Origin: Streptomyces camelliae
GTDB lineage: Bacteria; Actinomycetota; Actinomycetes; Streptomycetales; Streptomycetaceae
Reading direction: 5' to 3'
Length of the DNA: 64,000 nucleotides
NCBI RefSeq assembly: GCF_027625935.1
Contig: NZ_CP115300.1
Location: 6,324,001 to 6,388,000, forward strand
Shown here: positions 1-64,000 of the stretch, in pieces
Layout: every line of letters starts with the position of its first letter
Position numbering within the stretch: position 1 is the first letter of the stretch
The notes under the pieces: generated by a model
Told to the model about the DNA's origin: nothing
The model's database searches: none
Seen by the model: the letters and a program-made list of their open reading frames with translations, nothing else
Position numbers and translations under genes: made by a program

Positions 1-764
1 TCGCCGGTGGGGATCAGGCCCGAGTCGGTCGGGGTGAACCGGCCGGCCGCGAGCCAGAGTTCGTGGCCGTAGATGCTGCCGCTGCCCTCGCCGGCGAGGT
101 TGTAGTACGTGTGGTTGGTGAGGTTGACGACCGTCGGCTTGTCGGTGGTGGCCTCGTAGTCGATCCGCCAGTCGCCGTGCCGGGTGAGGGTGAAGGTGAC
201 CTTCGTCTTCAGCGTGCCGGGGTAGCCCATCTCGCCGTCGACGCTCGTGTAGTACAGGTGCAGACCGACATCGGAGCCGGAGACGAAGGGCTCGATGTCC
301 CACACCTTGGTGTTGAAGCCCTGCTTGCCGCCGTGCAGGCTGTTCACGCCGTCGTTCACGGACAGCTGGTACTTCTTGCCGTCGAGCGTGAACTGGCCCT
401 TGGCGATGCGGTTGCCGTAGCGGCCGATCGTCGCGCCGAAGAAGGTGGTGCCCTTCACGTAGGCGTCGAGGGTGTCGTAGCCGAGCGAGACGTTCGCGTA
501 GCGGCCGTGCCGGTCCGGGATCTCCAGGGACTGGATGATGCCGCCGTACGACAGCACCTTCAGGCGCGTGCCGCCGTTCTCCAGCGACCAGCGGTAGACC
601 TTCGTGCCGTCGGCGAGCGTGCCGAAGTACTCCTTCACCGGCTTCCTGCCTCCGGACGAACCCGTCGAGCCTGTAGCGGCCTGGGCTGTGCCCGAGCCGA
701 GGGTGGTGGCGGCGATGCCCGCCGCCGCGGCGCCTGCGATGACCGTGCGTCTGTTCAGTTCCAT
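1..764 (-). CDS. Aldose 1-epimerase (mutarotase), Tat-exported, 3' part cut by window edge
   Basis: Interconverts the alpha and beta anomers of aldoses. The 254 visible residues follow the galactose mutarotase fold, with an FGTLADG start, a GRYGNRI motif and the catalytic-histidine block NLTNHTYYNLAG. The N-terminus MELNRRTVIAG carries a twin-arginine motif at R5-R6, a hydrophobic stretch and an AQA-type cleavage site near residue 29, so export by Tat is likely. A GGGAG ribosome site precedes the ATG. The C-terminal part, with the catalytic Glu, lies outside the window. It follows the monosaccharide transporter genes on the same strand but behind a strong hairpin, so cotranscription is uncertain. 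A cytoplasmic paralog lies at 19809-20780; the pair may act on sugars outside and inside the cell (inference). Confidence 0.9.
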   Translation of the reverse strand, partial: MELNRRTVIAGAAAAGIAATTLGSGTAQAATGSTGSSGGRKPVKEYFGTLADGTKVYRWSLENGGTRLKVLSYGGIIQSLEIPDRHGRYANVSLGYDTLDAYVKGTTFFGATIGRYGNRIAKGQFTLDGKKYQLSVNDGVNSLHGGKQGFNTKVWDIEPFVSGSDVGLHLYYTSVDGEMGYPGTLKTKVTFTLTRHGDWRIDYEATTDKPTVVNLTNHTYYNLAGEGSGSIYGHELWLAAGRFTPTDSGLIPTG

Positions 765-788
765 GAATGCGGCTCCCGCATAAAGGAG

Positions 789-817
789 GGGCCCCGCCGG
801 CTGTTCCGGCGGGGCCC
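789..817 (-). terminator. Terminator hairpin after the permease gene
   Basis: A perfect 12-bp stem (789-800 with 806-817) with a 5-nt loop follows the permease stop codon and precedes the epimerase. It should end or attenuate the transporter transcript before the epimerase. Confidence 0.75.
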
Positions 818-825
818 GGTCTGAC

Positions 826-2070
826 TTACGAACCGGACTTGCGCTTGTTCCACACGTCGAACCCGACCGCCGCCAACAGGGCCAGGCCCTTGATGACCTG
901 CTGCCAGTCGGTGCCGACACTGAGGAGGTTCATGCCGTTGTTCAGCACGCCGAGGACGAGACCGCCGATGATGGCGCCGAGAACGGTGCCGACACCGCCG
1001 CTCATGGAGGCGCCGCCGATGAACGAGGAGGCGATGGCCTCCAGTTCGAAGCCGTCGCCCGCCTTCGGCGAGGCCGCGTTCAGGCGGGCGGCAACCACCA
1101 GACCCGCCAGGGCCGCGAGCACGCCCATGTTCAGGAACACCTGGAAGGTGATGCGCTTGTCCTTCACGCCGGACAGCTTGGCCGCCGGCAGATTGCCGCC
1201 GATGGCGTAGATGTGGCGGCCGAAGACCGAGTTGCGCATGACGTAGCCGTAGCCGCCCACCAGGACACCGAGGATGATCAGGATGATCGGCGCGCCGTCG
1301 TAGCTCGCGAGCAGCATCGTGAGGGTGAGGATCGCGGCGACCAGGGCGACGAGCTTGAGCAGGAACAGCTTCACCGGCACCACGTCGAGCGAGAACTCCT
1401 GCTGGCGGCGCCGGTCGCGCACCTCCTGCCACACCACGGAGGCGATCAGGACGATGCCGAGGAGCAGGGTGAGGTTGTGGTAGTTGGTGTTCGGGCCGAC
1501 CTCGGGCAGGAAGCCGTTGCCGATCTTCTGCAGGCCGTTCGGGAAGGGGCCGAGGGTCTGGCCCTTGAGGAGGATCTCCGTCAGGCCGCGGAAGAGCAGC
1601 ATCCCGGCGAGGGTGACGATGAACGACGGTATGCCGAAATACGCGATCAGGAAGCCCTGTACGGAGCCCGCCACCGCGCCCACCAGCAGGCACAGCACCA
1701 GGGCGAGCGGCCAGGCCATGTGGTGCTGCACGGTCAGTACGGCCGCGAACGCGCCCACGAACGCCGTGATCGAGCCGACCGACAGGTCGATGTGCCCGGC
1801 GATGATCACCAGCATCATGCCGATCGCGAGGATCAGGATGTAGCTGTTCTGCAGGACCAGGTTCGAGACGTTGCGCGGCAGCAGCAGGTCGCCGCCCGTC
1901 CAGAACTGGAAGAGGACCACGATCAGCCCGAGCGCGATCAGCATGCCGTACTGGCGCATGTTGCGGCGCAGGCCGCCGAGCACCAGCTGCAACAGGCCCT
2001 CGCCGGCGGCCGATCCGTCCTTGCCCGGCGGCGCGGCCGCGGGGGTCTTGTCGGTGACGTCCGTGCTCAT
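826..2070 (-). CDS. mmsB: Multiple-monosaccharide ABC transporter permease (MmsB type)
   Basis: Membrane subunit of a CUT2-type sugar importer. The 414 residues hold about ten hydrophobic segments after a hydrophilic N-terminus of about 35 residues. The family blocks are visible: the GHIDLSVGS motif, [12 protein letters not shown], and the late YAIGGN..AAKLSG stretch. A long insert between the two halves, with the charged run [10 protein letters not shown], matches the longer GguB/MmsB branch rather than the roughly 330-residue RbsC. The ATG overlaps the stop of the upstream ATPase gene by four bases (2067-2070), so translation is probably coupled. The substrate cannot be read from sequence; this branch carries several aldoses in other bacteria. 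Confidence 0.9.
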
Positions 2071-3644
2071 CGGGTTACCTCTTCGTCCTTTGCGTTGTCT
2101 GTCGGCGCCTTGTCTTTCGTCATCTGGCGCATGAGCACTTCCTGCGTGGCCTCGGACCGTGGCACCTCACCGGTCAGCCGCCCCGCGGACATCGTGTAGA
2201 TGCGGTCGCACATGCCGAGCAGCTCCGGCAGCTCGGAGGAGATGAAGACGACCGCCTTGCCCTGAGCGGCCAGTTGGTCGATGACCGTGTAGATCTCGTA
2301 CTTGGCGCCCACGTCGATGCCGCGGGTCGGCTCGTCCAGGATCAGCACGTCGGGACCGGCGAAGATCCACTTGCTGAGGACGACCTTCTGCTGGTTGCCG
2401 CCGGACAGCTTGCCCACCGGCTCGAAGACCGTCGGCGCCTTGATGTTCATGGACTTGCGGAAGCCCTCGGAGACCTGCCGCTCCGCCTGCTCGTCCACCA
2501 CACCCCGCTTGGCGACCTTCTTCAGCGCGGTCAGCGAGATGTTCCGGTTGATGGTGTCGATGAGGTTCAGGCCGTAGTGCTTGCGGTCCTCGGTGACGTA
2601 CGCGATGCCGTGGTCCACCGCCTCCGCGACGGACTTCGTACGGATCTCGACGCCGTCCTTGAGGACCGTGCCGCCCGCGTACCGGCCGTAGGTGCGGCCG
2701 AAGACGCTCATCGCGAGTTCGGTGCGGCCGGCGCCCATCAGGCCCGCGATGCCGACGATCTCGCCCCGGCGGACGCTGATCGACACATCGTCCACGACCT
2801 TGCGCTGCTGGTCGATGGGGTGATGGACGGTCCAGTTGCGGATCTCCAGCGCCGGTGCCGCGCCCTCCTCCGCTTCGTGCGGGGTGCGCTCGGGGAAGCG
2901 GTGGTCGAGGTCGCGGCCCACCATGCCGCTGATGATCCGGTCCTCGGTCGTCTCCTCCGCCTTCACGTCGAGCGTCTCGATGGACCGCCCGTCGCGGATG
3001 ATCGTCACCGAGTCGGCGACCTTGCGGATCTCGTTGAGCTTGTGGGAGATGATGATCGAGGTGATGCCCTGGTTCTTCAGCTCCAGGATGAGATTGAGGA
3101 GTTTGTCGCTGTCCTCGTCGTTCAGCGCCGCCGTCGGCTCGTCCAGGATGAGGAGCTTCACCTTCTTCGAGAGCGCCTTCGCGATCTCCACCAACTGCTG
3201 CTTGCCCACGCCGATGTCGGCGACGCGGGTCTCCGGGTGGTCCTGGAGACCGACCCGGCGCAGCAGCTCGGTGGCGTGCCGCAGAGTCTCCCGCCAGTCG
3301 ATGAACCCGCCCCTGGCGTGCTCGTTGCCGAGGAAGATGTTCTCCGCCAGGGAGAGGTACGGGGAGAGCGCCAGCTCCTGGTGGATGATGACGATGCCGT
3401 GCTGCTCGCTCGCCCGGATGTCCTTGAACCGGACGACCTCCCCCTCGAAGAGGATGTCGCCCTCGTAGGTGCCGTGCGGATGGACGCCGGAGAGGACCTT
3501 CATCAGGGTCGACTTGCCGGCGCCGTTCTCCCCGCAGATGGCGTGGACCTCGCCCTGACGGACGGTCAGCGTGACGTCCGACAGCGCTTTGACACCGGGA
3601 AAGGTCTTGACGATCGAGCGCATTTCCAGGACGGGTCCCGCCAT
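2067..3644 (-). CDS. mmsA: Multiple-monosaccharide ABC transporter ATP-binding protein (MmsA type)
   Basis: Double nucleotide-binding subunit of the sugar importer, 525 residues. The N-terminal domain has Walker [10 protein letters not shown] (K45), the HQEL Q-loop region, and Walker B LLILDEPT near 164-170. The C-terminal domain has the usual degenerate Walker A (GLMGAGRTE), an intact LSGGNQQKV signature and a second [11 protein letters not shown]. Fused NBDs of this kind define the ribose/xylose-type transporters. An in-frame TTG fifteen bases upstream is possible, but the ATG at 3644 has GGAAGG seven bases before it and is preferred. It lies 44 bp after the binding-protein gene and overlaps the permease by 4 bp. 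Confidence 0.93.
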
Positions 3645-3688
3645 GGTCGTGCCTTCCAATCAGTGTGGGGTCGGGCAGATGGGCGGGA

Positions 3689-4798
3689 TCACTTGAGCTG
3701 GGAGTCGGTGTAGTAGCCGCCCTTGACCAGCACGTCCTCGTAGTTGGTCTTGTCCACGCTCACCGGCTGGAGCAGGTAGGCGGGGACGACCTTGGAGCCG
3801 TTGGTGTAGGTCGTGGTGTCGTTGACCTGCGGCTTCTTGCCGTGCAGCACATCGTCGACCATGGACACCGCGACCGCGGTCTCCTTGCGGCTGTCCTTGA
3901 AGACGGTCTGGGTCTGCTGACCCGCGATGATGGACTTCACCGAGGCCAGCTCGGCGTCCTGGCCGGTGATGACCGGCAGCGGCTTGCTCGCGGAGCCGTA
4001 ACCGTCCGACTTCAGGGCGGCGATGATGCCGATGGAGATGCCGTCGTACGGCGAGAGCACCGCGTCGACCTTGCCGCTCGTGTACGTGGAGGTGAGGATG
4101 TCCTCCATGCGCTTCTGCGCGGTGGCACCGTCCCAGCGCAGGGTGGTGACCTGGTTGAGCTTGGTCTGCCCGGACTTGACCACCAGCTGCTTCTTGTCGA
4201 TGTACGGCTGGAACACCTTCATCGCGCCGTTGAAGAAGTACTGGGTGTTGTTGTCGTCGTTCGACCCGGCGAACAGCTCGATGTTGAACGGGCCCGTCTT
4301 GCCGCTGTCCAGGCCGAGCTTGTGCACGATGTAGGTGCCCTGGAGGGTGCCGACCTTCTCGTTGTCGAACGAGGCGTAGTAGTCGACGTTCGGGGTGCCG
4401 AGGATGAGCCGGTCGTAGGCGATGACCGGGATGTTGGCCTGCTTGGCCTCCTGGAGCACGTTGTTCAGGGACTTGTTGTCGATGGCCGCGATGATCAGGC
4501 CCTTGACGCCCTGCGTGATCAGGTTCTCGATCTGCGAGACCTGGGTGCTCGGGTCGTCCTCGCCGTAGACCAGCTTGGTCTTGTACCCCTTGGCCTCAAG
4601 GTTCTTGACCATGTCGTTGCCGTCGTTGATCCACCGCTCGGAGGACTTCGTCGGCATCGCGATGCCGATGGTGGCGCCCTTGACGTCGCCGGTCTTCTCC
4701 TTGCTGCCGCCCGAGCTGCTCTGACCGCAGGCGGTCAGGGTGAGGGCGAGGGCGGCGGCTCCGGATATGGCGGTGAGTGCGGCTCTGCGAGTACGCAT
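3689..4798 (-). CDS. chvE: Sugar-binding lipoprotein of the monosaccharide ABC transporter (ChvE type)
   Basis: Extracytoplasmic solute receptor, 369 residues. A basic N-terminus ([10 protein letters not shown]) and hydrophobic stretch lead to an LTAC lipobox, so it should be lipid-anchored outside the membrane. The mature part is a periplasmic-binding-protein type 1 fold, with [13 protein letters not shown] near the start, [10 protein letters not shown], and the family blocks [11 protein letters not shown] and [11 protein letters not shown] typical of ChvE/GguE receptors. Further ATG codons lie just upstream, but AAGG nine bases before 4798 supports this start. It heads the chvE-mmsA-mmsB order. 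About 137 bp separate it from the upstream TIM-barrel gene, so it may have its own promoter. Confidence 0.9.
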
Positions 4799-4935
4799 GA
4801 TCATCATCCTTGATGTGTGTGGGGCAGGGCTCGGCCTGACGAGGAGAAGGCGCTCCGAGGCGGTGCGGGAGGCCGAGAGATGTGTGGGATTGTGTTTGAC
4901 TACGTCTTCTTTTGTGAAGCGGATTTTCCGGAACG

Positions 4936-5904
4936 TTATGCGGAGATGTCGAACCGGTTGAGCGTCCCGGGCAGCCGTGAGCCGAGGGGCGCCATGTCGC
5001 CGTCGGCTCCGTGCCGTGCGAGCAGGTCCAGGGCCAGCCGGCCGCGCCGCACCCGTTCCCGGGCGGTGGCCAGCGTCAGGTCCCGCAGGTGGTGTCCGTA
5101 CGGGTAGATACCGGGGCTCTTGGACAGGCCGAACTTCAGGTAGAGCGGTGCGCCGCGCCGGATCAGCTCGGCGACCTCGTACATCCGCACATAGCCGCCG
5201 AGATCGTCGGGGGCCTCGATGTACATGTCCATGGGAGCCGCCGACACCCGGCGGATCTCGGTGAGGTGATCCAGCGTCAGATCGCTGGGCACGTTGACGG
5301 AGTCGGCGCCGAGCCGCTCGTAGACGGCGTACGAGGCCGGGTTCACGGGGCCGATGAGCGCCGAGACCTTCAGCGTGGTGTCGGCCGGGATGATGCCGGC
5401 CTCGCGGGCCCGGTGCAGGGTCCACAGCACGCCCTCGTCGGCGACGAGCAGGCACTTGACGCCCAACTCCGTGGCCCGGACGGCGTCTTCGAGGCAGCCG
5501 GCGACGGCGTCGTGGCCGCGAGCGCGCAGTCCGGCCCCCCGCGAGTCGGAGCGCACCGAGCCGCCGATGTCCCAGGTGCCGCGCGGGCCGGTGAACAGGC
5601 AGAGTTCGATGTCGCGTTCGGCGGTGGCCTCGACCATCTCGGTGATCTCGGCGTCGGTGAGCATCCACACGCCGCTGCCCTGGCTGATCCGGTGGATCGG
5701 CACGTCGAGGCGCGAGGATTCCTTGAGCACGACCGCCAGCGCCTCGGGACCCTCGCACGAGGGGATCTCGGTGCGCCAGCGGCCGCCGCCCGGGAAGCTG
5801 TGGGCGGATGCGTCAGCGGGGTCGAGGGCGGGCGCGCTGAGGCCGAGCGCGGCGAGCATCTGCTCGCCGGGCCTGCGGGCTGCCGGGGCGGAAGCGTCGG
5901 TCAC
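4936..5904 (-). CDS. TIM-barrel protein, peptidase-U32-like, function unknown
   Basis: A 322-residue protein with no sure function. The sequence reads as an alpha/beta barrel: repeated strand-helix units such as [37 protein letters not shown] and [14 protein letters not shown], ending in [16 protein letters not shown]. The conserved acidic and histidine positions suggest an enzyme, and the overall pattern recalls U32-type barrels, but no catalytic signature is decisive. The GTG at 5904 has AAGGA six bases upstream; an ATG at 5988 lacks such support. It sits between a dehydrogenase/dehydratase pair and a sugar transporter and carries an operator-like repeat in its leader, so a role in processing the imported sugar or sugar acid is inferred. 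Confidence 0.65.
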
Positions 5905-5927
5905 AAGCTGTCCTTCGTGTTCGAGTC

Positions 5928-5951
5928 GTTCGAGATTTCGGACAAGGTTCG
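5928..5951. promoter_or_regulatory. Candidate operator, copy 1
   Basis: GTTCGAGATTTCG followed by seven less conserved bases and GTTCG, immediately 5' of the TIM-barrel gene. The same arrangement recurs at 8218-8241 before the dehydratase gene. It is probably a site for a shared sugar regulator that is not encoded in this window. Confidence 0.55.
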
Positions 5952-5982
5952 CGGCTCGGGGCGAAAAAAGAGCGAGTATGGG

Positions 5983-6027
5983 GTACACCGGTCAGGGCGC
6001 CGTCAGGTAACGCCCTGACCGGCGTAC
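5983..6027 (-). terminator. Terminator of the dehydratase-dehydrogenase unit
   Basis: A 17-bp stem with one mismatch (5983-5999 with 6011-6027) and an 11-nt loop. Reading the minus strand, a run of six T follows within about 15 bases (5963-5976). It separates the two minus-strand transcripts. Confidence 0.75.
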
Positions 6028-6031
6028 GTCT

Positions 6032-7045
6032 CTAGGGGCGGAGCAGCACCTTGCCCACCTTGGGATCGCCGGCCCCGACGAGGTCGATGGCCTGGGCGAA
6101 CTCGGTCAGCGGAAGCTCGTGCGTGACCAGCGGCAGCGGGTCCAGCAACCCGGCGCCGAAGACTCGTACGGTGTGGGCCCAGGCGTCCGGCGGCGCCCCG
6201 AAGACGGTGTGCACCTCCAGCTGCCGTACGACCAGATCGGTCGGGTCCAGCCCGTCCGCGCCCGGCGCCGGGATCCCGGTCAGGACCAGGCGTCCGCCGC
6301 GCCTGAGCAGGGCGGCGGCGGTGCGCGCGGCGGACGCGGACCCGGCGGTCTCGATCACGACGTCGAAGTCGTCGGGGAGCTCCTGGTCCTTGACGCGGAA
6401 GTCGGTGGCCCCGAACTGCCGTGAGAGCGCCTCCCGGTCGCGCCGGGTGCCGACCACCAGCAGCTCGCCCGGCGAGATCGCCTTCAGGAACTGCACGGCG
6501 AACATCCCGAGCGTCCCGGTGCCGACCACCGCGACCCGCTCACCCGGCTGGGCGTTCCCCTTCAGCGCGGCCGCCGCGATACAGGCGGCCGGCTCCAGCA
6601 GGGCGGCCGCCGTGAGATCGGCGTCGTCCGGCAGGGCGTGCAGCAGCCGGGCCGGCAGGGTGAGCGTGGCGGCCATGGCGCCGGGCTGGGTGAAGCCGGT
6701 CTCCTCGTAGCCGTCGGTGCACAGCGTGGTCTCGCCCGCGTGGCAGCGGTCGCACACCTGGCAGTTGCGGAAACCCTCGCCGACGACCTTGCGGCCGACC
6801 AGACTCACCGGCACTCCGGCGCCCACCGCGCGCACCGTTCCCGACCACTCGTGGCCCGGTGTCAGCGGGTAACGGACGTACCCCTCGGGCCGGTTGCCCT
6901 GGTACACCTCGCGGTCGCTGCCGCAGATGCCGACCGCGTGCACGGTGACCAGTGCCTCGCCGGGGCCGGGCTCGCGAGGCGTGTGCTCCTCGACCCGGTG
7001 CCGGCCCGGCGCCTCGACGACGACCTGGGAGGCGGAGGCGCTCAC
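6032..7045 (-). CDS. Zinc-dependent medium-chain alcohol dehydrogenase
   Basis: NAD(P)-dependent oxidation of a polyol or sugar alcohol/acid, 337 residues. The catalytic zinc site is visible as CGSD (C41) and GHE (H65-E66). The structural zinc cysteines are C95, C98, C101 and C109. The nucleotide fold carries VVGTGTLGM. The GTG start overlaps the dehydratase stop by four bases (7042-7045), with AAGGGG upstream, so the two products are made together. This subgroup includes threonine, sorbitol and L-galactonate/idonate-type dehydrogenases. Its coupling to a sugar-acid dehydratase points to hexonate or pentonate catabolism (inference). The exact substrate is not known. Confidence 0.88.
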   Translation of the reverse strand: MSASASQVVVEAPGRHRVEEHTPREPGPGEALVTVHAVGICGSDREVYQGNRPEGYVRYPLTPGHEWSGTVRAVGAGVPVSLVGRKVVGEGFRNCQVCDRCHAGETTLCTDGYEETGFTQPGAMAATLTLPARLLHALPDDADLTAAALLEPAACIAAAALKGNAQPGERVAVVGTGTLGMFAVQFLKAISPGELLVVGTRRDREALSRQFGATDFRVKDQELPDDFDVVIETAGSASAARTAAALLRRGGRLVLTGIPAPGADGLDPTDLVVRQLEVHTVFGAPPDAWAHTVRVFGAGLLDPLPLVTHELPLTEFAQAIDLVGAGDPKVGKVLLRP

Positions 7046-8199
7046 TTCGTCCCCTTGGGCTTGCGCTGCTCCCAGCCGTCCGCCCACAGGTCGAACCGGG
7101 CCTGCTGCTGCGGGAACTCGGCGGCCGCGTCGACGTCGAGCTCGACGCCGAGGCCGGGCGCGTCGGAGAGGTGGAAGTAGCCGTCCACGACCTGCGGCGC
7201 GCCCTTGACCACCTTCTTGATCTCCGCGTCCGCGAAGTCATTGAAGTGCTCAAGGATCTTGAAGTTCGGGGAGGTGAAGCCGACCTGGAGGGAGGCGGCG
7301 GTGAGCACGGAGCCGCCGACGTTGTGCGGGGCGACCAGCATGTAGTGGGTCTCGGCGGTGGCGGCGAGCTTCCGGGTCTCCCAGATGCCGCCGATGTGGC
7401 CGACGTCCGGCTGGATGATGTCCACGGCCTGGCTCTCGAAGAGCTCGCGGAACTCGATCCGGTCGTGGATCCGCTCACCGGTGGCGACCGGGATGTCCAC
7501 CTTGGCGGCCACCTTCTCCAGCGCCTTGAGGTTCTCCGGCGGCACCGGCTCCTCCAGCCAGGCCGGCTTGAAGGGGGCGAGCTCACGGGCGAGGCGGACG
7601 GCGGTGGCGGGGGAGAAGCGGCCGTGCATCTCCAGCATCAGCTCGGCGTCCGGGCCGATCGCGTCCCGCACGGCCTCGATGAGCGAGACGGCGTACAGGG
7701 TCTGCTCGTGGTCCAGCTCGAAGTGGCCGGTGCCGAAGGGGTCGATCTTCAGCGCCTTGTACCCGCGCTCCATCACCCCCTGGGCGGCCTTGTGGTACGC
7801 CTCGGGCGTTCGCTCGGTCGTGTACCACCCGTTGGCGTACGCCTTGACCTTGTCGGTGACCTTGCCGCCGAGCAGCTGCCAGACCGGCACGCCCAGCGCC
7901 TTGCCCTTGATGTCCCAGCACGCCATCTCGATCACGGCGATACCGGACATGACGATCTCGCCCGCGCGGCCGTAGTCGCCGTACTTCATCCGGCGGACGA
8001 GGTCCTCGACGGCGAAGGGATCCGAGCCGGCAATGTGATTGGCCTCGGCCTCCCGCAGATAGCCGATCAGCGCGTCGGTGTGACCGAGCATCCGGGTCTC
8101 GCCGACGCCCGTGATTCCCTCGTCGGTGTGCACCTGGACGTAGGTCAGGTTGCGCCACGGCGTGCCGACCACGTGCGTGCTGATTCCGGTGATGCGCAC
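7042..8199 (-). CDS. Enolase-superfamily sugar-acid dehydratase (mandelate racemase / galactonate dehydratase-like)
   Basis: A 385-residue member of the mandelate racemase/muconate cycloisomerase superfamily, which removes a proton alpha to a carboxylate. The capping domain covers about residues 1-115 and the barrel carries the expected residues: KALK (148-151), metal ligands E190 in MLEMHGR, E216 in LEEP and E242 in GER, the QPDVGHIGG block (D265, H268) and APHN (H292). The HGR motif after the first ligand is typical of D-galactonate/D-gluconate-type dehydratases. It is the first gene of a two-gene transcript with the alcohol dehydrogenase. A galactonate-type substrate is plausible, but the specificity is not proven. 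Confidence 0.85.
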   Translation of the reverse strand: MRITGISTHVVGTPWRNLTYVQVHTDEGITGVGETRMLGHTDALIGYLREAEANHIAGSDPFAVEDLVRRMKYGDYGRAGEIVMSGIAVIEMACWDIKGKALGVPVWQLLGGKVTDKVKAYANGWYTTERTPEAYHKAAQGVMERGYKALKIDPFGTGHFELDHEQTLYAVSLIEAVRDAIGPDAELMLEMHGRFSPATAVRLARELAPFKPAWLEEPVPPENLKALEKVAAKVDIPVATGERIHDRIEFRELFESQAVDIIQPDVGHIGGIWETRKLAATAETHYMLVAPHNVGGSVLTAASLQVGFTSPNFKILEHFNDFADAEIKKVVKGAPQVVDGYFHLSDAPGLGVELDVDAAAEFPQQQARFDLWADGWEQRKPKGTK

Positions 8200-8217
8200 G
8201 GCAATTGCCCCTCAGCT

Positions 8218-8241
8218 GTTCGAGATTTCGTCACACGTTCG
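8218..8241. promoter_or_regulatory. Candidate operator, copy 2
   Basis: GTTCGAGATTTCG plus GTTCG at the same offset as in copy 1 (5928-5951), about 20 bp upstream of the dehydratase ATG. A weaker relative with TTCGAGA and TTTCG lies near 8312-8328 in the same 201-bp intergenic region. Confidence 0.55.
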
Positions 8242-8385
8242 AAATGCTGGCGTGACAGTAAGGACGGGGCGGTAGGGGTGTCAATGGGTCGAACAGGTAA
8301 CGGTTTCGGCAAGGCTTTCGAGAATTCTTTCGCTGATCCACCAAACCTTCACAGCCACCCCTAGGAACAGTACCGGCGGGGAATC

Positions 8386-8391
8386 TAGTCT
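8386..8391 (+). promoter_or_regulatory. -10 box of a probable leaderless promoter
   Basis: TAGTCT matches the streptomycete -10 pattern TANNNT and ends nine bases before the ATG at 8401. No ribosome-binding site is visible, so a leaderless mRNA is likely. Confidence 0.5.
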
Positions 8392-8400
8392 TCCCGCGTC

Positions 8401-9375
8401 ATGGACTACTGCCACCCGTGCCAACGGCACCTCAACGGCGCCCTGGCCTGCCCCGGGTGCGGAACACCGGCCGGCTCCGCGAGCGCGGACGCGACGGCCG
8501 CGTACGCCTACGCGGGCGCGGGTGCGGGTCAGACGTCAGGGTACGGCGGTCATGTCCCCGCCGAGAGCGGATACGAACCGGCCGGCCACGGTTACGACCG
8601 CGGTGACGACGGCGGTCACGTCCCGGGCGAGGAGTACGGCGTCCGGGTGCCCGTCCAAGGGCAGGGCCCGTCGGTGGAGTACACGCCGGAGGAGTACGAA
8701 CCGGAGGAGTACGAACCGGAACCGGAACCGGAAGCGCATGCGGAATCCGGACCCGAGGTCGAACCGGAGGCCGCTTCCGGGCCCGGGTCCGCCCCCGTGC
8801 CGGGTGGCCGGGCCGCCCGGCGCAAGGGCCGTGGCGCGGCGACCGTGAGTCCCGCCTCCGCCGACGGCAGCCGCCGCGACCGCAAGGCCGCCGTCCACCG
8901 CCGCCGGCGCCGCCGTACCGTACTGATCGCCGCGGGCCTGGTCCTCGGCGCCGGCGGACTCAGCATCGCCACCCTGGGCACGGACGCGCCCTTCTCGCCC
9001 TTCTCCGGCGGCGGTCCGGCCACCTCCGGGGACACGGCGGCGGACGGCACCGCGGCTTCCGCGACGCCGGGCGGCACGGCCGCGCCGGTGAACGACACCT
9101 CGGGCGCCGCCCCGGGCGCCGGTGCCTCCCCGCACGCCTCGGTCTCCGCGTCGGTCTCCAAGTCCCCCAAGGGCAAGGCCTCCGCGTCGCCGAGCGCCAA
9201 GGAGACGGGCAAGGAGGGGCAGTCGGCCCCGGCCGGTACCACCCCCGTCGCCCCGGCCCCCACGGCCACCGCCCACCCCTCCGCCACGCCGACCGGCGCG
9301 CCGACGACATCCGGCCCGACGCCCACGCCGTCACCGACCAAGACCTGCACCCGCTTCCTGTGGTGGTGCACCTGA
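8401..9375 (+). CDS. Zinc-ribbon single-pass membrane protein (SCO2400-like)
   Basis: A 324-residue protein of unknown function. The N-terminus MDYCHPCQRHLNGALACPGCG has two CxxC pairs (C4/C7 and C17/C20) and should fold as a small zinc ribbon. A Gly/Tyr-rich and then very acidic linker follows (repeated EEYEPE, about residues 95-120). A basic stretch (RDRKAAVHRRRRRR) precedes one transmembrane segment near 175-195. The rest is a Ser/Thr/Pro/Ala-rich outer stalk ending in CTRFLWWCT. The basic run before the segment puts the zinc ribbon inside the cell and the stalk outside. From memory, streptomycetes have a conserved SCO2400 family with this layout. No enzymatic motif is seen. Confidence 0.75.
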   Translation: MDYCHPCQRHLNGALACPGCGTPAGSASADATAAYAYAGAGAGQTSGYGGHVPAESGYEPAGHGYDRGDDGGHVPGEEYGVRVPVQGQGPSVEYTPEEYEPEEYEPEPEPEAHAESGPEVEPEAASGPGSAPVPGGRAARRKGRGAATVSPASADGSRRDRKAAVHRRRRRRTVLIAAGLVLGAGGLSIATLGTDAPFSPFSGGGPATSGDTAADGTAASATPGGTAAPVNDTSGAAPGAGASPHASVSASVSKSPKGKASASPSAKETGKEGQSAPAGTTPVAPAPTATAHPSATPTGAPTTSGPTPTPSPTKTCTRFLWWCT

Positions 9376-9565
9376 GCCACGGGTCCGCTTCCACGCACCA
9401 CCCCGCGCCATCGGCCATCCGGGGCATCGAAGTGACACCCACCGGCCTCCCTGGTGGTTGAGTCGAACAGGCACTTTGCGCCGTACCGGTCTGGGGAACG
9501 TCCGGAGCGGGAACGGGCGTTGTGCGAGGGGGAGCAGCGAGAGCGGCTCAGGTTGAGGAGAGCGG

Positions 9566-10717
9566 ATGAGTCAGCAGATCACCGTCCATGGCACGGTCGC
9601 CGAGGGCTTCGAGGCGGTGCGCGAGGAGTTCACCGCGTTCGTCGCCGGGGAACGGGACGACTACGAGGGCCAGTTGTGTGCGTATGCGCACGGGCGCCGG
9701 GTCGTCGACCTGTGGGCGGGCGGCGAGGCGGACTCCCTGTACGGCGTGTTCTCGTCGACCAAGGGTGCCGCGCATCTCGTGGTCGCGCTCCTGGTGCAGG
9801 ACGGCACGCTGGAGCTGGACCGCAGAGTGACCTACTACTGGCCGGAGTTCGCGGCCGAGGGCAAGGGGGCGATCACCCTCCGTGAGCTGATGGCCCACCG
9901 TGCGGGGCTGATCGGGATCGACGCCGGGTTCTCGGCGGAGGAGATGGCCGACGACCGGGCGATCGCCGAACGGCTCGCGGACCAGAAGCCGTTCTGGCGG
10001 CCGGGCACGGCGTTCGGCTACCACGCGCTGGTGATCGGCGCGCTCACCGGCGAGGTGGTCCGCCGGGCCACGGGACGCACGCTCCAGGAGGTGTTCGAGG
10101 AGCGGGTCCGGGCGCCGTACGGCATGGACTTCTACCTGGGGCTGCCCGAGTCCGAGGAGCCCCGCTTCCGCTCCGTGCAGCCGATGCTCCTCACGCCGGA
10201 GCAGCAGGCCCTGACGGCGGCCCACCAGCCGGGTCCGCACTCGCTGAGCTCGATCGCCTCCAACGGCCATGTGCCGGAGCCGCAGACGCTGGAGGACCAC
10301 GCCAACTCCCGCCGGGTGCGCGCCAAGGGGCCGGCGTCGGCGGGCGGGGTCGCCTCCGCGCGCGGGCTCGCGACGATGTACGCGGCGGCGATCAGCGAAC
10401 TGGCCGACCGCCCCCCGCTGCTGAAGCCGGACACGGTCGCCGAGGTGGGCCAGATCCACTCCGTGGGCTACGACCTGGTGTCCCGCGGCCACCGGGCGTT
10501 CGGCCTCGGCTTCCAGGCGACGGCCGTCGTGGCGTACCCGGTCCTGGGCGCCGGTGCCTTCGGCCACAGCGGCGCCGGCGGCTCCCAGGCCTTCGCCGAC
10601 CCGCGCAGCGGCCTGGCGTACGGCTACACGCGGCGCAGGATGGCGTTCCCGGGCGGGGCGGCGCCGGAGAACGAGGGGTTCGTGAGAGCGGTGCACCAGG
10701 CCGTTCTGGCCGCCTGA
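9566..10717 (+). CDS. Serine hydrolase, class C beta-lactamase-like esterase (EstB type)
   Basis: A 383-residue cytoplasmic-looking hydrolase of the beta-lactamase superfamily, with no signal peptide. The nucleophile motif SxxK is S63-S-T-K66. The second motif appears as GYHAL rather than YxN, as in EstB-type esterases, and the late HSGAGGSQ block is a KTG equivalent. Such proteins usually cleave esters rather than beta-lactams. The ATG has GGAG upstream. It stands alone, with 190 bp free before it and a strong hairpin after it. The physiological substrate is unknown. Confidence 0.85.
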   Translation: MSQQITVHGTVAEGFEAVREEFTAFVAGERDDYEGQLCAYAHGRRVVDLWAGGEADSLYGVFSSTKGAAHLVVALLVQDGTLELDRRVTYYWPEFAAEGKGAITLRELMAHRAGLIGIDAGFSAEEMADDRAIAERLADQKPFWRPGTAFGYHALVIGALTGEVVRRATGRTLQEVFEERVRAPYGMDFYLGLPESEEPRFRSVQPMLLTPEQQALTAAHQPGPHSLSSIASNGHVPEPQTLEDHANSRRVRAKGPASAGGVASARGLATMYAAAISELADRPPLLKPDTVAEVGQIHSVGYDLVSRGHRAFGLGFQATAVVAYPVLGAGAFGHSGAGGSQAFADPRSGLAYGYTRRRMAFPGGAAPENEGFVRAVHQAVLAA

Positions 10718-10725
10718 ACACGACG

Positions 10726-10758
10726 GCAGCCGCACCCCACGTCCAAGGGTGCGGCTGC
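10726..10758. terminator. Bidirectional terminator between the serine hydrolase and Ohr
   Basis: A perfect 12-bp stem (10726-10737 with 10747-10758) with a 9-nt loop lies between the convergent genes ending at 10717 and 10779. Confidence 0.8.
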
Positions 10759-10778
10759 TGTAGTCGAGAACGACGGTC

Positions 10779-11198
10779 TCAGACCAGCGTCACGGTGATG
10801 TTGCCGCGGGTCGCCTTCGAGTACGGGCACACCTGGTGCGCCTTCTCGATCAGCTCCCGGGCCGCCTCGGCGGAGACGTTCGGGATGTTCGCCGAGATCT
10901 CCACGATGATCCCGAAGCCGTCGTCGTTCTTGCCGATGCCGACCTTCGCGGTGACGGTCGAGCCGGAGACGTCGGCGCCCTCCTGCCGGGCGACGACCCC
11001 GAGCGCGCCCTGGAAGCAGGCGCTGTAACCGGCGGCGAACAGCTGCTCCGGGTTGGTCCCGGCCCCGTTGCCGCCCATCTCCTTCGGCGGGTTGACGACG
11101 ACGTCGAGACGGCCGTCGTCCGTGGCGACCCGGCCGTCCCGGCCGTTCTCGGCGGTGGCGACGGCGGTGTACAGGACATCGGACTGCGTGATGGGCAT
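10779..11198 (-). CDS. ohr: Organic hydroperoxide resistance protein (Ohr, OsmC family)
   Basis: A thiol peroxidase that reduces organic and fatty-acid hydroperoxides, 139 residues, the usual Ohr length. The peroxidatic cysteine is C61 in YSACFQGAL and the resolving cysteine C124 in HQVCPYSKATRGN. The catalytic arginine and glutamate correspond to R20 and E51. GGAGGAAG precedes the ATG. No ohrR-type regulator is adjacent, and the MarR at 12411 is paired with a different gene. Location is cytoplasmic. Confidence 0.93.
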   Translation of the reverse strand: MPITQSDVLYTAVATAENGRDGRVATDDGRLDVVVNPPKEMGGNGAGTNPEQLFAAGYSACFQGALGVVARQEGADVSGSTVTAKVGIGKNDDGFGIIVEISANIPNVSAEAARELIEKAHQVCPYSKATRGNITVTLV

Positions 11199-11309
11199 GC
11201 GGTTGTCTTCCTCCTCGGTCCGCCGCGACTCGCGCCCACGATCGACGGCGGATTTCGGAAAGAAGTTACCGCATGCCGGAGGAAATGGCGGGGAGGGCCC
11301 GCCGGAGGC

Positions 11310-12308
<999 letters not shown>

Positions 12309-12341
12309 GACGGGCCTTTCTGTGTACTACGACTGCAAATA

Positions 12342-12356
12342 TTTCAGTACCTGAAA
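12342..12356. promoter_or_regulatory. MarR operator candidate 1
   Basis: Perfect inverted repeat TTTCAG-TAC-CTGAAA in the divergent region, 34-48 bp upstream of the oxidoreductase ATG. Confidence 0.65.
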
Positions 12357-12366
12357 CAACCATGCT

Positions 12367-12403
12367 CCTGAATATTTCAGGATGTCAAGTAACGGGGTAT
12401 CCT
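12367..12403 (+). promoter_or_regulatory. marR promoter with overlapping operator 2
   Basis: The perfect palindrome TCCTGAA-TAT-TTCAGGA (12366-12382) covers a -35 hexamer TTTCAG (12375-12380), and a -10 TATCCT lies at 12398-12403 after 17 bp. The -10 box ends seven bases before the ATG, so the transcript is nearly leaderless. Autorepression is implied. AATATTTCAG recurs in both operators, 33 bp apart, about three helical turns. Confidence 0.65.
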
Positions 12404-12410
12404 GGAGCCC

Positions 12411-12857
12411 ATGTCCACTCCGTCCAGTCCATCGAACACCCGCCGGCCCGACGCCCTGACCCTGGAGGTCGTCGAGCTGATCGGAGACGTCGTGGCCCGC
12501 TTCTACGCGGACTACGAGAAGGCGGCGGGCGAGCACACGCTGACCGGCCCGCAGGCCCGGCTGCTCAGCCTGCTCTCGCTGGAGCCGCTGCCCATGCGGA
12601 AGCTGGCGCAGAAGCTGAAGTGCGAGCCGTCCAACGTGACCGGGATCGTCGACCGCCTGGAGTCCCGCGGCCTGGTCGAGCGGCGCCCCGACCCCGCCGA
12701 CCGCCGGGTGAAGCTGGCCGCCGCCACGGACGACGGCCTGCGCATGGCCAAGGACCTGCGCGAGGGCCTGCGCTTCGCCCGCGAACCCCTCGCCGGGCTC
12801 TCCGAGGAGGAGCGGCGCTCGCTGCGCGATCTGCTGCGGCGGATGCTGGACGCGTAA
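12411..12857 (+). CDS. MarR-family transcriptional regulator
   Basis: A 148-residue winged-helix dimeric regulator. The DNA-binding block is visible around residues 60-95: MRKLAQKLKCEPSNVTGIVD, then the wing LVERRPDPADRRVKL with the family DxR signature. It is divergent from the NADP oxidoreductase and is followed after 10 bp by the EI24 gene. Two matching palindromes in the shared promoter region are its likely operators. There is no conserved redox cysteine pair like that of OhrR, so a ligand-sensing mode is more likely. Confidence 0.9.
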   Translation: MSTPSSPSNTRRPDALTLEVVELIGDVVARFYADYEKAAGEHTLTGPQARLLSLLSLEPLPMRKLAQKLKCEPSNVTGIVDRLESRGLVERRPDPADRRVKLAAATDDGLRMAKDLREGLRFAREPLAGLSEEERRSLRDLLRRMLDA

Positions 12858-12867
12858 AGTCTTCGCC

Positions 12868-13719
12868 ATGCGTGATCTCGGGGTGGGGTTCGGTCATCTG
12901 CTGAAGGGCCAGCGCTGGGTGAGCCGGCACGGCAGGCAGTACGGCTTCGGGCTGCTGCCGGGGCTGATCACCCTCGTGCTGTACGTCGCGGCGCTGGTCG
13001 CGCTCGCCCTGTGGGGCGCGGACGCGGTCACCTGGGCGACACCGTTCGCGGACGACTGGTCGAGCCCCTGGCAGGGCCTGTTCCGCGGCTTCCTGACCGC
13101 CGTCCTGTTCGCCCTCGGCCTGCTGCTGGCCGTGCTGACCTTCACGGCCGTCACCCTGCTGATCGGCGACCCCTTCTACGAGAGCCTGTCGGAACAGGTC
13201 GACGCCGACGTCTCGCCCGACGGCACCGCCCCGCGCTCGGACCTCCCGTTCTGGCGTGAGCTGTGGATCTCGGCGCGGGACAGCCTGCGGGTGCTGGTGC
13301 GGGCCGCGCTGTGGGGCGTACTGCTCTTCGCCCTGGGCCTCCTGCCGTTCGTCGGCCAGACCGTCGTCCCCGTGCTCGGCTTCTTCGTCACCGGCTTCTT
13401 CCTCACCGAGGAACTGACCGCCGTGGCCTTCCAGCGCCGGGGCGTCGACCTGCGCGCCCGCCTCACCCTGCTCCGCTCCCGCAAGACCCTGGTCTGGGGC
13501 TTCGGCACCCCCCTCGGCCTGGCCTTCCTGGTGCCGTTCGTCGCGGTGTTCCTGATGCCGGGGGCGGTGGCGGGGGCGACGATGCTGGCGCGGGAGTTGT
13601 TGGGGGAGGACGTGGAAGAGAGCGGGGAGGGCTCCGCCCGGGTCACTGCCGACGGCGAGTTCCGTCCCGGGGGCGTCACGCCGGGATCAGTGCCGCCGCC
13701 TCCCGCAGCGCCCCGATGA
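12868..13719 (+). CDS. EI24 domain integral membrane protein (CysZ-like)
   Basis: A 283-residue membrane protein with about four to five hydrophobic segments, roughly residues 27-50, 70-105, 145-175 and 205-235. The EI24/CysZ pattern is visible: LLKGQRWV near the start, GDPFYESLSEQVD after the second segment, and FFLTEELTAVAFQRRG with LRARLTLLRSRK later. CysZ proteins admit sulfate in enterobacteria; the role in actinobacteria is not established. The C-terminal 20 residues are Pro/Gly-rich. Its last 44 bp overlap the 3' end of the convergent LysR gene, an unusually long 3' overlap. Confidence 0.82.
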   Translation: MRDLGVGFGHLLKGQRWVSRHGRQYGFGLLPGLITLVLYVAALVALALWGADAVTWATPFADDWSSPWQGLFRGFLTAVLFALGLLLAVLTFTAVTLLIGDPFYESLSEQVDADVSPDGTAPRSDLPFWRELWISARDSLRVLVRAALWGVLLFALGLLPFVGQTVVPVLGFFVTGFFLTEELTAVAFQRRGVDLRARLTLLRSRKTLVWGFGTPLGLAFLVPFVAVFLMPGAVAGATMLARELLGEDVEESGEGSARVTADGEFRPGGVTPGSVPPPPAAPR

Positions 13720-14620
13720 AGGCCTGCGCCGCTGGCGTCAGGGAACTGCCCCGCACCGTCGCCGCGTAGACCCCCCGCCGTGGGGCGTCCTCCGGGTGTA
13801 CGGGGAGCAGGGCGACGTCCGGGCGCAGGGACGCGGCGGCCAGCGCCGGGACCAGGGTGACGCCCAGGCCGGCGGCGACGTACCCCTGTTTGGCGGTCCA
13901 CTCGGCGACGACGTGCGCGACGCGCGGCCGGAAGCCCTGCCGTACGGCCGCGTCGAGCAGCGTGCCCTCGGGGCGGGAGCTGCCGGCGATCCAGTCGGCG
14001 TCGGCGAGCCGGGCCAGCCGTACCGGGCCGTCGGCCGCGGTGAGCGGATGGTCCGCGGGGACGGCGACGTACAGGGTCTCGTCGAGCAGATGGTGCAGCG
14101 CGTACGTCTCCAGCGGGGCGCGGCCCGTCGTGGAGACCACCGCGAGGTCGAGATGGCCGGCCGTGAGCCGGTCCAGCAGGGCGGGGGAGAGGCCCTCCTC
14201 GCGGGAGACGCGGACGTGCGGACGGCGGGCGCGGAAGGCGGCCAGCGCATGCGGGACGAGGGCCGCGTCGGCGGTGGCGAACGCGCCGAACCGCAGCCGC
14301 CCGCCCGCCGCCGCGCGCAGCTCGGCCAGCTCGCGCGCCGCGCCCCGCAGCGACTCGGTCACGGCCTCGGCGTGCGGGACCAGGGTCCGGCCGGCCTCGG
14401 TGAGCCGTACGCCCCGCGGCAGCCGGTCGAAGAGCGGACCGCCGCCGAGTGCCGACTCCAGCGCGGAGATCTGCCGGGACACCGCCGACTGGGTCCAGCC
14501 CAGCGTCCGCGCGGCCACCGTGAACGAACCGTGCCGCGCCACCTCCAGAAACACGCGCAGCCAGACCGTGTTCAGGTCGGGCGGCTCGGCGGCAGGAACA
14601 GCGGTATGCGAATTTGGCAT
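13676..14620 (-). CDS. LysR-family transcriptional regulator
   Basis: A 314-residue LysR regulator. The N-terminal HTH is at about residues 17-75 (VFLEVARHGSFTVAARTL, WTQSAVSRQISALE, GPLFDRLPRGVRLTEAG). The rest is the inducer-binding domain. The ATG at 14620 places the HTH at the expected distance from the N-terminus; longer in-frame extensions upstream run into the divergent gene and are not credible. It is divergent from a beta-hydroxyacid dehydrogenase across 58 bp and likely controls it. The inducer is unknown. Confidence 0.9.
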   Translation of the reverse strand: MPNSHTAVPAAEPPDLNTVWLRVFLEVARHGSFTVAARTLGWTQSAVSRQISALESALGGGPLFDRLPRGVRLTEAGRTLVPHAEAVTESLRGAARELAELRAAAGGRLRFGAFATADAALVPHALAAFRARRPHVRVSREEGLSPALLDRLTAGHLDLAVVSTTGRAPLETYALHHLLDETLYVAVPADHPLTAADGPVRLARLADADWIAGSSRPEGTLLDAAVRQGFRPRVAHVVAEWTAKQGYVAAGLGVTLVPALAAASLRPDVALLPVHPEDAPRRGVYAATVRGSSLTPAAQAFIGALREAAALIPA

Positions 14621-14624
14621 GGCA

Positions 14625-14654
14625 GCGATGCTATTGACTCGCTTGTCGCATCGC
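14625..14654. promoter_or_regulatory. Inverted repeat in the LysR/dehydrogenase divergent region
   Basis: GCGATGC and GCATCGC separated by 16 bp, centred between the two starts. The size and place suit a LysR recognition or activation site, though the spacer is longer than the classic T-N11-A. Confidence 0.4.
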
Positions 14655-14678
14655 AGGGCGGCTCCTAGCGTCGACGGC

Positions 14679-15494
14679 ATGCAGAAGATCGCCTTTCTGG
14701 GGCTGGGGCACATGGGCGCCCCCATGGCCCGCCGGCTGCTCGCGGCCGGGTACCCGCTCACCGTCTGGAACCGCACCCCGGCCAGGGCCGAACCGCTCGT
14801 CGCCGAGGGCGCCGTGCTCGCCGGGTCGCCCGCGCAGGCCGTGCGGCACGCGGACGTCGTCCTCACGATGCTCGCAGGGCCGGACGCGCTGACCGCCGTG
14901 GCCGACGCCGTCGTGCCGGAGCTGCGGCCCGGCACGGCCTGGGTCGAGATGTCCACCGTGGGGCCGGACGCCGTGAGGGAGGTGGGCGGGCGGCTGAAGG
15001 ATGGCGTGCTGCTGGTCGACGCGCCGGTCATGGGCAGTACGGACCGGGCCGCCGACGGCACGCTCGGCATCCTCGCGGGTGGCGACGTCACGGCCGTCGA
15101 GCCGGTCCTCGCCCACCTCGGCACGGTCACCCGCACCGGACCGCTCGGCTCGGGCGCGGCCCTCAAACTCGTCGTCAACACGGCGGTGATCGGTGGCGTC
15201 GGCATCGTCGCGGAGGCGCTCCGGCTCGCCGACACGTTCGGCCTCGACGGCGACACCGCCCGCGCGGCCCTGGCGGCGAGCCCCCTCGGCGGCGTGGTCG
15301 GCCGTGCCTTCGCCGAGGACGTGCACTTCGCCACCGAGCTCGCCGTGAAGGACCTGGGGATCGCGACGGGCGCCGCTCGACTCCCGGTCGCCGAAGCCGT
15401 GTCGGCGCACTTCCGGCAGGCCGCCGAGGACCCCGCGCTGACCCGCGCCGACATCGCCCGAGCCGTCACCCGCATCCGGAAAGGCCCCCGATGA
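14679..15494 (+). CDS. NAD(P)-dependent beta-hydroxyacid dehydrogenase (3-hydroxyisobutyrate dehydrogenase family)
   Basis: A 271-residue oxidoreductase. The Rossmann motif FLGLGHMGAPMA opens the protein, the substrate block is DAPVMGSTDRAADG (114-127), and the catalytic lysine is K163 in ALKLVVNT with N167. The length is close to the 290-residue family norm. The substrate may be 3-hydroxyisobutyrate, tartronate semialdehyde or another small hydroxyacid; the sequence does not decide. Its last four bases overlap the start of the RidA-family gene (15491-15494), so the two form an operon opposite the LysR regulator. Confidence 0.87.
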   Translation: MQKIAFLGLGHMGAPMARRLLAAGYPLTVWNRTPARAEPLVAEGAVLAGSPAQAVRHADVVLTMLAGPDALTAVADAVVPELRPGTAWVEMSTVGPDAVREVGGRLKDGVLLVDAPVMGSTDRAADGTLGILAGGDVTAVEPVLAHLGTVTRTGPLGSGAALKLVVNTAVIGGVGIVAEALRLADTFGLDGDTARAALAASPLGGVVGRAFAEDVHFATELAVKDLGIATGAARLPVAEAVSAHFRQAAEDPALTRADIARAVTRIRKGPR

Positions 15495-15877
15495 ACGTCA
15501 CCCTCACCAACCCCGCCGGCGCCCCGCAGCCCGCCAACGCCTACTACTCCCAGGTCGCCCGCGTCGAACAGGCCGATGGCAGCGTCCTGTTGTTCCTGTC
15601 GGGCCAGATCGCGGCGGGGGAGACCCTGGCCGAGCAGACCCGGGGCGTCTTCGAGACGATCGACGCCCTGCTGGCGTCCCAGGGGGCGAGCCTCGCGGAC
15701 GTCATCAACATCCGCACCTATCTCACCGACATCACCAAGCTCGACGAATACGGCTCCGTGCGCCGCGAGTTCCTCACGGGGACCGCGCCGACGAGCATGA
15801 CGTTCGAGGTGCCGCGGCTGTTCCGGCCGGAGGCGCAGGTGGAGATCGAGGTCGTGGCGGCCGTCGTACCCGCCTGA
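15491..15877 (+). CDS. RidA/YjgF-family protein
   Basis: A 128-residue member of the Rid superfamily of small trimeric proteins that hydrolyse reactive imines/enamines. Family blocks include FLSGQIAAGETLAEQTRGVFETIDALL and VINIRTYLTDI. The canonical arginine of archetypal RidA, in a PAR-type motif, is replaced here by PTSMTFEV, so deaminase activity of the RidA type is doubtful and another Rid subfamily is likelier. It is translationally coupled to the upstream dehydrogenase, suggesting the pair handles one pathway's reactive intermediate (inference). Confidence 0.85.
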   Translation: MNVTLTNPAGAPQPANAYYSQVARVEQADGSVLLFLSGQIAAGETLAEQTRGVFETIDALLASQGASLADVINIRTYLTDITKLDEYGSVRREFLTGTAPTSMTFEVPRLFRPEAQVEIEVVAAVVPA

Positions 15878-15888
15878 GCGCTCCGCTG

Positions 15889-16030
15889 GAGGTGCGGCGA
15901 CGGGCCGTCGTCCGGCTGCGGCGCCGTCGTGGCTGGTCGCTCCCCCAAGCTCTCAACTTCGTTCGAGCAGGGAGGTACCCCATCGCGGCGGAGCCGCTGT
16001 CAAACGCGGCCCCGCGCCCCTTGAGGGAGC
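15889..16030. repeat. Streptomyces intergenic repeat element, copy A
   Basis: GC-rich noncoding repeat after the RidA gene: a GTGCGGCGACGGGCCGTCGT-like part, GGCTGGTCGC, CTCCCCCAAGCTCTC, GTTCGAGCAGGGAGG, then CCCCGCGCCCCTT. I recognise this mosaic from many streptomycete intergenic regions. Part of it is the reverse complement of the element at 35694-35851. It explains most of the 389-bp gene-free stretch 15878-16266, apart from the possible small ORF at 16063-16179. Confidence 0.7.
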
Positions 16031-16062
16031 TGCCGAACCGCAGTGGACTTCACCAGGTCCGC

Positions 16063-16179
16063 TCAGCGCAGGACGCGGCCTCGGCCCGCCCGCTCACCCA
16101 GGAGCCGGAGAAGGTCCCGGAACGCCCGCGGCATGTCAACCGACTCCGGGGCCAGCAGCCACTGGTACTGCGGGGGCAT
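16063..16179 (-). CDS. Possible small protein, 38 residues, unknown
   Basis: A minus-strand ORF not otherwise explained: it starts MPPQYQWLLAPESVDMPR and continues with an amphipathic, Leu/Arg-rich helix ending GRGRVLR. An in-frame stop lies shortly upstream, so it is not the tail of a longer frame. The composition looks protein-like rather than random, and it is divergent from the GH3 gene. No clear ribosome site is visible. It could be a genuine small protein or the relic of a lost gene. Confidence 0.3.
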   Translation of the reverse strand: MPPQYQWLLAPESVDMPRAFRDLLRLLGERAGRGRVLR

Positions 16180-16266
16180 CGAAATTGACGGTAGCGGTCA
16201 CGACTCCTTCGCGGGCGACCCAGGCAGGATGGAGGGGCCCGTGGACTTCAGCGAGGAGGCACAGCG

Positions 16267-18711
16267 ATGGTGGGAACCCCGGCCGATCAGGCGCGCGAGG
16301 CGGTCGTGGAGGCGGCGCTGCGGCGGCTCGACCTCGATGCCAAGGCCCGGCTGCTGGCCGGACAGGACATGTGGACCCTCTCCGCCCTCCCCGAGATCGG
16401 CCTGGGGCCGCTGGTCATGTCCGACGGGCCGATCGGTGTCCGGGGCGTGCGCTGGAGCGCCGACGACCCCTCCGTCGCCCTGCCCTCGCCGACCGCGCTC
16501 GCCGCCGCCTGGGACCCCGGACTCGCCCGCCGTGCAGGCGTGCTGCTCGCCCAGGAGGCCCGCCGCAAGGGCGTGCACGTCCTGCTCGCCCCCACGGTCA
16601 ACCTGCACCGCTCACCGCTCGGCGGACGGCACTTCGAGGCCTACAGCGAGGATCCGTACCTGACGGGCCGGATCGGGGCGGGGTACGTCACCGGGGTGCA
16701 GTCCGGCGGGGTCGGCACCACCGTCAAGCACTTCGTCGCCAACGACGCCGAGACCGACCGCTTCACCGTGAACAACCTGGTCTCCGAACGCGCCCTGCGC
16801 GAGCTGTATCTGGCCCCCTTCGAGGCGATCGTCGCCGGCGCCCGCCCCTGGGGCATCATGACCGCCTACAACACGGTCAACGGCACGACCATGACCGCGC
16901 ACCACCACCTCGTCAACGAAGTCCTGCGCGGGGAGTGGGGCTTCGACGGCGTCAACGTCTCCGACTGGATGGCCGCCCGCGACACCGTCGCCGACATCAA
17001 CGGCGGCCTGGACGTGGCGATGCCCGGCCCGCGCACCGTCTACGGCGCCGCCCTCGCCGGGGCCGTCCGGGACGGCAAGGTCGCCGAGGCCACCGTCGAC
17101 GCCGCCGTACGGCGCGTGCTGCGGCTCGCCGCCCGCGTGGGGATCCTCGACGGCGCCGAACCCGTCGTCACCGAGCTGCCCGAGACCGTCGACGGCATCG
17201 GACTGGCCCGAGAGATCGCCCGCCGCTCCTTCGTCCTCGTCCGCAACGAACGCGGCGCCCTGCCGCTGAAGCCGAACGGCACCGTGGCCCTGATCGGCGC
17301 CGCCGCCCGCGACGCCCGCGTCCTCGGCGGCGGCTCCGCCACCGTCTTCCCGGCCCACGTCGTCTCCCCGCTCGACGGCCTCACCGCCGCCCTCCCCGAA
17401 GGCACGCTCAGCTACGCCGTCGGCGCCGACCCGGCCACCGAACTCGCCGTCGCCGACGGGGGATTCAGCCTGACCGCCGTCTGCCGCGACACCGACGGCC
17501 AGGTCATCGGCACCCGGCCGACCCCCGGCGGCCTGATCCAGTGGATGGGCTCGGACCTCCCCGACGGCGTCACCCACGACACCCTGCACACCGTCGAGCT
17601 GACCGGCACCTTCACCCCCCGCGAGTCCGGCCCGCACACCTTCGGCATCAAGGGCATGGGCGCCTTCACGCTCACCGTCGACGGCACCACCTACTTCGAC
17701 GACGTCCAGCGCCCCGACCAGGACGACCCCTTCGAGGCCTTCTTCGGCGCCCCCGTACCCCGCGCCCAGGCCGAACTCACCGCCGGCGAAACCGTCGACG
17801 TCTCCCTCACCTACGTCGTCCAGCTCCCCGACGACATCCCCATGCGGGTCGTCACCTTCGCCCTCGCCCACGCCGAGCCCGAGCGCGCCGCCGATGCGCT
17901 GATCGCCGAGGCCGTCGAGGCCGCCCGTGCCGCCGACACGGCCGTCGTCATGGTCGCCACCACCGACCGCGTCGAGTCCGAGGGCTTCGACCGCACCGAC
18001 CTCCACCTGCCCGGCCACCAGGACGACCTGGTCCGCGCGGTCGCCGCCGCCAACCCGAACACCGTCGTGGTCGTCAACTCCGGCTCCCCGGTGGAGCTTC
18101 CCTGGCGGGACGACGTCGCCGCCGTCCTGCTGACCTGGTTCCCCGGCCAGGAGGGCGGCGCCGCCCTCGCCGACGTCCTCACCGGCGCCCACGAGCCCGG
18201 CGGCCGCCTCCCCACCACCTGGGGCTCCCTCGCCGACGCCCCGGTCACCCAGGTCGTCCCGGCCGACGGAGAACTGCGGTACTCCGAGGGTGTGTTCATC
18301 GGCTACCGCGCCTGGGAGAAGGCCGGCCGCACCCCGGCGTACCCCTTCGGCCACGGCCTCGGCTACACCGACTGGACCTACGAGTCCCTCGACATCTCCC
18401 CGGCGGCCGACGGCACCACGGCCCGCGTCCGGCTGCGCAACACCGGCGACCGACCCGGCCGTGAGGTCGTCCAGATCTACGTCTCCCTGGCCGGGCCCGA
18501 CCCCGAGCGCCCGGCCCGCTGGCTCGCCGGCTTCGCCTCCGCAGAGGCCGGGCCCGGCGAGAGTGCCGAGGTGACGGTCACGCTGCCGCGCCGCGCCTTC
18601 GAGGTCTGGGACGAGGAGGCGAAGACGTGGTCGCTTGTGAAGGGTTCGTACGAGATCACCGCCGGACGCTCGATCGCCGACCGCAGGCTCGCCAGGCCGA
18701 TTAACGTCTGA
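16267..18711 (+). CDS. Beta-glucosidase, glycoside hydrolase family 3 with PA14 insert
   Basis: An 814-residue GH3 enzyme that removes terminal beta-linked sugars by a retaining mechanism. The N-terminal barrel (to about 260) has SDGPIGVRG, KHFVAND (K154-H155) and the nucleophile D233 in VSDWMAARD. The second domain resumes with RSFVLVRNERGALPL near 320. A PA14 carbohydrate-binding domain is inserted at about 395-540 (HTFGIKGMGAFTLTVDG), and a fibronectin-III-like end closes the protein. There is no signal peptide, so it acts on imported oligosaccharides in the cytoplasm. GGAGG lies seven bases before the ATG. It is monocistronic, ended by a hairpin. Confidence 0.93.
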   Translation: MVGTPADQAREAVVEAALRRLDLDAKARLLAGQDMWTLSALPEIGLGPLVMSDGPIGVRGVRWSADDPSVALPSPTALAAAWDPGLARRAGVLLAQEARRKGVHVLLAPTVNLHRSPLGGRHFEAYSEDPYLTGRIGAGYVTGVQSGGVGTTVKHFVANDAETDRFTVNNLVSERALRELYLAPFEAIVAGARPWGIMTAYNTVNGTTMTAHHHLVNEVLRGEWGFDGVNVSDWMAARDTVADINGGLDVAMPGPRTVYGAALAGAVRDGKVAEATVDAAVRRVLRLAARVGILDGAEPVVTELPETVDGIGLAREIARRSFVLVRNERGALPLKPNGTVALIGAAARDARVLGGGSATVFPAHVVSPLDGLTAALPEGTLSYAVGADPATELAVADGGFSLTAVCRDTDGQVIGTRPTPGGLIQWMGSDLPDGVTHDTLHTVELTGTFTPRESGPHTFGIKGMGAFTLTVDGTTYFDDVQRPDQDDPFEAFFGAPVPRAQAELTAGETVDVSLTYVVQLPDDIPMRVVTFALAHAEPERAADALIAEAVEAARAADTAVVMVATTDRVESEGFDRTDLHLPGHQDDLVRAVAAANPNTVVVVNSGSPVELPWRDDVAAVLLTWFPGQEGGAALADVLTGAHEPGGRLPTTWGSLADAPVTQVVPADGELRYSEGVFIGYRAWEKAGRTPAYPFGHGLGYTDWTYESLDISPAADGTTARVRLRNTGDRPGREVVQIYVSLAGPDPERPARWLAGFASAEAGPGESAEVTVTLPRRAFEVWDEEAKTWSLVKGSYEITAGRSIADRRLARPINV

Positions 18712-18734
18712 TCCGGGACAAGTCCCCCCTCAGC

Positions 18735-18770
18735 AGCCCCGGTCCGGGACCTGACCTCCGGACCGGGGCT
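18735..18770 (+). terminator. Terminator after the GH3 gene
   Basis: A perfect 13-bp stem (18735-18747 with 18758-18770) and 10-nt loop, 23 bp after the stop codon. Confidence 0.8.
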
Positions 18771-18852
18771 CATGGCGGCCAGGAGGGTGTGGCAGACTCC
18801 CGGCCCGCGAGAACACCGGACACACCGGGCACGGGCACGGGGGAGAGACAGC

Positions 18853-19812
18853 ATGTATCCAGGGCAGCAGCCGGGGCCGTACGGCCAGCAACCGCCGGCG
18901 GGACCGTACGGACAGCAGCCGTCGGCGGGACCGTACGGGCCCTATGGACAGCAGCCGCAGTATCAGCAGCCGTACCCGCCTGGGCAGCAGCCGCAGTATC
19001 AGCAGCCGTACCCGCCGCACCAGCCGTATCCGCAGCAGCAGTATCAGCCTCAGCAGCCCTATCCGCCCCAGCAGCACGCCCAGCCGCACGCGCCGTCCCA
19101 CGACCAGGAGGCCGGTGAGGGGCGGATGCGGCTGGATCCGAACCTCACCCCGGCCCAGCGCGAGCTGGCGCAGAAGATCCAGGAGAAGTCCAAGCCCATG
19201 GCCTACGGCATGGTGCTCGGCCTTCCGCTCACCTTCGGCGGTGTGCACTACGGCATCACACAGAAGCCCCTCGGCTTCGCCGCCGCGCTCGTCGGACTGG
19301 GCCTGCTGACCTTCGGTGTCTACTCGCTGCTGCAGATGCAGGGCCTCAAGCGGCAGCTGCGGCTCATCACGGCGGACGCCTGGCGTTCCCCGGCCGCCCA
19401 TCTGCCGGGCGCCCGCAAGGCCGCCACCCAGGCCGCCTACCTCACCGGCCTGCTGGTCCTGCTGTCCCTCGCCGCGACCGGCTATCTGCTCTACCGGGGC
19501 GCCGCCTGGGGCGCGTACGGCAACTCCTTCGGCTTCGGCGCGCTGATGACCGCCGCGGCGTTGCCCTTCGGCATGGCCCTGGCCGCCGCGACCACGATCC
19601 CGCAGCTGCTCCAGGTGATTCCGGCCGGCGCGAAGGTCGGCCGGAGCCTGTACTCGATCCTCTTCGTGCTGGCCACGACGGTGACGGGGGAGGGCATCAA
19701 GGGGCACGCCGTGGGACCCGCCGTGGGCGGGGGCGCGGCTGTGCTGGTCTGCTGGGGGGCGATGACCTTGCTGGGCAAGGCGGCGAAGAGGATGCGCGGG
19801 GAGCGCGTCTAA
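18853..19812 (+). CDS. Membrane protein with Pro/Gln/Tyr-rich N-terminal repeats
   Basis: A 319-residue protein of unknown function. Residues 1-90 are low-complexity repeats of the PYGQQP and YQQPYPPGQQPQ type. Such tails are common on actinobacterial membrane proteins and often sit in the cytoplasm. A short charged segment (LTPAQRELAQKIQEKSKP) leads to about five or six hydrophobic segments between 115 and 310. The ATG at 18853 has GGGAGA upstream. It is convergent with the aldose epimerase and shares four bases with it (19809-19812). No catalytic motif was recognised. Confidence 0.75.
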   Translation: MYPGQQPGPYGQQPPAGPYGQQPSAGPYGPYGQQPQYQQPYPPGQQPQYQQPYPPHQPYPQQQYQPQQPYPPQQHAQPHAPSHDQEAGEGRMRLDPNLTPAQRELAQKIQEKSKPMAYGMVLGLPLTFGGVHYGITQKPLGFAAALVGLGLLTFGVYSLLQMQGLKRQLRLITADAWRSPAAHLPGARKAATQAAYLTGLLVLLSLAATGYLLYRGAAWGAYGNSFGFGALMTAAALPFGMALAAATTIPQLLQVIPAGAKVGRSLYSILFVLATTVTGEGIKGHAVGPAVGGGAAVLVCWGAMTLLGKAAKRMRGERV

Positions 19813-20780
19813 CGAGCCGAGAACGCGTACACCGTCTCCGACCGGAACACCTCGCCCGGCCTCAGCACCGTGCTCGGAAACTCCGGCCGGTTCGGGGAGT
19901 CCGGGAAGTGCTGGGTCTCCAGGGCGATGCCGTCACCGGGGGCGAAGGGGGACGGGAGGTGGTCGGCGGTGTAGAGCTGGAGGCCCGGTTCGGTGGTCGA
20001 GACCGTCAGGGTGCGGCCGGAGCCCGGGTCGTGCAGCTCGGCGACCTGCTGAGGGGTCTCGGTGACGCCCTTGTCCAGGACGAAGTTGTGGTCGTAGCCC
20101 GAGCCGGTCTTGCGGGCGGTGCGGAAGTCGAAACGCGAGCCGTTGACGTCCTCCAGCACCCCGGTCGGGATCAGGTCGGCGTCCACCGGAGTGAACCGGG
20201 ACGCGGCCAGCCGCAGTTCATGCCCGCCCGCGTGGCCGGAACCGGCCAGGTTCCAGTACCCGTGATGGGTGAGGTTGACGACGGTCGGCGCGTCCGTGAC
20301 CGCCTCGTAGGTGAGGCCCAGCGCGCCCGACGCGTCGAGCGTGTACGTCGCCGTCACCTCCAGCCGGCCGGGGAACCCCTCCTCACCGTGGGGGCTGACC
20401 CGGCTCAGGCGGACGCCGTGCCGAATCGGCGTCACCTCCCACACCCGCTTGTCGAAACCACGCTCACCACCGTGCAGCGAGTTCGGGCTGTTGTTCGGCG
20501 CGAGGGCGTAGGTGTAGCCGTCGAGCGGGAAGCGGGCGCCCGCGATGCGGTTGGCGTACCGTCCCACCAGCGCCCCCAGATACGGCTCCGGGTGCTGCAG
20601 ATAGCCGTCCAGGTCGGAGAAGCCCAGCACCACGTCGGCGGTCCGCCCCTCCCGGTCCGGGACCTCGACCGACTGCACGATCCCGCCGTACGACAACACG
20701 CGCACGCGCACACCGCCCCGCTCCAGCGTCCAGCGGTGCACGGGGGTGCCGTCGGAAAGTGTGCCGAAAAGTTCATTCAT
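19809..20780 (-). CDS. galM: Aldose 1-epimerase (galactose mutarotase), cytoplasmic
   Basis: A 323-residue mutarotase. It opens MNELFGTLSDGTPVHRWTLE and carries GRYANRIAGARF, NSLHGG, NLTHHGYWNLAG (catalytic histidine block), GYDHNFVLD and, near the end, LETQHFPDSPN with the catalytic Glu. It has no signal peptide, unlike the Tat-exported relative at the left edge. It is followed after 10 bp on the minus strand by... the GDSL gene lies upstream in transcription order, so the two may be cotranscribed. It supplies the right anomer for hexose kinases. Confidence 0.92.
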   Translation of the reverse strand: MNELFGTLSDGTPVHRWTLERGGVRVRVLSYGGIVQSVEVPDREGRTADVVLGFSDLDGYLQHPEPYLGALVGRYANRIAGARFPLDGYTYALAPNNSPNSLHGGERGFDKRVWEVTPIRHGVRLSRVSPHGEEGFPGRLEVTATYTLDASGALGLTYEAVTDAPTVVNLTHHGYWNLAGSGHAGGHELRLAASRFTPVDADLIPTGVLEDVNGSRFDFRTARKTGSGYDHNFVLDKGVTETPQQVAELHDPGSGRTLTVSTTEPGLQLYTADHLPSPFAPGDGIALETQHFPDSPNRPEFPSTVLRPGEVFRSETVYAFSAR

Positions 20781-20790
20781 GTGGGAAACC

Positions 20791-21675
20791 CTAGGTCACG
20801 GACGTGATCGTCTTGTAGGCGATCTCCGCGAGCCGCGCCTGGCCGTCCTTGCTGGGGTGGAACCAGTCCCAGTGGCTGAGCTGGTCGGTGCCGAAGTCGT
20901 AGTCGTAGACAGCGTTGTCGTCGAAGCGGCAGCTGCGGTCCTTGGCGCAGACCTCCTTCAGCACCTTGTTGTACTCGACCACCCGCCGCTGCACCTGGTC
21001 CCGGCGCCGGGTGGCCGCGCTCGTCAGGTCGTCCGCGTCGGACAGCATCGACGGGCAGATGCCGAGCTTCCACACCTGCTTGCCCAGCGGATTGGTGCGG
21101 CCCTCGGACCACAGCCGCTTCAGGTTCGGCACGCTCGCCACGTACACCTGCGTCTTCGGTGACTCCTTGCGCAGCGTGCGCAGCGCCTCCTCGAAGTCCG
21201 CGCGGAAGGCGGCCACCGGGGTCATCGCCGACGCCGAGGCGCGGCAGGCGTCATTGGCGCCCGCCATGACCGTCACCAACTGGGGGCTGTGCGCCGCCGC
21301 CTGGGCCATCTGCTCCGGCAGGTCCGCCATCCGGGCCCCGGTCACCGCGTAGTTCCAGCTGCGCTCCGCCGCGCCCGACACGCCCAGCAGCCGCACCGCC
21401 AGGCTGTCCACCTCGGCGTCGCTGCCCGTCGCCCACGACACCTCGGGGCAGTCCGACAGCACCGTGCACGCGTCGAAGCCGCGCGTGATGGAGTCGCCGA
21501 CCGCGGCGATCGAGGCCGGGCTGCGGTCCCACACCGGGGCGGGCCGCACGGCGCGCGCCTTGGTGCTCTCCGGCGCGGGCGCGCTGCCGCCGCTCGCGTC
21601 GCATCCCGCGACTCCCAGCGCGGCGGCCGCCACCAGGGCGAGAGCGGCTCGCGTACGGCTGCTCGGCTTCCGCAT
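20791..21675 (-). CDS. SGNH/GDSL-family secreted lipoprotein esterase
   Basis: A 294-residue exported hydrolase. A signal peptide ends in a VAGC lipobox (C25), so it is lipid-anchored. The catalytic blocks are GDS with S62 in AVGDSITRGFD, the block III MAGANDAC, and block V D270-W-F-H273 in HWDWFHPS. Six or more cysteines in the mature part suggest disulfides, fitting the streptomycete lipase subgroup. The ATG at 21675 was chosen because the signal sequence starts there; longer frames upstream cross the promoter region of the divergent gene. It ends 10 bp before the galM start on the same strand. The substrate may be lipid, acetylated sugar or envelope ester. Confidence 0.88.
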   Translation of the reverse strand: MRKPSSRTRAALALVAAAALGVAGCDASGGSAPAPESTKARAVRPAPVWDRSPASIAAVGDSITRGFDACTVLSDCPEVSWATGSDAEVDSLAVRLLGVSGAAERSWNYAVTGARMADLPEQMAQAAAHSPQLVTVMAGANDACRASASAMTPVAAFRADFEEALRTLRKESPKTQVYVASVPNLKRLWSEGRTNPLGKQVWKLGICPSMLSDADDLTSAATRRRDQVQRRVVEYNKVLKEVCAKDRSCRFDDNAVYDYDFGTDQLSHWDWFHPSKDGQARLAEIAYKTITSVT

Positions 21676-21972
21676 CCCCTGCCGGTCCCCTCGTCGTCCG
21701 ACCCGGTGCCCCGGGCCTTCGTCAGTGCTGCCTCTGTACTGCCTCTGTGCTTCCTCCCATAACAACGTGCGAGGGTTCCCGGCCGGGCGCGCTGGAACGG
21801 CGCACCCCCGTACAAGCGTCCCCCTGGGTGAATGGCAGAGGTTTCCTGGCACTGGGACCGACGGTACGTCACACTCCTTGCGCCGCCGCAAGGTAGCCTC
21901 GCCATGAACGCGGCCGTCGCGCCACTGCCGCCAGCCAGTCCGCAAGATGTCCCGCTCTGTCCGGAGGTTCCG

Positions 21973-22467
21973 GTGACGACACGTGGAGTTCTGTACGTGC
22001 ACTCCGCGCCGCGCGCGCTGTGCCCGCACGTCGAGTGGGCGGTCGCGGGGGTGCTCGGCACGCGCGTCAACCTCGACTGGATCCGGCAGCCCGCGGCCCC
22101 CGGCACCTGGCGTTCGGAGTTCTCCTGGCAGGGCGAGGCGGGTACGGCGTCCAAGCTGGCCTCGGCCCTGCGCGGCTGGCATCTGCTCCGCTTCGAGGTC
22201 ACGGCCGAGCCCTGCCCGACCGCCGAGGGCGAGCGCTACAGCTGCACCCCCGACCTCGGCATCTTCCACGCGGTCACCGGCATCCACGGCGACATCCTCA
22301 TCCCCGAGGACCGCCTGCGCGCCGCCCTCCAGCGCAGCCAGCGCGGCGAGACCGACCTGGAGGCCGAACTCGCCAAGCTCCTGGGCAAGCCGTGGGACGA
22401 CGAACTGGAGCCGTTCCGGTACGCGGGCGAGGGAGCTCCGGTGCGCTGGCTGCATCAGGTGGTGTGA
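21973..22467 (+). CDS. DUF3145 protein
   Basis: A 164-residue conserved actinobacterial protein of unknown function. It begins TTRGVLYVHSAPRALCPHVEWA, followed by WIRQPAAPGTWRSEFSWQG and the late HGDILIPEDRLR block that I associate with DUF3145. The GTG has GGAGG five bases upstream; an in-frame ATG at 21904 would add 23 poorly structured residues. It is conserved beside the fab cluster and convergent with fabF, separated by a strong terminator. No catalytic motif is obvious, and it lacks signal or membrane segments. Confidence 0.85.
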   Translation: MTTRGVLYVHSAPRALCPHVEWAVAGVLGTRVNLDWIRQPAAPGTWRSEFSWQGEAGTASKLASALRGWHLLRFEVTAEPCPTAEGERYSCTPDLGIFHAVTGIHGDILIPEDRLRAALQRSQRGETDLEAELAKLLGKPWDDELEPFRYAGEGAPVRWLHQVV

Positions 22468-22514
22468 GCATCAGCAGTGGTGTGAGCATCAGCAGTGGTG
22501 TGAGCATCAGCACA
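22461..22514 (+). repeat. Three tandem copies of an 18-bp unit across the DUF3145 stop codon
   Basis: GGTGTGAGCATCAGCAGT occurs at 22461-22478 and 22479-22496, and a third copy with two changes at 22497-22514. The first copy contains the TGA stop of DUF3145, so the duplication creates extra downstream copies of the stop region. It resembles replication slippage. Confidence 0.8.
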
Positions 22515-22534
22515 TCCAGCACATTCAGCACATG

Positions 22535-22570
22535 AGGAAGGGCCCCCACCAGCCGGTGGGGGCCCTTCCT
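22535..22570. terminator. Strong bidirectional terminator between DUF3145 and fabF
   Basis: A perfect 16-bp stem (22535-22550 with 22555-22570) with a 4-nt loop lies between the convergent genes. It is the strongest hairpin noticed in the window. Confidence 0.85.
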
Positions 22571-22580
22571 CTGCCGTGTG

Positions 22581-23843
22581 TCAGATGGTGCGGAACGCCA
22601 GCACCACGTTGTGCCCGCCGAAGCCGAACGAGTCGTTCAGCGCGGCGATGCGGCCCTCGGGCAGCTGACGGGCCTCGCCGCGGACGACGTCCGCGTTGAC
22701 CTCGGGGTCGAGGTTCTCCAGGTTGATCGTCGGCGGAGCCGTACGGTTCACGAGCGCCAGGATCGACGCGACCGTCTCGATACCGCCGGCGCCACCGAGC
22801 AGATGCCCGGTCATCGACTTGGTCGCGGAGATCGCCATGTGGTCGACGTCGTCGCCGAACACCTTGCGCAGCGCCTTGATCTCGGCCACGTCACCCTGCG
22901 GCGTCGAGGTGGCGTGCGCGTTCACGTGCACGACCTCGGCCGGCTTCAGGTCGGTGTTGTCCAGCAGGTTCTGCAGCGCGTGCGCGATGCCGTTGCCGGA
23001 CGGCTCGGGCTGCGTGATGTGGTGGGCGTCGGCGGAGATGCCCTGGCCGACCGCCTCGACGTAGATCCGGGCGCCGCGGGCCTTCGCGTGCTCCTCGGAC
23101 TCCAGGACGATCACACCGGCACCCTCGCCGAGCACGAAGCCGTCGCGGCCGGAGTCGTAGGGACGCGAGGCGCCCTGTGGGTCGTCGTTGTTCTTGCTCA
23201 TCGCCATCATGTTGCCGAACGCGGCGATGGGCAGCGGGTGGATGGCGGCCTCGGTACCACCGGCCACGACCACGTCCGCACGCCCGGTGCGGATCATCTC
23301 GATCGCGTACCCGATGGCCTCCGCGCCCGAGGCGCAGGCCGAGACCGGGGTGTGCACGCCCGCGCGGGCGCCCAGCTCGATGCCGACGTTGGCCGCCGGG
23401 GAGTTGGGCATCAGCATCGGCACGGTGTGCGGGGAGACACGGCGTACGCCCTTGTCCTTGAGGACGTCGTACTGGTCCAGGAGGGTCGTCACGCCGCCGA
23501 TGCCGGAGGCGACGACCGCACCCAGCCGGTCGGGGTTCACGGACGGGTCCTCACCGGCCTTGGCGGTGAAACCGGCGTCCTTCCAGGCCTCCTGAGCGGC
23601 GATCAGCGCGAACTGCGCGGACCGGTCCAGCTTGCGGGCCTGCGGGCGGGGGATGATCTCGGTCGGTTCGACGGCGATCTGCGCGGCGATACGGACCGGC
23701 AGGTCGGCCGCCCACTCCTGCTCCAGGGGGCTGACGCCGGACGTGCCGGCGACGAGGGCCTGCCAGAACGACGCTGCGTCGCCACCCAGCGGTGTGGTTG
23801 CGCCGATACCGGTGACGACCACGGTGCGATTGGTCGGGCTCAC
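22581..23843 (-). CDS. fabF: Beta-ketoacyl-ACP synthase II
   Basis: Condenses acyl-ACP with malonyl-ACP in fatty-acid elongation. It is 420 residues, the normal FabF length, with catalytic triad C170 in VSACASGAEA, H310 in HVNAHATSTPQGD and H347 in TGHLLGGAGG. It is the last gene of the fabD-fabH-acpP-fabF order and is followed by a strong terminator. The cysteine and both histidines are intact, so this is the active ketosynthase of primary metabolism rather than a chain-length factor. Confidence 0.96.
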   Translation of the reverse strand: MSPTNRTVVVTGIGATTPLGGDAASFWQALVAGTSGVSPLEQEWAADLPVRIAAQIAVEPTEIIPRPQARKLDRSAQFALIAAQEAWKDAGFTAKAGEDPSVNPDRLGAVVASGIGGVTTLLDQYDVLKDKGVRRVSPHTVPMLMPNSPAANVGIELGARAGVHTPVSACASGAEAIGYAIEMIRTGRADVVVAGGTEAAIHPLPIAAFGNMMAMSKNNDDPQGASRPYDSGRDGFVLGEGAGVIVLESEEHAKARGARIYVEAVGQGISADAHHITQPEPSGNGIAHALQNLLDNTDLKPAEVVHVNAHATSTPQGDVAEIKALRKVFGDDVDHMAISATKSMTGHLLGGAGGIETVASILALVNRTAPPTINLENLDPEVNADVVRGEARQLPEGRIAALNDSFGFGGHNVVLAFRTI

Positions 23844-23927
23844 GGGAATTCTTTCTCCAACGGATGCGGGAATCTACGGCGAAACACCGCCGGGTGGCGG
23901 GGCCTAGCAGCGGGACTGAGGGGTGGC

Positions 23928-24176
23928 TCAGGCCTGGTGCTTGAGGATGTACTCGGTCGCGTCGCCGACCGTCTTGAGGTTCTTGACGTCCTCGTCCGGG
24001 ATCTTCACGTCGAAGCGCTCCTCGGCGGCGACGACGACCTCGACCATGGACAGCGAGTCGACGTCCAGGTCGTCGGTGAAGGACTTGTCCAGCTGGACGT
24101 CCTCGACGGGGATCCCGGCGATCTCGTTCACGATCTCGGCGAGACCGTCGACGATCTCCTTCTCAGTGGCGGCCAT
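23928..24176 (-). CDS. acpP: Acyl carrier protein
   Basis: Carries the growing acyl chain on 4'-phosphopantetheine. It has 82 residues, is strongly acidic, and the attachment site is S41 in DLDVDSLSM. The start MAATEKEIVDGLAEIV agrees with streptomycete fatty-acid ACPs. It lies between fabH and fabF at short spacing and is part of the same operon. Confidence 0.95.
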   Translation of the reverse strand: MAATEKEIVDGLAEIVNEIAGIPVEDVQLDKSFTDDLDVDSLSMVEVVVAAEERFDVKIPDEDVKNLKTVGDATEYILKHQA

Positions 24177-24255
24177 CTTGGCGCTCCTTCTTGATGTTCC
24201 AGACGGTTTGTGGCAGTTGTCCCCCTGCCGGATCGCATGATCCGGCACGGAGTGC

Positions 24256-25287
24256 CTAGGGGAGGGTAACGACCGTGGCGGCGTACACGAGACCCGCCCC
24301 GAATCCGATGACGAGCGCGGTGTCGCCGCTCTTCGCCTCCCCGGTCGCCAGGAGCCGCTCCATCGCGAGCGGGATCGAGGCGGCCGAGGTGTTGCCGGTG
24401 GTGCGGATGTCACGGGCGACCGTGACGTGCTCCGGCAGTTTGAGAGTCTTCACCATCGAGTCGATGATCCGCACATTGGCCTGGTGCGGGATGAAGACGT
24501 CCAGGTCGTCCGGGCTGATCCCGGCCGCGTCCAGCGCCTGCTGGGCGACCTTCGCCATCTCGAACACGGCCCAGCGGAACACCGCCTGGCCTTCCTGCGT
24601 GATCGCGGGGAACTTGACGTTGCCGTCGCTGTCCACCGGAAGCTCGGAGACGTCGCCGATCCGGAAACGGTCCCACGGGATGGTCTGCTTGATGGTCTCC
24701 GACTTGTCGCCCTCGGAGCCCCACACGGTCGGGCCGATGCCCGGCTCCTGCGAGGGGCCGACGACGACCGCGCCGGCGCCGTCGCCGAACAGGAAGGCCG
24801 TGGCCCGGTCCTCCAGGTCGGTCAGGTCGCTGAGCCGCTCCACGCCGATGACGAGCACGTACTCGGCGGAACCCTCCACGACCATGCCCTTGGCGAGCGT
24901 CAGGCCGTAGCCGAAGCCCGCGCAGCCCGCCGAGATGTCGAAGGCGGCGGCCTTGTCGGTGCCCAGCTTGTCGGCGATCTCGGTGGCGACGGCCGGGGTC
25001 TGGCTGAAGTGCGACACGGTCGAGACGACCACGGCGCCGATCTGCTCGGCGTCGATGCCGGCGTCCGCGATCGCCTTGCCGGCGGCCTCGACGGACATCG
25101 CGGCGACGGTCTCCTCGGGGCCGGCCCAGTGCCGCGTCTCGATGCCGGAGCGCGAGCGGATCCACTCGTCGGACGAGTCGATCTTCTCCAGGATCACCTC
25201 GTTGGGCACCACCCGGGTCGGCCGGTAGCCGCCGACACCGAGGATGCGCGCATACGGGGCGCCCTTGCTGGGCTTGATCTTCGCCAT
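24256..25287 (-). CDS. fabH: Beta-ketoacyl-ACP synthase III
   Basis: Starts fatty-acid synthesis by condensing acyl-CoA with malonyl-ACP; in streptomycetes it prefers branched starters, giving iso/anteiso acids. The 343 residues have the triad C122 (ISAGCAGFGYG), H268 (FIPHQAN) and N299 (TTGNTSAAS). The N-terminal extension of about ten residues before ARILGVGGYRP is usual for the genus. It lies ten bases after fabD and upstream of acpP. Confidence 0.96.
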   Translation of the reverse strand: MAKIKPSKGAPYARILGVGGYRPTRVVPNEVILEKIDSSDEWIRSRSGIETRHWAGPEETVAAMSVEAAGKAIADAGIDAEQIGAVVVSTVSHFSQTPAVATEIADKLGTDKAAAFDISAGCAGFGYGLTLAKGMVVEGSAEYVLVIGVERLSDLTDLEDRATAFLFGDGAGAVVVGPSQEPGIGPTVWGSEGDKSETIKQTIPWDRFRIGDVSELPVDSDGNVKFPAITQEGQAVFRWAVFEMAKVAQQALDAAGISPDDLDVFIPHQANVRIIDSMVKTLKLPEHVTVARDIRTTGNTSAASIPLAMERLLATGEAKSGDTALVIGFGAGLVYAATVVTLP

Positions 25288-25297
25288 CTACGGCTCC

Positions 25298-26230
25298 TTA
25301 GGCGCCGGCGCCGGCGTGCTCGGAGATGAGCTCGCGGGCCGCGTCGAGATCGTCGGGGGTCTTCAGAGCGAGCGTCGTGACACCGGGCAGCGCGCGCTTG
25401 GCCAGGCCGGTGAGCGTGCCGCCCGGGCAGACCTCGATGAGCGCGGTGACGCCCAGCTCCTTGAACGTCTCCATGCACAGGTCCCAGCGCACGGGGTTGG
25501 CGACCTGGCCGACGAGCCGATCGAGGACCTCGGCGCCGCTCCCGACCTTCCGGCCGTCCTTGTTGGAGACGTAGGTGACGTTCGGGTCGGCGGGCGTCAG
25601 CTTCGCGGCGGCCTTGGCCAGCGTGTCGACGGCCGGGGCCATGTGGCGGGTGTGGAAGGCGCCGGCGACCTTCAGCGGGACGACCTTGCGGACGCCCTCG
25701 GGCTTGTCCTCGGCCAGCGCGGCCAGCTGCTCCAGCGTGCCCGCGGCGACGATCTGGCCCGCGCCGTTGATGTTCGCCGGGGTCAGGCCCAGCTTCTCCA
25801 GGTGCGCGATCGACGTGTCCGGGTCGCCGCCGAGCAGCGCCGACATGCCGGTCTCGGTGATCGCGGCGGCGTCGGCCATCGCCAGACCCCGCTCGCGGAC
25901 CAGGCGCAGGGCGGCGGTGTCGTCCAGGACTCCGGCGAAGGCGGCGGCGGTGATCTCGCCGACGCTGTGACCGGCGACCGCGCCCGGCGCGAACCCGGGA
26001 ATGTCACCGAGTGCCGCGGCGGACAGGATCCCGGCGGCCACCAGCAGCGGCTGGGCCACCGCGGTGTCCCGGATGGCGTCGGCGTCGGCCTCGGTGCCGT
26101 AGTGGACCAGGTCCAGCCCGATGGCGTCCGACCACGCGGCGACGCGGTCACGGGCACCGGGCAGTTCGAGCCAGGGGGTCAGGAAGCAGGGCGTCTGGGC
26201 GCCCTGGCCGGGAGCGACGAGTACGAGCAC
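25298..26230 (-). CDS. fabD: Malonyl-CoA:ACP acyltransferase
   Basis: Transfers malonate from CoA to ACP. It has 310 residues when started at the GTG giving MLVLVAPGQGAQTP, which matches the streptomycete FabD N-terminus I recall; a GTG two codons earlier is an alternative. The nucleophile serine is in AGHSVGEIT and the FHTRHMAPA block carries the catalytic histidine. It is the first gene of the fab operon, directly downstream of fasR, with an operator-like inverted repeat in between. Confidence 0.94.
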   Translation of the reverse strand: MLVLVAPGQGAQTPCFLTPWLELPGARDRVAAWSDAIGLDLVHYGTEADADAIRDTAVAQPLLVAAGILSAAALGDIPGFAPGAVAGHSVGEITAAAFAGVLDDTAALRLVRERGLAMADAAAITETGMSALLGGDPDTSIAHLEKLGLTPANINGAGQIVAAGTLEQLAALAEDKPEGVRKVVPLKVAGAFHTRHMAPAVDTLAKAAAKLTPADPNVTYVSNKDGRKVGSGAEVLDRLVGQVANPVRWDLCMETFKELGVTALIEVCPGGTLTGLAKRALPGVTTLALKTPDDLDAARELISEHAGAGA

Positions 26231-26293
26231 TCTCACACTCTCTCTTGGGGACGGCCGGGGCCGCCCGTGGGGACAGGGACGAAGAACACGGAG

Positions 26294-26320
26294 GGCTTTT
26301 GTATGGCCCCGACAAAACCC
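26294..26320. promoter_or_regulatory. Inverted repeat between fasR and fabD, candidate FasR site
   Basis: TTTTGT (26297-26302) and ACAAAA (26312-26317) with a 9-bp spacer, flanked by matching GG and CC. It lies about 65-90 bp upstream of fabD and touches the fasR stop codon. In an otherwise GC-rich window these A/T-rich arms stand out. FasR is known to activate fabDHPF in S. coelicolor; the assignment of this repeat is inference. Confidence 0.5.
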
Positions 26321-27549
26321 TACGTTTGAGGTTCGCCGTCGGCCAGACGCCCCAGGATGAGCGCGATCCGCAGTGTGAAGGCGGATCGTACATCCGAAGG
26401 CGACCAACCGGTGACGTCAGTCACACGTCGGAGCCGGTAGCGCACGGTGTTCGGGTGAACGAAGAGCATCCGGGCGGCGCCTTCCAGGCTGCTCGCCTGC
26501 TCCAGGTAGACACTCAGGGTTTCGAGGAGCGCCGAGCCGGCCTCCTCCAGCGGTCTGTAGATCTCCTCCACCAGCTGCTCGCGGGCGCTCGGATCGCCCG
26601 CGATGGCACGCTCCGGCAGCAGATCGTCCGCCAGTACCGGCCGCGGCGCGTCCTGCCAGGCGGAACACGCCTTCAGTCCCGCGGCGGCGGCCTGCGCGGA
26701 CCGCGTGGCGGCCAGCAGATCCGGTACGACGGGCCCGGCGACGACCGGCCCGGCGGCGAAGGGCCCGATCAGCGACTTGGCGACGGCGAGCGGGTTGTCG
26801 CTCCCGCCCGCGACCACCACCAGCCGGTCCCCGAGGACACCGGTGAGCACCTGGAGCTTGGCATGCCGCGCGGCCCGCCGGATCGCCTCCACGGTCAGCT
26901 CGCTGTCCCCGTCGGGCGCGGTCCCGAGGACGACACAGACATGCTCGGGAGAGTTCCAGCCGAGCGCGGCGGCCCGGCTGACGGCCCCCTCGTCGGCTTC
27001 TCCACTGAGCACGGCATTGACGACGAGGGACTCCAGCCGCGCGTCCCAGGCACCGCGTGCCTCGGCGGCCTGGGCGTACACCTGGGCGGTGGCGAAGGCG
27101 ATCTCCCGGGCGTACACGAGCAGCGCCTCACGCAGCACGCTCTCGTCGCCCGGCGCGGCCACCTCGTCGATGGCGCTCTCCATGACCTCGATGGTGGTCC
27201 GCACCATCTCCACGGTCTGCCGCAGCGTGATGGCCCGCGTCAGCTCGCGCGGCGCCGTGCCGAAGACGTCGGTGGAGATCGCCTGCGGCGCGTCCGGGTG
27301 CCGGAACCACTCGGTGAAGGCGGCGATACCCGCCTGGGCCACGAGCCCGATCCAGGAACGGTTCTCCGGTGGCATCGCCCGGTACCACGGCAGGGTCTCG
27401 TCCATGCGCGCGATGGCCTGCGCGGCGAGGGACCCGGAGGACTTCTCCAGCCGCTTGAGGGTCGCGGAGTGCGGGTGGGCGTCGCGAGCGTGGTGAGCGG
27501 CGTGGGAATCCGCGTGGGGATCGCTGCTGCGGGATTCGGGTTCGGGCAC
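26320..27549 (-). CDS. fasR: FasR, activator of the fatty-acid synthesis operon (PucR-type)
   Basis: A 409-residue transcription activator. It has no classical N-terminal HTH. The DNA-binding helix-turn-helix is at the C-terminus, in the PucR-type block LEGAARMLFVHPNTVRYRLRRVTDVTGW followed by AFTLRIALILGRL, and the middle holds a degenerate GGDEF-like domain. The N-terminal 25 residues are His/Asp-rich. The GTG at 27549 gives the expected FasR length; frames upstream overlap the pirin gene. It sits immediately before fabD, as in S. coelicolor. No clear ribosome site is seen, so leaderless expression is possible. Confidence 0.9.
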   Translation of the reverse strand: MPEPESRSSDPHADSHAAHHARDAHPHSATLKRLEKSSGSLAAQAIARMDETLPWYRAMPPENRSWIGLVAQAGIAAFTEWFRHPDAPQAISTDVFGTAPRELTRAITLRQTVEMVRTTIEVMESAIDEVAAPGDESVLREALLVYAREIAFATAQVYAQAAEARGAWDARLESLVVNAVLSGEADEGAVSRAAALGWNSPEHVCVVLGTAPDGDSELTVEAIRRAARHAKLQVLTGVLGDRLVVVAGGSDNPLAVAKSLIGPFAAGPVVAGPVVPDLLAATRSAQAAAAGLKACSAWQDAPRPVLADDLLPERAIAGDPSAREQLVEEIYRPLEEAGSALLETLSVYLEQASSLEGAARMLFVHPNTVRYRLRRVTDVTGWSPSDVRSAFTLRIALILGRLADGEPQT

Positions 27550-27654
27550 GGGACAAGACTGCCTTATCCGGACGTGGCCGTGCGCCGCCGGGTAGGGGGT
27601 GGGGACGGGGGAGGCGTCGGCGTGGCTCACGGCAGGGCTACCGTGGTGCCCGTG

Positions 27655-28308
27655 ATGGAGGTACGGCGCGCCGCTGAGCGCTATCGCGGAGGGGAGCCGG
27701 AGGCCGGGATCGACACCTGGCACGCCTTCTCCTTCGGTCCGCACTACGACCCCGGGAACCTGCGCTTCGGCGCGGTGATCGCCTGCAACGAGGAGCATCT
27801 CGCCCCCGGCGCCGGCTTCGACGAACACCCGCACAGCCACACCGAGATCGTCACCTGGGTGATCGAGGGCGAACTGACCCACCGCGACTCCACGGGCCAC
27901 GAGACGACGGTCCGTCCGGGCGACGTCCAGCACCTCAGCGCTGCGGCGGGCGTCCGCCACGTGGAACGCAACGCCGGCGCCGTCCCCCTGACCTTCCTCC
28001 AGATGTGGCTGGCGCCGGTGGAGCCGGGCGGGGAGCCGTCGTACGCGATCGTCCCGGGCATCGCCGACGCCACGCCCTACGCCCTCCCGGCGGCCGGCGC
28101 GATGCTCCACGTCCGCCGCTTGGCGCCGGGCGAGCGCACGGCGGTCCCGGACGGGGCGTTCGTGTACGTCCACGTGGTGCGGGGCGAGGTCCGGCTGGCG
28201 GGGGAGGAGCTGGGGGCGGGGGATGCGGCGCGGATCACACAGGCGCAGGACGTGGAGGCGGTGGGGCTGTCGTCGGCGGAGCTGCTGATGTGGGAGATGA
28301 CCGCCTAG
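27655..28308 (+). CDS. Pirin-family bicupin
   Basis: A 217-residue bicupin related to pirin and quercetin 2,3-dioxygenase YhaK. The metal site in the first cupin is complete: H58 and H60 in HPHSH, then H102 and E104 in RHVERN, matching the Fe ligands of pirin. The second cupin is degenerate, as usual. A GTG codon directly precedes the ATG and could be the start. It is divergent from fasR across about 105 bp and not obviously part of lipid metabolism. Its role in streptomycetes is not established. Confidence 0.85.
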   Translation: MEVRRAAERYRGGEPEAGIDTWHAFSFGPHYDPGNLRFGAVIACNEEHLAPGAGFDEHPHSHTEIVTWVIEGELTHRDSTGHETTVRPGDVQHLSAAAGVRHVERNAGAVPLTFLQMWLAPVEPGGEPSYAIVPGIADATPYALPAAGAMLHVRRLAPGERTAVPDGAFVYVHVVRGEVRLAGEELGAGDAARITQAQDVEAVGLSSAELLMWEMTA

Positions 28309-28340
28309 CCGGGCGCAGCCGGCTGCCGCTGCAGCCGACC

Positions 28341-29162
28341 TCAGCCCCGTACCTCCGCCAGCACCGCATCCGTGAACACCGGCCACGCCTCGACCGCCCA
28401 AGGCCCGAACGCCCTGTCGGTCAGCGCGGCGCACGCCATCCCCGCGTCGGGGTCGATCCACAGGAACGTACCCGACTGCCCGAAGTGTCCGAAGGTGCGC
28501 GGGGAGGACGAACTCCCGGTCCAGTGGGGCGACTTGGAGTCGCGGATCTCGAAGCCCAGACCCCAGTCGTTCGGGTTCTGGTGGCCGTACCCGGGCAGGA
28601 CACCCTTCGTCCCGGGGTGCTGCACGGTCATCGCCGCCGCCACCGTCCGCGGATCCAGCAGCCGGGGCGCCTGCACCTCCGCCGCGAAGCGGAGCAGGTC
28701 CGTGACGGTGGACACGCCGTCCTTCGCCGGTGAGCCCTCCAGAGACGTGTCCGTCATGCCCAGCGGCTCCAGCACCGCCTGGCGCAGATACTCGGCGAAG
28801 GGGATGTCCGTCGCCTTGGCGATGTGATCGCCGAGCTGCTCGAAGCCGGCGTTGGAGTACAGCCGCCGCTCCCCGGCCGGGGCCGTCACCCGGTGCTCGT
28901 CGAAGGCCAGCCCGGAGGTGTGGGCGAGGAGATGGCGGACGGTCGAACCGGGCGGCCCGGCCGGCTCGTCCAGCTCGATCGCGCCCTCCTCGTACGCCAC
29001 GAGCGCCGCGTACGCCGCCAGCGGCTTGGTGACCGAGGCGAGCGGAAAGCGGTGCCCGACGGGGCCGTACGTCCCGAGGACGGTCCCGTCGGCACGTACG
29101 ACACCCGCCGCCGCGGTGGGGACGGGCCAGTTCTCGATCGACGCGAGGCTCTTCAACGACAT
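28341..29162 (-). CDS. Serine hydrolase, beta-lactamase/DD-peptidase-like
   Basis: A 273-residue member of the class C beta-lactamase superfamily. The motifs are SxxK at S43-V-T-K46, YSN in LYSNAGFEQLG, and HFGQSG as the KTG equivalent. It has no signal peptide and is shorter than secreted class C enzymes, so a cytoplasmic esterase or amidase is likelier. The GNAT gene is upstream on the same strand, 19 bp away, so the two are probably cotranscribed. The substrate is unknown. Confidence 0.85.
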   Translation of the reverse strand: MSLKSLASIENWPVPTAAAGVVRADGTVLGTYGPVGHRFPLASVTKPLAAYAALVAYEEGAIELDEPAGPPGSTVRHLLAHTSGLAFDEHRVTAPAGERRLYSNAGFEQLGDHIAKATDIPFAEYLRQAVLEPLGMTDTSLEGSPAKDGVSTVTDLLRFAAEVQAPRLLDPRTVAAAMTVQHPGTKGVLPGYGHQNPNDWGLGFEIRDSKSPHWTGSSSSPRTFGHFGQSGTFLWIDPDAGMACAALTDRAFGPWAVEAWPVFTDAVLAEVRG

Positions 29163-29181
29163 GCAGCCGAGCCTATGCGGC

Positions 29182-29658
29182 TCACAGCAGCAGCCGCATC
29201 GACGGGTCGGGGTCACGCGTGAAGCCGAGGGAGGCGTAGAGCGGTTCGGCGTCGGTGGAGGCGGTGAGGAGCACGTACCCTGCGCCCCGCGCGCGGAACC
29301 AGGCCAGCAGTTCCTCCATGCACGCGCGCGCATAGCCGCGCCGGCGGGCGTCCGGGTCGGTGGCCACACTGAAGACGTACCCGACCCGCCCGTGCGGATT
29401 GCCGGCCTTCCCGATGCGGTACTCCAGCGTCCCGGCCACCAGCGCGGCCAGCGCCCCCGGCCGGTCCGGATGGTCCACGACGAAGGCCGCGAAGTCCCCG
29501 TCGGCCTCGGCGAGCCGCTCCCGCAGCGTCGGCAGGGACTCCGCGTGCCAGTCCGTCGGCGCGGAACTCCCGCCGCTCCGCAGGGAGTCGATCATGACCT
29601 GGCGCAGCCGCAGCACTTCGTCGGCGTCCTCGGGCAGGGCCCGGCGTACAAGACTCAT
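29182..29658 (-). CDS. GNAT-family N-acetyltransferase
   Basis: A 158-residue acetyl-CoA-dependent acetyltransferase. The acetyl-CoA loop is ATDPDARRRGYARACMEEL (motif A, RRxGYA) and the C-terminal beta-strand block is LLTASTDAEPLYASLGF. The ATG at 29658 gives the usual GNAT N-terminus (MSLVRRALPEDADEVLRLR). It is divergent from a MerR regulator and 19 bp ahead of a serine hydrolase. The acceptor substrate cannot be inferred. Confidence 0.87.
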   Translation of the reverse strand: MSLVRRALPEDADEVLRLRQVMIDSLRSGGSSAPTDWHAESLPTLRERLAEADGDFAAFVVDHPDRPGALAALVAGTLEYRIGKAGNPHGRVGYVFSVATDPDARRRGYARACMEELLAWFRARGAGYVLLTASTDAEPLYASLGFTRDPDPSMRLLL

Positions 29659-29718
29659 GCGTCGCACGCTAACCACTCGCCCCGGCGTACGTCCCGCGCA
29701 TTCTTTACCGGGCCCCGC

Positions 29719-29749
29719 TTGCTTGGAGTGCACTCGAAGGCCATAGCGT
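29719..29749 (+). promoter_or_regulatory. MerR-type promoter and operator
   Basis: -35 TTGCTT (29719-29724) and -10 TAGCGT (29744-29749) are separated by 19 bp, the overlong spacer typical of MerR-controlled promoters. An 18-bp palindrome, CTTGGAGTG/CACTCGAAG with one mismatch (29722-29739), fills the spacer. The -10 ends six bases before the ATG, so the mRNA is leaderless and autoregulated. Confidence 0.7.
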
Positions 29750-29755
29750 GGGTGC

Positions 29756-30211
29756 ATGACGGTGATGCAGACCACGCCAGCGGACACCGAGAGCATGACC
29801 CCCGCCGACATCTGCTCCGCCCCGCCCAGACGCCATCCGCGCCCCGACGGCCAGGACCGCTACACGATCAGCGAGGTCGTCGCGTTCACCGGCCTGACCG
29901 CGCACACCCTGCGCTGGTACGAGCGGATCGGCCTGATGCCGCACGTCGACCGCTCCCACACCGGCCAGCGCCGCTACAGCAACCGCGACCTGGACTGGCT
30001 GGACTTCGTGACCAAGCTGCGGCTGACGGGCATGCCGGTGGCGGACATGGTGCGGTACGCGGAACTGGTCCGGGAGGGCGAGAGCACGTACGCCGAGCGC
30101 CAGGAACTCCTGGAGTCGACGCGCCGGGACGTGCTGGCCCGGATCGCGGAACTGCACGACACCCTGTCCGTCCTGGACAGGAAGATCAGCTTCTACGCGC
30201 GCGAGCAGTGA
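29756..30211 (+). CDS. MerR-family transcriptional regulator (AdhR/NmlR-like)
   Basis: A 151-residue regulator. The HTH_MerR domain begins near residue 38 with YTISEVVAFTGLTAHTLRWYERIGL, followed by the wing RYSNRDLDWLDFVTKLRLTGMPVADM. A long coiled-coil dimerisation helix follows (ELVREGESTYAERQELLE). The C-terminal part lacks the cysteine cluster of metal sensors, so it resembles the aldehyde or stress-responsive group. The operator in its own promoter is of the CTTGGAGT-ACTCCAAG type used by that group. It starts with a 37-residue leader before the HTH. Its target beyond itself is not evident here. Confidence 0.88.
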   Translation: MTVMQTTPADTESMTPADICSAPPRRHPRPDGQDRYTISEVVAFTGLTAHTLRWYERIGLMPHVDRSHTGQRRYSNRDLDWLDFVTKLRLTGMPVADMVRYAELVREGESTYAERQELLESTRRDVLARIAELHDTLSVLDRKISFYAREQ

Positions 30212-30217
30212 TCCCCG

Positions 30218-31078
30218 TCACAACTCCGCCAGCAGTTCGGCCTTCTTGGAGGAGAACTCCTCGTCGGTGACCAGGCCGGCCTGATGCAGCTCCCCGAGAT
30301 GCCGGATCCGCTCGGCGATGTCCGCCGGATCCCGCCGGGCCGGGGCGGCCGGTACCGCGGGTACCGGCCCTCGTGTGCGTACGGCGGCCAGGACCGCGGC
30401 GGCGAACGGCAGCGACTCGTGCACCGGGCCGTACCCCAGCCCGAAGATCACGGCCGCCGGGTCCTGGTCGGGCTGCACGGCCGTGGCCGTCGTACCGGCC
30501 GAGCGGTTGATCAGCCGCAGGTGCCCGTCGAAGACCTCCGGCGAGCGCCACTCCACCCCGCTGAGGCCGGCCACCGGAAAGCTCTGGTCGCCCGCCTTCC
30601 ACTTCGCCGAGGACGCGCCCGTCCACGACCAGCGGAACTGCACGGACGTCCCGTCGAAGGACGCCTTCCCGTCGTAGGCCTTGAAGTGCAGCGGCGCCTC
30701 GGGCGCGGCCACCAGATGGCGGTCGGCCGGTCCCGAGCCGGCCTCGGTCAGCAGGCCCTTCAGCTCCTGCGCGTAGTACTCGGCGAGCGTCTCGCGCTCG
30801 GCCGGCAGCACCAGCCGGTACGGATCGGAGCCCTCCTTCAGCTGCCCGTCGGCCGCCTCCATCAGCGGATCGGCACCGGCGCGCGGCCGCAGCCGCAGGA
30901 CGACGGTGCCGCGTCTGCCCGGGGTGAGGCTCACGTCCTCGACCGCGGACAGCGGGATGCGCCGTTCGCCGAGCGCCTGGAACAGCTTCGGTGTCCGAAT
31001 CCCCCGTTCGTAACGGATGAGCACGGAGTCGGACTCGAACTCCCAGACGGCATGAAAACCCGCCAGTACGTCACCCAT
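30218..31078 (-). CDS. DUF4429 protein with C-terminal SHOCT domain
   Basis: A 286-residue protein of unknown function. Two related halves with PH-like beta-strand patterns (VWEFESDSVLIRYERG and AYDGKASFDGTSVQFRW) make the duplicated DUF4429 domain. The C-terminus is a SHOCT segment, ERIRHLGELHQAGLVTDEEFSSKKAELLAEL. An in-frame ATG three codons upstream (31087) is equally possible; neither has a clear ribosome site. It is convergent with the MerR gene, six bases apart. SHOCT modules often serve in oligomerisation or membrane-linked assemblies. Confidence 0.8.
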   Translation of the reverse strand: MGDVLAGFHAVWEFESDSVLIRYERGIRTPKLFQALGERRIPLSAVEDVSLTPGRRGTVVLRLRPRAGADPLMEAADGQLKEGSDPYRLVLPAERETLAEYYAQELKGLLTEAGSGPADRHLVAAPEAPLHFKAYDGKASFDGTSVQFRWSWTGASSAKWKAGDQSFPVAGLSGVEWRSPEVFDGHLRLINRSAGTTATAVQPDQDPAAVIFGLGYGPVHESLPFAAAVLAAVRTRGPVPAVPAAPARRDPADIAERIRHLGELHQAGLVTDEEFSSKKAELLAEL

Positions 31079-31144
31079 GCGGCTCATCGTATGCGGCACG
31101 TGCTCCTCCGTCGCCACCCGCGCAGACCGCACTTCCTGCTGTTT

Positions 31145-32362
31145 CTACGCGCGTCCGGCCGGGGTAGTGCCGGACGCGCCGGACTGGCACAGGTCGTTCT
31201 CGCGTGCGCACGTCACCGCGTCGTAGGCGCCGACCCCGACGTCGGCGAGGTTGCGCAGGCTGTCCGTGCCCGGCTGGAAGTAGCCGGCGTGGCCGTGCGC
31301 GTCCCGGGCGGACAGCACGCGCGCGCCGAACGCCGAGGACACCGGGTCGGCGCCGTGCCCGAGCCCGCCCAGCTCCAGGTACGGCACGTCCTGGATCCAG
31401 TCGGTGGCGTCCCGCATCGCCCACACCTGGGCGCCGGTGCGCAGGTGGGAGGCCGCGGACACCCGCATGCCGGGGCTCGCGGCCACCGCTATGTCGGACA
31501 CCCGGCGGGGCATGTCGTGCGCGGCGACGCCGCAGACCACCGAGCCGTAGCTGTGGCAGATCATCGCCACCGGGGCCGTGCCGGGCAGGGCGTCCAGCAG
31601 GGCGTTCAGGCGCAGGGCGCCCTCCGCGGCGCGCAGGCCGGTGGCCGCGTCCACGCCGAGCCCGTCGGGCGAGGTGTAGTCGGCCCAGGCGATCACGGCC
31701 GTACGGGTCGCGGGGCTCGCCGTGCGCTCCGCCGCGTACAGCGCCTGGGCCATGCCGACCGGGGCGGTGTACTGGCGGTTGGTCTTCTGGAAGGTGAGCA
31801 GGTCGGTGTCGACGCCGGGGACGACCACCGAGATCCGCTGGGCCTGGTCCAGGTTCCCGAACACCTCGGCGATCCGGCCCGAGCCCTCGGGGTCGAAGGC
31901 GAGGATCTGCCGGCCGGGGGTCAGCAGGGACTCGTAGCGGTGCATACGACGGCCCGCGTCCTGGTGCCCGGCCGCGCTGAGCCGGGTGTCGTGCATGCGC
32001 TTCTGCTCGACCTCGCGGGCCTGCTCCATGGCGACGCGGTTCGCCTGGTAGCGCAAGGTCACGGGGGCGCCGTTCATGTTGCCCACCGCGAGCGGGTAGC
32101 GGTGGGCGAGGCGGGCCTGGTCCTCGGCGGTGAGCGACGCGAAGAACGGGGTCAGCCGCGCCGGGCCGGACTCGGGGTCCGGCAGCCGGTGGCCGTGGAG
32201 GTAGCCGTGCTCCCACTTGGTGAGCGAGGCCTGAAGCGCCGTCGCCTCCCGGTGGCTGCGCAGGGCGGTCCAGCCGGTGGTCGCGAGCATCACGAACACC
32301 ACGGCCAGCGCCAGCAGTGCGCGCCAGACGTTCAGTTGCGGGGAGGTTTCGAAGGAAGTCAC
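31145..32362 (-). CDS. Alpha/beta-hydrolase of the DUF1023 family, membrane-anchored
   Basis: A 405-residue protein with one N-terminal membrane segment (about 14-33: RALLALAVVFVMLATTGW). The hydrolase domain covers about 150-400, with the nucleophile elbow CHSYGSVV and a following VAASPGM block. The family occurs widely in actinobacteria as secreted or anchored esterase-like proteins with largely unknown substrates. It is on the same strand as the TetR gene, 83 bp downstream of it. The C-terminal CARENDLCQSG may form a disulfide. Confidence 0.82.
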   Translation of the reverse strand: MTSFETSPQLNVWRALLALAVVFVMLATTGWTALRSHREATALQASLTKWEHGYLHGHRLPDPESGPARLTPFFASLTAEDQARLAHRYPLAVGNMNGAPVTLRYQANRVAMEQAREVEQKRMHDTRLSAAGHQDAGRRMHRYESLLTPGRQILAFDPEGSGRIAEVFGNLDQAQRISVVVPGVDTDLLTFQKTNRQYTAPVGMAQALYAAERTASPATRTAVIAWADYTSPDGLGVDAATGLRAAEGALRLNALLDALPGTAPVAMICHSYGSVVCGVAAHDMPRRVSDIAVAASPGMRVSAASHLRTGAQVWAMRDATDWIQDVPYLELGGLGHGADPVSSAFGARVLSARDAHGHAGYFQPGTDSLRNLADVGVGAYDAVTCARENDLCQSGASGTTPAGRA

Positions 32363-32445
32363 TGGGAGGACACACTAGGAGAACGAGCGGGTCTCGCGGT
32401 AACCGAGTGACAGGTATCACGTTTCGCCGAAGATCGAACGCACCG

Positions 32446-33081
32446 TCAACGATCTCTGCCGGTACGCCAGTTCCCGGTGAGCGCCGGACCCACCTCATCG
32501 AGGTAGGACGCGGTGAGTTGACGGATCGACTCCAGGCTGAAGTCCTCACCCGTGCACCACTGCCGCTCCGTGACCCTTATCACGCCGCCGAACACGGCCA
32601 CCGCGAGCCGCGGTCGCGGGTCGGCGTCCACGTCGACGCCCTCGCGGTCGGCCAGCAACCGCGCGATCGTCTCCTCCGTCGTGGCCGAGCGGCGCAGGTG
32701 GGCGGCGAGCAGCGCCGGTGTCGACTCGATCGTCCGGTACATCCGCAGGTACAGCTCCACGGGCACCGCCGACTCGACGGTCTCCCGGATCGCGTCCCAA
32801 CCCTCCAGCACCGCCTGGCGCAGCGCCTCCATCGGTGCCTCGTGCGCGGGGCGCGCCCGTACGCAGGCCAGGAAGTGCCGTTCGCTCATGTCCTGGACCG
32901 TGAAGGCCGCGTCCTCCTTGCCGGCGAAGTAGCGGAAGAAGGTGCGCTGCGAGACCCCGACGGCCTCGGCGATCTCGTCGACGGTCGTCCGCTCGTACCC
33001 CTGGGTCGTGAACAGTTCGAGAGCGGCTCGAAGGAGCGCGTCGCGGGTGCGTTGTTTCTTGCGTTCGCGCAGTGTTTCCAC
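32446..33081 (-). CDS. TetR-family transcriptional regulator
   Basis: A 211-residue regulator. The HTH is at about residues 10-55 (TRDALLRAALELFTTQGYERTTVDEIAEAVGVSQRTFFRYF), split here for length: the recognition helix is VSQRTFFRYF. The C-terminal domain is a helical ligand-binding fold. The GTG start at 33081 lies only four bases from a perfect palindrome and about seven bases after a -10 box, so the message is leaderless. It is divergent from an MFS drug exporter and almost certainly represses it and itself. Confidence 0.9.
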   Translation of the reverse strand: METLRERKKQRTRDALLRAALELFTTQGYERTTVDEIAEAVGVSQRTFFRYFAGKEDAAFTVQDMSERHFLACVRARPAHEAPMEALRQAVLEGWDAIRETVESAVPVELYLRMYRTIESTPALLAAHLRRSATTEETIARLLADREGVDVDADPRPRLAVAVFGGVIRVTERQWCTGEDFSLESIRQLTASYLDEVGPALTGNWRTGRDR

Positions 33082-33084
33082 AGG

Positions 33085-33099
33085 TGTCAGTTACTGACA
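33085..33099. promoter_or_regulatory. TetR operator and tetR -10 region
   Basis: Perfect inverted repeat TGTCAG-TTA-CTGACA. The tetR promoter reads TTGACA (33112-33117, minus strand), 18 bp, TAACTG (33088-33093), so its -10 box is inside the palindrome. Extra TGTCA half-sites lie at 33112-33116 and 33119-33123. Confidence 0.7.
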
Positions 33100-33110
33100 T
33101 GTGAAATCGA

Positions 33111-33140
33111 TTGTCAACTGTCAGTGGCTCTCACTAGCCT
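33111..33140 (+). promoter_or_regulatory. Promoter of the MFS gene, leaderless
   Basis: -35 TTGTCA (33111-33116), 18-bp spacer, -10 TAGCCT (33135-33140), seven bases before the ATG. Its -35 shares six bases with the -35 of the divergent tetR promoter, so the polymerases compete. Confidence 0.65.
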
Positions 33141-33147
33141 CGAACAC

Positions 33148-34767
33148 ATGACTAGTCAGACCACCATCGACGCCTCGGGGCCGGGGGACGGGGCTACGGC
33201 AGCCTCGCTGGAGGCGCCACCTGCCGCAGGACTGCGCGGCCATCCCTGGCTCACCCTCATCACCGTCGCCGTAGGGGTCATGATGGTGGCCCTCGACGGC
33301 ACCATCGTGGCCATCGCCAACCCGGCCATCGCCAAGGACCTGGGCGCGAGCTTCGCCGACGTCCAGTGGATCACCAACGCCTACTTCCTCGCCCTCGCGG
33401 TCTCCCTGATCACCGCGGGCAAGCTGGGCGACCGCTTCGGCCACCGCCAGACCTTCCTGATAGGCGTGACCGGCTTCGCCACCGCCTCGGGCGCCATCGG
33501 CCTGTCGAACAGCATCGCCGCGGTCGTCACCTTCCGCGTCTTCCAGGGCCTGTTCGGCGCGCTGCTGATGCCGGCCGCGCTCGGCCTGCTGCGGGCCACC
33601 TTCCCGGCCGAGAAGCTCAACATGGCGATCGGCATCTGGGGCATGGTGATCGGCGCCTCCACCGCGGGCGGCCCGATCCTCGGCGGCCTGCTGGTCCAGC
33701 ACGTCAGCTGGCAGTCGGTGTTCTTCATCAACGTGCCGGTCGGCCTCGTCGCGCTGGTCCTCGGCCTGCTGATCCTGCGCGACCACCGCGCCGAGAACGC
33801 CCCGCGCTCCTTCGACCTCCTCGGCATCGCGCTGCTGTCCGGCGCGATGTTCTGCCTGGTCTGGGCGCTCATCAAGGCCCCGACGTGGGGCTGGGGCGAC
33901 GGCAGGACGTGGACGTTCATCGCCGCCTCGGTGCTGGGCTTCGCACTCTTCTCCTTCTGGGAGACGAAGGTGAAGGAACCGCTGATCCCGCTGGCGCTGT
34001 TCCGCTCGGTCCCGCTGTCGGCGGGTGTGGTCCTGATGGTGCTGATGGCCATCGCCTTCATGGGCGGCCTGTTCTTCGTCACCTTCTACCTGCAGAACGT
34101 GCACGGCATGGCCCCGGTCGACGCGGGCCTGCACCTGCTGCCCCTGACCGGCATGATGATCGTCGGCTCCCCGCTGGCGGGCGCGGCGATCACCAAGCTC
34201 GGCCCGCGGATCCCGCTGGCCGGCGGCATGACGGCTACCGCGATCGCCATGTACGGCATGTCCACCCTCAAGGAGGGCACCGGCAGCGGTGTCATGTCGG
34301 TCTGGTTCGCCCTGCTCGGCCTCGGCCTCGCGCCGGTCATGGTCGGCGCCACGGAGGTCATCGTCGGCAACGCCCCGATGGAGCTCTCCGGTGTCGCCGG
34401 CGGTCTCCAGCAGGCCGCGATGCAGATCGGCGGCAGTCTCGGTACGGCGGTGCTGGGCGCCGTGATGGCGTCCAAGGTGGACAACTCGCTGGCGGGCAAC
34501 TGGAAGGCCGCGGGGCTGCCGCACCTGACGCCGGCGCAGGAGGGGCCGGCCTCGCAGGCGGTGCAGCAGGGGCTCTCCCCGGCGCCGAAGGGCACGCCGG
34601 GGCCGGTCGCCGCGAAGATCGCCGAGGTCGCGCATCACACGTTCATCTCCGGCATGAGCCTCGCCTCCCTGGTCGCGGCGGGCGTGGCGGCGGTCGCCGT
34701 CCTCGTCGCGCTGCTCACCAAGCGGGGCGCGAACGCCGAGAGCGGCGCGGGCGTGGGCCACATCTGA
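33148..34767 (+). CDS. MFS drug exporter, DHA2 family (EmrB/QacA type)
   Basis: A 539-residue transporter with about 14 hydrophobic segments. Signature blocks are MMVALDGTIVAIANPAI in the first segment, the motif-A loop GKLGDRFGHRQT, and the motif-C-like GWGMVIGASTAGGPILGG. The 14-segment DHA2 proteins export drugs and dyes by proton antiport. The ATG at 33148 fits the leaderless promoter; frames further upstream cover the tetR gene. Regulation by the divergent TetR is strongly supported by the shared operator region. The substrate is unknown. Confidence 0.9.
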   Translation: MTSQTTIDASGPGDGATAASLEAPPAAGLRGHPWLTLITVAVGVMMVALDGTIVAIANPAIAKDLGASFADVQWITNAYFLALAVSLITAGKLGDRFGHRQTFLIGVTGFATASGAIGLSNSIAAVVTFRVFQGLFGALLMPAALGLLRATFPAEKLNMAIGIWGMVIGASTAGGPILGGLLVQHVSWQSVFFINVPVGLVALVLGLLILRDHRAENAPRSFDLLGIALLSGAMFCLVWALIKAPTWGWGDGRTWTFIAASVLGFALFSFWETKVKEPLIPLALFRSVPLSAGVVLMVLMAIAFMGGLFFVTFYLQNVHGMAPVDAGLHLLPLTGMMIVGSPLAGAAITKLGPRIPLAGGMTATAIAMYGMSTLKEGTGSGVMSVWFALLGLGLAPVMVGATEVIVGNAPMELSGVAGGLQQAAMQIGGSLGTAVLGAVMASKVDNSLAGNWKAAGLPHLTPAQEGPASQAVQQGLSPAPKGTPGPVAAKIAEVAHHTFISGMSLASLVAAGVAAVAVLVALLTKRGANAESGAGVGHI

Positions 34768-34927
34768 GGCCGCTCCGGGCGGAGTTTCCCCTATCAGGGT
34801 GACTCCGCTAAAGATCGCTCGCCCCGGGCGCGCGCCGCAGGTCACAGTGGGTCACGTCTTCCGCAGGACATGGGAGGACGGTCGGCTTGTGGCGCGCGCT
34901 GCGGAGGGGGCTGCGCGCGCTCGGCCG

Positions 34928-35671
34928 TCAACTGCGCTGCTTCTCGTGCTCGTTGGTCAACCGAGCCACCTCGGCCCGCAGCAGGCGGACCTCCTCGGCC
35001 AGAGACGTGATCGCCTCCGTCTGCCGCCGCTCCTCCACCTCGTCCTTCTCGAACCGGGCGATGAACCACGCGGTGATGTTCGCGGTCACCACACCCAGCA
35101 GCGTGATCCCGGACAGCATCAGCCCGACGGCGATCAGCCGGCCCATGCCGGTCGTCGGGGCATGGTCGCCGTACCCGACGGTCGTCATCGTCGTGAAGGA
35201 CCACCACACCGCGTCACCCAGCGTCCGGATGTTCCCGTGCGGTGCGTCCCGCTCCACGGACAGCACGGCCAGCGAGCCGAACATGAGCAGCCCGATCAGC
35301 GACCCGCCGACGTACGTCGTGAGCCGGATCTGTGAGGCCATCCGCGCCCGCCGGCCCACCAGCAGCAGCGTCGACACCAGGCGCAGCAGCCGCAGTGGCT
35401 GGAGCAGCGGCAGCACCACCGCGCACAGGTCGATCCAGTGCGTCCGGACGAACCGCCGACGCCGTCTGGTGAGCGCCAGCCGTATCACGTAGTCCAGCGC
35501 GAACAGCGCCCACACCACCCACTCCGTGGCGGTGCAGAGCTCTGTGAGGAGCGGACTCGCGGGGTTGTCCACGATCGGCACGGCATAGGCGACGGCGAAC
35601 GCCACCGCCAGCGCCAGCAACGGCCGTTGGGTGTGCCGCTCCCAACGCGCCTGCGCCGACTGATGGTTCAT
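34928..35671 (-). CDS. Voltage-gated-type potassium channel
   Basis: A 247-residue ion channel subunit. Hydrophobic segments lie at about 17-33, 48-66, 78-92, 120-138 and 175-195, with an arginine-bearing segment RLLRLVSTLLLVGRRAR (94-110) like a compact S4. The selectivity filter is T163-T-V-G-Y-G-D169. A charged coiled-coil tail (EERRQTEAITSLAEEVRLLRAEVARL, about 210-240) should help tetramer assembly. It lies downstream of aceE on the same strand but behind a repeat element with hairpins, so it is probably transcribed separately. Confidence 0.9.
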   Translation of the reverse strand: MNHQSAQARWERHTQRPLLALAVAFAVAYAVPIVDNPASPLLTELCTATEWVVWALFALDYVIRLALTRRRRRFVRTHWIDLCAVVLPLLQPLRLLRLVSTLLLVGRRARMASQIRLTTYVGGSLIGLLMFGSLAVLSVERDAPHGNIRTLGDAVWWSFTTMTTVGYGDHAPTTGMGRLIAVGLMLSGITLLGVVTANITAWFIARFEKDEVEERRQTEAITSLAEEVRLLRAEVARLTNEHEKQRS

Positions 35672-35693
35672 GCCCGTAATAGTAAAGAAAAAG

Positions 35694-35851
35694 CAACGAG
35701 GGCGGCGCCCCGAAGGGGCGCGGGGAACTGCGCGACCAGCCCCCACGCGCCCCGCACTCGGCATCGAACCTGCAAGCCCGCCCCGGATGCCGTCGGTCAA
35801 AGCCGAGCGATGGGGGTGCCCCCGCTCGAGCGCAGCCGAGAGTGAGGGAGG
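35694..35851. repeat. Streptomyces intergenic repeat element, copy B, with hairpin
   Basis: Contains GCGCCCC-GAA-GGGGCGC (35705-35721), CGGGGAACTGCGCGACCAGCC, and the GATGGGGGTGCCCCC / CTCGAGCGCAGCCGAGAGTG part that is the reverse complement of copy A (15889-16030). It fills the gap between the aceE stop and the channel gene, where the hairpin can act as terminator for aceE. Confidence 0.75.
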
Positions 35852-38599
35852 CTACGCGTCGCCGCCCGCCGCGCCCGGATCCGCCGCCGAGACGTCCAGC
35901 AGCTGGTACCGGTCGATGGCCTGCTTGAGCACCGAGCGGTCGACCTTGCCCTCCCGGGCCAGCTCGGTCAGCACCGCCACCACGATCGACTGGGCGTCGA
36001 TGTGGAAGAAGCGCCGCGCCGCACCCCGGGTGTCGGCGAAGCCGAAGCCGTCCGCGCCCAGGGACTGGTACGTGCCCGGCACCCACCGCGCGATCTGGTC
36101 CGGAACCGATCGCATCCAGTCGGACACGGCCACGAACGGACCCTCCGCGCCGCTGAGCTTGCGTGTCACATACGGCACCCGCTGCTCCTCCTCCGGATGC
36201 AGCAGATTGTGCTCCTCGCACGCCACGGCCTCGCGGCGCAGCTCGTTCCAGGAGGTGGCCGACCAGACGCCGGCGCGCACGTTCCAGTCCTCGGCGAGGA
36301 TCTTCTGCGCCTCCAGTGCCCACGGGACGGCCACGCCCGACGCCATGATCTGCGCCGGGACGGCCCCCGCCGTGCCCTCGCTCAGCTTGTGGACGCCCTT
36401 GAGGATGCCCTCGACGTCCACGTTCTCCGGCTCGGCCGGGTGCTGGATGGGCTCGTTGTAGACGGTCAGGTAGTAGAAGACGTCCTCGCCGTGCGGGTGC
36501 TCGGCGTCGGCGCCGTACATCCGGCGCAGGCCGTCCTGGACGATGTGCGCGATCTCGTACGAGTACGCCGGGTCGTACGCCACGCACGCCGGGTTCGTCG
36601 AGGCGAGCAGCTGGGAGTGGCCGTCCGCGTGCTGCAGACCCTCACCGGTCAGGGTCGTACGGCCCGCGGTCGCGCCCAGCACGAAACCGCGCGCCAGCTG
36701 GTCGGCCATCTGCCAGAACTGGTCGCCGGTGCGCTGGAAACCGAACATCGAGTAGAAGACGTAGACCGGGATCAGCGGCTCGCCGTGCGTCGCGTAGGCC
36801 GAGCCCGCCGCGATCAGCGAGGCCGTGCAGCCCGCCTCGGAGATGCCGTCGTGCAGCATCTGGCCGGTCGGCGACTCCTTGTAGGCGAGCAGCAGCTCAC
36901 GGTCCACCGACTCGTACTGCTGACCCAGCGGGTTGTAGATCTTCGCGCTCGGGAAGAAGGAGTCCATGCCGAACGTGCGGTACTCGTCCGGCGCGATCAG
37001 CACGAACCGCTTGCCGATCTCCTTGTCCCGCATGAGGTCCTTGAGGAGCCGGACGAACGCCATGGTCGTGGCGATGGACTGCTGACCCGAGCCCTTCTTC
37101 ACGGTCGCGTACGTCTTGTCGTCCGGCAGCGCGAGCGGCTTGGCGCGCACGACGCGCGTCGGGACGTATCCGCCGCACTGCTTGCGCATGTCGTGCATGT
37201 ACTGGATCTCGTCCGTGTCCCGGCCCGGGTGGTAGTACGGCGGCGGGCCGGACTCCAGCTGCTGGTCGGTGATCGGCAGATGCAGGCGGTCGCGGAAGCG
37301 CTTGAGGTCGTCGACCGTCAGCTTCTTCATCTGGTGCGTGGCGTTGCGGCCCTCGAAGTTGGGGCCCAGCGTCCAGCCCTTGACGGTCTTGGCGAGGATG
37401 ACCGTCGGCTGGCCCTTGTGCTCCTTGGCCGCCTTGAACGCCGCGTAGATCTTGCGGTGGTCGTGGCCGCCGCGGCCGAGGTGCAGGATCTGATCGTCCG
37501 TCATGTTCTCGACCATCGCGCGCAGTCGGTGGTCGTCGCCGAAGAAGTGCTCCCGGATGTACGCGCCGGACTCCGTGGCGTACGTCTGGAACTGGCCGTC
37601 CGGGGTCGTGTTCATCTTGTTGACGAGGATGCCGTCCCGGTCCTGCGCGAGCAGCGGGTCCCAGGTGCGGTCCCAGATCAGCTTGATCACGTTCCAGCCG
37701 GCGCCCCGGAAGATCGACTCCAGCTCCTGGATGATCTTGCCGTTGCCGCGCACCGGGCCGTCGAGCCGCTGGAGGTTGCAGTTGACCACGAAGGTCAGGT
37801 TGTCCAGGCCCTCACGGGCGGCGATGGACAGCTGGCCGAGCGACTCCGGCTCGTCCATCTCGCCGTCGCCGAGGAACGCCCACACGTGGGACTTGGAGGT
37901 GTCCGCGATGCCGCGCGCCTCCATGTAGCGGTTCATCCGCGCCTGGAAGATCGCGGCCAGCGGGCCGAGGCCCATGGAGACCGTGGGGAACTCCCAGAAG
38001 TCCGGCATGGAGCGCGGATGGGGGTAGCTGGACAGGCCGTTCGGGTACTTCGACTTCTCCTGGCGGAAGCCGTCGAGCTGGGCCTCGCTGAGCCGGTCGA
38101 GCAGGTACGCGCGCGCGTAGATGCCGGGGGAGGCGTGGCCCTGGAAGAAGACCTGGTCGCCGCCGTCGCCCTGGTCCTTGCCGCGGAAGAAGTGGTTGAA
38201 GCCGACGTCGTACAGCGAGGCGGAGGAGGCGAAGGTGGCGATGTGGCCGCCGACGCCGATGCCGGGACGCTGGGCGCGCGAGACCATCACGGCCGCGTTC
38301 CAGCGGGTCGCGTTGAGGATCTTGCGCTCGATCTCCTCGTTGCCCGGGAAGAACGGCTCGCTCTTGGTCGGGATCGTGTTGACGTAGTCCGTGCTGCGCA
38401 TCTCGGGCACGGCCACGCGCTTCTCGCGGGCCCGCTCGATCAGGCGGAGCATGAGATAGCGGGCCCGCTCCCGGCCGCGCTCGTCCACGGCGGCGTCGAG
38501 GGAGTCGAGCCACTCCTGGGTCTCTTCGGGATCGAAGTCAGGAACCTGACTCGGAAGGCCGCCAATGATGATCGGGTTGCGATCGGATCCGGAAGCCAC
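35852..38599 (-). CDS. aceE: Pyruvate dehydrogenase E1 component, homodimeric
   Basis: Thiamine-diphosphate enzyme that decarboxylates pyruvate and acetylates the E2 lipoyl group, feeding acetyl-CoA to the TCA cycle and fatty-acid synthesis. The 915 residues match the single-chain AceE type. The cofactor motif is [12 protein letters not shown], with [14 protein letters not shown] further on, and the middle transketolase domain carries [17 protein letters not shown]. No E2 or E3 gene is adjacent. The start gives [18 protein letters not shown]. The 336-bp upstream region has a Crp-type site. Confidence 0.95.
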
Positions 38600-38743
38600 G
38601 CTGTTCCTTACCTGTCAGAGGGCCGTTTTTTCTGCTGTTTCCTGCTTTTCCGCACCTGCCTGCACCGCTCCCCATCGTGTACCTCGGGACGGCGTACGTC
38701 ATCTCCGCAGACGAATACGGTTGGAGTAAAAGGGGCAAATGTG

Positions 38744-38759
38744 TGTGATCTGGGTCACG
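38744..38759. promoter_or_regulatory. Crp-type binding site upstream of aceE
   Basis: TGTGATCTGGGTCACG fits the streptomycete Crp consensus GTG-N6-GNCAC (published for S. coelicolor, recalled) and is close to the enteric TGTGA-N6-TCACA. It lies about 145 bp upstream of aceE and 177 bp upstream of DUF3052, within the 336-bp intergenic region 38600-38935. Confidence 0.55.
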
Positions 38760-38788
38760 CTGGATCGAGGGGTGGTGCTGGGAGTTGC

Positions 38789-38812
38789 GGTGACAAGGCC
38801 GGTATCGTCACC
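38789..38812. promoter_or_regulatory. Inverted repeat in the aceE-DUF3052 divergent region
   Basis: GGTGAC (38789-38794) and GTCACC (38807-38812) with a 12-bp spacer. A second small hairpin, CCACGCG-TACG-CGCGTGG, lies at 38880-38897 in the DUF3052 leader. Nothing else was recognised in the 336-bp gene-free stretch 38600-38935 apart from these and the Crp-type site. Confidence 0.4.
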
Positions 38813-38935
38813 GTTTCGGCGGTCCGAACGGCCGGGTACTTGCGCGATCCGTCCCGCCCGTGTGGACTACGGCCAAGCACCACGCGTACGCGCGTGGCTG
38901 AGTTGTTCCCTAAAGAAATGATCAGGAGGCAGACC

Positions 38936-39352
38936 GTGAGCGCGACCGCGGACCACGCGGAGACGAGCCTGGCCGTCAGGCTGGGGTTCCAGCCCGGACA
39001 GGTGGTCCAGGAGCTCGGCTACGACGACGACGTCGACCAGGATCTCCGCGAGTCCATCGAGGAAACCATCGGCCAGGAGCTGGTGGACGAGGACTACGAC
39101 GACGTTGCCGACGTCGTGTTGCTGTGGTTCCGCGACGATGACGGCGACCTGACCGACACGCTGGTCGACGCCATCAGCTTCCTCGAAGAGGGCGGCCCGA
39201 TCCACCTCCTCACGCCGAAGACCGGCCGGGACGGTTACATCGAGCCCAGCGACATCAACGACGCCGCTCAGACGGCCGGCCTGTCGCAGGCCAAGAGCGT
39301 CAGCGTGGGCAAGGACTGGAACGACACCAAGCTGAAGTCGCCGAAGCGGTGA
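38936..39352 (+). CDS. DUF3052 protein
   Basis: A 138-residue acidic cytoplasmic protein of unknown function, found beside aceE in many actinobacteria. Blocks include LAVRLGFQPGQVVQELGYDDDVDQ and FLEEGGPIHLLTPKTGRDGYIEPSDI, followed by AAQTAGLSQAKSVSVGKDW. The GTG start has AGGAGG six bases upstream, a strong site. It is divergent from aceE and ends at a good terminator. There are no transmembrane or catalytic motifs. Confidence 0.85.
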   Translation: MSATADHAETSLAVRLGFQPGQVVQELGYDDDVDQDLRESIEETIGQELVDEDYDDVADVVLLWFRDDDGDLTDTLVDAISFLEEGGPIHLLTPKTGRDGYIEPSDINDAAQTAGLSQAKSVSVGKDWNDTKLKSPKR

Positions 39353-39378
39353 TCGTCTCCCACAGGTGAGCGAGGCGC

Positions 39379-39409
39379 GGGCGGCGGTCCCTCCGGGCGA
39401 CCGCCGCCC
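39379..39409 (+). terminator. Terminator after DUF3052
   Basis: A perfect 11-bp stem (39379-39389 with 39399-39409) and 9-nt loop, 26 bp past the stop codon. Confidence 0.75.
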
Positions 39410-39463
39410 CCGTCGCCGTAGGCTGTTCTCCTCCGAACAGCCCACCGAAAGGGAAACATCCCG

Positions 39464-39922
39464 ATGGCGATCCAGGTCGGCGACAAGGCCCCCGACTTCG
39501 AGCTCAAGGACAACCACGGCGCCACCGTGAAGCTCTCGGACTTCCGCGGCGAGAAGAACGTCGTCCTGCTCTTCTACCCCTTCGCCTTCACCGGCGTGTG
39601 CACCGGCGAGCTGTGCGAGCTGCGCGACAACCTGCCGAAGTTCTCCGACCGCGGCACCCAGGTGCTCGCCGTCTCCAACGACTCCATCCACACCCTGCGC
39701 GTCTTCGCCGAGCAGGAGGGCCTGGAGTACCCGCTGCTGAGCGACTTCTGGCCGCACGGCAACGTCTCGCGCGCATACGGCGTCTTCGACGAGGACAAGG
39801 GCTGCGCCGTGCGGGGCACCTTCATCATCGACAAGGAGGGCGTCGTGCGCTGGACCGTGGTCAACGGCCTGCCGGACGCCCGTGACCTGAACGAGTACGT
39901 GAAGGCGCTCGACACCCTGTAG
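39464..39922 (+). CDS. ahpE: Peroxiredoxin, AhpE type
   Basis: A 152-residue thiol peroxidase that reduces peroxides and peroxynitrite. The peroxidatic cysteine is C46 in [16 protein letters not shown], with P39 and T43 at the usual positions; C51 is a possible resolving residue. The start [19 protein letters not shown] is typical of the AhpE/BCP group. Location is cytoplasmic. It lies between DUF3052 and the terD genes with its own intergenic regions, so it is probably a separate unit, although the Ter neighbourhood is also stress-related. Confidence 0.9.
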
Positions 39923-40060
39923 GCCGACCGTGGGCCGACCCCGTGAGTCTTCCGGCCCGGGATCTGCGGGGGGCGGGAACCCGTCACTAGGATCGGCACG
40001 TTGATCCCGTATCCGAAGCACGACGGGGGCTCCCCGCCCCTGGACACACATGGAGGACCC

Positions 40061-40636
40061 GTGGGAGTCAGCCTCAGCAAGGGCGGCAACGTATCGCTGA
40101 CGAAGGAGGCCCCGGGCCTGACCGCCGTCATCGTCGGTCTGGGCTGGGACGTGCGCACCACGACCGGCACCGACTTCGACCTCGACGCCAGCGCGCTGCT
40201 GCTGAACAACGCAGGCAAGGTCGCGAGCGACCAGCACTTCGTCTTCTTCAACAACCTCAAGAGCCCCGACGGCTCCGTCGAGCACACCGGTGACAACCTC
40301 ACCGGTGAGGGCGAGGGCGACGACGAGGCCATCAAGGTCAACCTGGCCGGCGTCCCGGCCGACATCGAGAAGATCGTCTTCCCGGTGTCGATCTACGACG
40401 CCGAGAACCGCCAGCAGTCCTTCGGCCAGGTCCGCAACGCCTTCATCCGCGTCGTGAACCAGGCCAACCAGCAGGAGATCGCCCGCTACGACCTGAGCGA
40501 GGACGCCTCCACCGAGACCGCCATGGTCTTCGGCGAGCTGTACCGGCACGGGGCGGAGTGGAAGTTCCGCGCCATCGGCCAGGGCTACGCCTCCGGTCTG
40601 CGCGGCATCGCCCAGGACTTCGGCGTCAACGTCTGA
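40061..40636 (+). CDS. terD: TerD-family stress protein (paralog 1)
   Basis: A 191-residue TerD protein: [18 protein letters not shown] at the start, the calcium-binding core [11 protein letters not shown], the block [22 protein letters not shown], and [23 protein letters not shown] at the end. TerD proteins bind Ca2+ and are linked to tellurite, phage and general stress responses; in S. coelicolor they affect development. The GTG has TGGAGGA upstream. A second copy follows after 101 bp, with stretches nearly identical in DNA. It is probably cotranscribed with it. Confidence 0.94.
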
Positions 40637-41004
40637 CGTACGCCGGTCTGTGTATGCCGTCCGGCGCCGCACCGTTCACGGGCGGCGCCGGACGCGCAGG
40701 ACAACGACAGAAGCACCACCAGGGGAGGACCAGCATCATGGGCGTCACGCTCGCCAAGGGAGGCAACGTCTCCCTCTCCAAGGCCGCACCGAACCTCACG
40801 AACGTCATGATCGGCCTCGGCTGGGACGCGCGGTCCACCACCGGCGCCCCCTTCGACCTGGACGCCAGCGCCCTGCTGTGCGGCGCCGGCAACCGGGTGA
40901 TGGGCGACGAGTGGTTCGTCTTCTACAACCAGCTCAAGAGCCCCGACGGCTCGGTCGAGCACACCGGTGACAACCTCACCGGTGAGGGCGAGGGCGACGA
41001 CGAG
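40256..41004 (+). repeat. 72-bp near-identical segments in the tandem terD genes
   Basis: 40256-40327 and 40933-41004 differ at a single base (a synonymous C/G in the Ser codon). A second pair, about 62 bp (40491-40552 and 41161-41222), has two differences. The flanking coding sequence is clearly more divergent. Confidence 0.85.
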
Positions 41005-41316
41005 ACGATCCTGGTGGACCTCACCAAGGTGCCGCCGCAGTGCGAGAAGATCGTCTTCCCGGTCTCGATCCACCTGGCCGACGAGCGCGGCCAGACCTTC
41101 GGCCAGGTCTCCAACGCCTTCATCCGCGTGCTCAACCAGGCCGACGGCCAGGAGCTCGCGCGCTACGACCTGAGCGAGGACGCCTCCACCGAGACCGCCA
41201 TGATCTTCGGCGAGCTCTACCGCTACCAGGGCGAGTGGAAGTTCCGCGCCGTCGGCCAGGGGTACGCGTCGGGGCTGCGCGGTATCGCCCTCGACTTCGG
41301 GGTGAACGTCTCGTAG
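40738..41316 (+). CDS. terD: TerD-family stress protein (paralog 2)
   Basis: A 192-residue TerD protein, a tandem duplicate of the gene at 40061. It keeps the core [27 protein letters not shown] and the [17 protein letters not shown] end. It differs mainly in residues 30-60 and in [17 protein letters not shown]. The ATG has GGGGAGG upstream. Part of the reading frame is almost identical to the first copy at the nucleotide level (see 40933-41004), suggesting gene conversion or a recent duplication. It is followed by the TerC-like gene. Confidence 0.94.
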
Positions 41317-41470
41317 CCGATTGTCTCCTCATGGGCCTGACCTGTGGCTTTTGCGTGAGGATTGCCCTGGGCGGCATCGCGGGTAGGGTGCCCCTCTAGA
41401 CTCGGGGTCAACGTTTCGCAAAGCCGAGTACGGCGCGGGGGAGACCCGTACGGACATGATGGGGTAGCCA

Positions 41471-42610
41471 GTGCTTCTGAAAACCTTCGGCTGGTCGTTC
41501 GCGGTGACCGCGCTCGGCCTCGTCGCCGCCGTCTTCTACGGAGGGTGGGAGGGCTTCGGGGTCGTGGCGATCCTCGCCGTCCTGGAGATCTCTCTGTCGT
41601 TCGACAACGCCGTGGTCAACGCCGGAATCCTGAAGAAGATGAACGCCTTCTGGCAGAAGATCTTCCTCACGGTCGGCGTCCTGATCGCCGTGTTCGGCAT
41701 GCGACTGGTCTTCCCCGTCGTCATCGTCGCCATCACCGCGAAGCTCAACCCGTACGACGCCGTCCACCTGGCCCTCACGGACAAGGACCAGTACCAGCAG
41801 CTGGTCACCGACGCCCACCCGGCGATCGCCGCCTTCGGCGGAATGTTCCTGCTGATGATCTTCCTCGACTTCATCTTCGAGGACCGGGACATCCAGTGGC
41901 TGCGCTGGATCGAGCGGCCGCTGGCCAAGCTCGGCAAGGTCGACATGCTGTCGGTCTGCATCGCGCTGATCGTCCTGCTGATCACCTCCTTCACCTTCGC
42001 CACCCACGCCCACCAGCACGGCGGCGCCCACGTCGACAAGGCGCAGACGGTCCTGATCTCCGGCATCGCCGGCCTGATCACGTACATGATCGTCGGCGGT
42101 CTGTCCGGCTACTTCGAGGACAAGCTGGAGGAAGAGGAGGAGCGCGAGCACGAGGAGGAGGAAGAAGCCGCCCGCACCGGCAAGCAGAAGTCCGCGGTGC
42201 TGCTGGCCGGCCAGGCCGCGTTCTTCATGTTCCTCTACCTGGAGGTCCTGGACGCCTCCTTCTCCTTCGACGGTGTGATCGGCGCCTTCGCCATCACCAA
42301 CGACATCGTGATGATGGCCCTCGGCCTCGGCATCGGCGCGATGTACGTCCGGTCGCTCACGGTCTACCTGGTCCGCCAGGGCACCCTCGACGACTACGTC
42401 TACCTGGAGCACGGCGCCCACTACGCCATCGGCGCCCTGGCCGTGATCCTCATGGTCACCATCCAGTACGAGATCAACGAGGTCATCACCGGTCTCGTCG
42501 GCGTCGTCCTGATCGGCTGGTCCTTCTGGTCCTCCGTCCGCCGCAACCGTGCGCTCGCGACGGCCGGCGAGGGCAGCGACGAGAAGGCCGAGGTGCCCTC
42601 CGGGGTGTGA
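41471..42610 (+). CDS. TerC-like integral membrane protein, DUF475 family
   Basis: A 379-residue membrane protein with about nine hydrophobic segments. Two copies of the TerC-type acidic motif are visible: LEISLSFDNAVVNAG near residue 38 and LDASFSFDGVIGAF near 262, each placing aspartates in the membrane. Between the halves is a Glu-rich cytoplasmic loop (KLEEEEEREHEEEEEA, about 218-233) and a His-rich stretch THAHQHGGAH. TerC relatives are linked to Mn2+ export or metal loading of secreted proteins; the DUF475 branch accompanies terD genes. GTG start. Confidence 0.88.
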   Translation: MLLKTFGWSFAVTALGLVAAVFYGGWEGFGVVAILAVLEISLSFDNAVVNAGILKKMNAFWQKIFLTVGVLIAVFGMRLVFPVVIVAITAKLNPYDAVHLALTDKDQYQQLVTDAHPAIAAFGGMFLLMIFLDFIFEDRDIQWLRWIERPLAKLGKVDMLSVCIALIVLLITSFTFATHAHQHGGAHVDKAQTVLISGIAGLITYMIVGGLSGYFEDKLEEEEEREHEEEEEAARTGKQKSAVLLAGQAAFFMFLYLEVLDASFSFDGVIGAFAITNDIVMMALGLGIGAMYVRSLTVYLVRQGTLDDYVYLEHGAHYAIGALAVILMVTIQYEINEVITGLVGVVLIGWSFWSSVRRNRALATAGEGSDEKAEVPSGV

Positions 42611-42639
42611 CACCCCCGTGGGTGAGGAACGCTCTGAGC

Positions 42640-42667
42640 GGGGCGGCCGACAGGGGTCGGCCGCCCC
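42640..42667 (+). terminator. Terminator after the TerC-like gene
   Basis: A perfect 12-bp stem (42640-42651 with 42656-42667) with a 4-nt loop, 30 bp after the stop and 40 bp before the next gene. Confidence 0.75.
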
Positions 42668-42706
42668 GACGGCGTACAGGCGTGGACAAGCTACCTGGGG
42701 GCGGGT

Positions 42707-43441
42707 ATGGGGTTCTTCGACGGACTGATGGGAGCGCGGCTCTCCGACTTCGACTCGGGCGAGGCCGCGACCGGCTCCATCCAGCTCACCCGGCGGCATC
42801 AGACGGTGTCGCTCACCAAGCAGGGCGCGGCCACGGGCAACCTGCGGGTCAACCTGACCTGGCGGATGCGCACGTCCGACTTCGACCCCGTCGCGCGGGG
42901 CAGCCTCTTCCGGCACCCCTTCCGGGCCCTCAAACCCCAGGAGGTGCTCGGCCACGGTCAGTCCATGGTCAACGTCGACCTCGACCTCGGCTGCCTGTAC
43001 GAGCTGACCGACGGCACGAAGGGCGTCGTCCAGCCGCTCGGCAACTACCTGGGCGACGTCAACGCCCCGCCGTACATCAAGCTCAGCGGCGACGACCGGT
43101 TCGGCTCGGCGTCCGGCGAGACGATGTACGTCAATCTCGACCACCGCGACGCCATCAAACGCCTGCTGGTCTTCGTCTACATCTACGACCAGACCCCGGC
43201 CTTCGACCGCACCCACGCCATCGTCACGCTGTACCCCAGCAACGGCCCCCGGATAGAGATCGGCCTGGACGAACGCCATCCCCAGGCCCGCTCCTGCGCG
43301 GTGGTGATGATCGAGAACGTGAAGGGCGAACTGACGGTCCGCCGCGAGGTGAAGTTCGTCTACGGCTTCCAGGGGGAGCTGGACCGGCTGTACGGGTGGG
43401 GGCTGCAGTGGGGCAGGGGGTACAAGACGGCGGACCGGTGA
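42707..43441 (+). CDS. TerA-like / TerD-superfamily tellurium resistance protein
   Basis: A 244-residue protein. It opens with an amphipathic MGFFDGLMGARLSDF and a strand-rich segment (VSLTKQGAATGNLRVNLTWRM). A TerD-like domain follows: MVNVDLDLGCLYELTDGTKG is the Asp-rich core, then PPYIKLSGDDRFGSASGE. The region near the end is longer than in TerD and resembles TerA/TerX relatives. It is separated from the TerC-like gene by a terminator and is convergent, 12 bp away, with the next TerD-family gene. A role as peripheral partner of the TerC membrane complex is inferred. Confidence 0.8.
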   Translation: MGFFDGLMGARLSDFDSGEAATGSIQLTRRHQTVSLTKQGAATGNLRVNLTWRMRTSDFDPVARGSLFRHPFRALKPQEVLGHGQSMVNVDLDLGCLYELTDGTKGVVQPLGNYLGDVNAPPYIKLSGDDRFGSASGETMYVNLDHRDAIKRLLVFVYIYDQTPAFDRTHAIVTLYPSNGPRIEIGLDERHPQARSCAVVMIENVKGELTVRREVKFVYGFQGELDRLYGWGLQWGRGYKTADR

Positions 43442-43453
43442 ACGCGGCCCCTC

Positions 43454-44200
43454 TCACCGCCCGATGAACTGCGGCCCCTGCGGCGGCAGCCGGAAGTTCG
43501 GGTCGGCGGCGACCGGCACCGGCACCGGCTGCGGGTACCCGTACGCGGGCGCGGCCGATGTCGGCTGCGGATAGCCGTACGCCGGCGGCTGCTGCGGTAC
43601 GGCCGTCGTCGGCTGCTCGGGAGGCAACGGCTGGGACGCCGTGGGCTCCGGCTCGGCCTCCGACTCGTCCACCGAGATGCCGAAGTCCGTCGCGAGCCCC
43701 TTCAGCCCGTCCTGGTACCCCTCGCCCAGCGCGCGGAACTTCCAGCCCTCCCCGCGCCGGTACAGCTCACCGCAGATCAGCGCCGTCTCCGCGCCGGTCT
43801 CCGGCTTGATCTCGAAGCTGGCCAGCGGCTCCCCGTCGGCGACCGCGTCGTACAGCAGGATGCACAGCGCCGGCACCTGGTCGAAGGTGACGCCGTCGGC
43901 GGAGGCGACGAGCAGGATCCGCCCGACGCCCGGCTCGACACCGGGAAGATCTGTCTGGATCGTGTCGGTCAGTCCCTCGGCGACGCGTTTCTTGCCGAGC
44001 CGCCACACCTTTCCGGAGGGATGCCGGGGCTGGTTGTAGAAGACGAAGTCCTCGTCCGAGCGCACACGGCCGTCGGGGCCGAGCAGCAGCGCCGAGGCGT
44101 CCACGTCCGGGACTCCCTGCCCGGGGGTCCAGCGCAGCACGGCCCGGACCGTGGTGGCTTCCAGCGGGACGTTCGACCCCTTCAGCATCGCGTGCGTCAT
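43454..44200 (-). CDS. TerD-domain protein with Pro-rich C-terminal tail
   Basis: A 248-residue protein. A TerD domain covers about residues 1-175: [20 protein letters not shown], the core [26 protein letters not shown], and the end [23 protein letters not shown]. The remaining 70 residues are disordered, acidic and then Pro/Tyr/Gln-rich with AYGYPQP repeats, a likely protein-interaction tail. It is divergent from the aldolase gene that starts the biosynthetic operon, across 184 bp. The pattern of TerD next to that operon is known from Ter gene neighbourhoods. Confidence 0.88.
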
Positions 44201-44384
44201 GCGGTCATCCTGCCTTCTCGGTCCTGGTCACGACAATGCGGGGGTAGGGCCGCCGAAGGCCGCCGACACAAGCGAGTTACCGGAAATTCATGCCCGCAGG
44301 GAACCCCGGACACGGGTCTCTACGTACTATTACCGGCCACCTTTTACCGAACACAGACCCGGGCCCGCGCCTGTAGGGAGTTAT

Positions 44385-45554
44385 ATGCGTCATTTCGGGC
44401 ACATCGCCCCCGAGGTGCGGCAGCGCCTCTTCCACCGGGAGCCGTGCGACTTCACCGCCGACTCTCCGGCCCGGCTGCTCGCCTGCGCCCTCGGCGCCAC
44501 CCTGTACAGCCCGGCAACCCGGCTGCGGCTCGCCGACGACATCGTCAAGCAGGCCGGGAACGGCGTGGTCTCGATGGTGCTGTGCCTGGAGGACTCGATC
44601 GACGACGCGGACGTCGTGGCCGGCGAGGAGAACCTGGTGCGCCAGTTCGCCGACCTCGCCGCCCGGCCCGGCACCGAGCCGCCGCTGCTCTTCATCCGGG
44701 TGCGCACCCCCGAGCAGATCCCCGACCTCGTGCACCGGCTCGGCGCGTCCGTACGCCTGCTGTCCGGGTTCGTGCTGCCGAAGTTCACCGAGGAGCGCGG
44801 TATCCCGTTCCTGGAGGCCCTGGCGGCCGCCGAGGCCGACAGCGGGCGCCGGCTGTTCGCCATGCCGGTCCTGGAGTCCCCCGAGCTGCTCTACCGCGAA
44901 TCCCGCGTGGACACCCTGGAGGGCATCGCCCGCGCGGTCGACAAGTACCGCGACCGGGTGCTGGCCCTGCGCCTCGGCGTCACCGACTTCTGCTCCTCCT
45001 ACGGCCTGCGCCGCGCCCCCGACATGACCGCCTACGACGTCCAGGTGGTCGCCTCCGTGATCGCCGACGTCGTGAACATGCTGGGCCGGGCCGACGGCAC
45101 CGGATTCACCGTGACCGGACCCGTGTGGGAGTACTTCCGGCTCTCCGAGCGCATGTTCAAGCCACAGCTGCGGCAGAGCCCCTTCCTGGAGGTGCAGGCC
45201 GTCGAGCTGCGCGAGAAGCTGCTGGAGCACGCCATGGACGGACTGCTGCGGGAGATCTCCCTCGACCACGCCAACGGTCTGCTCGGCAAGACCTGCATCC
45301 ACCCCTCCCATGTGCTGCCCGTGCACGCGCTGTCCGTGGTCAGCCACGAGGAGTACAGCGACGCCCAGGACATCCTGCGCCCCGAGCGGGGCGGCGGGGG
45401 AGTGCTCCGCTCGGCCTACACGAACAAGATGAACGAGGTGAAGCCGCACCGCGCCTGGGCCGAGCGGACCCTGCTGCGCGCCGAGGCCTTCGGCGTGGCC
45501 CACGAGGACGTCGGTTTCGTGGAGTTGCTCGCCGCCGGAATAAGGGACGCATGA
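44385..45554 (+). CDS. HpcH/HpaI aldolase / citrate-lyase beta-like enzyme of a Ter-associated operon
   Basis: A 389-residue TIM-barrel C-C lyase of the CitE class. Visible blocks are LACALGATLYSPATRL at the start, SMVLCLEDSIDDADV with the metal-binding Glu/Asp, RLLSGFVLPKF, PVLESPELLYRE and LALRLGVTDFCSSYGLRR. It is longer than CitE (about 290 residues), with a C-terminal extension ending in a helical segment. GGGAG precedes the ATG. Its stop overlaps the start of the phosphoribosyltransferase gene by four bases. In published gene-neighbourhood work such aldolases sit with PRTase and HAD genes in a predicted pathway for a nucleoside-like metabolite; the product is unknown. Confidence 0.85.
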   Translation: MRHFGHIAPEVRQRLFHREPCDFTADSPARLLACALGATLYSPATRLRLADDIVKQAGNGVVSMVLCLEDSIDDADVVAGEENLVRQFADLAARPGTEPPLLFIRVRTPEQIPDLVHRLGASVRLLSGFVLPKFTEERGIPFLEALAAAEADSGRRLFAMPVLESPELLYRESRVDTLEGIARAVDKYRDRVLALRLGVTDFCSSYGLRRAPDMTAYDVQVVASVIADVVNMLGRADGTGFTVTGPVWEYFRLSERMFKPQLRQSPFLEVQAVELREKLLEHAMDGLLREISLDHANGLLGKTCIHPSHVLPVHALSVVSHEEYSDAQDILRPERGGGGVLRSAYTNKMNEVKPHRAWAERTLLRAEAFGVAHEDVGFVELLAAGIRDA

Positions 45555-48007
45555 AGAACGCAGTGAACGACGGGGGCTGGTCCGGCACCTGGGTCGCGGA
45601 GCGGCTCGGGGTCGAACTCGTGGGCGACGAGGGCCTGCCCGCCCTGCTCGGGCTCGCCCTGCGCCGTAACCCCAAGCGGGCCCATCTGCTCGTCTCCAAC
45701 GTGCTCGGCAAGCATGTCCCGCAGTCGCCGTCCGTGGTCTACGGCCATGGGGTCCGGCTGGGTCGTCGGGTTGCCGAACTGCTGGGTGAGGCGGAGGCGG
45801 GTGCCGCTGTCGTCCTCGGCTACGCGGAGACCGCGACGGGGCTCGGCCATGCGGTGGCCGACGGGCTCGGTACGGCGCCGTATCTGCACTCCACGCGCCG
45901 ACCGGTGGCCGGGGTCGCCCGGGCGGGCGGCTTCGAGGAGTCGCACTCGCATGCCACGTCGCATCTTCTGCTGCCGGAGGATCCGTCGCTGCTGGCCGGT
46001 CACGGTCCGCTGGTCCTGGTCGACGACGAGTTCTCCACCGGTAACACCGTGCTGAACACCATTCGTGATCTGCACGAGCGGTATCCGCGCGGGCGGTATG
46101 TGGTGGTGGCGCTGGTCGACATGCGGTCGGCGGAGGACGTCGAGCGGATGGAACGGTTCGCCGGTGAGATCGGGGCGCGGGTGGATCTGATCGCCGCCGC
46201 GTCCGGGGTCGTACGGCTGCCGGAGGGTGTGCTGGAGAAGGGGCAGCGACTCGTGGCGCACCATGAGACTGCCGGGTCCGGGTCGGGTGTGGCGGCTCGC
46301 GCCGCTGTCGGGGCGCACCGGCCGAGCCGTGTGGACCTCCACTGGCCTCACCGCGTCCCGGACGGCGGGCGCCACGGTTTCACCCCCGCCCATCGCACCC
46401 GTCTCGAAGCCGCGCTGCCCGAGATGGCTGCCCGAATAGCGGAAGCCCTGCCCGCCGCCGCCCGCCGCGTCCTCGTCCTCGGCTTCGAAGAGCTGATGTA
46501 CGCCCCGCTGCGGCTCGCCCGGGAGCTGGAGCAGGTCATGGATGCCGAGGTGCGGTTCTCGACCACCACCCGGTCGCCCGTGCTCGCGCTGGACGACCCC
46601 GGCTATGCGATCCGCACCCGGCTGGTCTTCCCCGCCCATGACGACCCGGCCGACGGCCCCGGCGAGCGCTACGCGTACAACGTCGCCGGCGCCGGCTTCG
46701 ACGCCGTCGTGACCGTGGTGGACTCGGTCGCCGACACCCCCGCCCTGCACGCGCCGGACGGGCTGCTGGCCCGCCTCGCCGCCCACACCCCGCACGTCCT
46801 GCTCGCGGTCGTCCCGTCGTACGTCCCGCACGCTTCCGAAAGGCCGGCCATGCTGCCCGAGCCCCTCCGTGGCCCCGCATTCTCCAGTTACGCGCCCGAG
46901 GAGGTCGGCTGGCTGCTCCAGGACCTCTCCGACGTCACCCTGGAGGCGCCGACCGAGGAGCGGGAGGAGGCCATCCAGAGCGGCGGGGCGCACTACGCCG
47001 AGTCACTGCCGGTGGAGTACCAGCCCAGCGAGCAGTACCAGGAGCTGTTCCAGGCCGCCCTCGACGCCTCCGCCGCCCGTATCGCGCACGCCGTCGGGGT
47101 GGTGACGGAGACGGTGCTCGCCGAGCGGTCGCCGCGTCCGGTGCTGGTGTCGCTGGCGCGGGCCGGGACCCCGGTCGGCGTCCTCATGCGCCGCTGGGCG
47201 CAGTTCCGGCACGGGCTGGACCTGCCGCACTACGCCGTGTCCATCGTGCGCGGCCGGGGCATCGATGCCAACGCGCTGCGCTGGCTCGCCGCGCACCACG
47301 ACCCCCGGGACGTCGTCTTCGTGGACGGCTGGACCGGCAAGGGTGCGATCACCCGTGAACTCGCCCAGGCCATCGAGGAGTTCGAGCGGGCGGAGGGGAT
47401 CGGCGGCTTCGACCCGGAGATCGCGGTACTCGCCGACCCGGGCTCCTGCGTGCGCACCTACGGCACCCGCGAGGACTTCCTCATCCCCTCGGCCTGCCTC
47501 AACTCGACCGTCTCCGGCCTGATCTCGCGGACGGTCCTGCGCGCCGACCTGGTCGGCCCGGACGACTTCCACGGCGCGAAGTTCTACCGCGAACTCGCCG
47601 GCTCCGACGTCTCCGTGGCCTTCCTCGACGCCGTCGCCGCCCGCTTCCCCGAGGTCGCCGACACCGTCGGCACCGCCGTCAAGGAGCTGATGGCCGAGGA
47701 CCGCACCCCGACCTGGGCGGGCTGGCGGGCCGTGGAGCGGATCAGCGAGGAGTACGGCATCCACGACGTGAACCTCGTCAAGCCCGGCGTCGGCGAGACC
47801 ACCCGGGTGCTGCTGCGCCGGGTGCCCTGGAAGATCCTGGCCCGCGCAGGGGCGGGCGCCGACCTCGACCACGTACGCCTGCTCGCCGAGCAGAGGGGCG
47901 TCCCCGTCGAGGAGGTCGGCGAACTGCCGTACACCTGCGTCGGGTTGATCCACCCCCAGTACACGCGGGGCGCCACGGGCGCCGACGGCAAGGCGGTGAA
48001 CGTCTGA
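45551..48007 (+). CDS. Double phosphoribosyltransferase fused to TRSP and PELOTA-type domains
   Basis: An 818-residue multidomain protein. Residues 1-240 form a PRTase domain, with PRPP loop V156-LVDDEFSTGNT-166. Residues about 285-460 fit the TRSP domain seen C-terminal to such PRTases. Residues about 475-730 are a second PRTase-like domain with a loop VVFVDGWTGKGAI (588-600); databases also name this part cysteine protease StiP. The C-terminus, about 735-805 (VNLVKPGVGETTRVLLRRVPWKILA), resembles the PELOTA RNA-binding fold. These parts are, as I recall, often two separate proteins; here they are one chain. Both ends overlap neighbours (ATGA and TGATG), so the three-gene operon is tightly coupled. 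Confidence 0.8.
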   Translation: MKNAVNDGGWSGTWVAERLGVELVGDEGLPALLGLALRRNPKRAHLLVSNVLGKHVPQSPSVVYGHGVRLGRRVAELLGEAEAGAAVVLGYAETATGLGHAVADGLGTAPYLHSTRRPVAGVARAGGFEESHSHATSHLLLPEDPSLLAGHGPLVLVDDEFSTGNTVLNTIRDLHERYPRGRYVVVALVDMRSAEDVERMERFAGEIGARVDLIAAASGVVRLPEGVLEKGQRLVAHHETAGSGSGVAARAAVGAHRPSRVDLHWPHRVPDGGRHGFTPAHRTRLEAALPEMAARIAEALPAAARRVLVLGFEELMYAPLRLARELEQVMDAEVRFSTTTRSPVLALDDPGYAIRTRLVFPAHDDPADGPGERYAYNVAGAGFDAVVTVVDSVADTPALHAPDGLLARLAAHTPHVLLAVVPSYVPHASERPAMLPEPLRGPAFSSYAPEEVGWLLQDLSDVTLEAPTEEREEAIQSGGAHYAESLPVEYQPSEQYQELFQAALDASAARIAHAVGVVTETVLAERSPRPVLVSLARAGTPVGVLMRRWAQFRHGLDLPHYAVSIVRGRGIDANALRWLAAHHDPRDVVFVDGWTGKGAITRELAQAIEEFERAEGIGGFDPEIAVLADPGSCVRTYGTREDFLIPSACLNSTVSGLISRTVLRADLVGPDDFHGAKFYRELAGSDVSVAFLDAVAARFPEVADTVGTAVKELMAEDRTPTWAGWRAVERISEEYGIHDVNLVKPGVGETTRVLLRRVPWKILARAGAGADLDHVRLLAEQRGVPVEEVGELPYTCVGLIHPQYTRGATGADGKAVNV

Positions 48008-48816
48008 TGCCGGTGCTGGTGGCGAGCGACCTCGACCGTACGCTGATCTACTCCTCGGCGGCCCTCGCGCTGACCATGCCGGACCCGCGGGCGCCCCGGC
48101 TGCTGTGCGTGGAGGTGCACGAGGCCAGGCCGCTGTCGTACATGACCGAGACGGCCGCCCAGCTGCTGACCGACCTCGGGGACGCGGCCGTCTTCGTGCC
48201 GACGACCACGCGGACCCGCAAGCAGTACCAGCGGATCAATCTGCCCGGACCGCCGCCGGCGTACGCGATCTGTGCCAACGGCGGCCATCTGCTGGTCGAC
48301 GGGGTCACCGACACCGACTGGCACGCGGGCGTGCAGGCCCGGCTGGCCGACGAGTGCGCGCCGCTGGCGGAGGTGCGCGAGCATCTGGCACGGACGGCGG
48401 ACCCGGCGTGGGTGCGCAAGCACCGGGTCGCCGAGGAGCTGTTCACCTATCTGGTCGTCGAGCGCGAGCTGCTGCCCGAGGAGTGGGTGAAGGAGCTGGC
48501 GGTGTGGGCGGAGGCCCGGGGCTGGACGGTCTCCCTCCAGGGCCGCAAGATCTACGCCGTCCCGAAGCCGCTCACCAAGAGCGCGGCGGTGCGGGAGGTG
48601 GCCCGCCGTACCGGCGCGGAGCTGACCCTGGCGGCCGGCGACTCCCTCCTGGACGCCGACCTCCTCCTGGCCGCCGACCGGGGCTGGCGCCCGGGGCACG
48701 GCGAGCTTGCCGACACGGGCTGGACGGCCCCGGAGATCGGCGCGCTGCCCGAGCGGGGGGTCCTGGCGGGGGAGCGGATCCTGCGGGAGTTTCTCCGGGC
48801 TGCCCGGCAGGGTTAG
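48007..48816 (+). CDS. HAD-superfamily phosphatase of the Ter-associated operon
   Basis: A 269-residue HAD hydrolase. Motif I is D8-L-D10-R-T (ASDLDRTL), motif II the Thr cluster FVPTTTRTRKQY, motif III a lysine in LTKSAAVREVA, and motif IV GDSLLDADLLLAA. The layout with a cap between motifs II and III is like sucrose-phosphate phosphatase and Cof-type enzymes, which act on sugar phosphates. It starts one base into the upstream stop (TGATG). In this context it probably dephosphorylates the product of the PRTase (inference). Its stop overlaps the convergent FmdB-like gene by four bases. Confidence 0.87.
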   Translation: MPVLVASDLDRTLIYSSAALALTMPDPRAPRLLCVEVHEARPLSYMTETAAQLLTDLGDAAVFVPTTTRTRKQYQRINLPGPPPAYAICANGGHLLVDGVTDTDWHAGVQARLADECAPLAEVREHLARTADPAWVRKHRVAEELFTYLVVERELLPEEWVKELAVWAEARGWTVSLQGRKIYAVPKPLTKSAAVREVARRTGAELTLAAGDSLLDADLLLAADRGWRPGHGELADTGWTAPEIGALPERGVLAGERILREFLRAARQG

Positions 48817-49022
48817 CCGCAGCACCCTCCACCACAACACCCGCCGCCCCCGCTGGAGGCCGGCGCCTTGGCGGCCGTACCTCCGACCGCCACGGTGGAC
48901 AGCAACTTCACCGTGTCGGCGTGTCCTGCGGGGCACGTCGCGGGGGCGGCCGACTCCGCCATCGGTCGGCTGAGTTCGAATGTGTCGCCGCAGGTCCGGC
49001 AGCGGTATTCGTAGCGAGGCAT
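48813..49022 (-). CDS. FmdB-family zinc ribbon protein with Cys-Cys tail
   Basis: A 69-residue protein. MPRYEYRCRTCGDTFE supplies the first zinc pair C8/C11. The second half-site is C30-PAG-H34 instead of the usual CxxC, giving a CCCH-type site. A short linker leads to a Gly-rich tail with two CC pairs (C62-C63 and C67-C68) at the very end. The tail could bind metal or undergo thiol exchange. It is divergent from the PBP gene by 175 bp and convergent with the HAD gene. The function of this family in streptomycetes is unknown. Confidence 0.82.
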   Translation of the reverse strand: MPRYEYRCRTCGDTFELSRPMAESAAPATCPAGHADTVKLLSTVAVGGTAAKAPASSGGGGCCGGGCCG

Positions 49023-49197
49023 GGCCTCAGGTTAACCGCCATGGCCCCGGTTTCGACCCCTTGATCCGGCTCGAACGGGCTTCTTCACAGACACATGTGT
49101 GAGGGTTTCGAAAATACGCTGATAGCTTGTTTGCGCCGTTGCGAGAACGCTCAGCTCACCGCGCGGGCAAGAGCGAGTGCGGAGGGGAGACGCCGTC

Positions 49198-51438
49198 GTG
49201 ACTGACGCGTCGCGGGGACAGGATCGTTCCCGTGGGGGAGACCATGGCGAGGCGCTGTCCGACGCCGAGGCGACCCTGCACATCAGGGTCGGTGCCGTCC
49301 GGGCGGACGAGACCATGCAGTTGCGGGTGCCCGCACCGCCGGAGCCGCCCGCGCAGGGGGGTGGCCGGGCCGAGCGCCGGCGCAGTGCGCGCCCCTCGGC
49401 GCGCATGCGTGCCGAGGGAGCGGCCCGCCGGCTGCTGGCGCTGTTCGGCCCGCTGGCACCGTACGCGCGCCGCCTCGCGCCCTACATGCGCCGCCTCGCT
49501 CCCTACGTGCGCCGCCTGAAGCCCGTCTACCCGCGCCCGGGCCGGACCGGCTGGCGCCGCTGGGTGCCCTCCTGGCGCCAGTGGCTCGGCGGTTTCCTCA
49601 GCTCCGTCGGTCTGCTCGGCGCCTTCCTCGTCACGGCGTACGCGATGACGGACATACCGAGCAACCTGAACACGTACGCCACCCAGCAGGACAACGTCTA
49701 CTTCTGGTCCGACGGCACACCCATGGCCCGCACGGGCTGGGTGCAGCGGCAGGCGATGCCGCTCAAGGACATCCCCCAGGACGTCCGCTGGGCGGTGCTC
49801 GCGGCGGAGAACGAGACCTTCTACTCCGACCCCGGCATATCCATGCGGGGCATCACCCGCGCCCTGTGGCAGACCGTGGGGGAGGGGTACACCGCCGGTG
49901 GCTCCACCATCACCCAGCAGTACGTCAAAAACGTCTATCTCAACCAGAACCAGACGGTCACCCGCAAGTTCACCGAGGCGATGATCGCCCTCAAGCTCGA
50001 CAACAAGATGAGCAAGGACAAGATCCTGGAGGGCTATCTCAACACCAGCTGGTTCGGCCGGGGCACCTACGGCATCCAGCGCGCCGCCCAGGCCTACTAC
50101 GGCAAGGACGTCGGCAAGCTCAACGTCTCCGAGGCGGCGATGCTCGCGGGCCTGCTCAAGGGCGCCGGCCTGTACGACCCCACGCTCAGCAAGGCCAACC
50201 ACCACCGGGCCGAGGAGCGCTGGAAGTGGATCCTCGACCGCATGGTCAAGATCCACAAGCTGACACCGCAGGAGCGGGCCACGTACACGACGTTCCCCGA
50301 GCCGCTGAAGAGCAACCCGCTGTACAACACCGGCGAGCAGAGCGACTACCTGGTGGAGCTGGCCTCGCAGTACGCCAAGAAGGCCGGGGGCCTGACCGAC
50401 CAGCAGTTCGACCTGGGCGGCTACCAGATCTACACGACCTTCGACCGCAAGCGGGAGAAGGACCTCACCGACGCCGTCACCCAGGCCCGCAAGCAGGCCA
50501 AGCGGGACCACCCGGCCCAGGCGAAGGACGCCCACTACGGCGCCGCCTCCGTCGCCGCCGACGGCCGGATCCTCGCGGTCTACGGCGGCCCCGACCACCG
50601 TACGCAGGGCTACAACGAGTCCAACGCGGCCACCGTCCCGGCCGGCACCGCCTTCCTGCCGTTCGTCTACGCGGCCGGGCTGGAGCACGGCGTCCACAAG
50701 ACGCGCGGCGGGCCCGCAACCCCCGTCACCCCGGACAGCGTCTACGACGGCAACGACAACATTCCCGTCATGACCCCCGAGGGGCCGTACTGGGACCGCA
50801 GCGGCAAAAGGATCCTCACGCGCAACGACGGCCACACGTCGTACGGGCAGATCACCCTGCGCCAGGCCCTCGCCCGGTCGGTGAACACCCCGTTCATGCA
50901 GCTGGGCATGGACACCGGCCTGAACACGGTCCGGCAGACCGCCGAGTCCGCCGGACTGCTGCCCGACACCCTCGGCCCCCAGGTGCCGGCGCTGTCGCTG
51001 GGCAGCTCCACGCCGAGCGCGATCCGCATGGCGAGCGGGTACGCCACGTTCGCCGCCGACGGCACCCACACCGAGCCGTACTCGGTGCGCCGGATCACCC
51101 GCAACGGCGCGCCGGTCGCCCTGAACACCCCGCGCCCCGAGCGCGCGGTCGGCGCCGAGACGGCCCAGGAGGTCACCGAGGCGCTCACCGACTCCTTCCG
51201 CGCCGCCCACCCGGCCGCGGCAGCGACCCGGCCGGGAGCGGCGGGGAAGGCCGGCACCACCCAGGACGACACCGCCGCCTGGTACGCCGGTACGACCGAC
51301 TCCGTCTCGACGGCCGTCGTCGTCTACCGCATGGACCTGTCGAAGTCCCTGGAGCCGCTGCCGCTCCAGGGGTTGGCCGGAACGCCCGCCGACAGCGTGC
51401 CGTACCGCCTGTGGTCGGCCGCCATGGGCCTGGACTGA
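49198..51438 (+). CDS. Class A penicillin-binding protein with intact glycosyltransferase and degenerate transpeptidase
   Basis: A 746-residue membrane enzyme. A basic tail with APYxRRL repeats (87-108) precedes one membrane segment (130-150). The GT51 domain is complete: E204 in LAAENETFYS, GGSTITQQYVKN, E260 in KFTEAMIALKL. In the transpeptidase domain the SxxK motif expected in PGSTFKPF reads GTAFLPF (T484-A-F-L487): the nucleophile Ser is Thr and the Lys is Leu. SxN survives (S561-V-N563), but KTG is K684-A-G686. It should polymerise glycan but is unlikely to crosslink or bind penicillin normally. GTG start with GGAGGGGAG upstream. It is probably cotranscribed with the next gene. Confidence 0.9.
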   Translation: MTDASRGQDRSRGGDHGEALSDAEATLHIRVGAVRADETMQLRVPAPPEPPAQGGGRAERRRSARPSARMRAEGAARRLLALFGPLAPYARRLAPYMRRLAPYVRRLKPVYPRPGRTGWRRWVPSWRQWLGGFLSSVGLLGAFLVTAYAMTDIPSNLNTYATQQDNVYFWSDGTPMARTGWVQRQAMPLKDIPQDVRWAVLAAENETFYSDPGISMRGITRALWQTVGEGYTAGGSTITQQYVKNVYLNQNQTVTRKFTEAMIALKLDNKMSKDKILEGYLNTSWFGRGTYGIQRAAQAYYGKDVGKLNVSEAAMLAGLLKGAGLYDPTLSKANHHRAEERWKWILDRMVKIHKLTPQERATYTTFPEPLKSNPLYNTGEQSDYLVELASQYAKKAGGLTDQQFDLGGYQIYTTFDRKREKDLTDAVTQARKQAKRDHPAQAKDAHYGAASVAADGRILAVYGGPDHRTQGYNESNAATVPAGTAFLPFVYAAGLEHGVHKTRGGPATPVTPDSVYDGNDNIPVMTPEGPYWDRSGKRILTRNDGHTSYGQITLRQALARSVNTPFMQLGMDTGLNTVRQTAESAGLLPDTLGPQVPALSLGSSTPSAIRMASGYATFAADGTHTEPYSVRRITRNGAPVALNTPRPERAVGAETAQEVTEALTDSFRAAHPAAAATRPGAAGKAGTTQDDTAAWYAGTTDSVSTAVVVYRMDLSKSLEPLPLQGLAGTPADSVPYRLWSAAMGLD

Positions 51439-51496
51439 CCCCAGGGCCCGCACCCGCACCCACACCCGCCGCCCCCCTTCGCAGATTGAGCCGCGT

Positions 51497-52789
51497 ATGC
51501 CCCGCAAGAAGTCGCCGCGCCGCCGACAAGCGCCCGCCCCGGCCCTCATACGCCGGCCGCAGGTGCTGACGCTGGCCGCCTTTCTCGTCATCGCCTCGCT
51601 CGTGGCCGGATACCTGGCCCTGACCCGCGCCGACCGCACCACCCCGACCGCCTCCGCCGGCCCGCAGCCGAAGTCGAACGCCACCGCCAAGCCCAGCCCG
51701 AGCCCCTCCTGGGACGGCAAGACCAAGATCCTCGGAGACGGCTCCACCTCCTACACCGGCCCGCAGAAGGGGCAGTTGAAGCCGGTGCCGCTCAAGCCCG
51801 GTGAGAAGCCGCCCCAGTTCGTCGTCTTCTCCTGGGACGGCGCCCTGGAGGGCAGCGACCATCTCTTCTCGCACTACCGGGAGATGGCCAAGCAGTACAA
51901 CGCCCACATGACCTTCTTCCTCACCGGCATCTACCTGCTGCCCAAGAGCAAGAAGTCCCTGTACCAGGGCCCCATGCACAACCCCGGTGACGCCGCGATC
52001 GACTACGCCACCGACGACCACATCCGCACCACCCTGGAACAGCTCCGCCTCGCCTACGAGCAGGGCAACGAGATCGGCACCCACTTCAACGGACACTTCT
52101 GCGGCGCCAAGGGCGGCGGCGACTGGAGCGTCGAGCAGTGGAAGAGCGAGATCGACCAGTTCTACTCCTTCGTGGAGAAGTGGAAGACCAACACCGGCTA
52201 CACCGACATCCCGGCGCTGCCCTTCGACTTCAAGCAGGAGGTCACCGGCGGCCGCGCGCCCTGCCTGGAGGGCCAGCCGAACCTGCTGAAGGCCCTGCAG
52301 AAGTACGGCTACGGCTGGCGCTACGACGCCAGCTCCCCGGGCGACTTCCAGATCTGGCCGGCCAAGAAGAACGGCATCTGGGACTACCCGCTGGAACTGC
52401 TCCCGTTCTCGCAGAAGACGCAGGCCCTGTCGATGGACTTCAACTTCCTCTACAACCAGTCGAACGGCGAGGTCCACGGCGATCCGTCCAAGTACGCCCA
52501 GTGGGAACAGCAGGCCGTCGACTCGTACATGAACGGCTTCGACCGCGTCTACTACGGCAGCCGAGCCCCCCTGTTCATCGGCAACCACTTCGAGAGCTGG
52601 AACGGCGGCATCTACATGAAGGCCATCGACCAGATCATCCCGAAGATCTGCACCAGGCAGGGCGTCAAGTGCGTGTCCTTCAAGGAGCTGACCGACTGGC
52701 TCGACGTGCAGAAACCGCAGACGCTCGCCGCGCTGCGCGGTCTCGACCCGGCGCAGGCCCCGGCTGACTGGTCGACGGTCGTCAAGTGA
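51497..52789 (+). CDS. Polysaccharide deacetylase-like exported protein
   Basis: A 430-residue protein with a basic N-terminus and one hydrophobic segment (22-42), probably a membrane anchor or uncleaved signal, then a Thr/Pro/Ser linker. The extracellular part resembles carbohydrate esterase family 4: FVVFSWDGALEG (D114) in place of TFDDG, MTFFLTGIYL, and a complete HxxxH in THFNGHFCG (H196, H200). The second aspartate of motif 1 is absent, so activity may differ from a classic deacetylase. It lies 58 bp behind the PBP gene, so a role in modifying glycan strands is plausible (inference). Confidence 0.7.
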   Translation: MPRKKSPRRRQAPAPALIRRPQVLTLAAFLVIASLVAGYLALTRADRTTPTASAGPQPKSNATAKPSPSPSWDGKTKILGDGSTSYTGPQKGQLKPVPLKPGEKPPQFVVFSWDGALEGSDHLFSHYREMAKQYNAHMTFFLTGIYLLPKSKKSLYQGPMHNPGDAAIDYATDDHIRTTLEQLRLAYEQGNEIGTHFNGHFCGAKGGGDWSVEQWKSEIDQFYSFVEKWKTNTGYTDIPALPFDFKQEVTGGRAPCLEGQPNLLKALQKYGYGWRYDASSPGDFQIWPAKKNGIWDYPLELLPFSQKTQALSMDFNFLYNQSNGEVHGDPSKYAQWEQQAVDSYMNGFDRVYYGSRAPLFIGNHFESWNGGIYMKAIDQIIPKICTRQGVKCVSFKELTDWLDVQKPQTLAALRGLDPAQAPADWSTVVK

Positions 52790-52898
52790 CAAGCGGATAA
52801 CGGTAATTCCGCTTGTGCACCTCTCTTCACATCGGCCACATGTTTCATGCGAGGATGCCTACCGCTCGGTAGGTCTACCGGGATAGAGGGGAACATCA

Positions 52899-54080
52899 TT
52901 GAGATCGAGAAAACTGAGCCGTAACCGGCGCCGCGCCACCATAGTCGGCGCCGCGGCCGCCTCGCTGGTCGCCGGCGTGGCCCTGCTGCCCAACTGGAGC
53001 GCGGGCGCCGCCGTCGTCGACGACCCTACGGTGAACGCGGCCACCAAGGCGACCTTCCAGAAGCTGGCGGACGCGGTGTTCACCGACCGTACCCAGGCCC
53101 TGGTGGACGGCGCCGGCAGCAAGGGCACCCGGCACACGTCCGGCTTCTCCGGCTCCGTGCGGATGTCCGGCGGGCAGACCCACGACCAGTCCTCCGCGCT
53201 GAAGACGCTGAGCGCCCGCAAGAACCTGCTCGCCAAGCTCGGTGAGAAGTACAGCTCCGGCAGCACCGAGGTCACGCTGGACGCGACCGAGGTGCACGGC
53301 CGGCGGGCCAAGGTCGCCGTCACCGAGACCACGACGCTGACTTACGAGAAGCCGGCGGCCAAGGGGCCGAAGACCACCGGCTTCCAGGCCCACCACGAGC
53401 TGACCTTCAAGGCCGACCGCCACGGCGACTGGCAGCTGACCGGCATCAAGGACACCGACGACGGCTACCTCGCCGTCAACCAGGTCGCCAAGCCGTCGGT
53501 CGCCAAGACGAAGACCACCCCGGCCGACGACAGCCCGCCGGACGCGCCCCGCGCCGCGACCAGCTGGCCCGCACCGGCCAACCCGAAGAACCTCACGGGT
53601 GGCGCCTACGACTACAAGGCCATGGTGACGTACGCACAGACGTACTGGAACCACTACAACCCGAACTACCCGGACTTCAACGGCGAGACCGACGGCGGCG
53701 ACTGCACCAACTTCGTCAGCCAGACCCTGAAGGCCGGCGGCTGGAAGCACGTCCCCGGCTACACGAACGACTTCCACAAGTGGTTCGGCACCGCCGACAT
53801 CCAGTCCGACTCGTTCGTCGGCGTCAACGAGTTCTCCTGGTTCGCCCTGTCCTCCAAGCGCGTCACCCCCCTCGCCAACGTCTACCAGGCGGACCTCGGT
53901 GACGTGATCCAGATGGACTTCAACCGGGACGGGTCCAAGGACCACTCGATGATCGTCACCTACCGCGACCGCTACGGCGTGCCGTATGTGACGTACCACT
54001 CGAACAACACGTACAACCGGTCGGTGGCGAGCCTCGTCGCGTCCTACCCGAACGCGTACTACTACGCCTACCGCACCTGA
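52899..54080 (+). CDS. Secreted protein with C-terminal amidase domain (Amidase_6 type)
   Basis: A 393-residue exported protein. It starts at a TTG with GAGGGG seven bases upstream; no ATG or GTG fits. The signal peptide MRSRKLSRNRRRATIVGAAA and its hydrophobic core end near residue 38 (SAGAAVV). Residues 40-200 form an unassigned domain. The C-terminal part, from about 225, has the papain-like amidase pattern: GGDCTNFVSQTLKAGG (catalytic Cys), DHSMIVTYRD (His) and TYHSNNT (Asn). It probably cleaves peptide or amide bonds of the envelope. Its last 13 bp overlap the convergent DUF4383 gene. Confidence 0.82.
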   Translation: MRSRKLSRNRRRATIVGAAAASLVAGVALLPNWSAGAAVVDDPTVNAATKATFQKLADAVFTDRTQALVDGAGSKGTRHTSGFSGSVRMSGGQTHDQSSALKTLSARKNLLAKLGEKYSSGSTEVTLDATEVHGRRAKVAVTETTTLTYEKPAAKGPKTTGFQAHHELTFKADRHGDWQLTGIKDTDDGYLAVNQVAKPSVAKTKTTPADDSPPDAPRAATSWPAPANPKNLTGGAYDYKAMVTYAQTYWNHYNPNYPDFNGETDGGDCTNFVSQTLKAGGWKHVPGYTNDFHKWFGTADIQSDSFVGVNEFSWFALSSKRVTPLANVYQADLGDVIQMDFNRDGSKDHSMIVTYRDRYGVPYVTYHSNNTYNRSVASLVASYPNAYYYAYRT

Positions 54081-54607
54081 TCGTCCTCACGCCCCTCGGG
54101 CTCGCCCTCCGCGGGATGGCGGGCCCGCCAGTACGGGTTGTCGTGCGGCAGGGTCGAGCCGACCCTGCCGTACATGCCGAAGGTCATCAGCAGCAGGCCC
54201 ACGACGAAGCTGAAGAACACGTTCTGGATCTTGAACGCCAGGAAGTTCTGCGGCGTGTCCAGCAGGCCGAGGTTCAGGAAGCCGCTCAGCAGGAACAGCA
54301 CGCCGAACACCATGTTCAGCGTGGACGCCACGTTTCCGCCGATCACCATGCCGACGAGCAGGATCCCCCCGACGACGATCGACAGCACGCTCAGCGTGTC
54401 GTTGGTGTTCAGCCCGATGACCGAGGCGCCGCCGGTGCTGAAGAAGCCGATGTTGTGCAGCAGACCCAGGATGCCGAAGGCGACCAGGAACGCGCCGATC
54501 AGCCCCGCACCGATCCGGTAGACCGTGTTCAGCCGGTGGTCGACGGGCAGATGCTGATCGAACCGGATCCGCGACCGTCGCCGTGCGTGCACTGCGTGTG
54601 TGGCCAT
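54068..54607 (-). CDS. DUF4383 membrane protein
   Basis: A 179-residue membrane protein with four hydrophobic segments (about 30-50, 68-90, 92-115 and 130-150). The DUF4383 pattern LNTVYRIGAGLIGAFLVAFGILG and GNVASTLNMVFGVLFLLSGFLNLGLL is visible. The tail is hydrophilic and acidic. GGGAGG lies five bases before the ATG. The function is unknown; no enzymatic motif is present. Confidence 0.85.
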   Translation of the reverse strand: MATHAVHARRRSRIRFDQHLPVDHRLNTVYRIGAGLIGAFLVAFGILGLLHNIGFFSTGGASVIGLNTNDTLSVLSIVVGGILLVGMVIGGNVASTLNMVFGVLFLLSGFLNLGLLDTPQNFLAFKIQNVFFSFVVGLLLMTFGMYGRVGSTLPHDNPYWRARHPAEGEPEGREDDQVR

Positions 54608-54698
54608 GTCCGCCTCCCTAGGGCGTGTAGCGGAGGCCATGCATCCAGTTCACTATCCGCCTGTCGCCGGGCACCCCGCAACCGACGGGGCCGGCCGT

Positions 54699-56093
54699 TC
54701 AATGCCCGCCCCGCTCCTCACGAATGCGGGTGACGACCTGCGCCGCCGTCTGCCGCACGGCATCCGTCTCCGTCAGGAAATGCCAATAGTCGGGATGCCG
54801 CCCCTGCAACGAGCCGACAGCCCGCTCCAGCCGCGCCACCGCCTCGTCCAACGGCCGGGCGTGCCGCGGATCAGGAGTCGTACGCCCCGTCATCGCCAGC
54901 CGCTGGGCATCCCGGATCGCGAACCGTGTCCGCTCGACCTCGGCCTGCGGATCCTTCTGCACGGCGTTCAGCCGCTGCAACCGCTGCCCGGCGGCCGACA
55001 CGGCCTCGTCGGTGGTGTTCAGCAGCGCCCGTACGGTCGACAACAGCGCCGTGGCGTCCGGCCAGCGCTGGGCCTCCCGCGCCGACTGCGCCTCACGCAG
55101 CTTCAGCTCGGCCTGCTGTACGTTCTCCGCGGCCTGCTCGGGCACCTGCTGGAGATCCTGCCAGCAGGCCGCCGCGAACCGCCGCCGCAACTCGCTGAGC
55201 ACCGGGTCCACCTGCCCGGCGCGCGTGGTCAGCGCCTGCGCGCGCGTCCGCAGGGAGACCAGCCGGTGGTCGATCTCGGCCGCCAGCTCCGGCAGCCGCT
55301 CGGCCTCGGCCCGGATCGCCCCGGCCTCCCGCTGCACCCGCTCGGCCCGCTCCACCGTCCGCTGCACACCGTGCTGCCCCGCGCCCTGGTTCAGCTTCGT
55401 CAGCTCGGGCGAGAGGGCCGCGAGCCGCCCCGCGAGGTCGTCGGCCCGCAGCCCCTTGCCCCGGGCCCCGTCCAGGGCGTTGCTCGCGGCCAGCAGCGCC
55501 TGCCGGGCCCGCTCCACGGCTGGCGCCACCCGGGCCAGCTGCGTCTCGGCCGAGCCGAGCAGCGGGGCGAGCGAGCCGCCGAACCGGTCCAGCTCCTGCT
55601 TGACGCGCAGCAGCTCGTCCTTGGCCGCGGTCAGCTCGGAGCGCGCCCGGGAGGCGGCGGAGGCCTCCAGGTCGTCCCGGTCGAGGTCGTGGGCGTCGAC
55701 GGCCTGGATGTAGCGCTGGCTGACCTCGTCGATCCGCCGGCCCAGCGCCTCGAAGTCGCTCGCGGCACGCCGCGCGGCGGGGGAGTCGTCCACCGCCGTG
55801 ATGGTCTCGACGGAGATCCGCAGGTCCCGCTGGGCGGTGTCGAGCTCGTAGAACGCCGCTGCTGCCGCGTCCTTCGCGGCCTGCGCCTCGGCCCGCTGGC
55901 TCTCCGCCCGGCCGCCGAACCAGCGACGGGTGCCACCGCCGGCGAACGCGGCGGGCAGCGCCAGCGCGGCCAGCACCGGCAGGCCCAGCAGGGTGAGGGT
56001 GTCGCGCAGAGCCGTGGCACCGCTCCGGGCGGTCGACGGCGAGGTCGACGGCGGGTACGTCCGCGTCGCTGGCGTGCCCGGTGTCGCCGTCAC
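54699..56093 (-). CDS. Coiled-coil protein with one N-terminal membrane segment
   Basis: A 464-residue protein of unknown function. A Thr/Pro-rich N-terminus precedes a hydrophobic stretch at about 28-52 (LTLLGLPVLAALALPAAFAGG). The rest is almost entirely helical, with heptad-like Ala/Leu/Glu/Arg repeats, for example AESQRAEAQAAKDAAAAAFYEL, and very little Gly or Pro, so it should form a long rod. There is one Cys (AACWQDL) and a conserved-looking end HPDYWHFLTETDAVRQTAAQVV. GAGGG lies just before the GTG. It is downstream of the DUF4097 gene on the same strand, 74 bp away. It may be a scaffold. Confidence 0.7.
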   Translation of the reverse strand: MTATPGTPATRTYPPSTSPSTARSGATALRDTLTLLGLPVLAALALPAAFAGGGTRRWFGGRAESQRAEAQAAKDAAAAAFYELDTAQRDLRISVETITAVDDSPAARRAASDFEALGRRIDEVSQRYIQAVDAHDLDRDDLEASAASRARSELTAAKDELLRVKQELDRFGGSLAPLLGSAETQLARVAPAVERARQALLAASNALDGARGKGLRADDLAGRLAALSPELTKLNQGAGQHGVQRTVERAERVQREAGAIRAEAERLPELAAEIDHRLVSLRTRAQALTTRAGQVDPVLSELRRRFAAACWQDLQQVPEQAAENVQQAELKLREAQSAREAQRWPDATALLSTVRALLNTTDEAVSAAGQRLQRLNAVQKDPQAEVERTRFAIRDAQRLAMTGRTTPDPRHARPLDEAVARLERAVGSLQGRHPDYWHFLTETDAVRQTAAQVVTRIREERGGH

Positions 56094-56167
56094 ATCCCTC
56101 TCCCGTGCTGTGGTCCGCCCCTGGTGGTGTCATTCTCCCACCCGGTGAAGACGAACACACGGGCCGG

Positions 56168-56938
56168 TCAGTTCGTTGTACGGACCGTGATCCCGCCGTT
56201 GGAGGTGTCGGCCGTCACCGAGTGCGGGCTGCTGTCGGACCGCGGCACGGACACCGAGACCTTGCCGTTCTGCGAGTCCGCGCGGACGCGGTAGTCGGCG
56301 CGGGGCACGGTGATCGTCATGGCGCCGTTGCTGCTGTGGGCGGTCACGCTGTCGGGTACGTTGCTCAGGTCGAGGTGCACCGAGCCGTTGCTCGTCTCGG
56401 CCCGGACCTGCCGGGAGGCGGCCTGGGCGGTGACCGCGCCGTTGCCGGAGCGCAGCTGGAGCGGTCCGCTGGAGTCGGTGACCCGCACCGCGCCGTTGCC
56501 GCTGCGGATGCTGACCGGACCCGTGAACCCCTGCGCCTGCACGTCGCCGTTGGTGTCGGTCACCGTCAGGCCGATCCCGCGCGGCACCTCGATCCGGTAC
56601 TTGGCCGAGCAGTCGGCGATGAACCCGTCGCAGTGCATGCGCAGCTTCAGCCGGTCGTCCTGGAAGGACCAGCTCACCCTGGGGCTGCCGCCGACGACGA
56701 CTCTGCCCTTGAACCACCGGGTGACCTGGATCGACCCTGCCTTGTCGCCCTGCGCGGTGACGATCTCCAGGGCCGCGTCGTCGGAGTCGACGGTGAGCGT
56801 ACGGCCGTGCAGCGCGAAGGACTTGTGCTCCGGGTGCTTGTCGTCGCTCGCGGAGGTGCCGCAGGCGCTCACCCCTGCGACGAGCGCTGCGGTGACCACG
56901 GCCATGGCAGCGGCGCGGACGGCGTGGGAACGGGCCAT
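56168..56938 (-). CDS. DUF4097 beta-strand-repeat lipoprotein
   Basis: A 256-residue exported protein. The signal peptide ends in a VSAC lipobox (about C26), so it is a lipoprotein. The mature part is a right-handed beta-helix-like series of repeated rungs with the pattern SGNGAVRV / SGNGAVTA / TSNGSVHL / SSNGAMTI / SQNGKVSV / TSNGGITV, typical of DUF4097 putative adhesins. GGGGGAG lies seven bases before the ATG. It is upstream of the coiled-coil gene and may be cotranscribed. The function is unknown; in other bacteria relatives lie next to membrane-stress regulators. Confidence 0.87.
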   Translation of the reverse strand: MARSHAVRAAAMAVVTAALVAGVSACGTSASDDKHPEHKSFALHGRTLTVDSDDAALEIVTAQGDKAGSIQVTRWFKGRVVVGGSPRVSWSFQDDRLKLRMHCDGFIADCSAKYRIEVPRGIGLTVTDTNGDVQAQGFTGPVSIRSGNGAVRVTDSSGPLQLRSGNGAVTAQAASRQVRAETSNGSVHLDLSNVPDSVTAHSSNGAMTITVPRADYRVRADSQNGKVSVSVPRSDSSPHSVTADTSNGGITVRTTN

Positions 56939-57105
56939 TCGAGATCTCCCCCTGAACCGGACCGCCGGGTGGGCGGCGCGGAGTGTGTCGGTCTGTGACG
57001 ACCGTAAGCGATCAAGACATGGCCGGGAATCAGGGAGACTCCCGGAGCGGGGGTGGGGATATCCCCCGGAAGACCCTGACCGCCTGATCACCCGCCGGAA
57101 CGGGT

Positions 57106-57136
57106 TTGCGATGCACCGGCCCGGGCAAGGTAGGCT
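57106..57136 (+). promoter_or_regulatory. Probable promoter of tRNA-Val
   Basis: TTGCGA (57106-57111), 19-bp spacer and TAGGCT (57131-57136), 34 bp upstream of the mature tRNA 5' end. Confidence 0.45.
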
Positions 57137-57170
57137 GTCGACTCGACCTGGGCGTGTGCCCGGGTGTTCG

Positions 57171-57245
<75 letters not shown>

Positions 57246-57253
57246 GCGAGAAG

Positions 57254-57290
57254 CCCTCGGCCGTCGGACGGTCGGGGGTTTCCCCTTTTA
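57254..57290 (+). terminator. Terminator after tRNA-Val
   Basis: An 11-bp stem with G-U pairs (57254-57264 with 57268-57278), a 3-nt loop, and the T-rich tail TTTCCCCTTTTA. It starts nine bases after the CCA. Confidence 0.8.
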
Positions 57291-57291
57291 T

Positions 57292-57639
57292 TCACTCCTC
57301 CGTCTGCTCCTGGGCCCGCTCCCGGGCATGCTTGAGCCGCGTACGTATCTCCACCCGGTCCGCCGCCGCGACCTCGGCCCAGAAGCGGTGCGTGGTGACG
57401 AACACCGCCAGCTCGTGCTCGCGCCGGCGCAGCTTCTCCACCTCGGCCTGCTCGTCCTCGGTCCACCCCGGGGACGCGGGCCGCTCCACCTTGCGCCAGC
57501 CGGTGTCGTCGCTGAACGCGTCCATCGGCTCGACCGACCAGGGCAGCCGCTTGAGCAGGGCCGACAGCTCGGCCCTGACCTGATGCAGCTCCTCCTGACC
57601 GGCGAGGAGGTCACTGGGGAATTCGTAGGTCGTCGCCAC
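57292..57639 (-). CDS. Small conserved-looking cytoplasmic protein, unknown
   Basis: A 115-residue charged, mostly helical protein. Blocks include MATTYEFPSDLLAGQEEL, LLKRLPWSVEPMDAF, SPGWTEDEQAEVEKLRRREHEL and VTTHRFWAEVAAADRVEIRTRLKHA. There is no signal, membrane segment or known motif. GTG start. It lies convergent to the tRNA, with the terminator between, and is a separate unit from the ketopantoate reductase. The evolved-looking codon pattern (GC at third positions) supports a real gene. Function not recognised. Confidence 0.75.
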   Translation of the reverse strand: MATTYEFPSDLLAGQEELHQVRAELSALLKRLPWSVEPMDAFSDDTGWRKVERPASPGWTEDEQAEVEKLRRREHELAVFVTTHRFWAEVAAADRVEIRTRLKHARERAQEQTEE

Positions 57640-57725
57640 ACGGCAATGCTACGCCTGTTCGATTTTGGGGTGCGAGCTCGTTCACGGGGTCCGAGAGGAG
57701 GTTCAGCCGATCGGGTGGCGAAACG

Positions 57726-57763
57726 GGTGAGGGGGCGACGCGCACCGGCGCCGCCCCCTCACC
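57726..57763 (-). terminator. Terminator after the ketopantoate reductase gene
   Basis: A perfect 12-bp stem (57726-57737 with 57752-57763); the 14-nt loop contains a further GCGC pairing. It is 16 bp past the minus-strand stop. Confidence 0.75.
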
Positions 57764-57778
57764 TGCCTCCCTCGGTCG

Positions 57779-58678
57779 TCAGTGGCCGGCGGCCCGCAGC
57801 TCGCTCACCAGGCGGGCCGTCACCGGTGCCGGGACGCCGTGCCGGTCGGCCGCGCGCAGCAGCGCCCCGCCGATCGCGTCCAGCTCCAGCGGGCGGCCCG
57901 CCTCGGCGTCGCGCTGCATGGACGACTTGGTGCCGGGCGGGAAGGTGTCGTACCGGGCCAGGGCCTGGGCCGGGTCGGCGGGGGCGCCGCAGGCGCGGCT
58001 GACCGCCGCGGTCTCGGCGACGAGATCCTCCAGCTCCGCGCGGTGCCGGGTGCGGGCCTCGCCGAGCGGGAGGCCGTAGCGGGTGGTGAGCAGCGCGAAC
58101 GGGGCCAGGAACGCCATCTTCGCCCACAGGGCCGCCGTCTCGTCCTCGACCACGCGGGCGGTCACACCGGCGCCCGTGAGCACGGCGGCCAGGGCGTCCA
58201 GACGGGCGTGCGGTACGCCGTCCCCGGCGAGGTCGATCTCCGTGAACGGGCTGCCGTGCTCGATCACGCCGGGGGCGGTCCGGGTGGACTCCACGCGGAT
58301 CACCGCCGGGGCGACCCGGTCGGCGCGGTACCGGGCACGGAGTGCGGCGGGGTGCTCGACGCCGTTCAGCAGCGGTACGACGAGGGCGTCGCCGAGCGCG
58401 GCCGGCGGGACGCGGGTGAGGGCCGCGTCGAGCGTGGTGTGCTTGACGGCGATCAGACAGACGTCCACCGGTTCGCGCAGCTCGGTGTCCGCCTCGACGG
58501 GCGCGGTGAACTCGCCGAACTGCGGGCTGCGGACGGCGATTCCGGTACGGCGCAGGGTGCCGGCCGTGTGCTCCTGGGCCAGGCAGACGACGCGGTGGCC
58601 GGAGCGGGAGAGGAGAGCGGCGAGGAGGCCGCCCGTGCCACCGGGTCCGAGGACGGCCACGGTGCTCTTGCTTGCCAT
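57779..58678 (-). CDS. 2-dehydropantoate 2-reductase (ketopantoate reductase family)
   Basis: A 299-residue NADPH-dependent reductase; the family's reference member makes pantoate for coenzyme A. The nucleotide motif is VLGPGGTGGLLAALL, the block IAVKHTTLDAAL is typical, and the catalytic lysine is in LWAKMAFLAP with N in PLLNGVEHP. The protein starts MASKSTVAVLG, with AAGGGA eight bases upstream. Streptomycetes often hold several paralogs, so a role in pantothenate synthesis is not certain; ilvC-like or other 2-ketoacid reductions are possible. It is divergent from DUF2277. Confidence 0.85.
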   Translation of the reverse strand: MASKSTVAVLGPGGTGGLLAALLSRSGHRVVCLAQEHTAGTLRRTGIAVRSPQFGEFTAPVEADTELREPVDVCLIAVKHTTLDAALTRVPPAALGDALVVPLLNGVEHPAALRARYRADRVAPAVIRVESTRTAPGVIEHGSPFTEIDLAGDGVPHARLDALAAVLTGAGVTARVVEDETAALWAKMAFLAPFALLTTRYGLPLGEARTRHRAELEDLVAETAAVSRACGAPADPAQALARYDTFPPGTKSSMQRDAEAGRPLELDAIGGALLRAADRHGVPAPVTARLVSELRAAGH

Positions 58679-58771
58679 GATGGTGTTCCCTTCGACGGTC
58701 GGCCCCGGGAATCGGTGGCCGCCTTCGCAGGGATCATCGCAGGGGCGTGCGCGGTGCGGGACACTGGGCGC

Positions 58772-59002
58772 ATGTGCCGGAGTATCAAGACGCTGCGTCC
58801 GCCCGTGCTCCCCGACGAGGCCACGGACGAGGACATCCACGCCGCCGCGCTGCAGTACGTCCGCAAGGTTTCGGGCTTCCGCGCTCCCGCCGCCCACAAC
58901 CGCGAGGTCTTCGACAGGGCCGTCGCGGCGGTGGCGGAGGCGACGGCCGAACTGCTCGGGGGTCTGGAGGTACGGGGCCAATCGGCCAGGAGTGTTCCGT
59001 AG
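58772..59002 (+). CDS. DUF2277 protein
   Basis: A 76-residue protein opening MCRSIKTLRPP and containing ATDEDIHAAALQYVRKVSGFRAP, the DUF2277 signature with the MCR start and the ALQYVRKVSG helix. A helical end follows (FDRAVAAVAEATAELL). The function is unknown; the conserved Cys2 could bind metal. It is divergent from the ketopantoate reductase across 93 bp. Confidence 0.87.
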   Translation: MCRSIKTLRPPVLPDEATDEDIHAAALQYVRKVSGFRAPAAHNREVFDRAVAAVAEATAELLGGLEVRGQSARSVP

Positions 59003-59105
59003 AGGGGCAACTCGGGCCGCGGTCAAGGCTGTTGGTGAGCACCGGGCAAGATGAAGCTCCCCGTCCGCTTGACCGGCGGACGCCATCACGCCCGGGAGTT
59101 CCCCT

Positions 59106-61058
59106 TTGTCTACGATCTCCGTCGCCCTGGTCGGAGCCGGTCCCCGTGGAACCAGCGTGCTGGAGCGGCTCTGCGCCTCCGCGCCGGAGCTTCTTCCGGC
59201 CGGTGTCCGGCTGACGGTCCATGTGATCGACCCGGCGCCGCCCGGCCCCGGCCGGGTCTGGCGGACCGCGCAGCCGGCCGAGCTGCTGATGAACACCGTG
59301 GCGAGCCAGGTGACGCTGTTCACCGACGAGAGCGTGGAGTGCGCGGGCCCCGTTCGTCCGGGCCCGAGTCTGTACGAGTGGGCGGACGGCGAGGTGGGCC
59401 CGGACGCGTACCCGACCCGTGCGCACTACGGCCGTTATCTGGAGTGGGTGTTCGCCCGCACCGTCCGCGAGGCGCCCGAATCCGTGGACGTCCGCGTCCA
59501 CCGGGCCCGTGCCGTACGCCTCGCCGAAGACGGCACCGAAGACGGCACCGAAGACGGCACCGAAGACGGCACCGAAGACGGCACCGAAGACGGCACCGAC
59601 GACGGCACCGCCGGCGGCCGTCAGGTCCTCACCCTCGATGACGGGCGGGTCCTGTCCGGCCTCGCCGCCGTGGTGCTGGCCCAGGGGCATCTGCCCGCCG
59701 CCGGCACCGAGGAGGAGCGCCGCACCGCCGCGTACGCCGCCCGGCACGGCCTCACCCACATCCCGCCCGGCAACCCGGCCGACGTCGGACTCGACGCGAT
59801 CCGGCCCGGCGAGGCGGCCCTGCTGCGCGGCCTCGGGCTCACCTTCTTCGACTACCTCGCCCTGTTCACCGCCGGCCGTGGCGGCCGGTTCGTCCGGGAC
59901 GGGTCCGGCGGCGGGCTGCGCTATCTGCCCTCCGGGCGCGAACCCCGCCTGTACGCCGGTTCGCGGCGCGGGGTGCCGTACCAGGCGCGCGGCGACAACG
60001 CCAAGGGTCCGTACGGCCGGCACACCCCGCTGCTGCTCACCCCGGAGGTGATCGAGGGCTTCCGCAAGCGTGCCGACTCCGGCGAGGCGCCCGACTTCCG
60101 CGCCGAGATATGGCCGCTGGTGGCGAAGGAGGTGGAGACGGTCTACTACGGCGCCCTCACCGGCCGTACGGATCTCGCCGAGCGCTTCCTCGCCGTACCC
60201 CACGGCGATCCCCGAGAGGCGCTGCTGCTGGACGAGTTCGGGGTGGCCGAGGGCGAGCGGTGGAGCTGGGAGCGGGTGGCCCGGCCGTACGGGGAGCGGG
60301 AGTTCGGGGATCCGGGGCGATGGCGGGCGTGGCTGCTGGGGTATCTGCGCGAGGATGCCGAGCAGGCCGCCCTGGGCAATGTGCGCGGCCCGCTCAAGGC
60401 GGCCCTCGACGTGCTGCGCGACCTGCGCAACGAGATACGGCTGGTGGTCGACCACGGCGGGCTGAGCGGTGCCTCGCGGCGCGCGGACCTGGACCGCTGG
60501 TACACCCCGCTCAACGCCTTCCTGTCCATCGGCCCGCCCCGGCGCCGTATCGAGGAGTTGAGGGCTTTGCTGGCGGCGGGCGTGGTGGAGGTCCTGGGCC
60601 CGCGGCTCGACGTGCGGGAAGGGCCGGCGGGCTGGGTGGCGGCCTCGCCGGACGTGCCGGGGTCCGCGGTCCGTGTGACGACTCTCATAGAGGCGCGGCT
60701 TCCGGAACCCGATCTGCGGTACACGGCCGACGAGTTGCTCGCGACGCTGCTCGCGGACGGCGGTTGCCGGACGCACACGGTTGACGGTTACGAAACCGGT
60801 GGACTGGACGTGACCCGCCGTCCGTATCGCCTGATAGATCGTCAAGGTTTCATCCACACAAGGCTGTTCGCGTTCGGCGTGCCCACGGAGGGCGTGCACT
60901 GGGTGACGGCGGCCGGGGCCCGGCCGGGCGTGGACTCGGTGACGCTGTCGGACGCCGACGCGGTCGCGCGGGCCGTGCTGCGGACGGCCGCGGCCGAGGC
61001 GGAATCCCGGCCGGAAACGGACCTCTGGCCCAATGTTGAACTTGCAAGCATTGATTAG
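59106..61058 (+). CDS. FAD/NAD(P)-binding protein with EDGT repeat
   Basis: A 650-residue flavoprotein-like protein. The N-terminal dinucleotide motif is ALVGAGPRGTSVLERL (residues 7-22), followed by HVIDPAPPGPGRVWR and MNTVASQVTLFTD, matching the FAD-NAD(P)-binding family of large streptomycete proteins of unknown reaction. A seven-unit EDGT repeat (141-168) sits in a loop before the strand VLTLDDGRVL. The middle has RLYAGSRRGVPYQARGDN and FFDYLALF; the end carries GVPTEGVHWVTAAGARPGVDS. TTG start with GGGAG upstream. The stop codon touches an iron-box-like palindrome that precedes DoxX. Confidence 0.8.
   Translation: MSTISVALVGAGPRGTSVLERLCASAPELLPAGVRLTVHVIDPAPPGPGRVWRTAQPAELLMNTVASQVTLFTDESVECAGPVRPGPSLYEWADGEVGPDAYPTRAHYGRYLEWVFARTVREAPESVDVRVHRARAVRLAEDGTEDGTEDGTEDGTEDGTEDGTDDGTAGGRQVLTLDDGRVLSGLAAVVLAQGHLPAAGTEEERRTAAYAARHGLTHIPPGNPADVGLDAIRPGEAALLRGLGLTFFDYLALFTAGRGGRFVRDGSGGGLRYLPSGREPRLYAGSRRGVPYQARGDNAKGPYGRHTPLLLTPEVIEGFRKRADSGEAPDFRAEIWPLVAKEVETVYYGALTGRTDLAERFLAVPHGDPREALLLDEFGVAEGERWSWERVARPYGEREFGDPGRWRAWLLGYLREDAEQAALGNVRGPLKAALDVLRDLRNEIRLVVDHGGLSGASRRADLDRWYTPLNAFLSIGPPRRRIEELRALLAAGVVEVLGPRLDVREGPAGWVAASPDVPGSAVRVTTLIEARLPEPDLRYTADELLATLLADGGCRTHTVDGYETGGLDVTRRPYRLIDRQGFIHTRLFAFGVPTEGVHWVTAAGARPGVDSVTLSDADAVARAVLRTAAAEAESRPETDLWPNVELASID
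59526..59609 (+). repeat. Seven tandem copies of a 12-bp coding repeat
   Basis: Six exact GAAGACGGCACC units and a seventh with one change, in frame, coding (EDGT)6-DDGT. The unit length is a multiple of three, so expansion or contraction would keep the frame. Confidence 0.9.
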
Positions 61059-61068
61059 GCGTGCCTAA
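61055..61068. promoter_or_regulatory. Iron-box-like palindrome (DmdR/IdeR type) upstream of DoxX
   Basis: TTAGGC-GT-GCCTAA, a perfect 6-2-6 palindrome, close to the core of the DtxR-family consensus TTAGGCTAACCTAA (11 of 14 positions). It lies about 78 bp upstream of the DoxX ATG and overlaps the preceding stop codon. Confidence 0.55.
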
Positions 61069-61101
61069 CCTGGGGCCTCCGTTCGGTACAGACACCCCCA
61101 C

Positions 61102-61124
61102 GACCGGCCTGTCCCCGGCCGGTC
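61102..61124 (+). terminator. Hairpin in the DoxX leader
   Basis: An 8-bp perfect stem (61102-61109 with 61117-61124) and 7-nt loop, between the FAD protein gene and DoxX. It may end the upstream transcript or lie in the DoxX leader; there is no T tract. Confidence 0.4.
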
Positions 61125-61145
61125 ACCGAAGAGGAGATCTCCCCC

Positions 61146-61601
61146 ATGTCCGCACGCCTCAACTCCGCTCAGCCGTACGTCATCGGGCTCTTCCGGATCG
61201 TCGTCGGCCTGCTCTTCGCCGTGCACGGCGCCACGTCCCTGTTCGGCGTGCTCGGCGGCGCCGCGGGCACCAACGGCGGCACGATCCCGGCCGGCACCTG
61301 GCCCGGCTGGTACGCGGCCGTGATCCAGCTGGTCGCCGGTGCCCTGGTGCTGCTCGGCCTCGGCACCCGCGGTGCCGCGCTGATCGCCTCCGGTTCGATG
61401 GCGTACGCCTACTTCGACGTGCACCAGCAGGCCGCGTTGTGGCCCATCCAGAACGGCGGCGAGCTGTCCGTCCTGTTCTGCTGGGCCTTCTTCCTGCTCG
61501 TCTTCACCGGCTCCGGCGCCTTCGGCGTCGACCGGCTGTTCGGCCGGCGCACGGCCGAGGACGCCGGGTCCGTCGCCGAGCAGACCCCGATAGCCGCCTG
61601 A
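61146..61601 (+). CDS. DoxX-family membrane protein
   Basis: A 151-residue membrane protein with four hydrophobic segments (about 11-30, 52-75, 78-95 and 108-128). The DoxX pattern is visible: LFRIVVGLLFAVHGATSLFG, LVAGALVLLGLGTRGAALIASGSMAYAYF, split here into its parts. AGGAGA precedes the ATG. In mycobacteria a DoxX protein associates with superoxide dismutase in an oxidoreductase complex; here a Cu/Zn-SOD-like gene is the next gene, convergent. An iron-box-like site upstream suggests iron-dependent control. Confidence 0.88.
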   Translation: MSARLNSAQPYVIGLFRIVVGLLFAVHGATSLFGVLGGAAGTNGGTIPAGTWPGWYAAVIQLVAGALVLLGLGTRGAALIASGSMAYAYFDVHQQAALWPIQNGGELSVLFCWAFFLLVFTGSGAFGVDRLFGRRTAEDAGSVAEQTPIAA

Positions 61602-61631
61602 GCCCCCCGTCCCGCCGGCCCCGCGCCGGGC

Positions 61632-61660
61632 GCCCTTCCCCGTCACGAGCGGGGAAGGGC
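61632..61660. terminator. Bidirectional terminator between DoxX and the SOD-like gene
   Basis: A perfect 10-bp stem (61632-61641 with 61651-61660), 9-nt loop, between genes ending at 61601 and 61672. Confidence 0.8.
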
Positions 61661-61671
61661 ACCGGCCTGCC

Positions 61672-62202
61672 TTACGGCTTGGCGGCGAACGGCACGCTGA
61701 AGCAGGCCGCCCTGGCGCCCTTGGTGCCCGGCGAGCTGTGGATCACCACGGAGCCGGCCTCGCCCTTGCGGAAGGCCCAGGTGTGCTGTGCGCTCGCGGA
61801 GCCGTTGCCGCTCTTGTCGGTCTTGAAGTCCAGCCAGACCTCGTTCTTGTTGTTGACGTGGGCGGCGTCCGTGCCGGACTGGTTCTGGTAGTGCTTGCCG
61901 GCGGCGGCGGGGTCGGCGCCGCAGGTCTTCTGGTGGACGTGGACCCCGTAGAGGTGGTTGGGCTGCAGGCCCGTGACCTTCAGCTCGACCGTCGTCGCGC
62001 CGTTCGGCTGGACCCGCTGCCGGACGCTGATCCAGGACCCCGCCGGGACGAGCTTCTGGTCGTACGTCACGGCCTGCGCGGCGACGTTCTTGGCGGGCGG
62101 GGAGAACACGCCGTCGGTCTCCAGCGTGAGGCCGTGCGCGCTTGGGCTTGCGGTCGCGAACAGGGCTGCGGCGAGGGCGCCCGCAAATACGGCTGCCACC
62201 AT
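61672..62202 (-). CDS. Cu/Zn superoxide-dismutase-like secreted protein
   Basis: A 176-residue exported protein. A signal peptide (to about residue 22) precedes the Greek-key fold of Cu/Zn SOD. Probable copper ligands are H88 and H90 in YGVHVHQ, H104 in GKHYQN and H155 in SVVIHSSPG. C94 and C167 should form the usual disulfide. H115 is one zinc ligand, but the third zinc His and the Asp at their usual spacing are not clear, so the zinc site looks altered. The ATG at 62202 has AAAAAGG eight bases upstream; a GTG three codons earlier is possible. Confidence 0.75.
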   Translation of the reverse strand: MVAAVFAGALAAALFATASPSAHGLTLETDGVFSPPAKNVAAQAVTYDQKLVPAGSWISVRQRVQPNGATTVELKVTGLQPNHLYGVHVHQKTCGADPAAAGKHYQNQSGTDAAHVNNKNEVWLDFKTDKSGNGSASAQHTWAFRKGEAGSVVIHSSPGTKGARAACFSVPFAAKP

Positions 62203-62455
62203 GATGTGCACCTTTTTCCGCGCTGATGCGCTGCTTCTCTGAGTCGTTCGCCTGACGTCCGCCGATCCGCGGACGGAGCCCCGGATCCGCGGACAGGCCT
62301 CACTCCGTTGCTACGGGACGCGCGACGGCCGCGCCGCGCGGAACGCGCCACTCGGGTGAACAATCGCCCGGAATCGCCCCATCAGCCCCCCTGGACCCTG
62401 CTGTCACACCCCCGGCGTACGCTGTATGGCTGTCAACGGGGGAGCGACAGGAGTC

Positions 62456-63073
62456 ATGGTGTTCGAGAGTGTGGGGTCACTGGCCGGCGGGCCCTGGATC
62501 TACGGCGTGGTGACCCTGTCCGTGCTGCTCGACGTGTTCGTGCCGGTACTGCCGAGCGGGGTGCTCGTCATCGCGGCGGGTACGGCCGCGGCGGCGGGGT
62601 CGGGCGCGGCGACCGGCCAGGTCCCGCGCGGCGTGCCGGACCTGCTGGCCCTGATCCTCTGCGCGGCGACCGCCTCGGTCCTCGGCGATCTGGTGGCCTA
62701 CCGGCTGGCCTGGCGGGGCGGGGAGCGGCTGGACCGGGCCATAGCCCGCTCGCGTCGGCTGACCAGCGCCCAGGAACGGCTCGGCGAGGCCCTGGCCCGG
62801 GGTGGCGGCGCACTCGTCGTGCTCGCCCGCTTCGCGCCCGCCGGCCGCTCGGTCGTCTCGTTCTGCGCCGGCGCTGCCCACCGCCGCGCCCGCGACTTCG
62901 TGCCCTGGTCCGCCCTGGCCGGCCTGTCCTGGGCGGCGTACAGCGTCGCTCTCGGCTACTACGGCGCCCAGTGGCTCGGCGCGACCTGGCTCGCCACCGG
63001 CGTCTCCCTGACCGCCCTGTTCGGCGCGGGCGCCGCGGCGGGGTACTTCATGCGGCGCCGCCCGGCTTCCTGA
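62456..63073 (+). CDS. DedA/VTT-type membrane protein
   Basis: A 205-residue membrane protein with about five hydrophobic segments. The DedA (VTT domain) pattern shows in LLDVFVPVLPSGVLVIAAGTAA, SVLGDLVAYRLAWRGGERL, LARFAPAGRSVVSFCAGAAH (the FxPxGR motif) and SALAGLSWAAYSVALGYYG. An in-frame ATG at 62426 exists but overlaps a TACGCT/TATGGC -10-like region, so 62456 is preferred. DedA proteins are phospholipid flippases or support envelope integrity. It stands alone, 244 bp after the divergent SOD-like gene. Confidence 0.85.
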   Translation: MVFESVGSLAGGPWIYGVVTLSVLLDVFVPVLPSGVLVIAAGTAAAAGSGAATGQVPRGVPDLLALILCAATASVLGDLVAYRLAWRGGERLDRAIARSRRLTSAQERLGEALARGGGALVVLARFAPAGRSVVSFCAGAAHRRARDFVPWSALAGLSWAAYSVALGYYGAQWLGATWLATGVSLTALFGAGAAAGYFMRRRPAS

Positions 63074-63077
63074 CCCG

Positions 63078-63107
63078 GCGGGGCCGGCCTGGCGTGTCCG
63101 GCCCCGC
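63078..63107. terminator. Bidirectional terminator between the DedA-like and HNH genes
   Basis: A perfect 10-bp stem (63078-63087 with 63098-63107) with a 10-nt loop between convergent genes ending at 63073 and 63131. Confidence 0.75.
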
Positions 63108-63130
63108 TTCTCATCGCGTCGCCGCGAACG

Positions 63131-63775
63131 TCAGCAGCTCGCCAGGTAGTTCGTCAGGGCGTTCTTCTCGGCGGTGTCGACCGAGAGGTCGTAGTAGTAC
63201 TTCACCTGCACCCAGGCACGGACGTAGGTGCACACGTACGCGGAGCGGGACGGCACCCAGGTGGCCGGGTCCTGGTCGCCCTTGGCCTGGTTGACGTTGT
63301 CGGTCACGGCGATGAGCTGAGGCCGGGTCAGGTCGTTGGCGAAGGCCTGCCGCTGCGCGGTGGTCCACTTGCTCGCGCCGGAGTCCCAGGCCTCGGCCAG
63401 CGGGACGAGGTGGTCGATGTCGAGGTCGGAGGCGGCGGTCCAGGTGGCGCCGTCGTACGGGGAGTACCAGCTGCCGCTGGTGGCCGCGCAGGAGGAGTCG
63501 GTGACGACGTTCGAGCCGTCGCGCTTGAGGACCGTCTCGCGGGTGTTGCAGGTGCCGCTGATGGTGATCCAGTGCGGGAACAGGTCGCGGCTGTAGCCGG
63601 TGCGGTTCTCGGTGGCCACGGTGAGCTGGGAGAGGTAGCTGCGGGCGGTGGCGGCGCTGACCGGGGTGGGGAGGGCGGCCGAGGCGGTCGGGCCGTTGAA
63701 CAGTGCGGCGGAGGCTATGAGTCCGGTAAGGACCGCGAGTATGCTCAGCCGTCGACGCGCGTAGAGCTTCGACAT
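63131..63775 (-). CDS. Secreted HNH-family nuclease (DUF1524 type)
   Basis: A 214-residue exported nuclease. A signal peptide of about 34 residues (MSKLYARRRLSILAVL, cut after ASA) precedes the mature domain. The catalytic core is LDIDHLVPLAEAW (D121-H122) followed by TDNVNQAKGDQDPATW (N160 or N162, K165), the HNH/DUF1524 layout of GmrSD-type and secreted streptomycete nucleases. C76 and C96 may form a disulfide. AGGGAG lies five bases before the ATG. It probably degrades extracellular DNA for phosphate or nucleosides. Confidence 0.9.
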   Translation of the reverse strand: MSKLYARRRLSILAVLTGLIASAALFNGPTASAALPTPVSAATARSYLSQLTVATENRTGYSRDLFPHWITISGTCNTRETVLKRDGSNVVTDSSCAATSGSWYSPYDGATWTAASDLDIDHLVPLAEAWDSGASKWTTAQRQAFANDLTRPQLIAVTDNVNQAKGDQDPATWVPSRSAYVCTYVRAWVQVKYYYDLSVDTAEKNALTNYLASC

Positions 63776-63867
63776 GCGAACTCCCTTGTGCAATGGGGAT
63801 GTTGGGTGCGAGCCAGGGAATGCTCGCGGGGGCGTGTTGCCGGAAGGTGAGTGCTCGGTAAGAAGCT

Positions 63868-63887
63868 CATGACGTGCTCATGTCATG
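63868..63887. promoter_or_regulatory. Inverted repeat upstream of the riboswitch promoter
   Basis: CATGAC and GTCATG separated by 8 bp, in the intergenic region between the HNH gene and the riboswitch. It may be an operator for either side. Confidence 0.35.
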
Positions 63888-63894
63888 CCAAGAT

Positions 63895-63924
63895 TTACAG
63901 CTGAACTTTCACATCCCGTACGAT
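63895..63924 (+). promoter_or_regulatory. Promoter for the riboswitch transcript
   Basis: TTACAG (63895-63900), 18-bp spacer and TACGAT (63919-63924), about ten bases before the riboswitch starts. Confidence 0.5.
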
Positions 63925-63934
63925 GGGAGGCGCA

Positions 63935-64000
63935 GAAGGGGAGTAGCTCTTCGCCGGACCGTCGACATACTGCTCAGCCAGCCTGAGCCGGCGCCCGGAG
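63935..64000 (+). ncRNA. yybP-ykoY (Mn2+) riboswitch, cut by the window edge
   Basis: The conserved metal-binding core is readable: AGGGGAGTAGCTC (63937-63949), then GACATACTGCTC (63963-63974), then CAGCCTGAGCCGG (63979-63991) and GCCCGG. These correspond to the L1 and L3 loops (GGGGAGUAG and CAUACU) and the CUGAG segment of the family. The gene it controls lies beyond 64000; a Mn2+ exporter of the TerC/Alx, MntP or GDT1 type is expected from family knowledge. Confidence 0.8.

Follow-up and report, generated by a model that had tools for sequence, protein, structure and literature searches.

Many plasmids carry the Ter biosynthetic module of bacteria, yet the question of its product has stood open since 2012. 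A three-gene operon on the chromosome of Streptomyces camelliae raises it again, together with the question of how many proteins the operon encodes. The operon lies in a stretch of 64,000 nucleotides from contig NZ_CP115300.1 (referred to as the window), and positions are counted from its first letter. The first gene (44385–45554, plus strand) encodes a C–C bond lyase of 389 residues with a CitE-like TIM barrel (Pfam PF15617, E = 4.9e-121). The second gene (45551–48007, plus strand) encodes P0002, an 818-residue fused protein in which Pfam located PRTase_2 (residues 32–219, E = 7.7e-69), TRSP (271–406, E = 1.2e-40), StiP (445–695, E = 5.4e-107) and PELOTA_1 (722–801, E = 5.5e-35). The third gene (48007–48816, plus strand) encodes P0003, a 269-residue HAD phosphatase of the Ter-module type; it gave no Pfam family above the cut-off, but an alignment of five rows shows that the catalytic residues of HAD enzymes are retained. 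The lyase and PRTase genes overlap by 4 nt (ATGA) and the PRTase and HAD genes by 1 nt (TGATG). Both the overlaps of four and one bases and the enzyme types given in a first-pass annotation were thus confirmed at 44385–48816, all of the lyase, PRTase_2, TRSP, StiP and PELOTA_1 profiles being matched. The first half of P0002 (residues 1–433; 45551–46849, plus strand) is an APRT/XPRT-type PRTase followed by TRSP; it has the PRTase fold, and its PRPP loop, VDDEFSTGNT, is intact. No solved structure resembling P0002 by sequence was found.

Relatives of these enzymes are clustered in plasmid and phage Ter loci, which places the operon in the known Ter biosynthetic module. That module likewise has a lyase, PRTase_2-TRSP, StiP-PELOTA and HAD beside TerD/TerC, and passages of PMC7824862 and PMC8115787 describe the Ter system with a predicted nucleoside-like product, citing Anantharaman, Iyer and Aravind 2012. 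All four enzymes have relatives that sit together in a Pseudomonas aeruginosa plasmid module and in the Escherichia coli IncHI2 ter locus (pF2_14D_HI2), where the order is ATP-grasp, PRTase, HAD, StiP and lyase, with PRTase and StiP separate. Phage ME3 has the PRTase, HAD and StiP relatives together. The Ter cluster of a Tsukamurella tyrosinosolvens plasmid (L022) shares the gene order and the TerD/TerC flank of the operon, whereas its PRTase and StiP are two genes. The identities of the lyase to its relatives in Tsukamurella, E. coli IncHI2 and the P. aeruginosa plasmid are 52%, 32% and 31%, respectively, and relatives of P0003 were found in L022, L025 and the IncHI2 locus. The window thus contains the lyase, PRTase_2 with TRSP, StiP with PELOTA_1, a Ter-type HAD and linkage to TerD/TerC, and no linked ATP-grasp gene. 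Unlike the known module, the operon has fused PRTases and another gene order, and it is chromosomal and near-universal in Streptomyces. Judged from its sequence, the operon represents this known module in its actinobacterial form and is ordinary by content. Anti-phage defence was dropped as a candidate function, as six proteins gave no PADLOC match.

The Ter genes lie upstream. Two TerD genes (40061–40636 and 40738–41316, plus strand; profile matches) are followed by a TerC/DUF475 membrane protein gene (41471–42610, plus strand; Pfam) and a TerD-like gene (42707–43441, plus strand). A TerD-domain gene (43454–44200, minus strand; PF02342, E = 2.7e-44) is divergent from the operon, an orientation seen in all 73 loci having both matches. 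Five adjoining Ter-family genes had been counted in the first-pass annotation; four are clear TerD/TerC genes, but the fifth, at 42707–43441, is a weak PF02342 match below the Pfam cut-off (14.9 against 25.3 bits). The linkage itself held: TerC and TerD-like genes are present in 66 of the 80 loci on genome contigs taken as the best of 560 relatives, the other 14 having less than 4 kb of sequence ahead of the StiP match. TerD was present in all 15 StiP-positive genomes tested outside Streptomyces and in none of 14 StiP-negative ones, the latter being same-class genomes of the phylum survey, several of one genus and hence not independent. Both StiP-negative Streptomyces carry TerD. No TerD/TerC gene was found in the fetched stretches of the loci of one family (L132–L135 and L137), and TerD lies 14–17 kb off in three of the genomes concerned. 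Of the 15 TerD matches in the S. camelliae genome, just three fall inside the window, and several are paired elsewhere.

The absence of an ATP-grasp gene from the window had been called unusual, with the possibility that the genome lacks one. The ATPgrasp_Ter profile (PF15632), the one profile used here, gave four matches in the genome and none in the window. The one strong match (C1:1551721, 118 bits), which is also the only match in the genome with the plasmid ATP-grasp protein as query, lies 4.8 Mb from the operon and more than 70 kb from the nearest TerD match. The gene is therefore not missing from the genome, and its absence from the window is not unusual. A linked ATP-grasp relative was seen in none of the 80 Streptomyces loci (best 80 of 560 relatives) and, among 20 outgroup stretches of 5.6–19.5 kb and five of less than 4 kb, only in the Ter cluster of L136. 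The L136 relative (38% identity; PF15632, 106 bits) supports common descent. In a comparison of 30 Streptomyces, two of them StiP-negative, an orthologue (E < 1e-170) was present in 14 of the 28 StiP-positive genomes, a 44% relative in one, and none in 13. These 13 genomes and three others (G050, G235 and G278) had no ATPgrasp_Ter match above 47 bits, against 116–118 bits for the S. camelliae gene. The 13 genomes rule out ATP-grasp as an obligate partner, which the module apparently does not need in order to work. ATP-grasp was not treated as defining the module, as the annotation of the L022 and L024 stretches likewise shows none.

Neither is the single-chain form of the two PRTases a rarity, as had been proposed. 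Of 199 Streptomyces genomes, 197 have a P0002 match. Among the best 80 loci of 560 relatives, 79 show both halves, and 77 of these have them in a single open frame. Another 40 Streptomyces loci all have a frame that runs uninterrupted across the junction, with at least 380 open codons upstream, which rules out fusion as an exception. Two Streptomyces drafts (L038 and L041) have frame breaks in this gene, one of them exactly in the fusion linker; these may be errors or real. StiP was found in 93 of 394 genomes of the class and in 15 of 296 across the phylum, one match in each set being below the family cut-off. P0002 matches were present in 2567 of 72,556 plasmid records and in four phage records, while no relative was found in viral contigs. 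One phage record, MT836648, is a 15-kb unannotated faecal "Bacteriophage sp." with 43% identity over 57% of the length. With the rarity claims gone, the new points are a conserved internal start, repeated fusion and a link to a known phosphatase.

Of 14 split relatives, 12 have an in-frame StiP start (ATG, GTG or TTG) that overlaps the stop of the PRTase gene; in L137 the StiP frame opens 84 nt past that stop, and in L136 the StiP start is CTG. The StiP-half tree (33 rows) had three changes of fusion state and rejected a single fused clade (p-AU 0.00036); after removal of three long branches there were four changes (26 rows, p-AU 8.9e-7), and the PRTase-half tree had five (25 rows, p-AU 3e-59). 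Availability decided which rows were used, the trees leave several deep branches open, and fused status was assigned only after the first tree had been seen; since all trees reject a single fused clade, fusion or fission occurred at least three times on these trees. Such repeated change of the fusion state, as indicated by the trees, is new here. In one genus (g231), one of the loci L126 and L127 has the fused form and the other the split form. At the junction, apparent stages of fusion stand side by side: overlapping genes, fusion with the start kept, and fusion with the start lost.

In the S. camelliae gene, a putative internal product begins at the ATG of M434 and comprises a 385-residue StiP-PELOTA protein (46850–48007, plus strand). 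M434 aligns one residue before the start of the split StiP in L017. A Shine-Dalgarno-like GAAAGG (46838–46843, plus strand) is located 6 nt ahead of this ATG with a duplex energy of −7.4, a value shared with the start of the lyase gene. By hybridisation energy alone the junction would not stand out, as 45% of other ATGs also reach −6. An in-frame ATG is present at the junction in all 80 loci (best 80 of 560 relatives). As these are close relatives, two more Streptomyces sets were drawn among the P0002 matches listed: 20 loci at even ranking steps (L158–L177) and 20 from the low-identity end (L138–L157). In the even set, 17 loci have ATG, two have GTG in its place and one has no start; a Shine-Dalgarno-like motif precedes 16 of the 17 ATGs, being exactly GAAAGG in 11 and otherwise such forms as CAGGAG, CAGGAA and GGAAAG. 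The two loci with GTG, L170 and L171, have GGAG upstream. The diverged set had ATG in seven, GTG or TTG in two and none in 11, with a Shine-Dalgarno-like motif before six of the seven ATGs and GAAAGG before none.

A codon alignment of 101 coding sequences (the S. camelliae gene, the 80 loci and the 20 diverged ones) showed that the linker is variable. AGG or AGA accounts for 74 of the 75 Arg codons at residue 431, while no other Arg column exceeds 18% and the mean over all 57 columns is 4%. At residue 430, 70 of 74 Glu codons are GAA, against a mean of 15% over 35 columns, although column 603 reaches 92%. GAA for Glu at residue 603 was observed in 93 of the 101 rows of a gene that mostly uses GAG. 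With row L037 left out because of a contig edge, GAAAGG stands ahead of the ATG in 68 of 87 ATG rows and in none of the 13 rows without an internal ATG, and occurs 14 other times in all rows combined; the rows are related and the sets may share species, so that these counts are not independent. As far as the alignments tell, a conserved in-frame start with a Shine-Dalgarno-like sequence is present in part of the genus, a pattern suggesting that selection maintains a ribosome-binding site across much of Streptomyces and that the site was lost elsewhere. That the fused gene usually keeps these signals at the junction is likewise new.

The same signals could be the fading relic of a StiP start, or mark a rare-codon pause, and yield no protein, which we regard as possible but somewhat doubtful. 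The ATG is lost in 13 of the 20 diverged Streptomyces, and fused loci outside the genus have no common site, four of nine lacking any nearby start codon, as expected of a relic. Two of the fused loci outside Streptomyces nevertheless have candidate starts equally strong in energy (L124, TTG, −9.2; L127, GTG, −7.6). Moreover, start codon and spacing persist within the variable linker while the Shine-Dalgarno-like sequence changes its form, and GTG replaces ATG in two loci with GGAG upstream. Because the start signals are kept, in most Streptomyces examined, where the separate StiP of relatives begins, the gene probably yields a free StiP-PELOTA protein as well as the fusion, and the 818-residue chain may be only one of its two products. 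Genes with an internal in-frame start include infB and clpB. One frame would likewise specify two proteins here, while the internal start of the operon differs in its location, at the point where relatives start their separate StiP gene.

The second half of P0002 bears on what a free form could do. The StiP part was modelled as a PRTase fold of the PyrR type and the PELOTA part as an L30e/L7Ae-type fold, of the K-turn RNA-binding kind. Type I phosphoribosyltransferases are recognised by an acidic pair in the PRPP loop. The StiP half lacks this pair and has an altered loop, VFVDGWTGKGAI, with one acid; V591, D592, G593 and W594 are present in 47 of 47 rows. Pfam and NCBI records name StiP as a cysteine protease. 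That StiP is one is most improbable, since no cysteine column is invariant (the best is 26 of 47 rows), as a catalytic cysteine should be, and the model shows a PRTase fold; the lack of a protease among the fold-comparison matches listed carries no excluding weight. A PRTase-fold model of StiP with no invariant cysteine is also new to this analysis. PyrR and the APRT/XPRT phosphoribosyltransferases share their fold with both PRTase domains of P0002, which differs from them in its PELOTA/L30e-type domain, altered StiP loop and TRSP. StiP-PELOTA might then be no second enzyme but an RNA-binding regulator of the PyrR kind, sensing either PRPP or the module product, with the internal start supplying the free form. 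The modelled pair of folds, the altered loop with its one acid, and an internal start kept in most Streptomyces examined argue for such a role. PyrR itself, however, is not known to need an L7Ae-type domain, the repeated fusion to PRTase_2 suggests shared catalysis, and no RNA target was found, an Rfam scan of the window giving one tRNA only; we consider this regulator rather unlikely. More speculative still, and improbable in our estimate, is that one frame yields an 818-residue double-PRTase enzyme and a free 385-residue PyrR-like RNA-binding sensor of PRPP or a Ter metabolite, from an internal ribosome-binding site kept since gene fusion, which would couple envelope-stress signalling to RNA control.

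The phosphatase brings in a different substrate. P0003 is 28% identical to the HAD of the P. aeruginosa module (residues 4–220 of 269, 230 aligned positions, E = 4.6e-15). That HAD, on plasmid pPUV-9, is nearly identical to PDB entries 6cj0 and 6d3v, "Trehalose phosphatase" (Paer-ecTPP; E about 1e-160), which P0003 itself matches at E = 8e-12, and its only cysteines are residues 85 and 231. Passages of PMC6838324 describe an extrachromosomal trehalose phosphatase with cysteines 85 and 231, whose phosphatase activity was inhibited at an apparent Ki of 2.1 µM; such assays are said there to need T6P as substrate, and these passages name no substrate for the bacterial enzymes. From the near-identity and the two cysteines, the pPUV-9 HAD is probably the enzyme of PMC6838324 or an allele. 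An apparent link of a Ter-module HAD to a solved and assayed trehalose phosphatase is new here; no literature with TerD and "trehalose-6-phosphate phosphatase" together was found in one library under that spelling. Paer-ecTPP is known only as a trehalose phosphatase, and the published phosphatase assays do not fit a nucleoside-like product directly. The HAD might therefore be a genuine phosphatase of T6P or a similar disaccharide phosphate, in a module that makes or controls a trehalose-linked compound and not a nucleoside. The near-identical plasmid enzyme with its two cysteines, and the relationship of P0003 to it, speak for this. Identity of 28% leaves room for another substrate, however; PF02358 (OtsB trehalose phosphatase) matched neither P0003 nor the two relatives scanned (L022 and L025), a different gene of the S. 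camelliae genome does match PF02358 and shows no significant similarity to P0003 (best E = 0.23), and the annotations of the Tsukamurella, IncHI2, phage ME3 and P. aeruginosa stretches name no T6P synthase. We judge this trehalose reading distinctly unlikely. Since the related enzyme has a crystal structure and an assay in use, the question of the substrate is now directly testable.

The explanation that we favour, at roughly even chances as a whole, is that the operon, together with the TerD/TerC membrane system, responds to envelope or divalent-metal stress by producing a small phosphoribosylated metabolite. It draws on the domains, the intact PRTase_2 and HAD motifs, the gene coupling and the co-inheritance with TerD. 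The CitE-like lyase would supply a small carbonyl or acid unit, and the PRTase_2 half would transfer phosphoribose from PRPP onto a base-like acceptor. The StiP half, with its altered loop, may bind a phosphoribosyl ligand, and the L30e/L7Ae-type PELOTA domain may tie it to RNA or an RNP. The HAD would then remove phosphate and the TerD/TerC proteins would read the product, with an ATP-grasp step being optional.

A predicted control element lies upstream of the first TerD gene, where 39758–39786 (plus strand) matches the published sigma-E promoter of sco2368 at 28 of 29 positions. PMC6767563 tabulates a sigma-E site for sco2368, whose product rises with vancomycin. The apparent presence of this site is new here, and the TerD at 40061–40636 is a probable SCO2368 orthologue on the strength of the match; the site is inside a peroxiredoxin ORF, and coding constraint could also preserve it. 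Table 1 of PMC3765725 records, for sco2364, an antisense RNA that is conserved among three Streptomyces. The three-gene operon has its own divergent promoter region in the intergenic stretch 44201–44384, in which blocks strongly conserved between the window and 39 aligned Streptomyces loci include TACGTACTATTACCGGCCACC and GGGAAC. At the other end of the operon, a gene at 48813–49022 (minus strand), whose stop overlaps the HAD stop convergently, encodes a small cysteine-rich protein of 69 residues with a zinc-ribbon-like start and a GGGGCCGGGCCG tail.
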